Assembly (NCBI GenBank): GCA_001692895.1
Contig: KV748192.1
Coordinates: forward strand, 806,001-870,000
DNA from: Cenococcum geophilum 1.58
Taxonomy: Eukaryota; Ascomycota; Dothideomycetes; Gloniales; Gloniaceae
Length of the DNA: 64,000 bases
Direction: 5' to 3'
Numbering within the stretch: position 1 is the stretch's first letter; every line of letters starts with the position of its first letter. The translations under genes and the position numbers were made by a program. Of this stretch, positions 1 through 64,000 are shown piece by piece. Under the pieces are notes generated by a model that saw only the letters and a list, made by a program, of their open reading frames with translations, did not search any database and was not told the DNA's origin.

Positions 1-1660
1 GATATATTGTTTGGGTTCTCGTATATAAGCTCTAGGCCCTGCTTAATAAACTTATAGGCCTTATCCTTTAGTTTATCCAAGATATAAAGGATCTGGGACT
101 AAACTATATTAAAGTAGTCCTAGTCGCGGTTAAAGACTCCCTTAATCTTAATATGCTAGGTCTTAAAATTAGCTTATTATTCTAGCGGGGTGCCTTTTCC
201 GCTAAATATTAGTAGGTCTTTAGACCTCCGTTTTTTCTGCTAGGTTACTACCGTTATTGTAGAGGTTAATTGTTTTAGAATGGCGATAGTTTCTACCTAG
301 GAGTTAATAGTTCCTATCTAGAAAGCAATAAGGGCACTAAGGTTTTTATTAGCTTTCTTATTGGCGGTGTTTGTGTTATATATACACTATAGTCCTACTT
401 TGATGTTATTAAGGAACTTATTAGTATAGTTGGTAAGGGTAAGGTAAGCTTTACTGGGCTTAAAGGTCTTAGGGTATAGTAGGAAGCGGCGGATTATCCA
501 CGCGATATTAGGGTATATCTATATAAAGAGGTCTACGAAAACGTCGCGGGGGTTCTAGGTTTTGGCTATTTCGGCGTCATTAGTATCGCCTATCTAGGCG
601 CTAGGTAAAAACTAAGGATCGTTCTAGGACTATACTAGGGATGTATTAGTTTTAGTAGAGGCACGCGCAGGTCGCGATTACTCTAGGGCGGAGGTTAATT
701 AGCTGGGGTATAGGGAATTAGTAATTATAATGGGGCGCAAATTAAAGATACTACAAACTGTTACAGTGCTGTAATAAAGTAGACTAAATAACTACGTTAT
801 GGTATAAAGAGGAGAAGGTAAAAAGGGGGTATTGTATACAAATAGTAGGGCCAGCCGCTAAGGCACTAGTGGTGGGCTAGCTAATAGTAGGAAACAGTAC
901 GAGATAGTATGGAACAGTATGCGTCAGGTTAGTGCCGTAACACTTACTTCGCCGACTATTATAGAACGCCACTACTAAAGATGCGTGTTGGCGACTAGGT
1001 ATAGCTAAATATATATAATATCTCTACACAGAGGCCTATAAAGTCACTTAATTATAAGAATCTTAGCCCCTATTAGATTAAACGAGTTATTAATAGGGGA
1101 GCTATATATAAGCTAGAGCTCTTACCTACCCTAGCTACCCGTAGAATATAGCCTATATTTTACCTATAGCTACTATACCTTTATTAGCCTAACCCCTTAC
1201 TAGAATAGATATAGCCTAAACCCCTACTAGTACTAATTTGAGATAAGAACAAAGACGAGAACTATAAGGAGTGGATTATTAAACGAATTATTAATTCTAA
1301 ATACTTTAGTAAAGGTAAAGGACGGCGGCTCTACTATAGAGTTATCTATATAGGATTTGATATAGATTAGCCAGAATAGTAACTATAGGAAGATTTTAAA
1401 AATGTAAAGGATCTAATTAGCGATTTTTATTATGTAAACCTATAGAAACTGGGCCTAAGTAGAGATTTTACACCTAATTCTCTATAGGAGCCCTTATAGA
1501 GTTAAACCGTTGCGCATTACTATATAAGGGCAAATTGCCGTTAAATTACCGTAGATTGCCGTTATATAACGGTAAAGTACGATTACGTGACCGGAAAATT
1601 GTTAAGATGTCTAGGAACTTTAACCAGCGGTTAAAGTTATTTAATTAGTTAGATTTTTAG
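1..1660. mobile_element. Degraded fragments of a copia-related LTR element
   Basis: No intact reading frame is left. Two pieces resemble parts of the complete copia-type element at 6,334-12,417. About 841-890 matches about 6,720-6,765 in direct orientation, and about 1,565-1,660 matches the reverse complement of about 6,820-6,900, the zone beside that element's LTR. Around 1,510-1,570 there are several TTGCCGTTA/AACGG motifs like those in its LTR. The simplest reading is an older, rearranged relative broken by later events. The outer boundary lies outside the window and the inner one is approximate. Confidence 0.45.
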
Positions 1661-4600
1661 GCGCCAAGTCTTATTACATAACGTTATTATAAGCCTTTAG
1701 TAATACCCCTTTTTTCTTCTCTATGCCTTAAATGTCCCTTCTATATATATATAGTAACCACAGCGTCGCCGGAGCTCTACCTCTATAGGAGGGGGGGTAG
1801 TATTATAGAACCCTACCGTAGGGGCCTCTATAGGAGAGCCCTGTGCTCTTATATATACCTTATATATAGCTTATATTAGCTACGCGTAGGTATATTACCT
1901 CCTTACGCCTTTAACCCTTATAATTAATTGCGTAACGTTTTATAGACTCCTTAAATATATACGCTCTATAGCTATTACCCCTATCCTATAATATAACTCC
2001 TTATTATAGATATTATAGTTTAATTCTAGTAGTGTTATCTTTTAACTATAGTATATTACTAGATGCTATGCGTTTCTATACTTTTATAGTAAATATACTT
2101 TTAGCATAAAGTCTAATATATTCGTTTTTATAACCATATCTAGTCTTAGTTAATAGATCTTAAGGATTAGCTCCTAGGTAAATAACTCCTTAAGTTCCTT
2201 AAATAGCTTCTTTTGCTTATCTCCTTATACCTATAGTTTCTCTTTCTTTATAAGCCTAGTAAACGGTTTAATATTCTTTAACTATTATGCTATAAACCTC
2301 CTATAGTAGTTATAAACCCCTAAAAATAACCTTAACTATATTATATTCTCTAGTTCTTACTAACTTACTATAGCTTTAATTTTCTTTAGATCTATACTAA
2401 TATAACCTAGTTTAATAATAAAATTAATCTTCCTAGTAAAGAACTTATATTTCTTAATTGCTACTAATATCTATTCTTCTTAAAGTCTCCTTAAAACCCA
2501 TTTAATATATTCCCTATACTCTTTCTTAGTTATTAAGTAGATAATAATGTTATTAAGGTATACCATAATAAACTTATTAAGGTGTTCTCCTAATATACTA
2601 TTAATTCTCTTTTAAAATATCGCTAGTATATTTATTAACCCAAATTGCATAACTAATAGTTTATATAGTCCTTCCTCTAACCTAAAGGCTGCCTTTTATT
2701 TATTACCTTTCTTAATTCTAATCTAATAGTATACCTACCTTAGATCTATTTTTATAAAGATTTATATATTACCTATTCTATCTTAGATTTTACTAATTAA
2801 GAGTAAAGGATACCTATCCTTTCTAGTAATGCTGTTTAACTATCTATAGTTAATATATAGCCTAAGTTTTCCATTCTTCTTTGGTATAAATAGTACTAAA
2901 TATCCCGCTAATAATTGTAATAGTTTAATATATCCCTTTTATAAGTTTTCCTAGACAAACTCTTTAAATGCTCTTAACTCCTTTTAAGTAAGCTTATAGG
3001 TTAGGAAGAACCTTAAACTTATTTCTAGTTTTAACTCTATTTTATAGTCTTATACTATATAATCTACTAGCTTTTTATTTTTTAGACTCTATAGTTTCTT
3101 ACTATACTTATAGTATCTTTTTAGTATATAGGATAACCCTTTTTTAATTTCCTTATACGTCGCTCTAACTTAGTACTATACTATTTTAGTTTGTTATTAT
3201 ATCTTATATTATTAAGTATCTCTAATATTAACCTAACCTATAACCTAATTAATCTTTAGATTATATTCCTGTAACTAAGGTATTTCTAATACTGCCTTAT
3301 TTTATCCTAATAGTAGGATATTAAAAGATATTTTAATTTATCTCCCTTTAATAGTTATTTAAATAGGTCCCGTTTTAAGGTTAATAATGCCTCCTCTATA
3401 GGCTATTAGATCTCCTAAAATTATAACTAATAGGTAAGATTACTCCTTCTATCTATAAAGTAATTCTATTCTCTTAACTACTACTAGTAAAATATAGTTT
3501 TTAATTTCTTTACTATCTATTAGCGCTTTAAACTGCTAATCTTACTAATTAACTTATAAATTTAGGTGCTGTTTTTAAATCCCTTTAAGGGTCTAAGGCT
3601 TTACTATTAGCTCCCTTTAGTTTTATAAGCCTCCACTTTTTCTAACTATTAGCTACTTAATTCTATTATACTTAGCTTACTCTTTAGCCAATACTTAGTT
3701 CGCTTTTTATCCTAAATATACTATAGATATATATTCTTTAGGCATTTCTACTACTATTATCTATCTAAGTATTCTTCTATAAGGAATCTTTTTAGTTAAA
3801 GTATTAAGTCTTCTAACTCTTAAACTTTTACTAGATATTATCCGTGTATATACTTAGTATTTCTATACTATTACTTTTTTAGCGCCTAATATATTCTTAT
3901 AGGGTACTTCCAATTCTTTTTTTTTTAGATTTTTATATTATATATATATATAATATATAATAATATATAATACGCTAGGTGCTTTAGGTTAACTCTTAAC
4001 TTATTTTTATCTTTAAGTTTAAACCTCTATTATATTAATCTAAACATTATAACTTTATTTACAGGTATTAAGATTTACCTTTTACTTCTCTAGTCCTTTA
4101 ACCGTTCCTTTTGATCCTTTAATATTATAATTAAGGCTCCCTTAATATAATTTATAGCTTTTTCCATAATAGGGTAGTCTTAGATAACTTACTTATCTAA
4201 CTATATATAGAAATCTTCCCATTTATTATTATATCGTTACCTATACTACTTTTAGTATAGCTACTAGAGTATATACGGCTTTTCCATAAGGAAGTATCTT
4301 CTTATTACTACGTTATAATAGCCCTTTATATATTGTTTCTTAAACCTAGTAGGGATCCCTAAATCCTCTTCTTATTTTAGTTTAGTAAGCTATTTTACTC
4401 TTAGCGTGCCTATCTTAGGCCTATTAGTTATTCTTTATATAGGTGCTCTGTCCCTTATATAACCTAGTATACTAAATCTCTAGTCTAGCTTTTATTCTTA
4501 TTATATAAGGATTCTTTATCTAAATTTCTCTATAGTTTCTTTTGTATCTTATCTTATAAGTAGATCCTTAAAGTCTTCTTACTTTATAATCTTATTATTA

Positions 4601-6333
4601 CTTTTATTAATAGTCCTTATTTATACTTTAAAGTCTTAGTTCTATATAATTCTTAATCCTAAGCTTATTTCTTTCTTAAGCTTAGTTCTAGCCTTAGTCT
4701 AACTAGGCTTTTATAGTGTTTTTATCTTGTTTTAAAAATCTTAAATCTTACTTATCTCGTCTTAAGAATCTTATACCTTTAGGAAACTTCGTCCTGAGCT
4801 TATTTATATATTACTAAACTAAGCCATTACTCTACTCTATTAGTTGTTGTTTATTATAGGTCCTTAAGCTTATCTTATTCCATCTTAAGAATCTTAAGCA
4901 TATTTTATCTCGTCTTAAAAATCTTAAGCCTATAGCCTTTTACCTTTATTAAGTGGTAAGTTAGCACTAGTAGTTGTTTACTTGCTTAATTTTTTTATTA
5001 AATATTTCTCCTTTTATCTTATAAAGCGATAGATGCTATATTTAATAGTGTTATAATTTCTATTACTAACCCTTGCTTTACAGCGGTTTTAGTTTTTACT
5101 TCTATTATAACTATTTTAAGGTCTATACGCTTCTAGTAAGCTACCTTTATTACCTTATTATTAGTAAATATTTCACCTATATTAAATTTATTGTCTTTAA
5201 TATCTAATCTGCGTAATAGTTTATTAGTTTCTCTAAACTTTAAAATCTTTGGCTCTTATAGCTAGTAACTTACGCTATACTTAGCGTCCTTATAAATTTA
5301 GTATATATTATTATAATAAAACGCAAAATGCTTAATTAAACACTCTTTTATTCCTTATAGTATACTATTATCCCTCTATACGTATATACCGTCTATTAGT
5401 CTTATTCCTTTTACCGCGTAGTTATTTTAACTACTTCTATAGTTTCTAATAAAATAATCTTATTTTCCGCAATTTATATAAGCTCTCTTTTTAAACCATT
5501 TTTTTGCTATAGAGTTTACCTAAACGTCTTCTGCTATTAAAATCCCTAGTTTAGCCTTTACTTCTTAGTCCTATAATCACTTAATCCTTAACCTTTAGGT
5601 TTCTATAGTTTCTTATTTTATTTTCTAGATTCTTTAGTACTACTTAGGTTTATTAGTTCTGCACTATACTATAGTTTCTAACTTTAACTTTATTATTATG
5701 TGCTTTACGTTTTATATAACTATAGAACTCTATCCTAACCTCTCTTAGTCTACTCCCTTTAGTAGATCCTATTATTAATCTTAATTGCTTAATTAATTAG
5801 TTCCCTAAGGGTATCCGCATTTTTTATTAGGATAATTACGTCCTAGACTTTTACTTTAAGTCTCTATTTATACTATACCATAAGCGCCTTATTATTCTAT
5901 TTAACCTACATAGCTAATATTTAAAACTGCGTTATATACTTAATTGCTAAGGTCCGTTATACTAGGTTTTAAAGCTTTTATTTTACTATAGTAGTTACTT
6001 TTAGGTCCCCAAATATCTGCATTAATTATTCTATAACCCTATTTTAGCTAGTGAATATATATTATACTTCCTAGTTAGTAGTTACTATACTATATTTCTA
6101 TACTTCCGTAAGGTAAAGTTTAAACCACTTAAGTGCCCTCCCTGTTAAGAATAGTCCTGCGTAGGCTATTTAGTCTATAGCTGTTGCTAACCTTCCTCCC
6201 TCTATATAACCTTAAAGTGCATTTATATAAGGAATCCCTTAAGCTTTAACTTCTCCCCTAAGAATCGCTTAATTAAGGGTAACTTAACCTTAGCTGCTCT
6301 AATCCCATTAATCCTTTCTTTAAATATCCTATT

Positions 6334-6549
6334 TGTTGGTTACATAAGGGGATATTACGTAGCTACGGTTCGTAGATAGTATGATGATTGTTCTGTGTTC
6401 TTCTTAAAGAAAGGGGTAAGGAACTTAAGGTTCCTCACCACGCTAGTGCCGCGGCGGCATGTAATGGTAACTTGCCGTACGTAACGGCAACTTGCTATAT
6501 ATAACGGCAATATACCTTATATAGTGACCATTTGCCTTTATTCCCAACA
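6334..6549 (-). repeat. 3' LTR of copia element A
   Basis: This 216-bp repeat has the terminal inverted hexamer TGTTGG...CCAACA. It pairs with 12,202-12,417 and is preceded by the target duplication CTATT. It is called the 3' LTR because the coding remnants read on the minus strand. It contains three spaced motifs of the form AACGGCAACTTGC. Confidence 0.88.
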
Positions 6550-9500
6550 CTAGTAACTCTTCTTTTGTGGTTACCATCTATATATATATACCGCTTAACT
6601 AGCGGAACAAAAATTAATCCTCCTTACTTACTATTGCTATTACAATATAAGTCTCGCTATCCCAAAATTTGCCCCTTAGCACGTGGTGCTTTCTTGCTTA
6701 TAAGTTATGGGTAGGTATCTTATTAGTAGGGCCGCTAAGGCGCTAGCGGTAAGCGAGCTAATAGTAATTTTCTATCCCAGGGATGGAAAATCCTAATTGG
6801 CTGGTTTAAGTTAGGGTCTATAGAATCTAACTAATTAGATAACTTTAACTGCCGGTTAAAGTTCCTGGATATCTTAAGACCTTACGTGACTAAGAAATTT
6901 CTAGGGACTCCCTTTTAACCTAACCTTTAACTTATATATATAAAGTATTTATATTAACAAACGTCTCTAGTGCCTTATTTAGGTTCGCCTTTGTTATCGC
7001 ATCTACCAGGTTATCTTAGCCATTAATCTATTAAATCTTAAAGAGTTCTTAACGCTTATAGGATTGCTAAAGTGCCATAATATCAATTATAAGGCGCTTC
7101 TCCTTTATAGTACTAAGCTTAACTAAATACTTATAGAGGGAATATAAGTTGGTATATACAATTATAGGGATAACGGAAAGTTCAAGCCAATCTATAATTA
7201 TCTTTAGGGTAGTTCCAATTGCAATTGCTATATTAACTCCGCCAATTATTCTATATATCTCTAACGCTAGAACGCTTTAAGTAATACGCTTACTCTTAGT
7301 TAAGCTTTAATAAATAAGGTTACCGTAGATTGTAAAGTTATTCTCTCTAGTAGATTTATTCGCGATAATAATCTTATATCCTAACTAGGAGCTAAAATCT
7401 TTATTATTTACAAACGATCTATTAATAAATATAAAGAGCTTAGCGGTAGGAAGATTAATAGGCACATAGAGTAGTCCCTAATTGGGATGGTTTATTTGCC
7501 AGAAAAGACGCTTATTTAGGGTAAGAATATCGTCCTTAGTTAGTTCCTGGTATTAAGCCATAATAGAGAGATTAAATAAAGCCTTAGGTTAATAGATAGA
7601 AGTAACATAAGCTTCGCAAGCATATTGCTCTATGTATTCTTACTTTAGAGAATTAATATTAATAACGTTAATCTTTTTGCCTTAACCCTTCTGGCGTAAA
7701 GCAATGGAATCCTTATTTAGGGAGAGGATGCATCTATTAAAGAGTAATGGTGTTATTAAGTTAAGCTTTTCCTTTAGCTTTGCTATAAGATTTACCTTTA
7801 CTAGCTTATCCTCTTTAAGAGCTAAAAATTAGTTATCTCCTAAGATAATTATATTATTAGTTTATATACTAATAATTCTAAATAGGGTTTCCGTGGTTAT
7901 AATAAGGAAGTAGGGATTGAATATAGAAGTAGTTATTAAAAGCTTCTCTTTATAGTGCTTACTATAGGTAGCCCACTAGTAAGTTCCTACCTCTGTAATT
8001 CCATATAATGGCTTAAGCATAACCATAATCGTGTCTTTAGGATACTAGTAGCAAATTTACTCTAAAAGGTATACTAATATTAAGCACTAAAGGTATATCT
8101 CTAATTAAGTATAGGCTTAAGTAATATCTTATAAATAAACCGCCATTCTATTCTTTATTAAAGAGGGAGCTAATATAATAATAACTTACTAACTAGCTCG
8201 TTAAATTATAGGAGATTATATAAGAATTATTTCTTTACCATTATTGTTATAACCTTAAATAATAAGCCTTAATTTCTTAAATAGGGCGTTAGTAGCTTTG
8301 CCCTTAATCTCATTAACTATTCTTAACTTAAAGATACGAACTCCATTAAACTTAGTAGGGTTATATTTTTTAAATTTAAAGACTCCTCTTGCGATAAGAC
8401 CGTCGATCTCCTGCTTATTAGATGCTTAGAAAGGAGCTCCTAAGGTTATAATACAACCTTCCTTTTAGAGCTGTTTTGCGAGCTTAAAGTTAGCCTTCTC
8501 TTTAGCTGTTATAAAGGCCATTAATAACTTAACTTTATTCTTAATAGCGGCAATAAATTGTTCTTTAAAATTAATAAGGTGTTGGCGATTTCGTAATCCC
8601 TTTAGGCGACCTCTACCGCGTTATAGTTATGGCGTATCTACTATAATTATATTAGGATTATAGTCGCCTTCTAGAGTATATTAATCGTGGTTTTCTTCTA
8701 GGGCATCTTCTAGGGCATCCTATAAAGGCTTAGAATTGTTATCTTTATAGTAGGGCTTAATAATAGTTAAACGGAATTAGGTGGGTCTGTAAGGCATTTA
8801 AATAGTATAAGTTTAACTATTAATTATAATAAGTTAATATGGGCCTAACCATCCTCCCCTTTTACGCTATACGCGTACTTTAAACTAGAGTGGTAGATTA
8901 AGCGTAGTTAAGGTGTTTAGGCCATTTCTTATTTCTAGTGCGTTATTAACCTGGCGTATAGCATAGAGGCATCGCACCTTCTTTATTGCCTTACGAATTG
9001 CCTTAGCTTGTTATATAACGGAGGGAGATAGTAGAGAATTGTTAGTTATTTATGGGTAGGCGCTAAAGACTAGTAATGTAGGTATAAGTCTATTTAGGCC
9101 AGCGGAATTATTAATAGCTTTAACAGCCATTTATAAGGTAAGTTCTTCGCTAGCGTCCTTTAGTTCTAAAGAGATAATCTTATATACACGGCGTAATAGC
9201 GTATAATATTACTCCACTTTTTTAATACTATTATGTGCCTTAATAGGGACTTCCTTAACCTTAATTGCTATTACCTTTATTTTATTATCGGAACTCTATA
9301 GATAAGAAGTTCTTTTCTATATTATAGACGATTTAATTAGGGGGTCCTAGGTAGATATTAATCTAGTATAACTAAAGGGTATTCTATACGTTCCTAGCTA
9401 ATATATCCTTTAAGAANNNTGCGGCTTANAAGGAGGTTAAGAAGTTAATAACTTAGAGTACTAGCTTACCGCTAAGATATATAACGTTAATAATAATATA

Positions 9501-12201
9501 GAAGTTAAAGTTGTAGTTATCTTTAAGGGTAAACTTAAATCGGCTAGGGGACTTCTAGTTTATTTAGTAGTAATAGTAATACTTTATAAGATGCTTAATT
9601 ACCTTAACCTTAACTTTATAGCCTACTTACTAAAGAACCCTAAGCAATTAATAAACGGATGGGTGGCTAAAATGATGGTATAGTTAACGTAACTCTAACT
9701 TAGTTAAATAGCTTTAAGTAATACTCTTTTCTAGTTATTAAAAGAGTAGCTAAGGGTAACCCCACTTACGTATAATAGGTACCCGATTATCTCCCTATAT
9801 AAGTATATTCTTAAGGTTATTAAGCTTAACGCCTAGTTTATCTATATCTCTAATACAAAATAAAAATAGGGTATTTATAAAAATAACATAAAAAGTAATA
9901 TACCCTAAGGGGGTTTAAACCCTAATTATACTAAGAGAAATCACAGTACCCTTACCAAAACGAATTATATATTGGCTTACTGTTAAATAGTTAATCTAAA
10001 CAGAGCTATTAAGCTACTAAAGGGCTTAAACTTAAGGTTCTCCTACTATAGATACTCCTGCGGCTCTAGTATCCGGCATAATACTATAAAAGATGTTTGC
10101 CGAGTATTTATTATTAAAGGAAAACGCAGAGCTCTCCTTTAGCTTATTAAAGATATCTAACTTTATAATAAAATAGAGCGTAGATTAGTTATTAAGAATA
10201 GCGACGGTTTATATACTATTTACCTTACCATACTTAGTAAAGTATTGGTTAGGTAAGTAGTCCTTAATTTTTATATCTATAAGGAGCTATTCGACCTTAT
10301 TAACCTTACCCTTAAGATCTTCTACGCCTTTATATTAAACTAGGAAGCTTTAGAAGTAGGCCGTAGTAACCTTATAATTTCTTATATTTCTTATACTCTA
10401 ACGGAACTTATTATATGCCTCTTTTCGCTTATTAAGGGAGTGTCTAGTTAACTAGCAATTTGGCTTCTTATAAACGTAGCACTTCTTCTAATAATTACTT
10501 TAAAATGAACCTCTACGAGGACCTCTATAACCACCTTATAGTTAACATTAATTGTACCCTCTTCTGTATTCCCTACCACGGCCACTATATATTTAATTAG
10601 TCTAGTTATAATCGTGTTAGTTGGGAATACTTAGTTAAGTAGGGTTTTTGGTATAGAACTGTTAAGATTTTTATATTCGTATTATAGTACCTATAGTGGA
10701 GCGTAGCTTAGTATATACTCCTTTAAACGTATCTATAGGTTTATATAGCGCTAAGTTGCACTTAGGAACGCCATAGCATGCTAAGATAACCTAGTCCCTT
10801 AGACTGTTCTTATTTTAGTAAGTTTTAGTAAGGCTATATTAGATTTTCTAGAGTTTATTAAAAAGTAGTTAAAGGCACTCTAAACGAGTCTTTATTAGGT
10901 TAGAAGCAATAACTCTTTAGAATGTAGTTTTCCACCATTCGGACATATAAAGTTAGTAATTCTTATTAGTCTTAAAGTAGGCTCTAGTGAGCTAAAGCAT
11001 TATATTAAAGTTATAGTTTTTACCCGTAATATGGTTGTAATAAAATATTACTGCCCGTCCCTTTAATATAATAAAGAAAGCGTAATGGTACTAGTGGTAT
11101 TAAATTCTAACCTTATTGTAATAGTTATAAAAGACCTATAGTTTTGCTCTAAGCATGTCATACAGTTCTCCTTTAAACTTCTTCTCTTTATCTAAATATA
11201 CCTTTATTAGATTTGTGACTTCTTATAGTAAAGGCTTACCGGTTAGCTAGAGTGAAGAAGGTAGAGGCGGAGTAACTCTAAGTAGGAGAGCACCTCTAGG
11301 TGGGAGAGTAGCTCTAGGTAGGAGGTTAGTGTTCTAGGGGTTTTAATATAAATTAAAGTTGCCTTCTAAAGAATATGGGTTGTTTTTAGGTTTCCGTAGT
11401 TAATATATAATCTTAGCTTCTGTCTATATTGGTTCTTTTATACTAGTAATAACGGCCTAAATATTGCTAGCAATTAGGTTACCGTTCTTAGTAATATATA
11501 CCCCATTTCTACAAAGGAAGTCTTAAATTTTCTAAATAATATTAACGTTGCTAAGTGCCTAGGTATCAGCAGTCTATCCTATAAAATCCTCCCTAAAATA
11601 CTCCTATAGTTATAAATTAGCGTAGTATCTATTTTGGTAGAATATAATATAGTGTAGGAGAAAGCCGTTAACTTGTTTTATAGTATAAGTTGTTATATTA
11701 AAGGCGAATTTATCCTAATCTTTATTAATAAGTTTCGCGTACTTAGCTACCCCTAGTAGTAAGGAGTTTTTCTAGTTATTTAAAGTAGGCGTAGCCATAT
11801 TTTTGGAGGGAGGGAAGTGTTATTAGTATAGGGATTGTCGTTTAGTACGCGTTCGTGATATATATTTATTGTTTGGTACGCGTTTATTGTTTAGTACGCG
11901 TTTAGACGTGTATTTGCGATTATAGGGCTTAGGACTAGTTCTAGCCTTAAATCGCGAAAACTTATAAAGCGTGTTATTCTGCGTAATAGACGCAAGAATC
12001 TATAATCTTAGAAAGGCTTAGGACCAGTTCTGGCCTTTTAGATCCTTAGATTTATAGAAGAGTTCTATTTAAGGTTTAGGACTAGTTCTAACCTTAAAAG
12101 ACAGCTTCCTTTAGCACGATTAGCACTAGTACAGTAGCTCATTTCTTCTTAGTAATACCTAGCTGTTCTGTGGTATAACAGTAAAGTTAACCACTAATTA
12201 G

Positions 12202-12417
12202 TGTTGGTTACATAAGGGGATATTACGCAGCTACGGTTTATAGATAGTATGATGATTATTTTATGTTCTTCTTAAAGAAAGGGGTGAGGAACTTAAGGTT
12301 CCTTACTACGCTAGTGCCGCGGCGGCATGTAATGGCAACTTGCCGCACGTAACGGCAACTTGCCACACGTGACGGCAATATGCCTTATATGGTGACCATT
12401 TGCCTTTATTCCCAACA
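12202..12417 (-). repeat. 5' LTR of copia element A
   Basis: This is the same 216-bp sequence as 6,334-6,549 with a small number of mainly transition differences. It is followed directly by the second CTATT target duplication and then by the resumed Gypsy copy 1 sequence. Confidence 0.88.
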
Positions 12418-13034
12418 CTATTATTATCTGTTAATTAATTAACTATTTTTTATAATTATCTAATGGTAACTAGTTATAAGTTAGTGTTTACTATACTAGT
12501 ATTATTACCTAATCCCAAAGTAGTTGCTGCTGTTAACAGCGTTATAGCTACTGCTTTTAGTGGCATATTATTTAACTTATTAATACTATAACCTTAGTAG
12601 TAAATATATAATAAAGCCTTATAAGAAATACTACGGTAGACTTATTAATAGGCTAGGTATATAGGTAATAATAAGTTAATAACGTAATAATAACTAGTGG
12701 AGTAGTTGCCTAATAGATTAACTCTAATTATATTCTAAGATTTACTATAAAGAAGAGAACCATCTAAGTAGGGACTGTAGTCCTTTAAATACACAATACT
12801 GCGCCTAAGAAATACTTAAGTACGTTAATATGTTAAATAGTCTAAGTATATAACGTTCTGATAGATTTTATAGATCCTATGTTCTAAACTTATAGCGTAA
12901 CCAACTACGTAACTTAGTTACCCCTTGTCCTATAGTTTAACTAGTTCTAGTACCTCCTATACTTCTACCACTAGTCTATTTATATCTCTCCTTAGTAGTG
13001 CTACTACTGCTAATATAAGGTCCGTAACGCTAGT

Positions 13035-14515
13035 ATAGTAGATACTAACTCTTAGCTAGTTATGGTTAAATAGCTATAGGAAATAGTTAATTAATTAATA
13101 AACAATAATAGGATACTTAAAGAAAGAATTAATAGGATTAGAGCAGCTAAGGTTAAGCTACTATCTATTAAGTAATTCTTAGGAGAAAAGTTAAAGCTTA
13201 AGGGATTCCTTATATAAATGCACTTTAAGGTTATATAAAAAGGAGCGAAGCTAGCAACGTCTATAAATTAGGTTACCTATATAGGACTATTCCTAATAGA
13301 AAGAGTACTTAAGTAGTTTAAGCCTTACCTAATAGAGGTATAGGAAAATGGTATAGCAACTACTAACTAAGAGGTTTTATTACTACTAGTTATATAGTTT
13401 ATATACAATATAACATCATAAAAAGGTATAAAGATATTACTATTTTAGGCAAATTACGGATATAAGCCTAAAATATTATTATTACTATAATAAGCGAAGA
13501 AAATAAGTAAAATAGTAAAAGAAAAATAGAAACCCTAATAAATCTTTATAAGGACCTCTATTTTATAGCAAAAATAGTATAAGAAAAGATAAAGAAGTAC
13601 TATAATATTAAGAGATCTAAGGGACCAGATCTTAAGGAGGGGGATAAAGTGTGGCTATTATATAAAATTTTCACAAGCCAATAATTAAGTAAAAAGTTAG
13701 ATTATATTAGACTAGGACTATTTAAAATTATAGCTAAGATTTTAAAAGTTACGTATAGACTTAACTTACTAGTAAAAATTAAGATTTACCCTATATAGTA
13801 TATTACAATACTAGAGCTAGTATATAAAGATATAGAGCTACTAGTTTACAAAGCAGGCACGTATAGAGGATAAGAAGAAGATAAATAGTAAGTTTTAAAG
13901 ATTATTAGTTATAAGGATATTAATAATAAAACATAGTATAAAGTAAAGTAGATAGGCTATAATAAGACTACCTAGAAGCTACTATAAAACCTAATAAACG
14001 CTATAGGAAAGGTATAGAAGTATTAAAAGAGAACGGGTTAGGCAATATTAAGGAGGAGCTAAAGATAAAAGAATTAGTTAAAGGTAATAGACGAGCTGGG
14101 TTATCTAAGGGATCTACTACTAACGTATAAACTGTTTCCGCCTCTTTATAAGTAGAATCCTTTTTATCCTCCTTAGCCTTAAGCTTAAAAAGACCTTACT
14201 CTATTAAACGTAGCTCCTTAAAGCGCACCTTTTTATAAACCTTTACTAAACGGGACAACTAAGTATAAGTATTAAGTTAAGCCTTTAGGGTATAACACGC
14301 CTTATTAGAATAACGTTAAACTTTAATAAGGGCCTTAGCTAGCTTACTTTTTAGTCTTTTAGCCGCTACTAATATATAAGACCCTAAGGTAAATTAGATA
14401 GGGAACTAAACAGTTATAAAGATTAATAAGACGTGTATATTTAGCGTTAGAGACGGATTTAATATTATAAGATAATTACATATTCGCTTACGTACACTCT
14501 ATATATAAAGAAGGT
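13035..14515 (+). mobile_element. Gypsy LTR retrotransposon copy 2, internally deleted, inverted relative to copy 1
   Basis: About 13,080-13,380 is the same gag-region sequence as the reverse complement of about 6,180-6,330, so copies 1 and 2 lie head to head near 13,035. From about 13,440 the plus strand reads as the C-terminal part of a Ty3/Gypsy integrase, with a GPY/F-like region at about 13,640-13,830, and then a chromodomain-like segment (about 13,900-14,030). Most of pol between gag and the integrase tail is absent. It has many breaks and is RIP-mutated. Chromodomains are typical of fungal chromoviruses. The junction coordinates are approximate. Confidence 0.7.
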
Positions 14516-14870
14516 TGTAACGGGACTGTCCCGTTACAGTAAGGACGTCTCGGTGAAACACTCGACGATAGTGGAATTCTGTCGAAGCCTCTCGAAGCAC
14601 GTGCACGTACCACGGCTACCCCTATATCTTGACCACGTCGACCCGAACCTGTTCTGTTCCTTATCCGAACGTCTTATTACTTACAAGGTCTATATAACTT
14701 AGCTCTTAATAGAATCTTATTTCCTTTAAAGCTGCCTTAAAGCACCTTGCCCCTTTATAAAGGTTAGCAACTAAATAGAGCCGCGATTATAATATATACT
14801 AGCTTTTTCTCTATATAATAGAAATAGAATAGTATAACTTTACTAAATAAGAGAATAAATATTACTAGTT
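14516..14870 (+). repeat. Gypsy LTR beginning with a 23-bp perfect palindrome
   Basis: TGTAACGGGAC-T-GTCCCGTTACA lies at 14,516-14,538, just after a purine-rich run (AAAGAAGG) that could be a polypurine tract. TG at the start fits an LTR edge. Copy 2 ends here and a new gag region begins about 370 bp later, so this LTR may serve as the 3' LTR of copy 2 and the 5' LTR of copy 3, as in a tandem array. The right end is not visible with certainty because the sequence is heavily mutated. Confidence 0.5.
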
Positions 14871-16480
14871 AATTATAATAATTAGATATAGAGGATCTAA
14901 TAAGAGGTATTAGAAATAATAAAGGTTATTAAATTAAAGAAGGGAATGCTATACCTCTAATAAACAACTTAGAGATAGGAGATATCTTTAAGGATAAAGA
15001 TAAAAAAGAGGGGGATAGTGTTATGGACCTTATATTAGCAGTAGTAGAACTACTAAAAAGAGATATAAATAGACTAGTAGTAAAAGTATAGGAGGTACTA
15101 GAATTAGTTAAACTATAGAATAAGGGGTAACTAAGTTACGTAGCTAGTTACGTTATAAGTTTAGAATATAGAAATATAATATACCGACATACTAATATAC
15201 TAACGTACTTAGTATATTTCTTAGGCGTAGTATTATATATTTAAAGGACCACAGTCCCTACCTAGATAGTTCTCTTCTTTATAGTAAATCTTAGAATATA
15301 ATTAGGGTTAATCTATTAGGCAACTACTCTACTAGTTATTATTAAATTATTAACTTCTTATTTACCTATATACCTAGCCTATTAGTAAGTCTACGGTAGT
15401 ATTTCCTACAAGGCTTTGTTATAAAAGAGGTATATTAAATTATTAATAGAAAAGAAGAAAATCTTAATAATATATTAAAGATACGTCTAAAATTAAATAA
15501 AGGTTAGTAATAGGAAGTGAAGTATTAAGGAAAAGAATTAAGCTTAATAAGTAAAGTGTCTTTATACTTTACCTTCTAATACTCTTTTAGTAAATAGCTG
15601 TAATCTTACTAATATAACTTTGTTATAATAGCGCTATTTAAAAGGAAGGAAACACGCATATAAGCTATTTAGCTATTACTTCCTTATAAAAACTAAGTAC
15701 GCAGCTAGGGAAAGGCAATTAAAACGTTAATTAAAGATATATATAGGTTAAAACTATACCTAAATAATATTATAGTATTAAAGATTAACGTTATAGGCGT
15801 TTTTAATAATTATATAATAGCTACAGTTATTATTATAAAGTGTCCCTATTTACTAGGTAGTAAAGCTACACTAAATATACGGTACAGGACTACTAAATTT
15901 AAAAGTATATACACTAAATCTTAAGAGATAAGTCTCTTTAACTAACTAACTAATACCTTAACCATATTTAATAAGCCTAAGGGTAAATATAGAAGTAATA
16001 TATTAGTAATACAGGGGATTATAAAAAAAGGATTATAAGAAAAGATTATAGATTATATCTTAATAGTTAAAGATAACGGTAAGCTAAGGCTCTATATATT
16101 AAATCCTATACTAAAAGGTTCTATAGAACTATACTATAACACTAAATTACTTATAATACTTATAATTAATTATAGACTAGTATAAAGGCTTAGAAGTAAA
16201 GTTGTATAAAAATCTCTATATTAGCCTAGGTAGTTACTAGTATACTTTTAGTAGGCTTCTAATAGGTCTTCTAGTAATCCTTACATTTTTTCTTTAGTTA
16301 TATTTTTTCCTTATTAAGGTTTTTTAAGAGTTTAAAGTAGGGGTTAGATAGATAGATAATATATAGCGGTATACTAATATTTCTCTAATATCTCTCTAAA
16401 CCCATTTTGGGATAAGCCCTTATAATCTCCCTACTATAAAGTAATAACAATTAGGGGCTAACTATAAGAAGGGGGGGTAA
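14871..16480 (+). mobile_element. Gypsy copy 3, 5' leader and gag only, broken
   Basis: About 15,010-15,480 matches the reverse complement of about 12,500-13,060 (gag of copy 1) over several hundred bases, which identifies it as the same family on the plus strand. No reverse transcriptase was recognised downstream. A run of seven G at about 16,464-16,470 near the end resembles a polypurine tract before a 3' LTR. The copy is partial with many breaks. Confidence 0.6.
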
Positions 16481-17089
16481 TATAAGGGATATTATTGCGG
16501 ACACCTTAGGTTGCCCTTAAAATAACCCCTAAACGCCCCTTAAATAGTTACCAGTTACGTGCTAAAGGCATATGCCTGTAGTATATAGTCTCTATAATCT
16601 TAAAGGCCTTACCTCCTTAAGGATTCGTCTCTCTTACCAATTTATCCTATTCCTACAATCGTGCCTTATAGCCCCCTATCTATAAAGTCCTCTTATAGTA
16701 TATTAGCAGCTATAATTTCTTTATATTATAGTTAAAATTTTATATATACCATACTTAAAGCTACTTATAATAACTACTACTTATAAATCTGCCGATTTAT
16801 AAATTAAAAATTATATATAGTTAGAGCTGTTAATAGGGGTTATTAATTACGCTCTCTATAATAAAGTTTTAGATTTTAGTAATCTAAAGTCTAAATTATT
16901 AAATATTTAAGGCGTCTCTACTATTATAGTAGCTACTATAGTAATAGAGATACCCTGTATTTTAGTAAGTAATTAAGCCTATCTTATATAAGAATCTTAT
17001 GCTATTAGTATTTATAAGGCCTTACCTTATCTATAAATACTCCCTCCTTTATACCTTCCTTTTTTTTAATAAGAGCTAGAGGTACTTTA
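16481..17089. other. AT-rich spacer, possible degraded LTR
   Basis: The sequence follows a purine-rich run and has no coding signal. It may be a mutated 3' LTR of the Gypsy fragment to its left, or the 5' untranslated part of the LINE to its right. I see no repeat partner within the window that would settle this. Confidence 0.25.
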
Positions 17090-20000
17090 ATAATCCACGA
17101 TTAGCTGTGAGGAGAAAGGAGCTCTTGCTGCACCTGGCCTAAAAAGACTAAAACCAATTAAAAGAACCCTAAAAAACACCTAGAGAATCCCCCTAAGATG
17201 CATGCATCGTAGGGGAGGCATATGTTAAACGACGGTGGCTTATACTTGCGCGCGACCGCTAGAACTACGCCTAGTAATGGCCCTTTATAATAAAGACGGG
17301 CGAATACTATACTATAAAGCGGAAATACCTTTATTAAGAAGGCATCTGATAAAATATAAAGCCTATTAGACGTGTCTAGTATCTAAAATTGTGGGGGAGT
17401 AACCGTTAGCTATAACGAACTAATGCAGCTAGTAGAATGGCTCCGCCAGTTTAGTAAACCTTAGGCGCCCCTCTAGTAAACCCTTAATTAAATCCTCTAA
17501 TGGCTAAGCAAAATTAAAAATAAGTATAACCCCCCCTTACCGGCGAACCGCACCTAGGCCGCCGTAGCTGCGCTTTTATAGCATAGGGAACCTACCCCCC
17601 TTAAGTTAATAACTGGGTATATAATTATAATATAACTAAATATAGAATAAGTAGAGGGGCTTAGGGGATAATTAGAAATAGAAGTNCTTATANAGATNNG
17701 NAAAGAGGTNNANNACGNNGTTATAGTCNNANACCTTANGAGCGGAGANATTAGAGTTACCCTAAAGGACTAATAGGCAAAGGAACGAGCCGTAAGGGTA
17801 GGGGATAGGCTAGGAGAACGTATTGGCATAAAAGTACTTCGCGAGGATTACCTAGTTAAAGTCCCAGCGGTTTTTATAAGCCTTAGGGTAGAAAAGGGAC
17901 GCTAGGCGGATAATACAGCAATTATATAGGAGATAGTAAGACAAACGGAACGCCTTATACTAGGACTCGAAATCACCCGAATCTAATGGCTTTAATAGGA
18001 AAATGCAAACTAAGTATATAACGAAAACAATAAGAGGACATGAGGGTCGCTAAAGACTCGCTAGGGAGGCGCCGGACGAACGCATGGCTCCCTTATCATT
18101 AGTATATATACACCAGGAATGCAAAAACTCCTTATCTAAAAAGGAATAATTATAAATGGCCTTATATACAATATAAGGCTCTATAACTACAGACTACGCC
18201 TAGAATAATGCTATCGCTATATATAATAGGGACACACCTAATCTATATGCGCAGTATAGGTATGCTGCGGCCACTGTGCAGGCCCCCATAATACAAGACA
18301 TTGCTTAAATTAAAACTAAATAAAATGCGTAAACTGCCACCGAAGCACACATAAGGCGTAGGAGAGAGAAGACTGCATTAAATATAGGAGATAGAAGGTA
18401 AGGGCTTAACAGCTGCGGGAATAACTGTACGCTAGGTTATATAAATAGAAACAATAGGCAATAAGCTAGGGGGACGTAGGCGCCTTCTTAGCGTTTCCTA
18501 CCTTTAATACTAGAGGGCTAGGCTAGCTATCCTAAGCCTTAACGGGCCAGAAGCGACGCTATACGATATTATTAGACCGATTAGGGATATAAGGGTCATA
18601 GGGGACATAAGAGAGAAGACGCCCCGTAGGAAGACCCCTATAGATAGCAATAGTAGGCTTAAAACTAGGACAATTAAGAATTAGACTTAATGCGGCAAAT
18701 ATAATATTTATAGCCGACCTATAAAGGGTATATAGCCGACTAGTAAAAATAGGGGAAGAACTGGTAATAATAATAGATTTAGATATAGAAGCGCTAATAG
18801 GAACATAAGATACGGGAATGGAAAGCTTTATATAAAATAAGTAGTAACTAGGGTGTAGATATAAGAGATAGAAGCTCTAAATATTCTAGAGAAAGTAGAA
18901 ATAGAAGAAGTGAGGAACAAAGAAGAGTTAAAGGACCCTCGCTGGGGGTCCGCTACCTATCTATTATATAGTATAACTGCGGTAATACAAACCACCGCCT
19001 TATAAGGCCCCTACTAGACAGTCTAAACCTAGAGAAACATTATATCCTTGCTATACAAGAACCGTATTATAATACCTTTATATAATTAATATACTGCCCT
19101 TAAGGATTCTAGCTCCTATATAAACCAAAAGCAGCTATATGCGTATACTTTATAATTAGTAAGGCTATTAGCCTGTCCTTATAGTTATAGCAGGTAGTTA
19201 ACCCAAATACTATAGTTATAACAATCCAAACATATAGGGGACCGGTATAAATTATTAATGTATATAACCCTAGGGTTAAAGGGGTCCCATAAACAGAGAA
19301 TATTATATCGGTAATAAGCTTACTAGAAACCAAAGGTATAGAGTTTATTTTACTAGGAGATATAAACCTCTACTACCCGCGGTAGGGGGGTATCTATATT
19401 GCTGTAGATTAACAGTTAGAGTGCCTACTAAGAGCTATAGATATCTGGGGCCTTAAGCTAGCTACCCCCCTAGGAGCAATTATATGGCAATAAGGTACCG
19501 CTAGAAGTATAATTAACCTTACATTTATAGACGAAGGCCTATACTAGAGACTTAAAAGGTATAACCCTAAAGAAGAATAGGCACTTACCCTAGACTATAT
19601 CCCTATTTAGATATAGCTAGACCTAGATACTAAAGCGTAACTAAATAGAAAAAGATACGCAATAAGGAAGCTTAAGATAGACAGTTTCCTTAATATAGTT
19701 AAATAATAACTTTAAGACCTAGAAGAAATCCACCTAATACTAAATAAGCGAGGCTTATTAGCTACCCCTAAGGAAATTAACTAAAGACTAGAAAGGATTT
19801 AGGTAGTAATTAAAAATAGGCTAGAAAAGTACTACCCGATTTTAAAACCGGGCCCTTATATATAACACGCATAGTCTATATAATGCGCAGTTCTAGTTAC
19901 TAGCTAATAATAAGCAAGAAGGAAATATATAAGTAGCTATAACCCTAAAGATGAGAGATAATATAAAGATATAAGAAACTAGCTAAAGAATACCCTAAAA

Positions 20001-22780
20001 AAAGAAGTAAGGAATAACTAGAGATGGTTTATAAATAAGCATACTTCTAACCCAAGCCTCCCCTATAATAAAGGCCTTTAGGCTATAGCAAAATGGGTAA
20101 AAAAAAAAAGGTAGGGCGCCTAGTAGAAGACCTATACCTACTACCCCTATAAAGAGTAGGAGAATTATAGGCTATAAATAACAATGATAAGAAGGTAAAG
20201 ATTCTTATAGAAAGGTTCTTCCCCTAACCGGCTTTAGTAGACCTTAGTAATATTATAGGCGAAATACTAGTAACTTGCCTGCGGGTTAATAGCGATATAA
20301 TAATAGAGGAAATGGCTAGGACTATTAGCCGCCTTTTAAATAATATAGTACTAGGACTAGATGGGATTCCAAATAAGGCCCTAAAAACCTGTGGGCCATT
20401 TATAGCACTTTGGCTTGTAGATGTAGCTAGAGTATGCTTTGCTATAGGCTACTACCTATAACTTGGAAGATCTATAATAACGGTTGTTTTATAAAAAGAA
20501 GGTAAAGTAGATTACTTAATCCTAGGAAGCTACCGCCCTATTGCCTTAGAAAACACCCTTAGTAAGATCTTAAAAAGGGTAATAGCGGAACACATAACAG
20601 ATATAGTAGAGGAATATACCCTACTACTATAAAGCTAAATAGGGGCAAGAAAGAACCGCTTAACACTATTAGCACTTACGCTACTCGCTACTACTATTAA
20701 ATCTGTATAGGCGATGCGAAAGGACTTTATAGTATTAATGCTTAGCCTAGATATTAGTAGTGCCTATAATAATATACCCTATAAGCGTCTCCTGTATATC
20801 CTTAGGGCAAAGGGCTTCCTAAAATAAATTATATAATTTATCTAAGGGTTTATAGGCTAGAAAAAAACATCACTGGTCTTTAGCGGATACTAGAGCCCCC
20901 CTATTACAGTTGCAATAGAAATACTATAAGAATTACCCCTCTTGCTTATACTCTTCCTTTTCTTTATAAGCAACCTACTTGACTTCTTTAAGGAAGGGGC
21001 GACTTAGGGGATAGGCTTTATTAATAATATAAACCTAATTATATACGGGCTAATAGCCACAAAGAATTACAGAATACTAGAGAAAGCCTATAATACTTAT
21101 ATAAAATGGGTAAAACGTTATAGAGTTTAATTCTTACTAGAGAAATACTAGCTAATTTATTTTATAAGAAAACGTAACTAATCTATAGATCTCTAGTATA
21201 TAATTCGCATCTAAGGCTTTAGGGGTTAACTAGTTTAGGGCCTAAGGGTATTAGGAGTATGGGTAGATAGTAAGCTCTGGTGGAGCATATATACAGTGTA
21301 AGCGGCCTGTAAAGGCTAAGTATAGTTTATTACTTTATCTAGAATTATTAATTCTATATAGGGTCTATACTTTTAGAGGTCACGCCTATTATATATAGTA
21401 GTCGTCCGGCCAACCATGATATATAGATCTAGTATTTGGGCCATTGGAGAAACTAAGAAGGGCCCCCCTAAATTACTCCTTAAACCACTTTAAAAGGTCT
21501 AGCCTACCTTTAGAGTATTATAGGCGGGTATAAACAAACGGCTATAGTACTGCTTAAGAAGGAATCTAATATTCCCCCCCTATAGTTATATATTAAAGCC
21601 GCTATAATATAAAGGACGCAAAATAAACGTAACTCTAATGTTATAAAGTATATTAAGACACGCCTAAGTAAACTATAGAGGGACCCTAGGGTGCCCNNTA
21701 GGAGAANAAACNAANAACCCNAAAGTAGGGAAGAGATATTAGAGAAANAGNTAAANAAAGNANAAGAANAATGGTGCCGCTTTAGGGCCTAGGCCTATAT
21801 AGAGGAGGAAGGGAGACGTGTAAGAGGTTAGTAAAGATAATAGTAAAATAGAGAAAGGAGTTAAAGTAGAATATATAAGAACGCCGGGAAACCATCTACC
21901 GTAATGTAATACTGGTTGGACTAATGCTAGAGAGGTAAATAGGAGTTAAAGGTATAGAGGCTAACTTAGGTAAGATGAACCTAAGCTATAGTATAGTTAA
22001 CGCCATAGGGGGTAAATACCTAAGGGCTCTAAGACGGCCTAATAAAGGCAGAAAATATAATAGTAACACTCTTAAGAACAGGAATAATAGGACTAAAAGA
22101 TTAGCTTTACTGGGTAGGTATCCTAGTAGGTAGCCTAAAATATAAATGTAGCTGGCCAAAACAGACACTAAAATACGTAATACTGCTATGCCCCCTACGC
22201 ACTAATTAAGAAATAATGCTCTTAGTAGCTAGTATAGAGAACTATAATATACTACTCTTAATATAAAAAGGCCTTAAGGCGGTTACCTAGTGGCTTATTA
22301 GTTAAAATGTGCTAAATTAGTTCTAGGTTGTAAGGGAAATAGTAATAGAAGGCAAGGGGGTAAGTAATAGGTGCCCCCTAGTAACTCTATAGTAGTAGAG
22401 TAATAGTTTATAATACTAGCGCGTCTATAGGCTTATTATGGCAGCAGTGGTTCCTAAGGAGGTTAAATAGTAAGGTAGTAGAGCACTATAGGCGACTTAT
22501 AGGCGCTAAGTAGGCGAGTCCTAAAAGGCGGGGAGATGGATCACGGGGTTTTCTTATTTTTCTTAAATAGAGTTTTCTCCCTATATGTAAATAAGGAGTA
22601 GTCCGCGTAGGCCCAATAGGGATCTGAATCGGACGTTAAGTAATGAATTATTATTACTTTAATAATCCTTAATCCCTATTAAGGGATCTATTAGTTAATA
22701 TAGTAATATAGATAGTATTAGATAAGGAGATAGGTAAGAAAGAAGATAAAAAGGACGGAGGAACCTCTGGTAGGTGTTAG
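17090..22780 (+). mobile_element. Tad1-type non-LTR retrotransposon (LINE), heavily RIP-mutated
   Basis: Domains appear in LINE order on the plus strand. An ORF1-like region ends in CCHC zinc-knuckle remnants (about 18,200-18,360, including a CGHCAGPHNTRHC stretch). An APE-type endonuclease follows at about 18,960-19,400 (LAIQEPYYN and LLGDINL remnants). The reverse transcriptase lies at about 20,280-20,960 (GSYRPIALENTLSKILKRV, then a LSLDISSAYNNI remnant). Next come the VWVDSKL region (about 21,255-21,275) and a C-terminal Cys/His segment (about 22,120-22,200). This order is that of Tad-clade elements of filamentous fungi. Stops in all frames and N runs near 17,690-17,760 and 21,700-21,770 show it is dead. 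Its 3' end is interrupted or bounded by copia element B. The 5' edge is a guess. Confidence 0.75.
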
Positions 22781-22952
22781 TGTTGGTATATATGCTTTAA
22801 TCAACGTGCACAAATATCACTGTATTGCGATACGTATGCGGTATTGGTTGTTAGATAATTTTCTTGTTTTCTAATGCAGTGTTGATAGTACATATACGCG
22901 TCTTGCGTAGATCACGTGCTCTATATACGTGATATAAATATATATACTAATA
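22781..22952 (-). repeat. 3' LTR of copia element B
   Basis: This 172-bp LTR starts TGTTGG. It pairs with 28,775-28,946 and is preceded by the target duplication GTTAG. It contains the conserved run TATCACTGTATTGCGATACG seen in both LTRs. Confidence 0.87.
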
Positions 22953-23091
22953 CTAGAGCAACTCTAAAAAGAAACCAAATCGTGCTATTCCCGTTGTTTG
23001 TAGCATATACGCAATAACTAGCTCTTCCGTCTATAACACGCAATAGCTGTGACGGCGCTAGGGCCCATTATATACTATATTCCGCCGACTT

Positions 23092-23385
23092 CTGCCATGC
23101 TACTAAATTCTGCCATATTGCCGGATTCTGCTAAATTCTGCCGTGTTGCCGGATTCTGCCAAATTCTGCTGTGTTGTTGAATTCTGCTAAATTCTGCCGT
23201 GTTATTAAATTCTGCCAAATTCTGCCGAGTTGCCGAATTCTGCTAAATTCTGCCGTGTTGTTGAATTCTGCCAAATTCTGCCGTGTTGTCGAATTCTGCC
23301 AAATTCTGCCGTGTTGTTGAATTCTGCCAAATTCTGCTATATTGCTGGATTCTGCCAAATTCTGCCATGTTGCTGGCCCTGACTT
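23092..23385. repeat. 28-bp minisatellite inside copia element B
   Basis: About ten imperfect copies of a 28-bp unit containing the doubled motif ATTCTGCCAAATTCTGCC and then GTGTTG. Since 28 is not a multiple of three, three units (84 bp) give a 28-residue periodicity in the one frame that stays open on the minus strand. That frame is a by-product of the repeat, not a gene. The array sits between the polyprotein end and the 3' LTR. Confidence 0.85.
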
Positions 23386-26300
23386 CACTAGCGCCTTAGC
23401 AGCCCCTGCGTCTACCTTTAGTGATACTAAACTAAAGTTAAATCCGTTTGCTTAACCTACTTTATAGCCCATAATTTAACTTAATTCGTGTTAATAAGTT
23501 GTGACAGTGCCGTATAAGGCTTACCCTTTATTATAGCGTCCGTAGGGTTGGTGTCTCCATTAATCTACTTAACTTTAGTAATCTATCTCCGCTTATAAGC
23601 TTGGCGGAGGCACATTATATTAATTATTAAGCGTTTTTCTTGCGTAGTTTCTAGTTGGACAAGACAGTTGTATAAAGATTTTGAATCGGTGTAGAGAATA
23701 AGTGGTAGGTTGACCTGTAAGATCTTGTCTAGCGTAGATTTAATTACAGCGCCTATATCGAAACCATGCGCTATACCGTATAATTCTAAGGCTAATACGC
23801 TCCTAGTGACTCTTTTGTACTTAGTTGAGGACCAATAAATAATATTTGCCTTATTTAAGGCGTCTGCTAGTATAAGTACGTAGCTAATTTACGAAGATAG
23901 GTCCTTATTGTTGGTAAAGAAAGCGTCTATAAATACTAGGAGTTATAAGGTGTTAATATCTAGCTTAACAAACTTTAAGCCTCTATTTGCGTTCTTAATC
24001 TGCCAACTTAATTGCTTATTAAGACTCTTTATATTATCTTTAACTGGGTTAATTACCTAGGTAGTAAAGGATAGATTGAATAAGGCCTCTAGTTAACAAA
24101 CAGACGCAATATATACACCTCTGGCACGTTGGGCGATATACTGGTCTTTTAGTGTTAAAGTACGAGTAGCTCCTTTTAAGCTAGTACTCGTGGCCAGTTT
24201 GGTGCTAATTGGGCTAAGGTTTTTGTATTACTACTTTTAAGTAAGGGTAATTCTATCCGGAATAAGTTAAATAAGGCCACCATTAAATTTAAGGGGTGTA
24301 TTAACCGTAAGTTGCTTACGCTCCTTAGCTATAAACTTTGCCTTATATAGCTTATTCTGCTCCGCCTTTATAAAGGTCTTATCTGCCAAGAATAGGGTGT
24401 TATTGGTTTATAGGCCCATAATACCAAAGGGTTTATTACTTTAGAGAAGGCAAGGGTTATACGTAGATTGGTCTATATATAGCTGCTATATATAATGCGA
24501 ATAGTAGGTCTTAAACTAGTGGTTACTAGCTTCTAGTACTCCGTATAGAGGCTTTAGCACCTTTAAGACCGTATCCTTACTAATTCTAAGTTCGTTCTAT
24601 AGTTTATAAGGTAGGCGTATATAGAATTCACGATTTAGGTTTATAGTGGACTGTATATAGGCTTATAATATATCCCGCAGGTAGAGGCTATATAGCCCTA
24701 TAGCGGCTATATATAGGATAAGTCACTAGCTGACTCGCTAAATGGTTGGTGATTAAGTTAACACAAGCTCTTTCTCCTGGTTGTTATACGCCTATATAAC
24801 TAGTTAAGACTTCTTAAAGGCCTTATTAGTACTTAGGTTCTTAATTTCGTCTATAAAGTGTGAGTTAAAGAGTTATATACCTTGGGGTATATTTACAAGC
24901 TTTATAATCTTAAATACTCTTTTTTTAAGTAGACCGGTGAGTTCCTTTTACTAGGAGGCGCTAAATTAAGTAATATTATCTTATAAGTAAGTTATGATAT
25001 CTGCTATAGCTATAAGTAGGGGGTACTTGCGTAGGCGACCTCGGCCTCGTTTTGGTGCTAGTTAAGGGGCAGCTTCCTAAAATAGAGGCGTAGGTTTGTT
25101 AATTCGCGTGGGTTCTATATACTCTACAGCGTTATAAATAGGAGGCTCCTCGGTCGGTTCTGGTTATAGGTATAGTTTAATAACCGTAGATCGGAAAGAT
25201 GTAGGTTTATTTAGTAACTTAACCGTATATATTTCTCCTTTAACTGTAAGTAGGTTATATGGTCCGTCCCAGTGTCCAGCTTAGCCTATATTTCCTTCTC
25301 TCTATACTAGAACAGGTAAGTTTAGTAGTAGGTTATGTACCGCGTTAGTTTTAGGTCCGTTGCGTATATTTAGGGCGTCTGCGATTTAATGTCTAGCTTA
25401 TAGTTTCTGAATTTCTACTATGGCCTTCTTAATTGCGTTTACTCGCTGTATTACTAACGGTAATGGTGCATCTAATTTAACTATTTAAGGGTATGCGCCG
25501 AATACTAATAGTATAGGGACTAATCTATCCGGGCCAGCGGTGTTATTAATAGCCTTAAACGCTATTTGTAGTGCCATGTCTTTATTAATATTAGGGATTT
25601 TAACGGTAATTATTTAATATGCGCGTCGTAGCGGTCTATAGTATTGTTCTACTATACTAATAGAGTTATAGGCTTTAACTGGAATTCCTTTTGTATTAAT
25701 ACCTATAGTACTTACGTACTGTTTAAATTCCTTGCTAATAAAGTTCTTGCCCGTGTTATATGTGACTAAATCTAGTAGTCCTAGATATATATTAATTTAG
25801 TATATCCGTAATATATCCTATATATATTTGGCGTTTATATTCTGTAACTACCTACTAGCTTAAAAGCGTGTTCCCTTATTAACTATATATAATAATGGGC
25901 TTCCGCTAATATATATAATGTTGATAATAATATAGTAGTTAAAATTAATGTTATCCTATAAGGTGAAGCGGAACCGTCCTGGTAACTTTCTATGCTTTTA
26001 GTAATAGTGATAGTACTTAGTAAGATATTTAAGAGTCTTCTTGTTAGTATTATGGCTAGCTTAGTTTAGTACTTTCTACAGCCTTTTAACTAATGGGTGG
26101 CTAAACTAATAGTGTAGTCGTTGTAGTTCCGTGTCTGTTAGGTAGCAAGGGTTTAAATTAAAGGATTCCAAAAGATAAGTTTGTAGAGAAGTATTCTATA
26201 TAAGGAAGGGGTAGCCGAACCATTGTACTACTAGCACTTCCTTAGTGCGGGTGACGAGGACATTCTTAAGGTTATTATAGTATACCTGTAGCTTATCTAT

Positions 26301-28774
26301 ATCTACTAGGTAGAGTAGGAATAGTGTATCGGCTTAAACGATATGAAACTATATCTCGCCTATTAGACTATTAATATGTATGGTTCTGATTAAGGAAGCA
26401 GTACCTATTCCGAACTATATATTAACTTAGCCCTTTATTAAGGTATCTAATTTTATAGATAAGTCCGCAGTTTATAATGCCTGAAATTATTTATAACCAG
26501 CCGTAGACTTTCTTAAAGCTCCTATGTCTATTATAATGCCTATAAATATAGTTGAGGTATATTATAATTTAGCGTTAGCACTGTATACGAAAGGATTAGT
26601 GCTTAGAGCGGTTATGGCGGTTTCTGTTATATCTACCGCTATTAGTGAGTGGGTAAAGGCTTTATTGGCCAGCTCTATGCTTATAAGGGTTGCTTTATTA
26701 GGTATAAGGTCTCTAAAGGTTATAAAGTAGGTAGTAGGAGGTTGCTTTAGCTCTTCTAAACTAAGTTTAAATCTAATGTCTGTAATAAGCGTTTTGAAGA
26801 TCTTGTTAAAGTCCTCTAAATCCTTACTATTATCTCCTTTGCAGTTAATAATATACTGCTTAAAGCGTTCTTTAAAGCGGTTGTTAAACCGTCCTTTGGT
26901 TTAATTGCTAAAGCAGCTTTTATATTCCTCCTTAGCCTTATTGCGTTCCTCCTCTATATATCTCTATAAACGGCAATCCTCTTTTTAGTAGATGTAGCAA
27001 CGTCCCTTAGATCTGCTGTTACTATTAGATTGTCCGTATATTCGGTTATGGCTAAAATTTTAGTCGTTTCGGTTGCGATTTTGGTTGTAGTAGCGGCGAT
27101 CTGTAAAGAAGGTAGTATACACTTCTTGGCTAGGGTGTTCCTTCTCCTATATAATAATTAAAGACTGTAATTTATTAATTAACTGAGATAAGTCTTCTCT
27201 AGGGTTTGAGACGGTAATTCTATAGGTAGGAACTCCCTAGCAAGCTATAACTAGTTTATTAGTAAGAAATAGTGGTGTTTAAAATTCAGAGTTAATTCTA
27301 TGCTGCTGCTTGCATAGCTTGTTAATTAGTAGCTAAAGACACTAGTATATAGGCTTGTCGGTATTNNCGTNNATAATNCCTTNTAGTGTAATTGCGTTCN
27401 ATTCCGCGAGGTTCTTTCTATAAAACTTAGGTCCTTTAAAGAAGTTCCGCATATAGGTGCATGCTTCTAGGTATGTTCTGGCTGAAAGGGTACGGTTATA
27501 GTAATGATCTTATGCGAGTCCCTTTAGTATAGTAGGGAATGCAATTATATAATCGTCTGGTTGTAGGCCAGCTCTTCTACAGATGTCTTTAAAGATAGTT
27601 AATTTGAAATTAAAGCTTTCGCTAACTCTATTGTATTTCTGGCTATCTATGTATATCTTTGCCACTATAGTAGCCTCTTTACTATATAAGGCTGTTCCTC
27701 CTACTCCCGGGTCTAGTTGCTGCTGTAGGGTAGATTGTAATAGGGTATGCTGCTATTAGCCAGGTTGCTAAGGGTTATACTAAAGGTGATACTGCTATTA
27801 GGTAGCAGTTGGCGTAGTTTGCCGGGGTATAGGTATTATAGGGGTAGGTGTTATAGGGGTAGGTGTCTGTGTTCCAGGCAGTGTTAAAGCTATAGCTATA
27901 GGCTGAGCTGATTCTAGGCTAGTAGCTAAACCTATAGCTAGACCGTCGCGGGTGGGATTAAGTTAATCTTGTAAGCTTCCAGTGTTTAGCGGTCCCTTTA
28001 TCTTATTAATAGCTGCTATAAGGTTCTCGTTCGTCTATTCGCGTTATTCTTCTTCTTAAATAATATTAAATAATATATTAGAGAGGGTAATTTTGGCATT
28101 ATGCTTGGCAACACACACTCCTCTTTTAAGTAGGTGTTTTTATAGCTTAGCTCTGGTATCCGAACGTATTTTTTAAAAGTCTTCTAGGGTGAATTCCTTA
28201 AATTCTTCTTAAAATATAGTCCACAGGGTATTATCTAAGAAGTCCTCCTTCTTGTGTATATAAATCTTTGTTTCTATAAACTCCGCTAGTTCGTCCTTTG
28301 TAGTCTCGCCTAAATTAATTCCGCTGCCGTGTTTCCTAACCTTTACAGCCTATTCTTGTTCCTCCACTAATGCTATAGTTATAGGTGTAAGGGTAGGTGT
28401 AAGAGTTAAGGTTAAAGTTGAGGTCGGGGTTAAGGGTTGTGTGTACGTTCTCTACAGCCGTTGGGCCTGTAAAGTGTTCTTAGTAAGACTACTATTCTCT
28501 TAGCGATCTGTTGTATTGGCTATAAGGCCAGTACAAATTCTCTTAAGCTTAAGGGAGGTTATAATCTTCTCTAAGTAAAGATATAATTCTTTAGGCGATC
28601 TAACGCGTTAGCAGTTAAGCTAATACGTGGTCTTGAGCTTTGAGGGTAATATAGCTTTCTCCTTTAACTGAAATAGGGTAATAACTCTGCGATCTAACGC
28701 GTTAGCAGTTAAGCTAATGCGTGGTTTTGAGCTTTGCTATTGCGTATTTCCTAATCTATACGTCTACTAATCAG

Positions 28775-28946
28775 TGTTAGTATACATGCTTTAATTAACG
28801 TGCATAAATATCACTGTATTGCGATACGTATGCGGTGTTGGTTATTGGATGATTTTCTTGTTTTCTAATGCAGTGTTGATAGTACATATACGCGTCTCGC
28901 GTAGATTACGTGCTCTATACACGTGATATAAATATACATACCAACA
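28775..28946 (-). repeat. 5' LTR of copia element B
   Basis: This is the partner of 22,781-22,952. It ends CCAACA and is followed directly by the second GTTAG target duplication. Confidence 0.87.
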
Positions 28947-29970
28947 GTTAGTTAAGTAATATTAATAGCTAGTTTTTGTTACCTAAAAATTGCGTAATAT
29001 AATAATATTTAGGAATATAAATATATACCCCCGTCCTATACTTATACCACTACTAACTATTTTAAATTTTATACTTAGAGCTATTTATAATAGGTATTCC
29101 TAAAAAGTCTACTAGTTTAAGGCTCTATAATTAAATGTTATTAATATTTTATATATATGTTATTAATTAAGCTCCTAGAATATAATTTTTAAAGTTTAAT
29201 ACTATACCACTATTATAACCTTCTTGCAGTGGCTAAGCCACCCCTAATCTCCTTCCCCTTTTTCCCTTCCTCCTATTACTTAGTGCTAAGCTATTACGTT
29301 ATCGCCAAGCTATTGCGTTATTATACGTCCGAACTAGGTAAGCAATAGTATAGTTAATTAATTATATTAGATGTCGCTACTTAGTATATAAAGCTTTAAA
29401 TTAGAATTATAATCTACTATATTAAATCCTACGTAGAGGGCTCTATATTAAAGCTCTATAATCTAAATATATACTAGATCCGTGACTAATATAATCTTTA
29501 AGCCCAGTTTAAGTAGGGCGCTTTGGTTACTGCAGTAGATCCTTACCTAGTAGTAACTAAGGCGCCTTAGTTACTGTAGTAGATCCTTACTTAGCGGTGA
29601 CCAAGGCGCCTTAATTTTATTACTACTTCTAAATTAAGCAAAAGCTCTATATAGGGGGGTCCCAGGACGTCTCCCCCCGGCAAACCTTATCTCTATATAT
29701 ATTAATTAAAGTCTATATAATAAAGCTCTAAATTAAAGCTTTGAGTTAATTAATTGGCTTATTACTTATAAACTCGGGTCAAATTTTTCGTTGGGGGGTA
29801 CTAACGATCCGCATGTTAAAGTTAATTTAGGAAGATTTAATTAAGTCGCGATTTAAGGGGGTGTAAATCTATTAGTAGTAAAAGCTAATAACTACTCCTC
29901 TTTTAAAAGCCTCCAATTCCTTATAATAAGGAATATTCCCGCCAATTGGAGCTAACGGACGACGTGGCAT
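28947..29970. other. RIP-mutated unique sequence right of copia B
   Basis: AT-rich sequence with no recognised coding remnants. It contains a 44-bp tandem repeat and a C-run at about 29,672-29,677 next to a short GC island. It probably continues the target into which copia B inserted. Confidence 0.4.
29518..29612. repeat. 44-bp tandem repeat, two copies plus a stub
   Basis: Units begin GCGCYTTRGTTACTG at 29,518 and 29,562, and a third partial unit starts at 29,606. Each unit contains GTAGATCCTTAC. The units are locally GC-richer than the surroundings and contain the palindrome AAGGCGCCTT. Confidence 0.75.
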
Positions 29971-32652
29971 GGGTGAAAGGTAGAGTCAAAAAATTTATTG
30001 AATTGGGCACGGACACTTTTTGGCATTCCTTACATACTCCTATCGTCATTCCCCTCGCGTTTTAAAATTGAAGTCCAGATCATCTTGACAATAACGGTAC
30101 GTAATTCAGCCTTGTCGGTTTTATCTTCTCAAAAACACTATCATGCAGTAATATGAAAATGTCACTCTCCGCCTTCGTTTGGCTGACCCGTTTCCGGATG
30201 AGATGTGGGCACAGGCACTTTGAGGCAATTTCATTTCTTTGGAAACGCACAGAGCTTACTTCCATAAGCCATTGTCGAGCCCTCTCTTATATTTTATGTG
30301 GATGTCCTTGAGCAATCACGCCAGAAATGAAAAATGTCTTTTTTCTCTTTTTCTTGAGTTACTACCTAGGTTCTATTGACAAACAGCTGCGTTAAGAATC
30401 CCTGTTCTGCAAGCCATCCAGCCTTGGGCAAGTGATTCAATTTTTTGGTTCTGTCTTCAATCACACCGCCAAATCCTAATTAATCTATACCCTAGGAAAA
30501 AAATTCCTTGGTTGGGATAGCTACGCACGATTTTCGTGGGGGTGCATTAATGGTCTGCTGACAGCACGTCCACACGACATCTTATAACACAAACGAAAGC
30601 TCTGTAACCGTTGAAACCTTCCCTGATCTAAAACATGGAACCTCCGCATTGTTATCTACCACATTGCCTATGATCTGTTGTGAATCCACAGCATTGTCCA
30701 TTTTGAGTATATGTAGAGCGTCTCGACTAATTCTCTACTCTATGAATGCTCTAGATGCTTAATTCCCCAATACACAGCATTCTCATAATGCAAGCACAAC
30801 CATATAGTAAGAGCATTGAGATTTTTCTGTCGCTCCATTAAAACGTTAGGAGGATGAAGTCTCAAAGATTCCTGAAACACCGGAACGAGTCAAATGTAAA
30901 CCCACAATCAGAGCTGCACGGTCAGCGCGATTGAACTCTATCCTGTGTCCGAATCTTCCAACAATGGATGTCCCTTGCGACCGAACCAATATTAACTCAA
31001 CACCCCTCCAAATCTTTTGATTACACGAAACACTCTCCCTGCCTCAGCTACACAAGTTCCTTAGCTTCTCCGCCAACTTTCCAAAGAACATCCCTTGCGT
31101 ACTCCCCTGCCACAAACACGACTCAAGCACATCAAACCCACCCAATGGGTTATGTAGGATATGATCCTAATCTGGCCCAGGGGTCTTAAATACCCGCGTT
31201 CGAACGTCCCAGCCCCGAAAAGTGACCACAGCGTCGCAGTAAACTGCGAGGCCTGCTCAGCGCTAACGAACAAGTTCGGCTGTTGCAGACGTTGTTGATC
31301 CACAGTTGGCCGCGTTTCAGTGTGGAATGTCGTATTCGCAAGCCGAGGAGGCGGAAGACTGTCACCATTTTCGAAAGGCGTAGCTGCGGTTTGTTGAGTA
31401 GCACCTTTTTCCCCAGCGCTTAGCAGGCTTGCACTTCAATGCCTAATTCAGTGCGATTAAACAAGCTCGGTGTGCGCAGGGCTTAATCTAGGTATAGGTG
31501 TATGCAGCTAGGAAAGAGGTTCGGTGAAGGGTATCCGGCGGGTCCGAAGAAGAGGCTTAGGAGGGTAAGTTCGATTGTTGTGAGGGCGGGAAAGAGGCAA
31601 AAGGTGCGGAGGGTGGATAAGATGTTGTATGTGCCGATTGTAAGGTTTATCAGGAGGTGATTAGGGCTTAGAGAAGAGTGTCCCAAGCTGTAAATATGGG
31701 TATAGTTGGAGAACGTGGATTCGTATGTCGTAGTATAGTCGCGGTGGCTGGCGGGTCTTTGTGGAGGTTCTCGCAGTGAAGGTTGGATGAACTATTTCTG
31801 ACGTTGTTCTCATATACTTGGTTGTACTGGTGTACGTCGTGATAATGTTTTTGTGGGAGCCAGACAGGACTGTCCACGTGTGGTTAAGATAGGTGTTTGT
31901 GAGCAAAGCACCCTTGAGATAGATATAGGTATAAGGCGCTGCTGATCCAATTAGGGTGGTATTAAATTCCTGTGATACCGATGGAGGAGTTGATGCGACA
32001 ATTGTAATTGAAGTTGAGAGATGAAGGAAGTCTTCAATCTGCTGCCAGAGCGATTGAATTTTTCCCAGTCAAGCGTTTTTAGCATTGCTCCAAGTCTTGC
32101 GAAAGATACTACACATAATCTATTACCTGCATCTCAAATGGCGTCGATGAAGGGACAACAAGAGTAAAGGAAGACGTGGAAGCAGCTTCATGGCGGTCAT
32201 GATATTGATGGTGGTGCTAACAGAAGCAGGACTACTACCAAACAGCAATACTATGAGAGTATGTAAGGTGTTCTTGCTTGTTACAGGAACCATCATTGGA
32301 TCTTAAGATTGTTTAGGTTTCGATAGATGACTGTCGAAGCTATTGCAAACGAACGGATTGATATACATGATGCGACGAAGGTCCGGGGGCAATAGAATGG
32401 AGGCATAACGATGTTAAAATTCTAGGTTGCGTCGGGCTACAGTAATTCAAGTGCATGAGAGGAAAATGGGAGAGATTTAACGAGTGGCTGAGCCTGATCA
32501 TCGGAGGCGCCCGCCCTGCTCAGCGATTGTTACCAGAAACACTTTTATATCCAGTTTTTGCTCTAATGCTCTAATGAATGCACAAAAGAATGGCAAAAAA
32601 TGTAAAATTTGTGAGCGGTTGATCGGTTGAGTCAGCCACGTGTGTTGGTGTA
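29971..32652. other. Intergenic, no gene recognised
   Basis: Base composition returns to normal. Open frames are all below about 85 codons and overlap on both strands, with no family motifs. I see nothing I can support as a gene, RNA or repeat here. Confidence 0.5.
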
Positions 32653-32865
32653 CAAAGGACGGAGCAAAAATAGATTTCCCCTTCCTTTTTGGGACTAGCG
32701 GTTTTTCCCCTATAAGTTGCTGAGGTTTGGGGCCTTTTGGGGGCCTTTCGGGGGTCTTCGGGATATAGACCGCAGGAGATAGAGCCCCCATAACTTTGGC
32801 GACCTTATGGGGGTATCTACTAGTCCCAAAAAGGAAAGGGAAATCCACTTCTGCGCCGTCCTCCG
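32653..32865. mobile_element. MITE with about 46-bp terminal inverted repeats and TA target site
   Basis: The left arm (32,653-32,698, beginning CAAAGGACGG) and the reverse complement of the right arm (32,820-32,865, beginning CGGAGGACGG) match imperfectly over about 46 bp, including GATTTCCC and CCTTTTTGGGACTAG. Complementarity continues into the interior (CCCCTATAAG against CTTATGGGGG), so the unit can fold almost end to end. The dinucleotide TA lies immediately outside both ends (32,651-32,652 and 32,866-32,867), the target duplication of Tc1/mariner elements. There is no coding capacity, so it would be a non-autonomous element. Family assignment rests on TA alone. Confidence 0.7.
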
Positions 32866-34280
32866 TAGGTCTCGGCCCATGCTTCCGGGGAATTCGGCAC
32901 ATATTAGGCTAGCGGTCTTGTTTACAGAACTGCCGCTCACTGCGCACACACGCACTGCCCTGTCCTTTCACATAAAATCACTTCCAACAAAAGCCTTCCG
33001 GCTACCCCAGCTGGTCGTCGCTATTTTTGCTAATAGACTATTTCAGGGGTAAGTTCTTTGGTCATGTTTCCTCTCACAGCCATATTCATCACAGGCGGTA
33101 AAAGCAATCATTTTCAAAGTCCATATATGCAAATTTTTCTGCATGTTCGGCGACCTCTAGTCTTTTAGAGGTCAGCCCTACGCGTATTTGGACTACATCT
33201 CTGTTACGATTTTTGGAACTTGACCTAATGCGCCAAAACAAGTTCATCCTTCTTCATCTCTTTCATTTATATTCCACCCTTCCGTACTGATATTTCTTAT
33301 GGCCCTCTGTCTCCTTCAGCCTTTCGATTTCCTATTGATTTGCTAATCTAACGAGTCGGTAAAAAATCACTAACACAAGAGCAGACTTGTGAATTGTAGA
33401 TAAGAAGATGGTATAAAATACGTCGAGAGATAGTCAACCTACGTAGTTGTATCCAAGGACATCTGCCACTTTTGTGTAGAAAAAATTTCATGTTAGCAAT
33501 GCATATTGCGCCTCATCTTGTTTCTCTACAGCTTACATGAACATGGCTAACGCAGAGTGGAGAACCAAAATTACACCAGGTAGCATCCTAAACAGTATCA
33601 GATGGCTAATGATACGTATGAATAGATTCTGTCTACTCAAGTTTTCATGCTTATCTGGTACTTGTCCCCTGTTTCTATACTGAGAGCTGATGGAGAACTG
33701 GGTAGTACAAGGCAAACATTTTAAGGCTTAGCTTGCATGAGTATCACGGCGAATGCATGCGTCGTATGATAAATATGCGATGAAAGGACTGGCTCCAACT
33801 GCTTAATGCTAGAGCTTCAGTCTACGTGGAATGCTACGAGAGCAGAACGAGACGAGGCAGTTTTTTCGAGTGCTGTTAAACAGGGCGATCGTCAGCCTTC
33901 TTGTCGACGTTCCCGATTGCAACGCCTTGCTGCCCGACGGATGGTGTAGAAATCCATCGTTTGCTCCGTGATTGGGTACCGAAAACGCCTGTGTAACCAA
34001 CTCTCCCCCATGCGGAGGACCATCGAGGTGATCAGATCTCCATCGTGACTATTTGGTCATTGGTGTGCTGTCGCGCGGCTGTGCTTGCGCAGATGGATCG
34101 TTTATTTAGATGCCTCGTTTTTAATATTAAATACGCGACCAGGTACTTCAACTATTTGTTCACGAACTACTTGCTTTAATTGCCCTTTAGGACTCTCCTG
34201 GTTTCGTGCGCACCTTTGGTTCAGAAGCCTATGATATATATACTTTCTTGTAAACTTTCTACTGTATACAATTCTGTAAA
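32866..34280. other. Intergenic, no gene recognised
   Basis: No gene is supported. A short perfect hairpin (GACCTCTA, 6-base loop, TAGAGGTC) lies at about 33,158-33,179. Short open frames overlap on both strands without motifs. Confidence 0.45.
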
Positions 34281-34950
34281 ATGTCTGGCTATGCTCAAGC
34301 TCCAGTTGGGTCCGCTTCGCCGGTACATTCCAATCAATTCGTCTAGATTCAATCTTAGACTCATCTTGCTGACTTGATCAGCTTCACTTCACGACTGTCC
34401 CGCCAAAGGATCCAAAGGGGGAAGTACGACCTAGAGAAAACTGACGTCTTCGCAAAGACTATTGCTAACGATGAGATGTAGTGGCCAAAACCGAAGCCAA
34501 AGCCGCCACAAAACCCTCCTCAGAACCCTCCAGCGAATCCTCCCTCGCAAACGCGATCGCAAGTTCAATCGTACAATGCGCCCCAATATCCAACTTACTC
34601 CCCTCATGCTGCTGGATTACAACCGACGCAGTATCCTAACTATGACGCCCCTAAAAGCGCCTCTCATCCTACGGGATTGGAAAAAAAAGGGCAAAACTCA
34701 GATCGCTCACAGACAACGTAAGTCTTGTTGGTCGTGGTGAAGATCAAAATACGCCAGTTCTCAGGTTATTTCTACTAAGATCCTTTCGCAGATCCTCCTA
34801 CGCTGATCACAAGGACTCGCAACAGTGGAACTGATATCTGCAACAAAGTTGGCCAGGGAATAGCTCTGATTAAATTTGGAAATTTGTCCTGAGCACATCT
34901 AAACATTGGCTCTATTTAGCTCTTACATTGCTCACATGTACATCGCGGTA
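34281..34950 (+). pseudogene. Decayed proline-rich protein gene, family not recognised
   Basis: A start at 34,281 opens MSGYAQAPVGSASPVHSNQF and could splice at about 34,341-34,381 (branch TGCTGAC, acceptor CAG) into a segment reading HFTTVPPKDPKGEVRP. Another frame then gives a proline/lysine-rich run (KPKPKPPQNPPQNPP) followed by a Tyr/Pro-rich stretch to about 34,710. After a good donor (GTAAGT at 34,719) and an acceptor near 34,782, a short reading DPFADPPTLITRTRNSGTD follows. The frames are broken by stops between these pieces. The low-complexity, gene-like composition suggests the relic of a short Pro-rich gene. It could instead be chance composition. No function is offered. Confidence 0.3.
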
Positions 34951-35522
34951 TGGAGGGAATAGTTGGATTATTTATTGCTCTGCGATCGTCGGTTTTGCTT
35001 CAAGTTCCTTTCCCGGGTCTCTAGCCTTGTTACATCGAGATTGAATTTTCAGAAAAGTACACTCATTTGGTCATACAACAAGTGCACGAATTGAAACATA
35101 TATAGATTACGCTCACCGATCAGCCCGCAGACGTTGCATTGCACAGATAGGAAGCTCGCCAAGATCCCGTGCGAACCACTGGGTCGCGTCAGCACCCCCG
35201 CTTCACTTTCACCCGCAGCTGGTATTCGGCTTTCAAAATAGCCACCCCAGCTCACTACGCCCCGACGCACACTGTAGCCCGAGGTGCTAAAATTCTCATT
35301 CACTCACAATGACGGGGCGATCAGTAAGGTTGTCAAGGCAAATTCTCTTAGGAGGCTCTTCGTCCTATCTCAAACAGAGCTTCCCATGATTTGTTACACC
35401 CACACTCTTCTCAAACATTAAGTGCAACCTTAAAACTGCATCGGGTCTCCACGACGAAGGCGCCTGACAAACCCGTACGTCTTTTGATCTGTCTTTTGAT
35501 AGGTTGAAGAAGTTATCTAACC
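34951..35522. other. Intergenic, upstream of the DUF6594 gene
   Basis: No gene is supported. A minus-strand open frame of 84 codons (35,049-35,303) has no recognisable motif. Confidence 0.4.
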
Positions 35523-36881
35523 ATGACCTCCGACACTAAAGGGACCGCATGCCACGGAGAAACACCTTGCTCTTGTATTTCAACTCTGCAAACTGGAGAC
35601 ATAGTTATTGAAATGACAACCTCTATCGCTGACGCGTCAAGCGAGAAATCTCATTCAGGCGAAACATCGGACCCTATACAACCTTCCCAAGCTTCTCTCG
35701 AACGCAGTAGGGCAAACTTTCCATTTTCTAACATGTCACCACTTGAACAAGGACTGAGGTTATACAAGAAGGTTCCTTTGTTCGGCTACGAGAACGTCTC
35801 CATAGCATCACGGCTCGCTTTCGGCTATGGGCTAGTGAAGAATCCGGGCAGAATCGCAATAACCGGCTCGCTGATATACGGATAGAGAAAAGTAGGCCCT
35901 GCCATATTCCACGGTAACGAAGCACTGAATTGATTTCCATAATAGTTGAGGATAAAAGAGAGGGTTATCCTAGACTGTCGGCTGTAATGAACAGCGATAT
36001 TAACTTTGCTCTATACCGAGAAATCGGATACCTTCGAAACAGGCTCTTACTGCACAAACAAGCTAAGCTGGCTAAATTGATGAGCCGTTTGGACGAACTC
36101 GACGATAAAGATGCTGAAGATGATCCATTCATTTTACAGACAATTGAGGACTCTAGCGAGAGAGGTCCAGAAAAGCAAGAATTGTTAAAAGAGATTGATA
36201 AAGAACTCAAAGATTATGGTAAAAATGACCTCATCGTGACCAAAATAACAGTATGTTGATATTCTGAAAGACGAACTTCTGCTACGTGCGCAAGAGATGA
36301 AGGCCATTAAACGCCCGACAACCCGAAATTATCAAAGTTTGTTTAATTACGTCTGGCAGGAGAGGGCGCTCGCCCACGACGAAGCACAAACATTTTTCTA
36401 TAAAGATGATTTCGTGTCTCTCGCAGGTGGCCAAGAGAGCACCTTGTTAGACGCAATGATAGAGGATGTGCTGAATTTGATTCCTGGGACAACTGCACAG
36501 GTGCGAAGCCCGATTTTACCATGCTTGTAACCGTGCTGATCCAATTTCTCCCAGAAACTTTTTACCAACCCCGAGAAGAGAATGAAGTCTTCGACAGGCG
36601 ATATTCGATACTATTCCCAAGAGCGTATCAGCATTCTATCAAAGTCTATTACTGTCCTTGTCACCATTGCTCTTTTGATGATTCCAGTTTGTCTACTATT
36701 TGCGGTAAATTGCACTCAAACCATGAAGATAGTTATTGTACTTCTGTTTGTCCTCGTATTCCCTGGTGCGATAACCACGTGCACTAGGGCAAAGCATCAG
36801 GAGATATTTGCGGCTACTGCAGCGTACGTATTACTCTCATTCTCGTTGTGCTACCTTTCCGGTCCCACCCAAGCCCGGTAA
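35523..36881 (+). CDS. DUF6594 family membrane protein, spliced; first exon uncertain
   Basis: The core is clear. A GYPRL motif near 35,957 leads into a conserved block (NFALYREIGYLRNRLLL, DDPFILQTIEDSSERGPEK). Intron 36,219-36,270 (GTAAAA...AAG) restores KDYDELLLRAQEM across the junction. The next exon ends VLNLIPGTTAQ, and intron 36,501-36,554 (GTGCGA, branch GCTGATC, CAG) joins it to KLFTNPEKR. The last exon runs to TAA at 36,879-36,881 and holds three hydrophobic segments (around ITVLVTIALLMIPVCLL, MKIVIVLLFVLVF and the C-terminal AATAAYVLLSF). That order, a charged N-terminal part and C-terminal transmembrane helices, is typical of DUF6594 proteins, whose role is unknown. The 35,523 ATG opens 120 codons, but I found no convincing splice from that frame into the GYPRL exon. 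The true start may lie elsewhere or the 5' end may be damaged. Confidence 0.75.
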
Positions 36882-37397
36882 CTAGCTGATAAGTTTCATT
36901 TGACTGGTAAACCTTGATATATTCCAATATCCTGACTCAAGCTGGACACAGGTACTGCGCTGTTCTTGTTGTCTTCCTGGGAAATTTCAACGTGGTTAAC
37001 TCAAACGGCCCAAATCCTGGTGGCGGACAGCTAAATCGAGCAAATTGAGAGGAAGAGGTTCGGTCTCAGCTCGATTTTTGCCAGAACTTCTAGGCATATG
37101 GGATACAGACTAAAATATGGTAGACCCAAAGAGTCTGCGCTCTGGCCCTATTATGGATAGTAGTGTTTTAGTTTTAGAATCTCGGTTCTTTTTCCTGGTC
37201 GTATCCTATGTTTTCACACATGATTAAGTATTTTCACATCTGCGGGCTTTCCAATTCCCTCATATTAACAAAGATATTGAGCAAGCAAACGATGTTGGGC
37301 GCTTCTAAGTTAAATCAAAGTGGATTGGATGTAGGTTTATAAGAATAGCGAGTGGTGGAGAGATTGCCTCATTTCTTTTATTACAGTTCGGTGTAGA
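36882..37397. other. Intergenic, no gene recognised
   Basis: This is the downstream flank of the DUF6594 gene. No coding motif or RNA gene is seen. Confidence 0.4.
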
Positions 37398-37574
37398 CAG
37401 TGCTTTATCAATATTCAATACTTATCGATAAGGATTCAGTATTTTTCAACAACACCATAATAAATTAAAAAGGGTTTAAATATCTCTATTATTATTCAAT
37501 AATATGTTATTATGGTGTTATTAAAAAAATACTGAATCCTTATGGATAATAATTGAATATTGATAAAAGCACTA
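37398..37574. mobile_element. hAT-like MITE, about 70-bp inverted repeats, 8-bp target duplication
   Basis: The arms begin CAGTGCTTTATCAATATTCA on the left and TAGTGCTTTTATCAATATTC on the right (reverse complement). They remain complementary for about 70 bp, including AAGGATTCAGTATTTTT and ACACCATAATAA. The unit is 177 bp, AT-rich and non-coding. The flanking octamers GGTGTAGA (37,390-37,397) and AGTGTAGA (37,575-37,582) match at 7 of 8 positions. An 8-bp duplication with CA...TG-type ends is characteristic of the hAT superfamily; here the last base is A rather than G, which one transition explains. Confidence 0.75.
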
Positions 37575-38319
37575 AGTGTAGAATATCACAAACACCAATA
37601 TTCCAAATACCGAAAGTTCTCACTAATATCAATTTCAGTCGTCTCGGTGTGGAGATGAGGAAGAGCGATGCACTCGTTAACACGTCTCCTGCATCATCCT
37701 AAATGCAACGTTACCAATCATAACCCCTGTAGGACCCGCGACTAATTTCAGTAAGCAAGACGAGACAACGAGCACTTGACAAATAACTCAGACCCACATG
37801 CCGCCGAAACCTCTCAATGCTGAAATTTCGCTTCACAGCAACATGCAGCGCGGCTCCACCACTAAACTTCGAAAACAGGCCGGGCGACACGTTCATTCAA
37901 TTAAAGTCTCCAGCATAATGGGGGCTGCAAGATGGGTGGCCCTCGATGCTCCAGTACTTTTTTAATAAGAATATACCCCTTGGTTGCGCTTTGGCCTTGG
38001 CATTGGACGACCTTAATAATAAGGGTCGAAGGGAACGAATGATCAGATTACACGCTATGATAGCTCAAAGCGTTGTTAGTCTAGAGCGGCGGCGCATGCA
38101 GCTTTCTCAGTCCCCAAGCTAAAGCATCGGTAATTACAAGCTCCATATTCCAGCATTTTGCCCACAGTCTACGCCGCCTGCCACTGCATCGACAACTTGA
38201 GCTCCCTTTGCAACCATGGGCTATGTATAAGCAAAGGTTTCCAAAAATCAGGCAGCAATCTCCTAAACCTCTTCCCCACGGGACGATTTAGTCTTAACAC
38301 CACTTTCAGTGGCCAGAAG
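37575..38319. other. Intergenic, no gene recognised
   Basis: A 61-codon minus-strand frame (37,711-37,896) contains a GGAALHVAV stretch vaguely like an ankyrin repeat, but this is too little to call. Nothing else is supported. Confidence 0.35.
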
Positions 38320-38324
38320 AAGAA

Positions 38325-38540
38325 CCGCCCAGAGAAGAATCGACCATAAAAGGACCGCCTAGAGAAGAACGGCCCCAGAAGATCCACCCAAGGAAGACCC
38401 GCCTGGAGAAAACCGGTCTAAGGAGGATGTGCCCAAAGAAGATCCGTCCATAGAAGATCCGTCCATAGAAGATCTACCTAGAGAAGATCCACCTAGAGAA
38501 GATCCACCTAGAGAAGATCCGCCTAAAGAAAACTGGCGTG
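38325..38540 (+). repeat. 15-bp minisatellite encoding an acidic/proline repeat
   Basis: Imperfect 15-bp units of the type GAAGATCCACCTAGA repeat about a dozen times. The best-preserved part is 38,436-38,525. As 15 is a multiple of three, the plus-strand frame from 38,429 stays open for 94 codons and reads EDPSI/EDPPR repeats. Without flanking conserved sequence I do not call it a gene. It may be the remnant of a repeat-containing one. Confidence 0.7.
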
Positions 38541-39227
38541 AAGACCCGCTGAAAGAAAATCTATCTAGGGATCTCGATAATCTCAAGTCAGCTTCCAGTG
38601 TATCACCATACGGAAAGAGCAAGCTCAAAAAAGCGAAGCGGGAGCCAACGAATCTCCGCGGCGTCTTCGAGCTTATCTGCCCGCTGAAGGGGGGAGAAGT
38701 AGAGAGATACTAGGCTGGGGGACTGGAAGGGAGCCAAAGGGCGGGGATAGCATTGCATGTGCGCACAAGATGGGTTGGGCAGACATGCGTGCTCGGATCT
38801 CTACAGTTGTATACTGTCTAGTTTGATAGTCATTGGGTTCTTCACATGCTAATAAATACACATTTCCATGAATCGCTTAATTTCAGACTTTCACTATACA
38901 AATTTGTGACTCCCTTCGAGACCGAAGAAGTAAACGCAGTCGCTGGTGAAAATCGACGGAAAATGTAGTAGCTGGGGTCTCCAGTGAGCAGTGTCGCAAA
39001 ACGAGGGTAGCCAGGGCGGAAATCATCCACTGATCGGGGTTCGAACTTGTCAGCAGTGGCTTTATTACGACTACTGAAATAGGTCGTGCTTACGCTGCAA
39101 TGATTCTACATCGCCGATTCCATTTTTAGGGGCCATATTCCCGTCCTTGACAGCACACGAGGCTGAGATTTTTCCTCCGCGACAACGCCAATCCAAGGTG
39201 CGTGAGACTATTTGACCTAGACATAGT
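38541..39227. other. Intergenic, no gene recognised
   Basis: No motif-bearing frame, repeat or RNA gene is seen apart from the tail of the minisatellite frame. Confidence 0.35.
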
Positions 39228-39373
39228 CATGCGCCCGGTCCCCGTACGCAGAATCAGCCTATTGGCACGTTATCCTGCTGAATGAGCCTCATTACTCACC
39301 CATGCGCCCGGTCCCCGTACGCAGAATCAGCCTATTGGCACGTTATCCTGCTGAATGAGCCTCATTACTCACC
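39228..39373. repeat. Perfect 73-bp tandem duplication
   Basis: 39,228-39,300 and 39,301-39,373 are identical over all 73 bases, both beginning CATGCGCCCGGTCCCCGTAC. Lack of any difference suggests a recent event, or an assembly artefact at a read join. Confidence 0.95.
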
Positions 39374-42300
39374 GGTTTCGAGGGACTGTACATATATGCA
39401 CAATAGCGATATAGCGGTGTAAGTGATTTGATGAAGAACTCACAGAACGGGCTATATCTGGATGACAATGCAATGCTCCTTTAAGAACTCGCTTCTGATT
39501 GGCCGACCGAAAAACAAGGCGGACTTCTATTTGGACTAGGCGAACAGCCAGGCTGGGTGAGTTGTGGGTATCGCTTATAGGGTGGTCACTGTGGTGCGCA
39601 TATGCAAGCCAACCATTCTTTGTTGTCTCGCAGCCTTCCAAGCCTTCCAATCAGCTTGTCTCGGGTGATGCGGCTGTGACTCGAAATGTGCGTGGTGTTC
39701 GAGATTGAAGCCACAGAGATTGGACTCTTCAGGAGATTAGTAATATACATAAATTCTGATAGATATGATCATCTGGCCTTATCATCCCACGCGGGTTCTG
39801 TTATTGGCAGTTAGTACAAATCCGTGAGAGAAAGAGACGATCACGATATACTTGCTTTTTTAAGTTTCAAGAATATGGGTTCTCCGTCATTCTCTATTGA
39901 AGTTCGTAGCGCCACTGTTTCGAAACGTAATCCAGATTGACCTGAAACTTCACGCACAGTCAGACTATCAGAATGGCATTAAATGGTTTCCTAGGAGGGC
40001 AAAGGATTACGATATTCAAGCAAAAGATTTTTTTTTGGAACCGCTAAGACAGCGTCGGGGGCAAATTTTTGGGTCATTGAGAAAGTCTACCTCACAGAGA
40101 ATGTCATCCTAAAGTGACCTTTTCTGATCGAAAGTTTCAATGAAAATCATCGTACCTATACTCTCACTAAGGATGAAATAACACAATGGGGAGGTGGCAA
40201 GAGAGTAACAGAAGAGAATCTTCGACATGNAAAGAAATGATTGGAGGGGTTCGCAGACTTCGAAAGACTGAGGTCGCGCTTTCGAATCTTAGTGTAAACC
40301 AACAGTGGAGAGTCATCTGTCTGTTGAGAATGTTTTTGCTTTCACCAGTTTCGCAGGCTATGCCTCTCGCGTGATCGGGGTGTCCTCAATCATTTGAATG
40401 TTCAGGTTAAATCGCAGTCCGCGTAAACTTCGGCAAGAGCACTCAGCTGAACGGAATACGGTCAAAGAAGCCTCCTGGCTTAAAAAGACTTTAAGAAACA
40501 TTTGTGGATGGACTGTTAACATATACCTTTTGATAGATTATGTAAGAAAGTTAGCTATGGATGAGACGACCTCCCCAGTCAGCCCGTTTTTCTGACGAAC
40601 TTAGTCCTATAAGGAACTTCCAGCACACCCATCCAAAGTCCAATTAGGTATGATGTTCCCCTTTCTTTGATTGATCAGTTTTGAGCCCACTCAGGAAAGA
40701 AGACAGAAACGGCTCAAATCTGCTCGGAAAGCATAAAGACTGAGAGCACTATTCACAGTGGCATCTTCCTCAAGGTCGACTATGATTCCTAGTAACGATA
40801 ATCAGCTAGCCCCTGCGTTCTCTACAGCTAGAAGATGCAGTTACAATTTCGGTCATCCGGCTAAGAACAAACATAACCTAAGGTTGCGAAGAGTGATGTA
40901 TTAAATTGTTACCAAAAGAAACTTAATTGGTAACAGTAAGTCTATAAAGAGTTGGCAAACTCGTGAACCTTGATCGACTTAAGGAGAATCCATTTTCGTG
41001 GAGATGATAGAAATGATTTCAGGGTCTCGCTGCGGCGGGCATCCGGGAAACGGGACTTATGAAAAATAATTGTGTTACTCGGACATCACAATTCCTCAAG
41101 CACTCGCTGTTCCCGATCGATACGGCTTTTGGAAAATTTGCCCAGTTTCCCTCCTTTCACCTTGAAACGCTGGTACGTGCGGTTCTGCAGGCCTTGGGAT
41201 ATTTTCTTTCGTGGACTCCTCTGCATCGGATGCCATGGATCCTTTCAGACCATTAGCCTTTAATCTTCCGATAGATAATGAGGTATATTAGAATTAACCA
41301 GCGTGGCCACTGCTCGAGTAGAGGGCGCCGAGGGGCAGGTGCGGACAGCTTAGGCCAAGCAATGGCGAGGAGTTTCCCCGGGGTAATGACGGAGATATTT
41401 GCAACCCAAGGCCGGAGAAAACAAGTGGGGGTTCGACTGAGCACTGGAGATTTCAGTAGAGAAGCGGCGAACTGCTGGCGAACCGTTCCGACGGAATAGA
41501 AGGCGAGATAAAGTGCTAGAGGCGTAGAGAAACCAGGGAGGGGTTTCCTGCTAAGAGAAAGTATTTGCTGCCCCAAGAAGCGTTCTGAAATGGATGCACC
41601 CAAATGAATACAATGATAACAGTCTGGATGCTCCAGCAAATCTCTAATAGCAGCAACAGTATCCTAACACAGATCGACCCCAGTAAAGCCGAGACAGAAA
41701 TATTCGCAGGCAGAGTGAGGTCAAATTTGACGTGGTCAAACTGACGTCTTGGCATGGTTTAGCGCGATCCTCGTGCCTTGTCAAAGCTATTTCTTTATTC
41801 TTGATCCAGCTCAAGTGAAACTAGTTCTTCCAGTCTCTAAACAACGTTCAGTCTTAGTGTCAAGAGTATTCAGCAGGGCTCGAAAGATAATTGAGGCAAT
41901 CAGCTCGCTTGTATAGCTAGAGAACAGGATATTGGTGTCGAGAACGTTCAGAGAGATTTGCGCTGCGACTTTCGCGAAAATGAAATTCAAGTAATCCATA
42001 GAGATACTCAAATCGAAAGTTTTAGACGAGCAGATTGACTACGACGTATAACACTGAAGCAAGTGTTAGCCTTTCCATTACCATACTAAGTCTCTTGTTT
42101 TGCTTGAAATGAAAATATCTACCAACCGATACAAAGAGACCAAGAATGATTTCGAAGTTGATGAGGGAAGTTGTGAGGCAACCCAACCTGTTTACCGCTT
42201 ATGGTATCATACACCAATGTCGATGTCCAGCCTTATACAAGCTTTCAAGAATCCAGCTCACACAAGGCGGCAAGCACAATAAGTGAGTAAAGAGGAATTG

Positions 42301-43954
42301 CTCGAACTACACCGTCACGTTTTACGGGTCTCATATCCGGTGGCCTGTACGGAAAGACCAGTTAGCGACGGTTCGGATCTTTTTAGAGTGAACATACAGA
42401 ATCCTCACACTCATTTTCCTCCTCGATTTGCATATCCATTTGCATGAGATATGGCTGCTTTCTTGTAGTCATCATTCATGGCAGGGAGAGATCTTTCTAA
42501 CCAAGAAAATTTCTTATGTTAGGGAGAACTTGAATTCTCTGAGCTTTGAAGAGAGCTACGGTAAGCCAATTGATGTAGGGGCCGTGAAGTCTGATCTGGT
42601 CAACGGTCATCGCATTGAGCAGTTAGCGAAGCATAGGGTCGTTCGGATCAGTAATAGTTGGTTTCGCAGCAAACATATAAGTGTGAAATGTTATTAAAGC
42701 AGTTGGTTTCAGTTTGTTTGTCTCTAGAAAGGAATGTCGTAAAGAATGAATGAGGGGAAAGATGAAGTTGGATGTCGACAAACGGAGACGAAGATCGCAA
42801 CAGCAAGGTCCATGGTTTAGCGCGACCAGCCCTTACTTTAGTCTTTTCATTTGCGTTCAGCTAGGTCCCTACAAGCACAAAATGGGACCACTTCGACGCA
42901 TTGCTGCCCTTAGTCAAATAATACTAAGCCTCCACAGGGAAGTAGAACTTCATACGTGTCCATAAACAAGAATATCCTAATGCCGGCTGTAACGACTGTG
43001 AGAGAGTATGCCGTTTGTCGCTTCCGACAAATAGTATGAACACACAGCTTGGACATCCAGGACTACGCATTCGGCGCTTATGCATTCACAAGCACGTTTG
43101 ATTTTGCTGACTAAAATTCGGACCAGCAGACCACCTTCGGGCTATCAACCCGTAAAATAATCCCACATCATCAAATACACTTACCCAATCAGAATGTCAA
43201 GGCTAAGTGCGGACGCCTGGAGACTGAAACTCAAATGGGAACATGACATGACCAAGAAACTGTATGCAACTGCTTATTGGAATATGCATAATACGAACAA
43301 ATATTTGGCAAAACGAGAGCGTCTAACATCAGTCAATTCCCCCCCGATATCGTACCACGATGGAAAGAGGGATTCACAAGCAAAATGCGCCACGTTGCAG
43401 TAAGAAAACAAAATATCAATACACGCATCATGCACCTTGCACAGCACAGGGTTTATGACTTAGAGTTAAAACGCTCATTCGGTGCTAGATGAAATATTAA
43501 ACCTTACTTGCAGTCAATGTTTTAACCTTGGTTAACCGAAGATCACTGGATTGATTGGAATAGGATTATAGTTCTAAAACTTTTGTGTTTCTATCCCAAT
43601 AATTGAATGCCTCAATCATTTCAAATCTTTTTTTTTTTTGAAATCATACACTGTTTTAGGTGCCCAAAAAGCGCAATGCCGGGTCTTCTATTATATAGAG
43701 AGCTTGCCTACAAACAACAGCTCAACCAAATAAACAAAAGAGACCCAAGCCGTTCCCCCTGTTATATTCCACCTCCTAAGGGGACTTCTACCGTATCCCT
43801 TAACCCGTTGATTTAGGTTCTACAGTTATCGATAAGGGGCCAGCCAATCGGAGAACCCTGTTCAATGCAAGTGCCCAGTCAAATCCAGTAGCGAATTCTC
43901 TAAGGACCCCAACGGGTTGAGGGATAGCGTATCCAAAGCCACATGCACTATATA
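39374..43954. other. Long gene-poor stretch with only scraps of coding potential
   Basis: No frame exceeds about 130 codons. Around 40,130-40,230 one frame reads ENHRTYTLTKDEITQWGGG and similar scraps continue to about 40,600 through frame changes, which could be a decayed gene. I cannot assign a family. One N lies at 40,210. The 128-codon minus-strand frame at 41,253-41,639 has no recognised motif. At 43,791-43,810 and 43,910-43,929 a 20-bp imperfect inverted pair (TATCCCTTAACCCGTTG type) occurs just left of the MITE at 43,955. Confidence 0.4.
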
Positions 43955-44138
43955 CACCGTCTCGGCGCATCCGGTTGAAAGCGTGTATTGATCACGCTAA
44001 CTAAAATGCGTACATTCCTACCCAAAAGCAGGTAAAATAACGTTAAAATGGCCGTGCTTATTACTTCAAAAGGTATAAATTCTATCGTTTAATCACCAAG
44101 ATCGACACGCGCTTTCAACCGGATGCGCCAAGACGGTG
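43955..44138. mobile_element. MITE with 39-bp terminal inverted repeats
   Basis: The left arm 43,955-43,993 begins CACCGTCTCGGCGCATCCGG. The reverse complement of 44,100-44,138 begins CACCGTCTTGGCGCATCCGG, and the arms match through GGTTGAAAGCG and on to GATC with a few mismatches. The unit is 184 bp with no coding capacity. TA precedes the left end and AA follows the right end, so a mutated TA target duplication is possible but not shown. It is a different family from the elements at 32,653 and 37,398. Confidence 0.65.
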
Positions 44139-45780
44139 AAATCAGGAGGCCATACGCTAATCTATGCACGGCTCCTAATGAAATCCTATCCTCCCGCTAA
44201 CCAACCGATCCGTCGGGTACCTTGGTAGGATTCCCCGCCTTGGCTAGGCGTTTTAGTTTTTTACTCAGTGAACTGCATAACTTTTTGGATGAGGGAATCT
44301 TCTCTTGTAAGCAGACTAGACAAGAATCAGAAGACTACCACTGTAATTGATTTATTTTCTTATCTGGTAGCACGGCTTCATTTTTCTCATCCCTCACAAT
44401 GGCTGAGTGGCGTACATCTTCAGTGGATTGATCAAGACGCTTGAGAACACTCTTTCCCAGCCCTTGATTTTGTGGAGATTAGAAAAACTAACCTCAGCTG
44501 AAAAGTTTATTGACATACCTACTGATCGCTGTACGGGCACCAACCTTTGGACTGTTGAATGCTCTAGAGATTCTAATTGGGGTTTGTGGCATCGAGGGGT
44601 TGACTTTCTGCGGTGGGATACTTTTGTTGAGCATTTTGGATAGAATATTTTCTTGGTTTATAGAGATCCGTATTAAGTATTTAGGCGCTGCCCTATAGAA
44701 AATGCGGTAAGTATAGTTGTATTTACATACGAAATCGACTGCCTGCCTAGGCTGCTCAATGTTCATACATGTACAGTATGTCTGCTCCTGCAGTCCTGTG
44801 GTGTTATCTAAAAACACTACCAGGGACGCAGCTTCCCCTGGCAGTTTGTCTTCGAAGTGACTAAGTATTGAATTGTATCATTATGTTTTATAGCAAAATC
44901 AAGTCATCCCTTTTTGTTGCTCTGTTTATGCCTTCTGTTTTGAGTAGTACTGTCCGTTGTGCACAGTCCTCATACTATTTGTTCTGTGGAGGACTTCTTC
45001 ACCCCTGGCATTCTCTCACAGAGTTTCTTCACATATGTTATGGCAGTAGCTTTTGGCCAGCTAAACACTCCTTTAGTAGCCATTAAACTTTTTATTTCAA
45101 TAGCCTGCAGCTCTGCACAGGTTGCTTGCCCTATTCTCTGCATACTGGAGGCGCCAATCATTAGAACGCCTCTGTAACATTAGGAACATATGGAACCCAT
45201 ACAACCCCTTCGTGAATTCTATAGCCGGCAGCAGCCATTGTACCTCAAGAATGGGGTGAAATACGGTGGCAGAGTCGGCCGATTAAAGTAAAATGTGCTA
45301 GTCGTAGAAAGTGGACTTGTTAGAAGGAAAGCCTCCTGCACGCTAACCATATGATGCATAAAGGGGCTATGGGCATGTGAAGAACAAAAATACACGCTAT
45401 TTACTCAACAGAGACGTTGAGGTTTCGGAACGTTTCTTTCGTTGTCCTTATCATTGTTGATTGAATAAAGCGAGATTTAATGTCTGGCGGTGAAATACCG
45501 ACCTCAACCAGTGGAACGCGAACCCTTGTTTCATTAGTGATTACGGGACATCGGCTTTACGACAAGGTTGTCATTGTTTTCAGACGAAATTGTATTGGTC
45601 TATCTGTTTACGACTACTGTTGCTCACGCCACGTCTGCTAGCAACGCCCTTCACGACTTTCTCGTAACAGGTGTATTTGACGATTCCGACCAGTCATACA
45701 ACTAAATCTTCGAACCCCATAGTTCTCACCCAGTCAGCTTCCACACTTACGAATCCGATGACGCCAACTCTCAGCAGCAC
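44139..45780. other. Intergenic, no gene recognised
   Basis: Several overlapping short frames on both strands (for example 44,407-44,643 plus, 44,494-44,817 minus and 44,970-45,161 minus) lack motifs and coherent continuation. Nothing is supported. Confidence 0.4.
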
Positions 45781-46981
45781 TCAAGCGCTCACCTTATCCT
45801 TCTCCAAATCTGCAATCTGCAAAACCGCCTTCCCGAAATTCTCGCCCTTCAGCATACCCAAGAACCCGTCGATAGCATTGTCAATGCCGACAGTGACGCT
45901 CTGTTGGACCTTAAAACTACCATCCGCGATCCACTTCTGCAGATTCTCCTGATGCTCGGCATGGTACTTCGGGCCCATGTTTGCATCGCTAACAATGAAA
46001 CCTTGCATCTTGATACGCTTGCCCACAATTTGGATAAGGTTGCGGATCGGATACTGCTCTTCGGGTCGGAGGTTATACTGGGAGACCATGCCACAGGCGA
46101 CTGTTTTAAATCGTCAGCACTTCTCTTGCATATTCTCGAGACTCTGCACCCCTAAGACTCTGCAACCCCAGGGTACCCCTTTCTCCCCTAATTGCGATGT
46201 CGAAATGATCGAAAGCTAACGTACTTATCTTGCCAAACTGATTCATATGGTTCAGCGCCGCCTCCAGCTGCTCACCACCGACGTTCTCATAATAGATATC
46301 GAGCCCCTGCGGCGCAATCCTCTTCAACGCATCCGCAGGATTCTCCTTCTTATAGTTAAACCCGCCATCAAAGCCCAGCTCTTTGATGATGAAGTCAAGC
46401 TTCTTATCATCTCCAACGCTGCCGTACACCTTCAATCCCTCGTGCTTCGCCAACTGCCCAACAATCTGTCCTACCGCACCGCTCGCCGCAGATATGAATA
46501 TCGTCTCGCCCTTCTTTGGTTGCCCGATCTCGTAGAATGATGAGTAGGCCGTTAGGCCCGGCATGCCCAGCGCGCCAGTGAACACTTTCGGGTCAAGATT
46601 ATACGGGTTATCGAGCTTGCGCGCCTTCTCGACGAATGACGCGTCGAGCACCGAGTATTCCTCCGTGGGCGTGACATCTTGCGAAATGATGACATCACCG
46701 GGTGAAAATTTGGGTGTAGAGGATTTAAGGACTTTGGAAACGGTGCGGTTCGTGATGGGCTTGCCGAGCTCGAAGGGTGCAGAGTAGGACTTTATCTCAG
46801 AAGAGCGCATTCGGCCGCGCTGGTAGGGATCGAAGGAGACATAATAGTTTTTGGTGGTTATGCCGCCTTCCGGTGGATTGGTCTCGAGGTCGAAGGGACG
46901 GTCTTCAATGATGAGATCTTGTCCCGGTACGGGCCAGCCGCTTGGGACTTTCTTGAAGATAACACCTTTGTTTTGAACCAT
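45781..46981 (-). CDS. NADPH-dependent alkene/alkenal reductase (medium-chain dehydrogenase family)
   Basis: This cytosolic MDR-superfamily enzyme is related to leukotriene B4 12-hydroxydehydrogenase, prostaglandin reductase and plant/yeast double-bond reductases. They use NADPH to reduce the C=C bond of alpha,beta-unsaturated carbonyls and need no zinc. Exon 1 (46,981-46,225) and exon 2 (46,100-45,781) flank a 124-bp intron (donor GTACGT, branch GCTGACG, acceptor CAG) and encode 358 residues, the usual family length. The nucleotide-binding motif AASGAVG is at about 165-171. The YYVSFDPYQRGRM region (about 46-58) and YENVGGE (about 230-236) are also family features. Splicing gives GKIIACGMVSQYNL, conserved in the family. 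The substrate cannot be told from sequence. No operon-like partner is present. It looks intact. Confidence 0.92.
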
Positions 46982-48174
46982 TGCGATAGAGGAGTCAGTG
47001 GACCTGTGAAGTGTCCAATGGCGAAATATTGGGGCTCTCGAATGGATTTAAGCTAAATACACGGATGAGGCGGAAAACTGCTAGTACTATAGCAAACAGA
47101 ATTTTCTTAGTAGCACGGAGCTGGGAGCTGGCGCCGGTGAGCTCTTCCAAGATATGGAGACTGCTTAGAAATATCAAGGACGATGCCTAGGTATACCGCT
47201 CATTGCATCATTAAAATATGGCAGGCCAGACCTGCCACTTACAGGGTTTGCACCGTGGAGGGAAATCTTTGGAATGGCTGTTCTAGCTTTCCAGCATCTT
47301 AGATACATGGTTGGCTTCCTGTTAAGTCTCGAGACTCGGTGTATGTTTCCTGTTTAGCTCGTACTCCGTTCTCAAAGCATGGTTGTTGAAGGTGTAACAA
47401 GTGGGTGTAAGCTTGAAGAGTGGACAGCCCCGCGATGGCAACTGACATTATGCCTCGGTGAATCTCATCTGTTGTCCTACCAGCTACCAAAATTTTAGTA
47501 ATCTAATCCCCGTAGCAAATCCACCAGGCCACACCAGAAAACCTTTTAGTAATCGGGAGAGCCACTGATTCTCCGCATTCATGCAGTTGATCGTAGAACG
47601 GCTTCAGCACGCGGCTTGCGGAGCATGAAAAGCGCCGACGCCACGGACGAAAACGTTATGAAACTCGGAACGGGATCGGAGCATCTGCTTTCGCGTCACG
47701 GTAATTGGAGCTTGAGGATGATAGTAGCAGTTATATGGTTATTATCTGATTACACAATGGTTATGATGCGTTGTGCTGTACTTCTAAACCAGGGGATGCA
47801 ATGTTGCCGATAAAGTAGCCCACGCGCTGGAATACGTCGCCATCCTTTCGTGAAGAGGCCAGGCCCCATACGGTTTCTGCAAGCTCAGCATCAGCATCTA
47901 AAGAAGCATGGGGCAAGCATCTCGCAAACATGAGACACCAAAAAATGCCATGTTTGGCGGACGCCGCAGGACTACTGTCACTATTATCCGGTGACCTTTC
48001 AGCATCTAGCAGGATTTACCTAGAATAAGAAATAATTTGGGCGGGCGAAAACTAATCTGCGGTCTATCCTAGGTACATCTGATTTTAGATATCCGAGCAT
48101 ATATAACGAGCCGCTCACAACGCGTTAGAAAGGTGCAGAGGGAATGGCAGGAATGACTTCACAGCTTAATATCT
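46982..48174. other. Intergenic, no gene recognised
   Basis: This is the upstream region of the reductase gene and the downstream flank of the HET relic. Short frames only. Confidence 0.4.
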
Positions 48175-49065
48175 TCATGGCTGGTTCAAACCATCCACAC
48201 TGGCCTGCTTGAAAAGAAACGGCTCTATTAAGGCACACCTAGGACCACGAGGGAGAGTGCCACATTTCGGGTCGGCTCGTAGTTTCTGGCGCCATCCAAG
48301 ACAGCTCATGCAGCAATTGCTTCTTCCATAGGCCAGTAAGATAGCTGCCCTGCATTGCATCCCAGAAGTATGACACAATTCCCGAAAGTGCAGGCAGTTC
48401 ATCCATAGGATTCGTAAGTCGTCTACTCGAATAGTCCTTCGCGACCAACTCCCAAGTCCGGAAGTGCTACGGGAGTCACTCCGCTCGTTGAGAGTCGTAA
48501 GTCGAAAGCATATCGGCGGATTGCACGCTAAGGATAGAACGAATAATCCTTCCGTCAGGAGTAAGACGGATCGTTCATAGGGCTTAAATCGACGTCTTCG
48601 CCGCTGACGCATTTCCAAATACACACTTTCGGCCGTAGACAAGAAGGCGAGGAGCTAGGACGGTTTCCGGGAGCGTCCAGGCCCTCTCATGGGGTGGTTC
48701 CCGGTCGAGTTCTGTTCCTTTCTGAGAAAGTAGAATATTCCCAATGCGACCGTCCTCAAGGCGCAAAGGAAGGCTGATAACCGTTGATTGGTTGTCGTAG
48801 ACTTCCAGAAAGCCTTGTTCTGAACTACTAGCGCTTGCGGTAACGATCGTGAGATATGAGTTTTGAAAGACTTGGTGCATATGTGCCATTTCTCTCTCTT
48901 TGCCTTCAACAGAATCTTAAACTATGCAAAGCGCATCAATCCAGAGATATAGTAGGCCCAAGTTCCTGGTTGTTTTTACAGCATCCCGTAAAGTTCGAGG
49001 TAAATCAAAGAACAGAATATTACGGATGTGTTTCACAACTGTTCTCGAAGTTGTAACAACTGGCT
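48175..49065 (-). pseudogene. HET (heterokaryon incompatibility) domain protein, degraded fragment
   Basis: Minus-strand reading from about 49,040 downward follows the HET domain. It runs LPRTLRDAVKTTRNLG, then LLYLWIDALCI (about 48,960-48,923), then MAHMHQVFQNSYLTIVTASAS (48,889 on). RAWTLPETVLAPRLLVYG follows (about 48,680-48,630), and in another frame RRLTNPMDELPALSGI (about 48,420-48,380). A final piece after a likely small intron reads ASVDG. Family proteins have this order of LPxTxRDA, LWIDxLCI, RAWxxQE, DKLPALSGIA and SWSWASVDG. The N-terminal part of the domain was not found, a stop follows LCIV, and the frame changes between blocks. So it is probably a truncated, inactive copy. Intact HET proteins trigger a cell-death response on fusion of unlike strains; this copy is unlikely to act. 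The gene belongs to the host and is often amplified near repeats. Confidence 0.75.
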
Positions 49066-49906
49066 GTGATTTGCCCTAGCAATAACTCAACACTGCGTAA
49101 GGAGCAGTGGCCATTAGAAATGAAAAGATGCAGTGATTTTGGTGCAGCTGAGACATCCAAACTCTTGTAGGAAGCCTTGAATTGGAGACTGCATAAGTTT
49201 TGTGCGCTTCGTTACAATGATTTATCCACCCTCGAGCCAGAGAGAAAGAATTAGAGGTGCCCCCCTATCAAGTACGAGTCTCCGGCTTTAGATGAACTCT
49301 GCTAAAGGATCACCTAAAATTCTTGTAAGCCATTAACTTCATAGTACCTATGTTACTCTCACCAATGCAAATTCACCTTTGTCAGCCGCAACATAAAATT
49401 CCAACGTCCCTGCGAACAGATTGCTTGATCTAGTCACACTTAAGGTCCTATAAGAGTCTCTGAGCTGGAAAGAAACAGTACTTCGGTCTCCGGCCTCAGC
49501 TTTAGATGTTCTAGATATGTTATTTTGTCCATTCGTCCCTCCTAAAGTGATTTCGCCTGCTAAGCTTTGATATTAAACTCCAACAGCATCTGACATAGCG
49601 GACATCCATCATTAGATGTCTGCGCAAGGGAGCTGCGATGGCGCCTGTGCTTTACCCCAGAGGCATCAGACAGCGGAGGGAATGGAGGGTGAAGAAGGCA
49701 TTAATTGCGGTGAATAACCTGACGCATGCTGTCTGGAGGAAGTCATTGCCGATACCAACAGAGCAGGTTGCACCAAATAAAGAAGGTAATAGGAAGAAAA
49801 GCATTGTATATTGGAATTTCAGAAAACCAAGCACGTCCCAGGCTGTTCAAGGTGGAATGAGGATTAAGCGAAAAGATGGAAGTAAAGAAATCAGGAAGGC
49901 TGGGGC
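49066..49906. other. Intergenic, no gene recognised
   Basis: A plus-strand frame of 112 codons (49,638-49,976) runs into the minisatellite and has no family motif. Nothing else is supported. Confidence 0.35.
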
Positions 49907-50018
49907 AAGGCGTGCAAGGCTCCAAGGCGCGCAAGGCTCTAAGGCGTGCAAGGCTCTAAGGCGTGCAAGGCTCTAAGGCGTCTAAGGCGTGAAAGGCTGT
50001 AAGGCGTGTAAGGCAAGG
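49907..50018. repeat. 17-bp minisatellite upstream of the Maf-like gene
   Basis: About six units of AAGGCGTGCAAGGCTCT, three of them nearly perfect (49,924-49,974), then degenerate units built from the same AAGGC word. The array ends about 190 bp before the Maf-like start codon, so it may lie in the promoter or 5' untranslated region. Confidence 0.85.
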
Positions 50019-50209
50019 TTGGACTTCCGAATTCGTCTTGTTTCTTGGCATTAACCAAACACTTCCCAGTTGAGTCGCAGCTGCGTACTGATGTTTGAAG
50101 GCCGTACGCACCTCGCTGAACGCCACACATTCTACTACGAATCTTGCACACTTTGCTGATACCTTTTTATTCATTTTGCCCAAGCCTTTTCAGCAATTGG
50201 AACATCGCA

Positions 50210-51157
50210 ATGTCAAATGCCCAATACCAATCAACTCCGACGGACCCTCCACCCTCATATGAGGACGTCTCGCAGCCAGGGTCCAGTCCTGCGGGTGCAT
50301 TAGGCCCACCTCCATCCCCACGGGGACCAGTGCCACGGCGGACATTTGCTCTGGATCTTCCTGCCCTGAATATGGTCAGAGGAAAAAGAGTTATACTAGC
50401 ATCTAAGTCACCGCGTCGGAAAGCCCTCTTAGCACAGGTAGCTATACGAGACATTTTCCGGATACCAAGTTATAAATCGGTTGCTGATATATGCACCTCA
50501 GATTGGCCTAAGAGATGCTGAGGTCATTCCTTCAACGTTCCCTGAAGACCTTCCAAAATCCCTCTCTCCCTTCGAATATGTATTGCAGACAGCAACGAAC
50601 AAATCTTTAGAGGTGTACCGTCGTGAAATCAACTCTGACAAGGGTGAACCAGCCCTCATAATAGCTGCGGATACGATTGTTGTTAACCACAGCGGAGAAA
50701 TCTTGGAGAAGCCAAAATCAGAGGTCGACCACATCAACATGTTGACTACACTAAGGGATACGGGAATTCATAAAGTCTATACGGCTGTAGCAGTAATGAC
50801 ACCACTAGAAAGCGCCAAGGATCCAGGATATGCACTGGAAACGCACGTGGAAGAGACTGCTGTCAAGTTTGATTCAGCTGGTGTGTTCATCGATTTTCAA
50901 TCCATTACTCTAGACCCATGCTAACGTTCACAGTTACCGACGCCTTGATACTTGCCTACGTTAAGACTCGCGAAGGTGCGGATAAAGCAGGAGGATACGG
51001 TATTCAGGGCACCGGGTCCATTCTGGTCGAGCGAATAGAGGGTACATTTGATAACGTCGTCGGTCTACCGCTACGAGCGACGCTGCAGCTCATCGAGAAG
51101 GTTATGCAGCCAGATGAGGGAGAGGAAGATCAGTTTGAGCATAGCGATGAAGAATGA
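50210..51157 (+). CDS. Maf-like nucleoside triphosphate pyrophosphatase
   Basis: Maf/HAM1-fold enzymes hydrolyse non-canonical or modified nucleoside triphosphates to monophosphates. Fungal members are cytosolic housekeeping or house-cleaning enzymes. Three exons, 50,210-50,437, 50,502-50,880 and 50,934-51,157, with introns of 64 and 53 bp (branches TGCTGAT and GCTAACG), encode 276 residues. After a proline-rich N-terminal extension (PPPSYEDV, a pattern common in fungal homologues) come LASKSPRR (63-70), the catalytic AADTIVV (131-137) and a C-terminal block DKAGGYGIQGTGSILVERIEGTFDNVVGLPL, in family order. The acidic tail ends DEE. The second junction restores VKFDSAVTDALI, which supports the model. 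It appears intact. Substrate choice (dTTP/UTP type or other) cannot be read from sequence. Confidence 0.92.
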
Positions 51158-52493
51158 GCATGTGGAAGGATTATAGACTCGAACACAATGGCTGATTCAT
51201 TGCACTGCATATCCTCGCTCCCAAATTAAGCCATATTTCGGTCTCGTATTGACACCAATCGGAGAGATACGAGTAGTCCTTCAAAGGAGCCCAAAGATAT
51301 ATAACACGATTGAAGAGACTCGACTGGCATGGACGCTACAAAATTAAGATTTTTCCCCCGTCTTCAGCGTTCGTTTCCCTAACATCATCTCGAAATTGCA
51401 ATGGCATCGGTCCAGTGCTGTTGATAGCCGGCGCCTCTTTTAACGAGGATTCGCTCACTGCAGGTTTTTCCTGTGCCTCCAGTGCCGCGCTCATCAGTGC
51501 TAACTTCCTCTGCCACAAGCGTTTTGATCACTTTCCTGGCGTTTTCAACTCTTCTGGAGACTCGCCACCACAAATGAGCTCAATTACTAGACTGAATGTT
51601 AGACTACTATCGACCTTGCTTATGGCCGCGGGATCTGTCTGGAAAGTATGCAAGGACCTAGAAGCTGGCGCTGAGGTTAGTTTACGTTGCTAGTGGGAAA
51701 ACCGGGGTTAGAAGTACTGCTTGGGGAAGGAGAAATAGGATTTGGGCGTGTATTGTACATGTTTCCGAGGCGATTGAAGAAGCATTCGCATAAGCCACTT
51801 TGCTCTACTATTTCTCGAGAAGCTGCGATAACAGTCATGGTGTAATTTTCGATGGTCCTAAATAATGTTCGCGGATTGTCAAATCTTACGGTTGGTAAAA
51901 TGCTTCTCTCTTCTGCTGAGTCACTATTAGAGCCCTTTTTGGTTGAGTACTTGCGTGGAAGGATGTCCTTTTTCGTAGTTCTGTCCTTTAGTACTGGGTA
52001 AGGTGTTGAGTCCACAGAATTGCATGCAGCTAAAATCCTTGAGTTCAATTCCTTCATTTACCTCTGCCCGAAGCTACTTTCTTGGGGCTTTCTTCTCTTT
52101 GCTATCGTCTCCTACAAGAGCTCAATCGATTTCCCTCCAGAAGCCAGATTCTTTGGAATCTTCAGTCTTTTATCACTCCCCCCGATAGCCCTTCTCGAAG
52201 CATACTTTCGGCGGGGTTCAGCTCTCTAAAAGTTGCGAAAGGTGAAGCGCACGTAATCACGTTCATTTTCGCCACCTCATATATCATCCGAGAAACCGTC
52301 GTTGAATGGTGCTGTTTTCAAAGTGAATTGTCTTCTTTCTACATCTCTTGCACCTCATTACTACAATTTGGCTTTCCTTTAGCCGTACTGCATCACAAAC
52401 TGAAAGACGCAGTACCTAGGGTTACCAAGTTTCCGGACGGCACTGGCTTCATCTCGGCCTGAGGCAAGTGAGTAGACAGCTTGATCAAGCCTT
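51158..52493. other. Intergenic, possible 5' remains of the Argonaute relic
   Basis: Frames of about 125 codons occur on both strands (51,310-51,693 plus, 51,677-52,057 minus, 52,082-52,462 plus), none with a motif I recognise. Any lost first exon or promoter of the Argonaute relic would lie here. Confidence 0.35.
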
Positions 52494-53138
52494 GTGTCGG
52501 AAGCTTCGGCCTCACCAAAATCTCCTCAGTCAAGAGAACTTCCTATTCAAACTGAAGATACGGCATCACCGGCTGTTGCTACAACTCCCTCCCTCTATTC
52601 TCAGGCTATTTTGCCACCATATTCCCTCAGCGCAATGTCGACAGCGACCACATCACCACCCCAGTTAGCTACGACTCTTACCGGCATGAGCACTCTTGCC
52701 CTCTCGAGTCCTAAAGTGAGTTCCGCTAAACCTGTCGAGCGTGACTTGAGGGCGTTCCGGAAGCTACCCTCCAAGACTGTCGTCCAGACGGCAAATCAAA
52801 TAGACCGGAGAGAAGCATTTCAGCCGATCATTAAACGCAATCTTCGGATTGAGGTTGCTTCGGAACGCACAGAGGATGTCCACACTCTCAGGCTGGATTT
52901 CGCACAAGCGCAGAATGGCTACTATGTCTTTGCAAATTACTTCAAAGTGAATCTTCCGGAGACCGATCTATTCTAGTATTCCATTAGAGGCATGGACATG
53001 AGCTATTCACACAGCAAGCGAGAGCTCTTCTCTAGGTTTATCGAGATGTGTCCGATGAGAGTAACAAGCTTGAACAATAAACGCTCTACCACGACTGGCA
53101 GCCTGCGTGGTAGTAAAGGTGTGTCGACCTATAGTCGC

Positions 53139-54642
53139 CACTCTCTGGGCAGCAATTTTATTTTGAAAGGCACTATAAGAATCCAGTCACCCACTGCTCA
53201 CCCAGGGAACCCTCCATACCCCTCTCCCCCTAAGAGGGTGTACCGGAAAACCCACGCTTCAATTTAATATGCTTTGATTTTAAGCACGCTTCAACACATC
53301 TTAAAGCGAATGACAATGATGATAACGAAAATCATGCACGCCGAGCTTAGGTATTAAGTGAAACCTCGTCTAGTATCCAACCACGCCGTGTTCACCGCCT
53401 GCTTGCATATCCTATCTTTCTCCTTCTCGGAAGCCATGCTGTTGACTAGGAAGGAATAGAGGCTGTTTATTGATCTTAGGAATTTACAATTATGAAATTA
53501 GTATCCGTTGAATAACGGAGGCCTGCACATGTGACTTACCATCTTCCTATGTCGGGGGTTAGGCGTGGTTCCAACATAACCTTACGTTTCCGCATGTCTT
53601 GCAGTATTTCTTTGAGGCACACCCTGTCCGTATGCAACCCAAGCAATAATCAGGATAGGTAGCACCAGCACGGTGTGTACGCTGACGACGACCGCAGCAC
53701 ATGTAGTACATTGCCGATCTTAAAGCGTGCTTTTTTTCTTGCAAAAGGCTCTTGAGATAAAACCTGGCCTGGCAAATAGACGCTGGGTCGTGAGGTTGTG
53801 AGTGCGGATGGAAAAGACAAGTTGGACAGGTAGGCTGATAAGCAGCGAATGAGTATGCATTTGTATTCTATCTTTTCGCTACGTCAAGAAAGTAATAGAT
53901 GTATGCCTCGAGTTACACAGCATAATGCTGTAGCCTGTTCATTGAGCCACGTCGTTATGCTACGTCGCTGCCATGTCATCAGATCAGAGTGGCATCGCGC
54001 AGATAGGGTCGGAGGCTGGCGACCTTGCCCGACGAGACTCGAGAAATGTCTCTCCTTACTTTTCAACGCTTTGCTGCCCCTCGTTAATATCTCCAGCGGA
54101 TGCGAAATTCGCGCAGTTTCAAAGCACGGTATCCTTACGGTTGCAGTACTAGAAAGCTTACGAAAGTCAGCTGAGGCTTGTACGGCGAAATTGGATTAAT
54201 AGGGGCGTACGCGGTGCTATATTTGCTTGGAGCGTAACGCTCGCTGGGCAAGCTGGTTCTGGGCAGACTTGCTTGTTAATTGCTTGCCAAGACAGTCTAG
54301 AATTTAAAGTTCTATAGAAAGTCCGCTATAGCCTCGCCTAGTGGCAGTATATTACCCACTAAGCTCCTCTACTATTAATTAATTATAGTATAAGGTATAA
54401 GCTCGTTCGCGCGGCTCGGAGGCAGTTTATAAGGCAAACGCGGTAACAGTGTGTCCAACAGTCAGTCTCCAGCGAGCTTTGAGGCCCTATAGCTGACTGA
54501 CTGCGGCCAACCAGATCGCTCGCTGTCCGCTGCATCAAAATAAGGTACGCCGACTACTCCGCTGTCAGCTCGCTACTTGCCAGCTCACAAGATGATTTTG
54601 CGACGGGTGGTCATTCCCTTATCATTGCTAGGAAATACCTTG
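53139..54642. mobile_element. 1.5-kb insertion within the Argonaute relic, flanked by an 8-bp direct repeat
   Basis: ATAGTCGC occurs at 53,131-53,138 and again at 54,643-54,650, exactly where Argonaute-like reading stops and resumes. The insert starts CACTCT and ends ACCTTG. CA...TG ends and an 8-bp duplication fit the hAT superfamily, but I see no convincing terminal inverted repeat and no transposase. About 54,230-54,430 inside it is TA-rich and looks RIP-touched. An 8-mer match could be chance, so the case rests on its position at the homology break. Confidence 0.5.
53559..53708 (-). other. Small cysteine-rich open frame within the insertion
   Basis: An ATG at 53,708 opens 49 codons with nine cysteines (MYYMCCGRRQRTHRAG, CLGCIRTGC, then CKTCGNVRLC), spaced like a small zinc-binding or disulfide-rich protein. 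There is no signal peptide and no recognised family. It could be the only intact coding piece of the inserted element, an exon of something larger, or chance. Confidence 0.2.
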
Positions 54643-57088
54643 ATAGTCGCGAGCTAGGCCATGGAAAATAGAGCTCAGTCTAGTCTACGACGGCAAGATT
54701 CCTCTTAAAACCTACAAGCAATATCCAGGGTGGCCCGGCCTCTGATTCCATATTCTGCAACACCACACAGGTTGACCGGGCGTTGAACATAACCGTGGCG
54801 AAAGCAGCACAGAAAGACGCTCCGAAGGATTTCGGGACGTTTCAGCGTGGTGACAACAGGTATTATCTCAAGGCCGGTGCCGATAACCTTGGGCGTGGCC
54901 TAGTCGCAAACCGTGGGTACTTTTTGACAATTAAACCTGCTGTGGGCAGCGCTGTCATCAACGTTAACACCACGATGAGCACTTTCTTTAAGCCAATGCT
55001 ACTAAGTAATTTCATGGAACCTTTCGGCGCAGAGAATCGCACCAAGTTGGAGTGTATATTGAAAGGCCTCAAGGTTCGTATTGAGTATACTCGAGGTAAG
55101 GACAGTGAAGTCGATGTTGACAGCGAAGAACGGCGAATCAAGACGATCTGGGACCTTGGTTGGCCAGTTCAACTACAAACTTTTAAGAAAGAGGAGAACG
55201 GAGGAATGAAAGATATCTCAGTAAAATCTTATCTGGAGAAAGTGAGCCGAATAGCTAAAATTTGCTAGGTAATTGCTAACATAGTGGAGCATACAACGTA
55301 GTTGTCACAAAACCATATCTTCCATGCGCCAATTTTGGAGGCCCTCAAGGAAAAGAGTCCTAGTTCGCCCCGGAACACCTTTGGGTAATGCCAAATCAGC
55401 TCTACTAGGCATTCAAGTTTGGACTTCTGGATGATTTGAGCGCAAAGATGATTGAGAAAACTCGCCACACACCAGGACAAACCCGTGCGGTAATCCTTGA
55501 GGAAGGTTTACACTCGCTTAGGGTCTTGTTGCAATCACCTGCAGGTGTTTTATGTCCTTGCGTTTAATGCCAACCGCATATCCGCTAACAAGGGCAATTG
55601 TTTAGGCAATATTCGGCCTCAGCATTGATCCACGCATGGCGAGGACGCTTGGCAATCCTACCCTGGAATATCGCCAGGGTCAAAAGGCAATCCCGGGTCG
55701 GATGAACGGGCAATGGAATCCGAGTCAGAAAGTTCCTCGAAACGCCGAAAACTGTATTTAAGACCGCCGCAATCTTTTCGGATAGTCTCAGTGATTGCAA
55801 GATTTCATACATGGTGGAATTTATGAGGCAAATACCCAAGTATGCTAAAGATCTAAAAATCGAAAGAGGTCCAGCGTATACCATGCCCGACGGATGGCAC
55901 AAGGGCTACGTTTTAGGGACGCCAGACGGTTACCACAAAACTGAAATCCGGAAGGCCTTCAAGTTTGTGGAGGGGAAAGCTGACTTAGCAGTGCTCATAT
56001 TAAATGACTAAGGCAAAGATAGATACGCTCTCTTCAAGCAGATCGGGGTTCTTGAATTTGGCATACATTCTAATTGCCTTTCAGCTGCTGCAATGGAAAA
56101 GTACTGGAGACCAAATGATCAAGGGGGTCCTATACATGGCCAATGTGGCCATGAAGGTCAATATTAAAACTGGCGGAGTTGATCATTCCGTCAGCAAACC
56201 TCACCCGATTCTCAAAGGCACGCTTCTGCTGGTAGTGGATGCTACTCATTCCGGAGGCACAAGTAATCCAGGCACACCGTCGGTAGCGGTGGTGGTGGGC
56301 AGTCTAGATGCGAAGTGTGAGATTTCACGGCTCCATGCGCTTGCAAAACAGAGAAAGTTTGGAGGTAACCAAACTTCTAAATTAGTCAATACATCATAAG
56401 CTTACCAGACTCCTCAGATGATTGCGGGCTTTCAGTCAATGGTTGAAGAACGCATATTAGCATACCATAAGACTCAAAAATCCTGACCGAAGCGGGTTCT
56501 TTACTACTTTCGTCGGCCGAAGTGGCAAAGATTCGCACAGCTTTCGAACATGTCGTTCCGGCGAACCAGCGCAAGGAGCCTCTGCAAACCACAGCCATTG
56601 TGGTGAGAAAGCGACACCATACAAGGTTGATGCCTTGCCTGGTTCTGTACACCAGACGAGGAATGGGAATTGCCTCCCAGGCACGGTTGCGGAATCTGGC
56701 ATCACATCTCCGTATTATCTCGATTGGTTCCAGCAATCGCACAATGCCCTGCAAGGTACAGCAAGGCCGGCGCGTTACTATGTCCTGGGAAGTGGCATCC
56801 TAGATACGAATGGGAAGTCACTTCCAAGGACCTTCAGGAAGTTGCAAGCAACGACTCAATGCCTCTTTCATTATTTCTCTACTAATCACTTCGCAGCAGA
56901 TGCATGCTCTCTACTATACCTATGTAGGAGCTACCATGGGCGCTTCTCACATGCCGCCAGCATATTACGCAGACTTGTTGGCCGAGCGTAGACGCTGCTA
57001 CATTAAGCGTTTTCTCGATGGCGCGCCAGAATTGCGTGGTCAGTCAAAAGAGGTGGTTAAGGCGGCCATCGAGAGGGAATGGAACTAG

Positions 57089-57963
57089 CGAGTCGGAACT
57101 GGCCATACTAATCCATAGCATCCAAATTTGGATTCAACTATGTTCTGGGTGTGAGGCTACTGCCGAGAGAAGATATGAGGGTGAGGGTGAGATTGGCGGA
57201 GATACTTTCTATAGTCTCTTTTTCTTTATAGATCAATTGACACACGAGTTCTGACAAGTAGAGGACACCATCTGAGGCGGTTCTATTTTCCTCTTCCTTG
57301 CTTCACATCTAGGGTGGATTATAGAAGTCCCTATTTTCGAAGCTGGATCTTTCACGGATCGAGCCGTTGCTTTTCGATTTCCCAATTTTCCAATTTTGCT
57401 TCTACCCTGGCCGTCTCGTATCCTCACGAGATGGTCGCACAGTGCGAGTTTTGGCTATTACTTTCACTTTCTTACTCTTAGCTTGGCTATCCAATCGCTC
57501 TTTGCACGGCCTCAGTCTCTTGATGATCCTTCCAGCACTAGATTTTTCTCACGACGTGTTACCCTCAGCTCCGGGCGGCTCATCCCCGAGTAGCCAGCTT
57601 GATATCCAAATAATACCATGTGCTAGTAAAAAGAGCACTTATCATCCCGTTGTGATGTCTCAGCCGTTATGGGGTACGCGTACGGTAACGATGCCCTGGC
57701 TTTCGAAGACGCGCCCTCACGCTCCCTTTCCGCCCCCCTAATTCCCTCGAACTCCAACACAACCTGCGGCACCCTATCTCGTCCGCTAGTCCCTGACAAA
57801 CTCCACCGTCATTTCCGCCCTGAACTTTGCCTCCCTTTGTGAAGCTAAGGCGGTAGGCTCCACAACCACTAGACTCGTCTAGATCGCAGAGGAGAGACAG
57901 CCTCACCCCTCAACTAGCTGGAAGCCACATCCAACAAGCTAAAACCCGCCTCAACCCCCCACC
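57089..57963. other. Intergenic between the Argonaute relic and the membrane-protein gene
   Basis: A plus-strand frame of 124 codons (57,367-57,741) contains one hydrophobic stretch but no motif. The region also holds the 3' flank of the minus-strand membrane-protein gene. Confidence 0.35.
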
Positions 57964-59899
57964 TCAAAGATGCGGCAACAAATCCGTCCACTCAGGCGTC
58001 ACATACACCGCCACCGGCACTTCCCTCAAACTCGCAAACGCCTCAACAACCAAATACACGCGCGCCAGCACAAACAGCGCCAACACCACCCTCCCAGCCC
58101 CGCGCACCCCGCTCCGCGCCCTCCACCCCACCACCCACGCCTCCAATCGCCCGACCGCCTCCTTCGCCAGAAAGAACAGCCACACCCCAACGCCGGAGGC
58201 CGCGATCACCAGCGCGCTGGCAATCCACAGCACGCGCTCGACGCGGGAGGGGAAGAACTCGCGCCAGGCGGCCACGTGCAGGGCGCCGTACGCCGCAGCG
58301 GCGAACGCGAGGACGGCTTTGAGTCTGTCCCGCGCGATGTTGACGTGGCCGAGATATGACAGGCCGGCGAAGTTGGGGGTGTGCGAGCCCAGATACCGCG
58401 TCTCGCCGACGAAGCGGCCGAGGCTGGAGGAGGTGAAGTAGAAGGGCTCGTAGGAGGGGCGATGCTGGCAGTGGAGCCAGAGGGCGTCGGTGAGAGTGTT
58501 TGCGAGGTGCCACCGCGCGAGGGCGGCGGGCGGGAGCGGAGTGTGCGTTGGGCAGTCCGGGTAGCTGCGGCGGCAGTATTGGAGGCTGTGGCGGAGAGGT
58601 GTGTCGGGGGTTTGGTGCTCCAGGAAGTAGAGGTGCTCCGGGGCGGTCTGGAGCGGCTTTTCGGAAATCATGTAGCTGACGTGGTGGTCGAGTTGCGAGT
58701 GGGTGCGGTCGAGGGCGCTGTGACGGATGTCGTCGACGGGGCCGATGACTGGGGATGGGCGGTTAGGAAGTGGTCTGAGGGGTTTGAATGGAAAGGGCGG
58801 AGTGGCTTGGGGAGAGTGAAGAGAATCGCGTACAGCTTGTGGGATCCCTTATAGCCAGTGACCCGATGGAAAAGTGGGTATGATGCGGTCTTGCAGCACG
58901 TGAGGCGTCTTCTTCACTATCAGGTGCAGATGGAGCCGGAACAGAGTTTCGTCTTTCTTCGGGAGAGACATAGGTCATACATCTCATTTCTGTAACCCCG
59001 TCACTCTCACTGATTGGGCTGCACATCCACATGATTGATAGGAATGGCTGCATCCATTCTTCGTATGAGAGCACAGTAGGATCACTGACCTCCAGAGGCT
59101 TGTTCCACCAGAGCAGATAGAGAACTAACGCGCATAGAACGTGGCCGATGGTGTTTATCTCAAGTAACGTGACTGGCAGCTGCTCGATCAGGCGGCCAAG
59201 AATCTGGAGAATCATCCAACCAGCTTGGATACAGACGATGGATTTGGCCAGACCATCAGCCTTGCTCTTGTCCCGGATTTGGCCTTCGTGAACGGACGGC
59301 CGCCGGCCTAGGAAAGAGAGAAGCCGTACGCCTTCCGCTGTGAGGGTGAGTCGAGGCCGGCCTTCGAAGGCCGGACCGGTGTGCACGACGATGCCGCCCA
59401 TCACGGCGAAAAAGCATTGGGTAATGCTCCATCCCTCCAATTGGCCTTCGGTTGCTGCAGCCGTAGATGCGAGCTAATAGGGACTAATTAGCAATCTGTC
59501 TCCACATTTCTGTATTTTAACTTCATTAAATGACCAAAGACGAACCCCCGATCTATGGAATTCGATGTCTTTTTGTATTTCCCGATACAGCCAGCGCGCA
59601 GTCAGGTACTGAGCAAATGCAGTGGACACGACGAGCTCTGGGGCAAAGATGCCCAATAGAATCCATTTGGCCCGCCTTATATTTCGCTGGCGCAGCGTCG
59701 AGTCCTGGATTGGCACGTTGAGGTGAAGCGCAGACCACACGCAGATAGTCAAGGTGAGAACACAGCTTGTAAGGAGCTGAAAAGTGCCCCGACCATCAGG
59801 CCCAGGTGTCCAAGATGTTGTTTCCACCGGTGCTGCAGAGGCCGTCTTGAAAAAGAAGGCACAAGCGAGCGGGCGAAAGTATAATTGCGCAAACGCCAT
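57964..59899 (-). CDS. Multi-pass membrane protein of unnamed fungal family, 592 residues
   Basis: Three exons, 59,899-59,546, 59,473-58,834 and 58,748-57,964, give one frame of 592 codons plus TGA. The introns (59,474-59,545 with donor GTTCGT and acceptor TAG; 58,749-58,833 with donor GTACGC, branch CTAAC and acceptor CAG) were chosen because phases agree throughout. Residues 1-23 look like a cleavable signal. Hydrophobic segments lie at about 41-61, 79-99, 133-151, 201-217, 226-241, 476-493, 505-525 and 549-568. Notable sequence includes SWTPGPDGRGTFQLL after the signal, WILLGIFAPELV, and near the end AAYGALHVAAWREFFPS and VTPEWTDLLPH. To my knowledge similar proteins are widespread in Pezizomycotina as 'hypothetical protein' with this layout. 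No enzymatic motif is seen. It shares an 0.9-kb divergent upstream region with SCD1. It seems intact. Confidence 0.85.
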
Positions 59900-60791
59900 A
59901 TTGAGCTTTGTGAGGAACTCGAGTTGCGAAAGGCGGCAGCAGCGGCAGCAGCAGCAGCCTCCTTCGTCGGGGAGGCGTTTTTGAAGCTGGGGCTGAGCTC
60001 ATCAGCTGAGGTATCTTTCCGCACGAGAGACAGCATGAAATGCTTTGGAGAGAAGCGATCCTGCGCCTGGCCAAAAAGGGTTGTGGCACCTACAACGCTC
60101 ATTGTGCTGTTCCTGCTCCTCCTAGCCTTTGGGTACGTACTCTGCTGGAGGCTGAGTGAAGCATCGTTGAAGGCGCGTCGGAGTGCTCCGCCAGATATTT
60201 CGCAATCTGCGCTAGCTCTTCCCAGGTTGGCTTTCCCCCGGATTTTCTTTTTAATTCCGCTTTCGTATTGCCGCGAGACAAGCAGCCTGTATTGTAATAA
60301 TACAGCCATAATGACAGTGTTGCGACTGCAGGAGACGTTGGAAACATGCCCAGTGCTCAGCAGCGCTACAGCCCTCACAGCTCTGTGGCATGGCCCAAGC
60401 TCCCTGCCCCGGAATTCGCCCACCATTCGGGTCCCGCCTTGCCCCATCACCTGCATACGGGGACACTGCAGGTCCACCGCAGCGCGTCTGGACTTCAATT
60501 CTTCGAACACACCACCCGTGGAACATACTTTGAGGGTTTCAGGCACACCCGTTACCGTCGTCGCACCGGCTCACCTCGTTTCCCGTTCGGGGCAGCCCCA
60601 CAGTCCGAAGCACGGAACTCCCCCTCGCACAGAGGTTGGGGATCCGACGATGCTCCGCACAGCTGGCTATGATGGAAATAAAATATAAGAAGCTTCTTGA
60701 GGTGGTTTGTGCATGTTGTCGATCATACTGGAAAGAACTGCATCTTTAAACACACTATCTTATTCACAACTCAAACCGATCTACTGTCAAA
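59900..60791. other. Shared divergent upstream region of the membrane-protein gene and SCD1
   Basis: The region is GC-rich and holds a GCA/GCG triplet run at about 59,934-59,965. Two long frames run through it on opposite strands (59,885-60,688 plus, about 267 codons; 59,749-60,546 minus, about 265 codons). Neither shows a conserved motif. Both look like by-products of composition and promoter/leader sequence. An unannotated exon cannot be excluded. Confidence 0.4.
60684..60689 (+). promoter_or_regulatory. Possible TATA element of SCD1
   Basis: TATAAG lies in an AATAAAATATAAGAAG context about 108 bp before the SCD1 start codon, a normal distance for a fungal TATA box. No transcription start is visible from sequence. 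Confidence 0.35.
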
Positions 60792-61474
60792 ATGTCCAAG
60801 AACCCCTCCTTTGAAGGTGAGTCCTCCAAGATGCTCAAACACTTGACATATCAGAGTCGCTAACCATCATGTAGATGTTCTCGGCTGCCAAGCTGCCGTC
60901 TTCGAGTGGGCTGATAGCTACGACTCCAAGGCATGCATTTCAATGTTTAAGAATTGTCGATTTTGACCTCGACTGACCTGCTTGCTAGGACTGGGACCGT
61001 CTACGCAAATGCATTGCTCCTACCTTGAGGGTTAGTGTTTCCTTAGACCCCAACAAACCACCTTCGCCAGCCTGACAGTTGTGCTCCGTACAGATCGACT
61101 ACCGTTCCTTCCTCGACAAGATCTGGGAGGCGATGCCGGCCGAGGAATTCATAACCATGATTTCCGACCCGAACGTGCTCGGCAACCCTCTCCTCAAGAC
61201 CCAGCACTTCATCGGCGGCACTAAGTGGGAGAAGGTCTCGGATGACGAGATCATTGGCCACCACCAGCTTCGCGTGCCTCACCAAAAGTACACTGACGCA
61301 ACCCGCAAGGAGGTCGCTGTTAAGGGACACGCTCACAGCACCAACACCCACTGGTACAAGAAGATCGACGGCGAGTGGAAGTTTGCCGGCCTGAACCCAG
61401 AAATCAGATGGTCCGAGTATGACTTCGACAAGGTTTTCGAATCGGGTAGAGATTCCTTTGGCGATGCCAAGTAG
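60792..61474 (+). CDS. SCD1: Scytalone dehydratase (DHN-melanin pathway)
   Basis: The enzyme dehydrates scytalone to 1,3,8-trihydroxynaphthalene and vermelone to 1,8-dihydroxynaphthalene in the cytosol or melanin-forming compartment. Four exons, 60,792-60,816, 60,875-60,930, 60,989-61,030 and 61,094-61,474, encode 167 residues; the rice-blast enzyme has 172. The residues known for catalysis or binding in that enzyme (Tyr30, Asp31, Tyr50, His85, His110, Ser129, Asn131) are all present with an offset of six: Tyr24, Asp25, Tyr44, His79, His104, Ser123, Asn125. Motifs include YDSKDWDRL, RIDYRSFLDK, TQHFIGGTKWE and GHAHS. Intron 2 starts GC (AAG|GCATGC) and ends AG, a GC-AG intron forced by the reading frame. 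The gene looks intact and functional. No other melanin gene lies in the window. Confidence 0.97.
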
Positions 61475-63403
61475 GCGGGAGGAATCCCACGGAGGATGAT
61501 TCTTCGGTGTAGAGGGAAGGGGGAGGGAGGGTTGAAGATTAGGTTTGGTGCTGAGACGGTTATGGCCAGGTTGATGATGATGATGCATCCAGAGGATCTA
61601 CGGGATTGAAGCTATCATTTGCATAGAGTACGCGGAGTCAATAACCAATATATCACCATCTCATGACACCTATGCAGGCAAGGCACGTGAAGATGACCGG
61701 AGGTGATGGACTTTTGTACAAGCAGAGCTGCCTCGCTTCACTAAAGGACGATGAGCATATGATGAGTTAAAATGCCCAGGTCATAGGTAGGTAGCTCAAT
61801 TGCACCAAGTTGAGAGGAAAGCAGAAGCTCCAGCGTGTAACCCCACTCCTGTGTTTGTTGTTTGTGACTGAAGCGCGGTGAGGTGCTTCATGCAGGCCAT
61901 AGCTGCTTGCAGAAGCGGAACACGATGCAGAGCTATTGACGTGCTATTAATAAAACCCCGATCGTGCGAGCAGAGAATTCGTCACCGGCGGGCGTCCAGT
62001 TCCGTCAGGGGACCACCACAGCAGGCTGGTGCGCGAGAGGGGCAAGCTATGCGGTCGCCAGTGCTCCGGGCAGCCCTGGCATAGTAAGAGTAGCAAGATG
62101 GCTATCGTAGCTGGCTGCTGGGTCTTCTTTTCTGGGTGGCGAACGGCTGGCATGCGCCGAATAAATGACTTGATCGAAGATCCCCAAAGCTTGATTCAGC
62201 CCCCGCCTCCCCCCAGGCGCATTGCGACCAGCTCCCAGCTCGCAAAAAGCTCCTCATGATGAATTGTTGCGTGTGTGTGCGAGATTTGCACATGACCGGA
62301 TGCGAGGATTGGAGGATGCTGGGCCCCGGCCTTTCTTCGCTTCTTCCTGGGCCTGCTCGCCGGTCTTGAAGATCGCATCCCCCCGCCTTCTTTCTTACCA
62401 CCTCTCCACTATTGCCCATCTTCATCAACCAGCATCGTTTTGTGTTGATACCTTCCTCTTGTGTCTTCCTTTGCGTTGCGGGTGTTCGTCATTTCCTGCT
62501 CTTCTGGGGTTGCACGTCGATTTACTCTGCATTGCGGCTCTGCTTCGTCATCTTGGTGAGTTCCCATTCCCCTCAGGTTTTTCTTTGCTTCGCTTCAACC
62601 CAATGCGACTCCACGCCTCAAGACCTTTCACCCGCCCGGCGCGCTCGGAGATGCTCCGGTCGCAGCTGCGCCGCACCCAAACACCTTCCGCCCGAAGCCC
62701 GGCACCTGTTGGGATCGGTTTTGCGACGACCGTGATGCTGCAGTGTCGGCGCAACTGTCGCGTTGCAGTGCAATCCATCAATCCATCAGCCTGCACTACA
62801 AGCTGTCTCCAGACAAAGGCCTCGACTATTTTGCGATTCTTGTGGCATAGCTCATGCTAATGCGTGTGATCCATTGGGTGTCACCTACTGACTGCCGTGC
62901 AGATTCGCCAGTGACCTGTTCTGCTGCATCAAACGTCCCTTCACAAACCACCTCTCATTCACTAGGATAACGCGCGCACTGGAGTTCGTCTCTACAGCCT
63001 TAACTCGGATATTCTCCTTCAAATCATCCATCCAGCTCTGTTTACGATACCCACACGACTGCGGTTCTCCAGTTCTGTTCAAGCGCGCTATATCCGAACA
63101 TCTACTTTGGCATCCATCAGCAGACTTGTCATCCTTCACCGTAGTGAAGAGAGTTTCTAGTGTTGACAGCGGTACGTATTGCACCATACATCCCAATTCC
63201 ATTGTGGGGAGCGATGGCTTATCTAGGAATGAGACTAACATCTACTTGTCTTACCTTCGCAGGACCGTCAAAGAATCATTTCGACTGCAATCTTCCATTC
63301 CCCAAATCACTGTATCTTTTCCACGGCGATCTTTTCCTTTCGGCGCCTTATCTCAGCCTCATACTTCTACCTCGGTTAAAACAAACAACAAACCGCATTC
63401 ATC
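61475..63403. other. Long intergenic/leader region before the RNA-binding protein gene
   Basis: The second half is pyrimidine-rich, with runs of CTTC/TCTTC from about 62,330 and again before the start at 63,404. It has overlapping frames on both strands (for example 62,222-62,860 plus, 212 codons) without motifs. It may include a long 5' untranslated region with upstream introns. The minus-strand frame across SCD1 is a shadow. Confidence 0.4.
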
Positions 63404-64000
63404 ATGAGTTTCCAGAACTACGATTCCTTCCAGGGCCAGCAACCCACCGAAGAAGGCAATGCGCCTGGTGCCGGCGGCGCGCAACAGCAGCAGCCTCAGA
63501 TGGGCCAGCCTATCGAGAGCGCTGCTGGCCAGTTTCAGGGTCAAAATATGGGCGTGCCAGGTTCCGCTGGAGCAGATCAGCAGGGCGGCGACTCCAAGAC
63601 CACACTTTGGTATGCTTTTTTTTCGGCAATCCTAGCAGGAACCAGTGATTAGATCGGGGGTACACAGTGGGGGAGGCAGTTATATTTGGATGAGAAGTTT
63701 TTATCAATTTGAGAGCTAGGCTAATTGGCGCGTGTTAGGATGGGCGAGCTCGAGCCATGGATCGATGAGAACTTTGTTCGCAGCATTTGGTTCGGCATGG
63801 GCGAGCAAGTAAACGTCAAAATGATTCGCGACAAGTTCTCCGGGTAAGCGGACGAATAAAACGCGACCTCAAAAGAGGTAACGAGGTAACTGATTTTGCA
63901 ACAGGAGTAACGCCGGATATTGCTTCGTCGACTTCCCTACCCCTGCGGCTGCGGCAAAGGCATTGACGCTTAATGGCCAGCTGATCCCCAATTCCAACCG
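63404..64000 (+). CDS. Nam8/Csx1-like RRM RNA-binding protein, 5' part only
   Basis: Exons 63,404-63,609 and 63,739-63,843 and the start of a third at 63,905 are joined in phase. The introns are 63,610-63,738 (GTATGC, branch GCTAAT, TAG) and 63,844-63,904 (GTAAGC, CAG). The N-terminus is Gln/Gly-rich (QQQQPQMGQP). The first RRM starts TLWMGELEPWIDENFVRSIW, with RNP2 at LWMGEL and RNP1 near NAGYCFVDF (about residues 106-114). This sequence is very close to the fungal Nam8/Csx1/TIA-1-like group, which carry three RRMs and act in U1-snRNP-linked splicing (Nam8) or stress mRNA stability (Csx1). Which role applies cannot be told. The rest lies beyond the window end. No damage is seen. Confidence 0.9.

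Follow-up and report, generated by a model that had tools for sequence, protein, structure and literature searches.

Losses of Argonaute genes in fungi are usually inferred from absence. Duplication and loss of these genes are known in fungi (funRNA), and the Pezizomycotina treated in PMC4290597 average 2.66 Argonautes, with a range of 1 to 7. Four Argonautes are given for Zymoseptoria tritici in PMC8303167, four Argonaute genes are named for Stagonospora nodorum in PMC10792503, and losses of the whole RNAi pathway are among the subjects reviewed in PMC7763443. The literature that we searched held no description of Argonaute relics in the genome examined here, that of Cenococcum geophilum 1.58 (177.2 Mb in 162 contigs). 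We analyzed a 64,000-nucleotide stretch of its contig C17 (G000:C17:806001-870000, hereafter the window), which carries a nearly full-length Argonaute pseudogene at about 52.74 to 57.15 kb. We hold with high confidence that it is a nonprocessed pseudogene from a distinct, duplicated Argonaute subfamily, once constrained and since released, of which no working member was found in this genome.

The homologous part of the C17 relic extends from 52740 to 57154 on the plus strand, and the open frame at its 5′ end begins upstream of it, at 52485. In reading-frame alignment with the intact paralog of contig C117 it scores 376, against 43 for its reverse complement and 33–45 for 12 shuffles that roughly preserve dinucleotides. 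Two of the eight pieces scanned pass the Pfam cutoffs for Argonaute families, ArgoL1 being found in 54684–55265 (31.1 bits, cutoff 22) and Piwi in 56004–56396 (29.5 bits, cutoff 28.9); the scan found no Argonaute family in the six others and did not recognize PAZ. Two pieces of the relic inside the window were also flagged by a six-frame Piwi search of the genome. Searched against the genome, the L1-PAZ piece matches the Argonautes of C117 (5e-10), C21 (0.001), and C3 (0.001), and it has no match among solved structures up to an E value of 0.1. Among these structures the PIWI piece is closest to Neurospora QDE-2 (3e-6 and 4e-6), followed by human AGO2 (from 5e-4).

Reading-frame alignments preserve the order N, L1, PAZ, L2, MID, and PIWI, in agreement with the first-pass annotation, which had followed the Argonaute domains in sequence and regarded the gene as dead but nearly full length. 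Both this order and an above-chance grouping with intact Argonautes point to descent from a eukaryotic Argonaute. The weakest part is the N domain, which was recovered in a single reading-frame alignment (to C117) and not in the splice-aware alignment; this N-terminal and N-domain remnant lies at 52740–53150. The L1 and PAZ remnant (54684–55241, Pfam ArgoL1 and splice-aware alignment) is still an open frame, and the alignments place the L2-MID remnant at 55606–56125 and the PIWI remnant, also recognized by Pfam, at 56127–57058. The relic is 29–34% identical to the three references C117, C21, and C3 (about 34% to C117), and these are 42–51% identical among themselves.

Three interruptions of the coding sequence are retained introns, all on the plus strand: 55242–55284, at a position common to C117, C21, and C3, although its phase no longer fits; 55562–55605, common to C117 and C21; and 56841–56896, common to C117. 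As three introns lie at paralog positions, the relic derives from an ordinary duplicated gene, and a retrocopy (processed pseudogene) is ruled out. A fourth intron is possible at 57056–57118, where TACTAAT precedes CATAG. The gene had been thought to end at 57088; its homologous C-terminus lies farther on, at 57119–57154, where HPNLDSTMFWV, the counterpart of HPTLQGTMFYL in C117, is followed by a TGA at 57152. Either the TAG at 57086 is a premature stop or it belongs to the possible fourth intron, and we left it out of the stop count.

A second, shorter Argonaute relic is present on contig C1 (about 5,009,356–5,009,980; L031, 3857–4481). It lacks the 5′ two thirds of the gene, retaining only the 3′ half of PIWI, where the second catalytic motif still has its RD. 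Aligned with either of two references it shows a single frame break and three stops; two of the three stops, at 4169 and 4187 of L031, are possibly intronic. The two relics have in common a segment NCLPGT...SPYY.D and a C-terminal tail, and they are identical at 64.5% of their best 31 residues and at 67 of 149 aligned residues overall. In a maximum-likelihood tree of six rows they group together with a support of 99/95, which becomes 98/94 when only the 3′ PIWI is used; the C1 relic fills 16% of the columns, and the tree does not settle where the pair attaches. A recent block duplication of the two loci was rejected: when the 8-kb C1 locus was compared by blastn with 44–64 kb of the window, the one stretch that matched (106 bp, 73%) belonged to neither relic.

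Over 126 codons taken from hand-chosen ungapped blocks, the two relics differ with a pS of 0.776, which is saturated, and a pN of 0.356. Bootstrapping puts the difference between pS and pN at 0.30–0.55, and shuffled codons give 0.72 and 0.75. Since pN is lower than a saturated pS, the C17 and C1 genes parted long ago and were constrained for much of that time before dying. A PIWI search of the genome found no working member of their branch, and an Argonaute subfamily that was distinct and had two members or more thus appears to be extinct in this genome. According to the history that we propose, the origin and duplication of this subfamily would be ancient, and purifying selection would have acted on it afterward. 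Its product was presumably a guide-RNA-binding slicer, to judge from the catalytic motifs left in both relics. Once released from selection, the C17 gene would have accumulated stops and frame breaks and taken up repeat insertions, and the copy on C1 would have died too, while four other Argonautes and other RNAi genes persisted.

These other genes bear directly on the suggestion of the first-pass annotation that one silencing layer had been given up in this lineage, next to massive RIP-mutated repeats. The genome search that it had proposed, for intact Argonaute, Dicer, and RdRP genes, yields four, two, and five loci, respectively. Seven PIWI matches were obtained in six frames, corresponding to four long genes (C4, C21, C3, and C117), the C1 fragment, and the two pieces of the C17 relic. 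The four intact-looking Argonautes show no disabling change outside introns, C4 being resolved without its N-terminus, and a TGA reported in C117 sits within a GT-AG intron. Spliced by hand, C21, C3, and C117 encode 1045, 1054, and 1031 residues; in the C4 gene the frame stays open for 820 codons. In the pieces of the two Dicer loci that we scanned, the dimerization, helicase C, and RNase III domains were found, and the stops reported for two of the five RdRP loci (C43 and C23) fall at exon edges, in GT-AG introns. The C23 RdRP gene also contains, at about 5080–5230 of L035, a 54-nt unit repeated in tandem and in frame, which holds an exon end and the apparent following intron (GAG, GTACGT...GACCAG). 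Cytosine methyltransferases are represented by two long open frames, one with 1192 codons and one with 730, presumably DIM-2-like and RID-like. A third match to this family (G000:C110:138974-139330) contains one TGA and three TAG and is possibly a further relic.

That the death of the gene ended a separate small-RNA pathway is therefore unlikely: a whole subfamily has died out, two or more of its members having long been under constraint, but redundancy would suffice to explain it, since the genome still has four Argonautes, two Dicer loci, and five RdRP loci. Because these loci and the two methyltransferase frames are kept, a lost silencing layer is unsupported; what appears to be lost is one Argonaute subfamily. 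A causal link with the RIP-marked repeats is likewise unsupported. Redundancy with the remaining four Argonautes is, we infer, the simplest cause. It is more doubtful still that the subfamily, with its at least two members under long selection, served a separate small-RNA pathway, for which meiotic silencing would be a candidate, and that this pathway collapsed in the lineage; if so, the two relics would date the loss of a silencing specialization.

Redundancy would account for the loss of a gene that is dead. Its death had been read from stops and frame changes, on the condition that introns do not remove them all. We put this condition to a splice-aware aligner in which GT-AG introns of 42–160 bases were permitted at low cost, with the intact C117, C21, and C3 genes as references and controls; C4 had neither role and was aligned over PIWI only, in a separate reading-frame alignment. 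With introns allowed, the relic shows nine stops against C117, six against C21, and five against C3, and six, eight, and nine frame breaks, respectively. Among the six intact-versus-intact controls, five have no stop and one has a single stop, with zero to two frame breaks. Three stops persist with all three references: the in-frame TAG codons at 55361–55363 and 55406–55408 (plus strand) and the TAA at 56009 in the L2-MID remnant. The TGA at 56484 in the PIWI remnant is a stop against C21 in the splice-aware alignment and against C117 and C21 in the separate reading-frame alignment; the in-frame TAG at 52974 in the N-terminal remnant was seen in one reading-frame alignment only, against C117. 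Frame breaks at 56124–56133, 56471–56507, and 56638–56653 recur with all three references, and one near 55751, in the L2-MID remnant, with C21 and C3. The codons at these lesions were confirmed by reading them back from the sequence.

Other breaks are less secure. Four stops of the C117 comparison (55759–55846) belong to a stretch for which C21 and C3 call for a different frame, and those at 55256 and 55277 (C21) and 55603 (C3) fall within likely introns. Some of the breaks are likely false through misalignment, because the relic is less similar to the references than these are to each other. The earlier claim of stops and frame changes holds, most securely for the stops at 55361, 55406, and 56009; three of the breaks turned out to be the retained introns.

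The catalytic residues have also decayed. The first PIWI aspartate was correctly recognized in DATHSGG, opposite which the alignment places GIDVTHPSPG in the intact genes. The motif RDGVSEGQ, carrying the second, is missing, having been lost near 56500, and the third residue is an arginine in the relic and a histidine in all four intact genes. These motifs were also aligned with those of QDE-2 and human AGO2. The relic therefore has neither the Asp, Asp, and His of a functional slicer nor a continuous frame after splicing. Each intact gene was also compared with the relic at columns that do not vary among the remaining three intact genes. The divergent C4 retains 127/243 of them and the others 127/147, 127/140, and 127/162; the relic retains 81/136, 76/129, 82/150, and 119/243. 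By this measure C4 hardly surpasses the relic. An active, intron-rich gene, from which splicing would remove every stop and frame change to give a working Argonaute, could draw on the three, perhaps four, breaks that are introns and on a C-terminus that is likely the true one. We consider it very improbable, given the three persistent stops, the damaged catalytic residues, and an N domain split by an insertion. Judged by its sequence, the C17 gene is dead, and it presumably has no present function.

The insertion, which the first-pass annotation had noted, is about 1.5 kb long and lies at roughly 53150–54650, its edges being approximate. It includes two multicopy repeat fragments near its 3′ end: a fragment of an older repeat (54264–54446), directly followed by a 128-bp end of a terminal-inverted-repeat element (54447–54574). 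This element, which we take to be hAT-like, starts with CAGTGTGTCCAACAGTCAG and has many copies in the genome; complete copies, which measure about 1.13 kb and are bordered by matching 8-bp repeats, occur in L015 and L016. No second copy of 53100–54270 was found in the genome search. With 40 of 180 candidate places scored, the 128-bp piece is 87–97% identical to the other copies listed. From about five nonsense changes in about 2,400 aligned bases, and with 3.3–3.6% of substitutions making stops, we estimated by hand about 0.06 substitutions per site since the death of the gene (Poisson range about 0.02–0.14), of the same order as the divergence between the element copies. The repeat insertion may itself have caused the death.

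Apart from the relic itself, the 40 scored places all lie in the two repeat fragments; none is a close DNA copy of the relic, and no Argonaute paralog was matched at the DNA level. Near-perfect guides against the paralogs are thus unlikely, and there is equally little to commend the idea that the relic now acts as a noncoding or small-RNA locus regulating them.

The window itself offers a strong contrast in composition. Positions 1–30000 are AT-rich with strong RIP-like marks that end sharply at about 30 kb: in 2-kb bins, the composite RIP index ranges from +0.72 to +1.55 over the fifteen that make up this part and is negative in all seventeen from 30 kb onward. About 22 kb separate the relic from the end of the marked block. 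Its neighbors are a Maf-like gene at 50.1–50.9 kb (Pfam Maf, 3e-19) and, at 58 kb, a frame on the minus strand that has no Pfam match. Beyond it, a piece of a gene for scytalone dehydratase, an enzyme of melanin synthesis, is found at 61076–61471 (Pfam 3e-71). Elsewhere in the genome, the 9 kb around the intact C3 Argonaute (L029, G000:C3:4082500-4091500) have a RIP index of +0.49 and a GC content of 0.41, so that this gene seems to adjoin RIP-marked DNA.

Killing of the gene by RIP, for instance after duplication, is the least credible explanation, since the genome is heavily marked in a RIP-like manner and does have long open frames for cytosine methyltransferases, but the index in the relic is −0.48 and −0.57, its GC content is normal, neither raised TpA/ApT nor lowered CpA+TpG is found there, and no close DNA copy appeared among the scored places. 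The negative index rules out RIP as the killer and supports decay by ordinary mutation, as the normal base composition had first suggested.

The nonprocessed pseudogene of a constrained subfamily can be set beside two intact Argonautes. Intact C117 has the same domain order and three intron positions in common with it, and N. crassa QDE-2 (PDB 2yhb and 2yha), the best solved-structure match of its PIWI piece, again has the same order. Unlike both, the C17 relic is disrupted, ends in a longer C-terminal tail, and falls, together with the C1 relic, on a separate branch. The second relic, joining the same branch, is what appears to be new here. The picture of RNAi traded for RIP in this genome is corrected, and the relic is better seen as an instructive fossil than as a lost defense. 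The four intact Argonautes fall within the Pezizomycotina range given in PMC4290597. Compared with the losses treated in that source, the one described here is documented by two sequence fossils and not by an inferred absence; standing beside four intact-looking relatives, these fossils would allow one to ask when, and in which relatives, the specialization was dropped.
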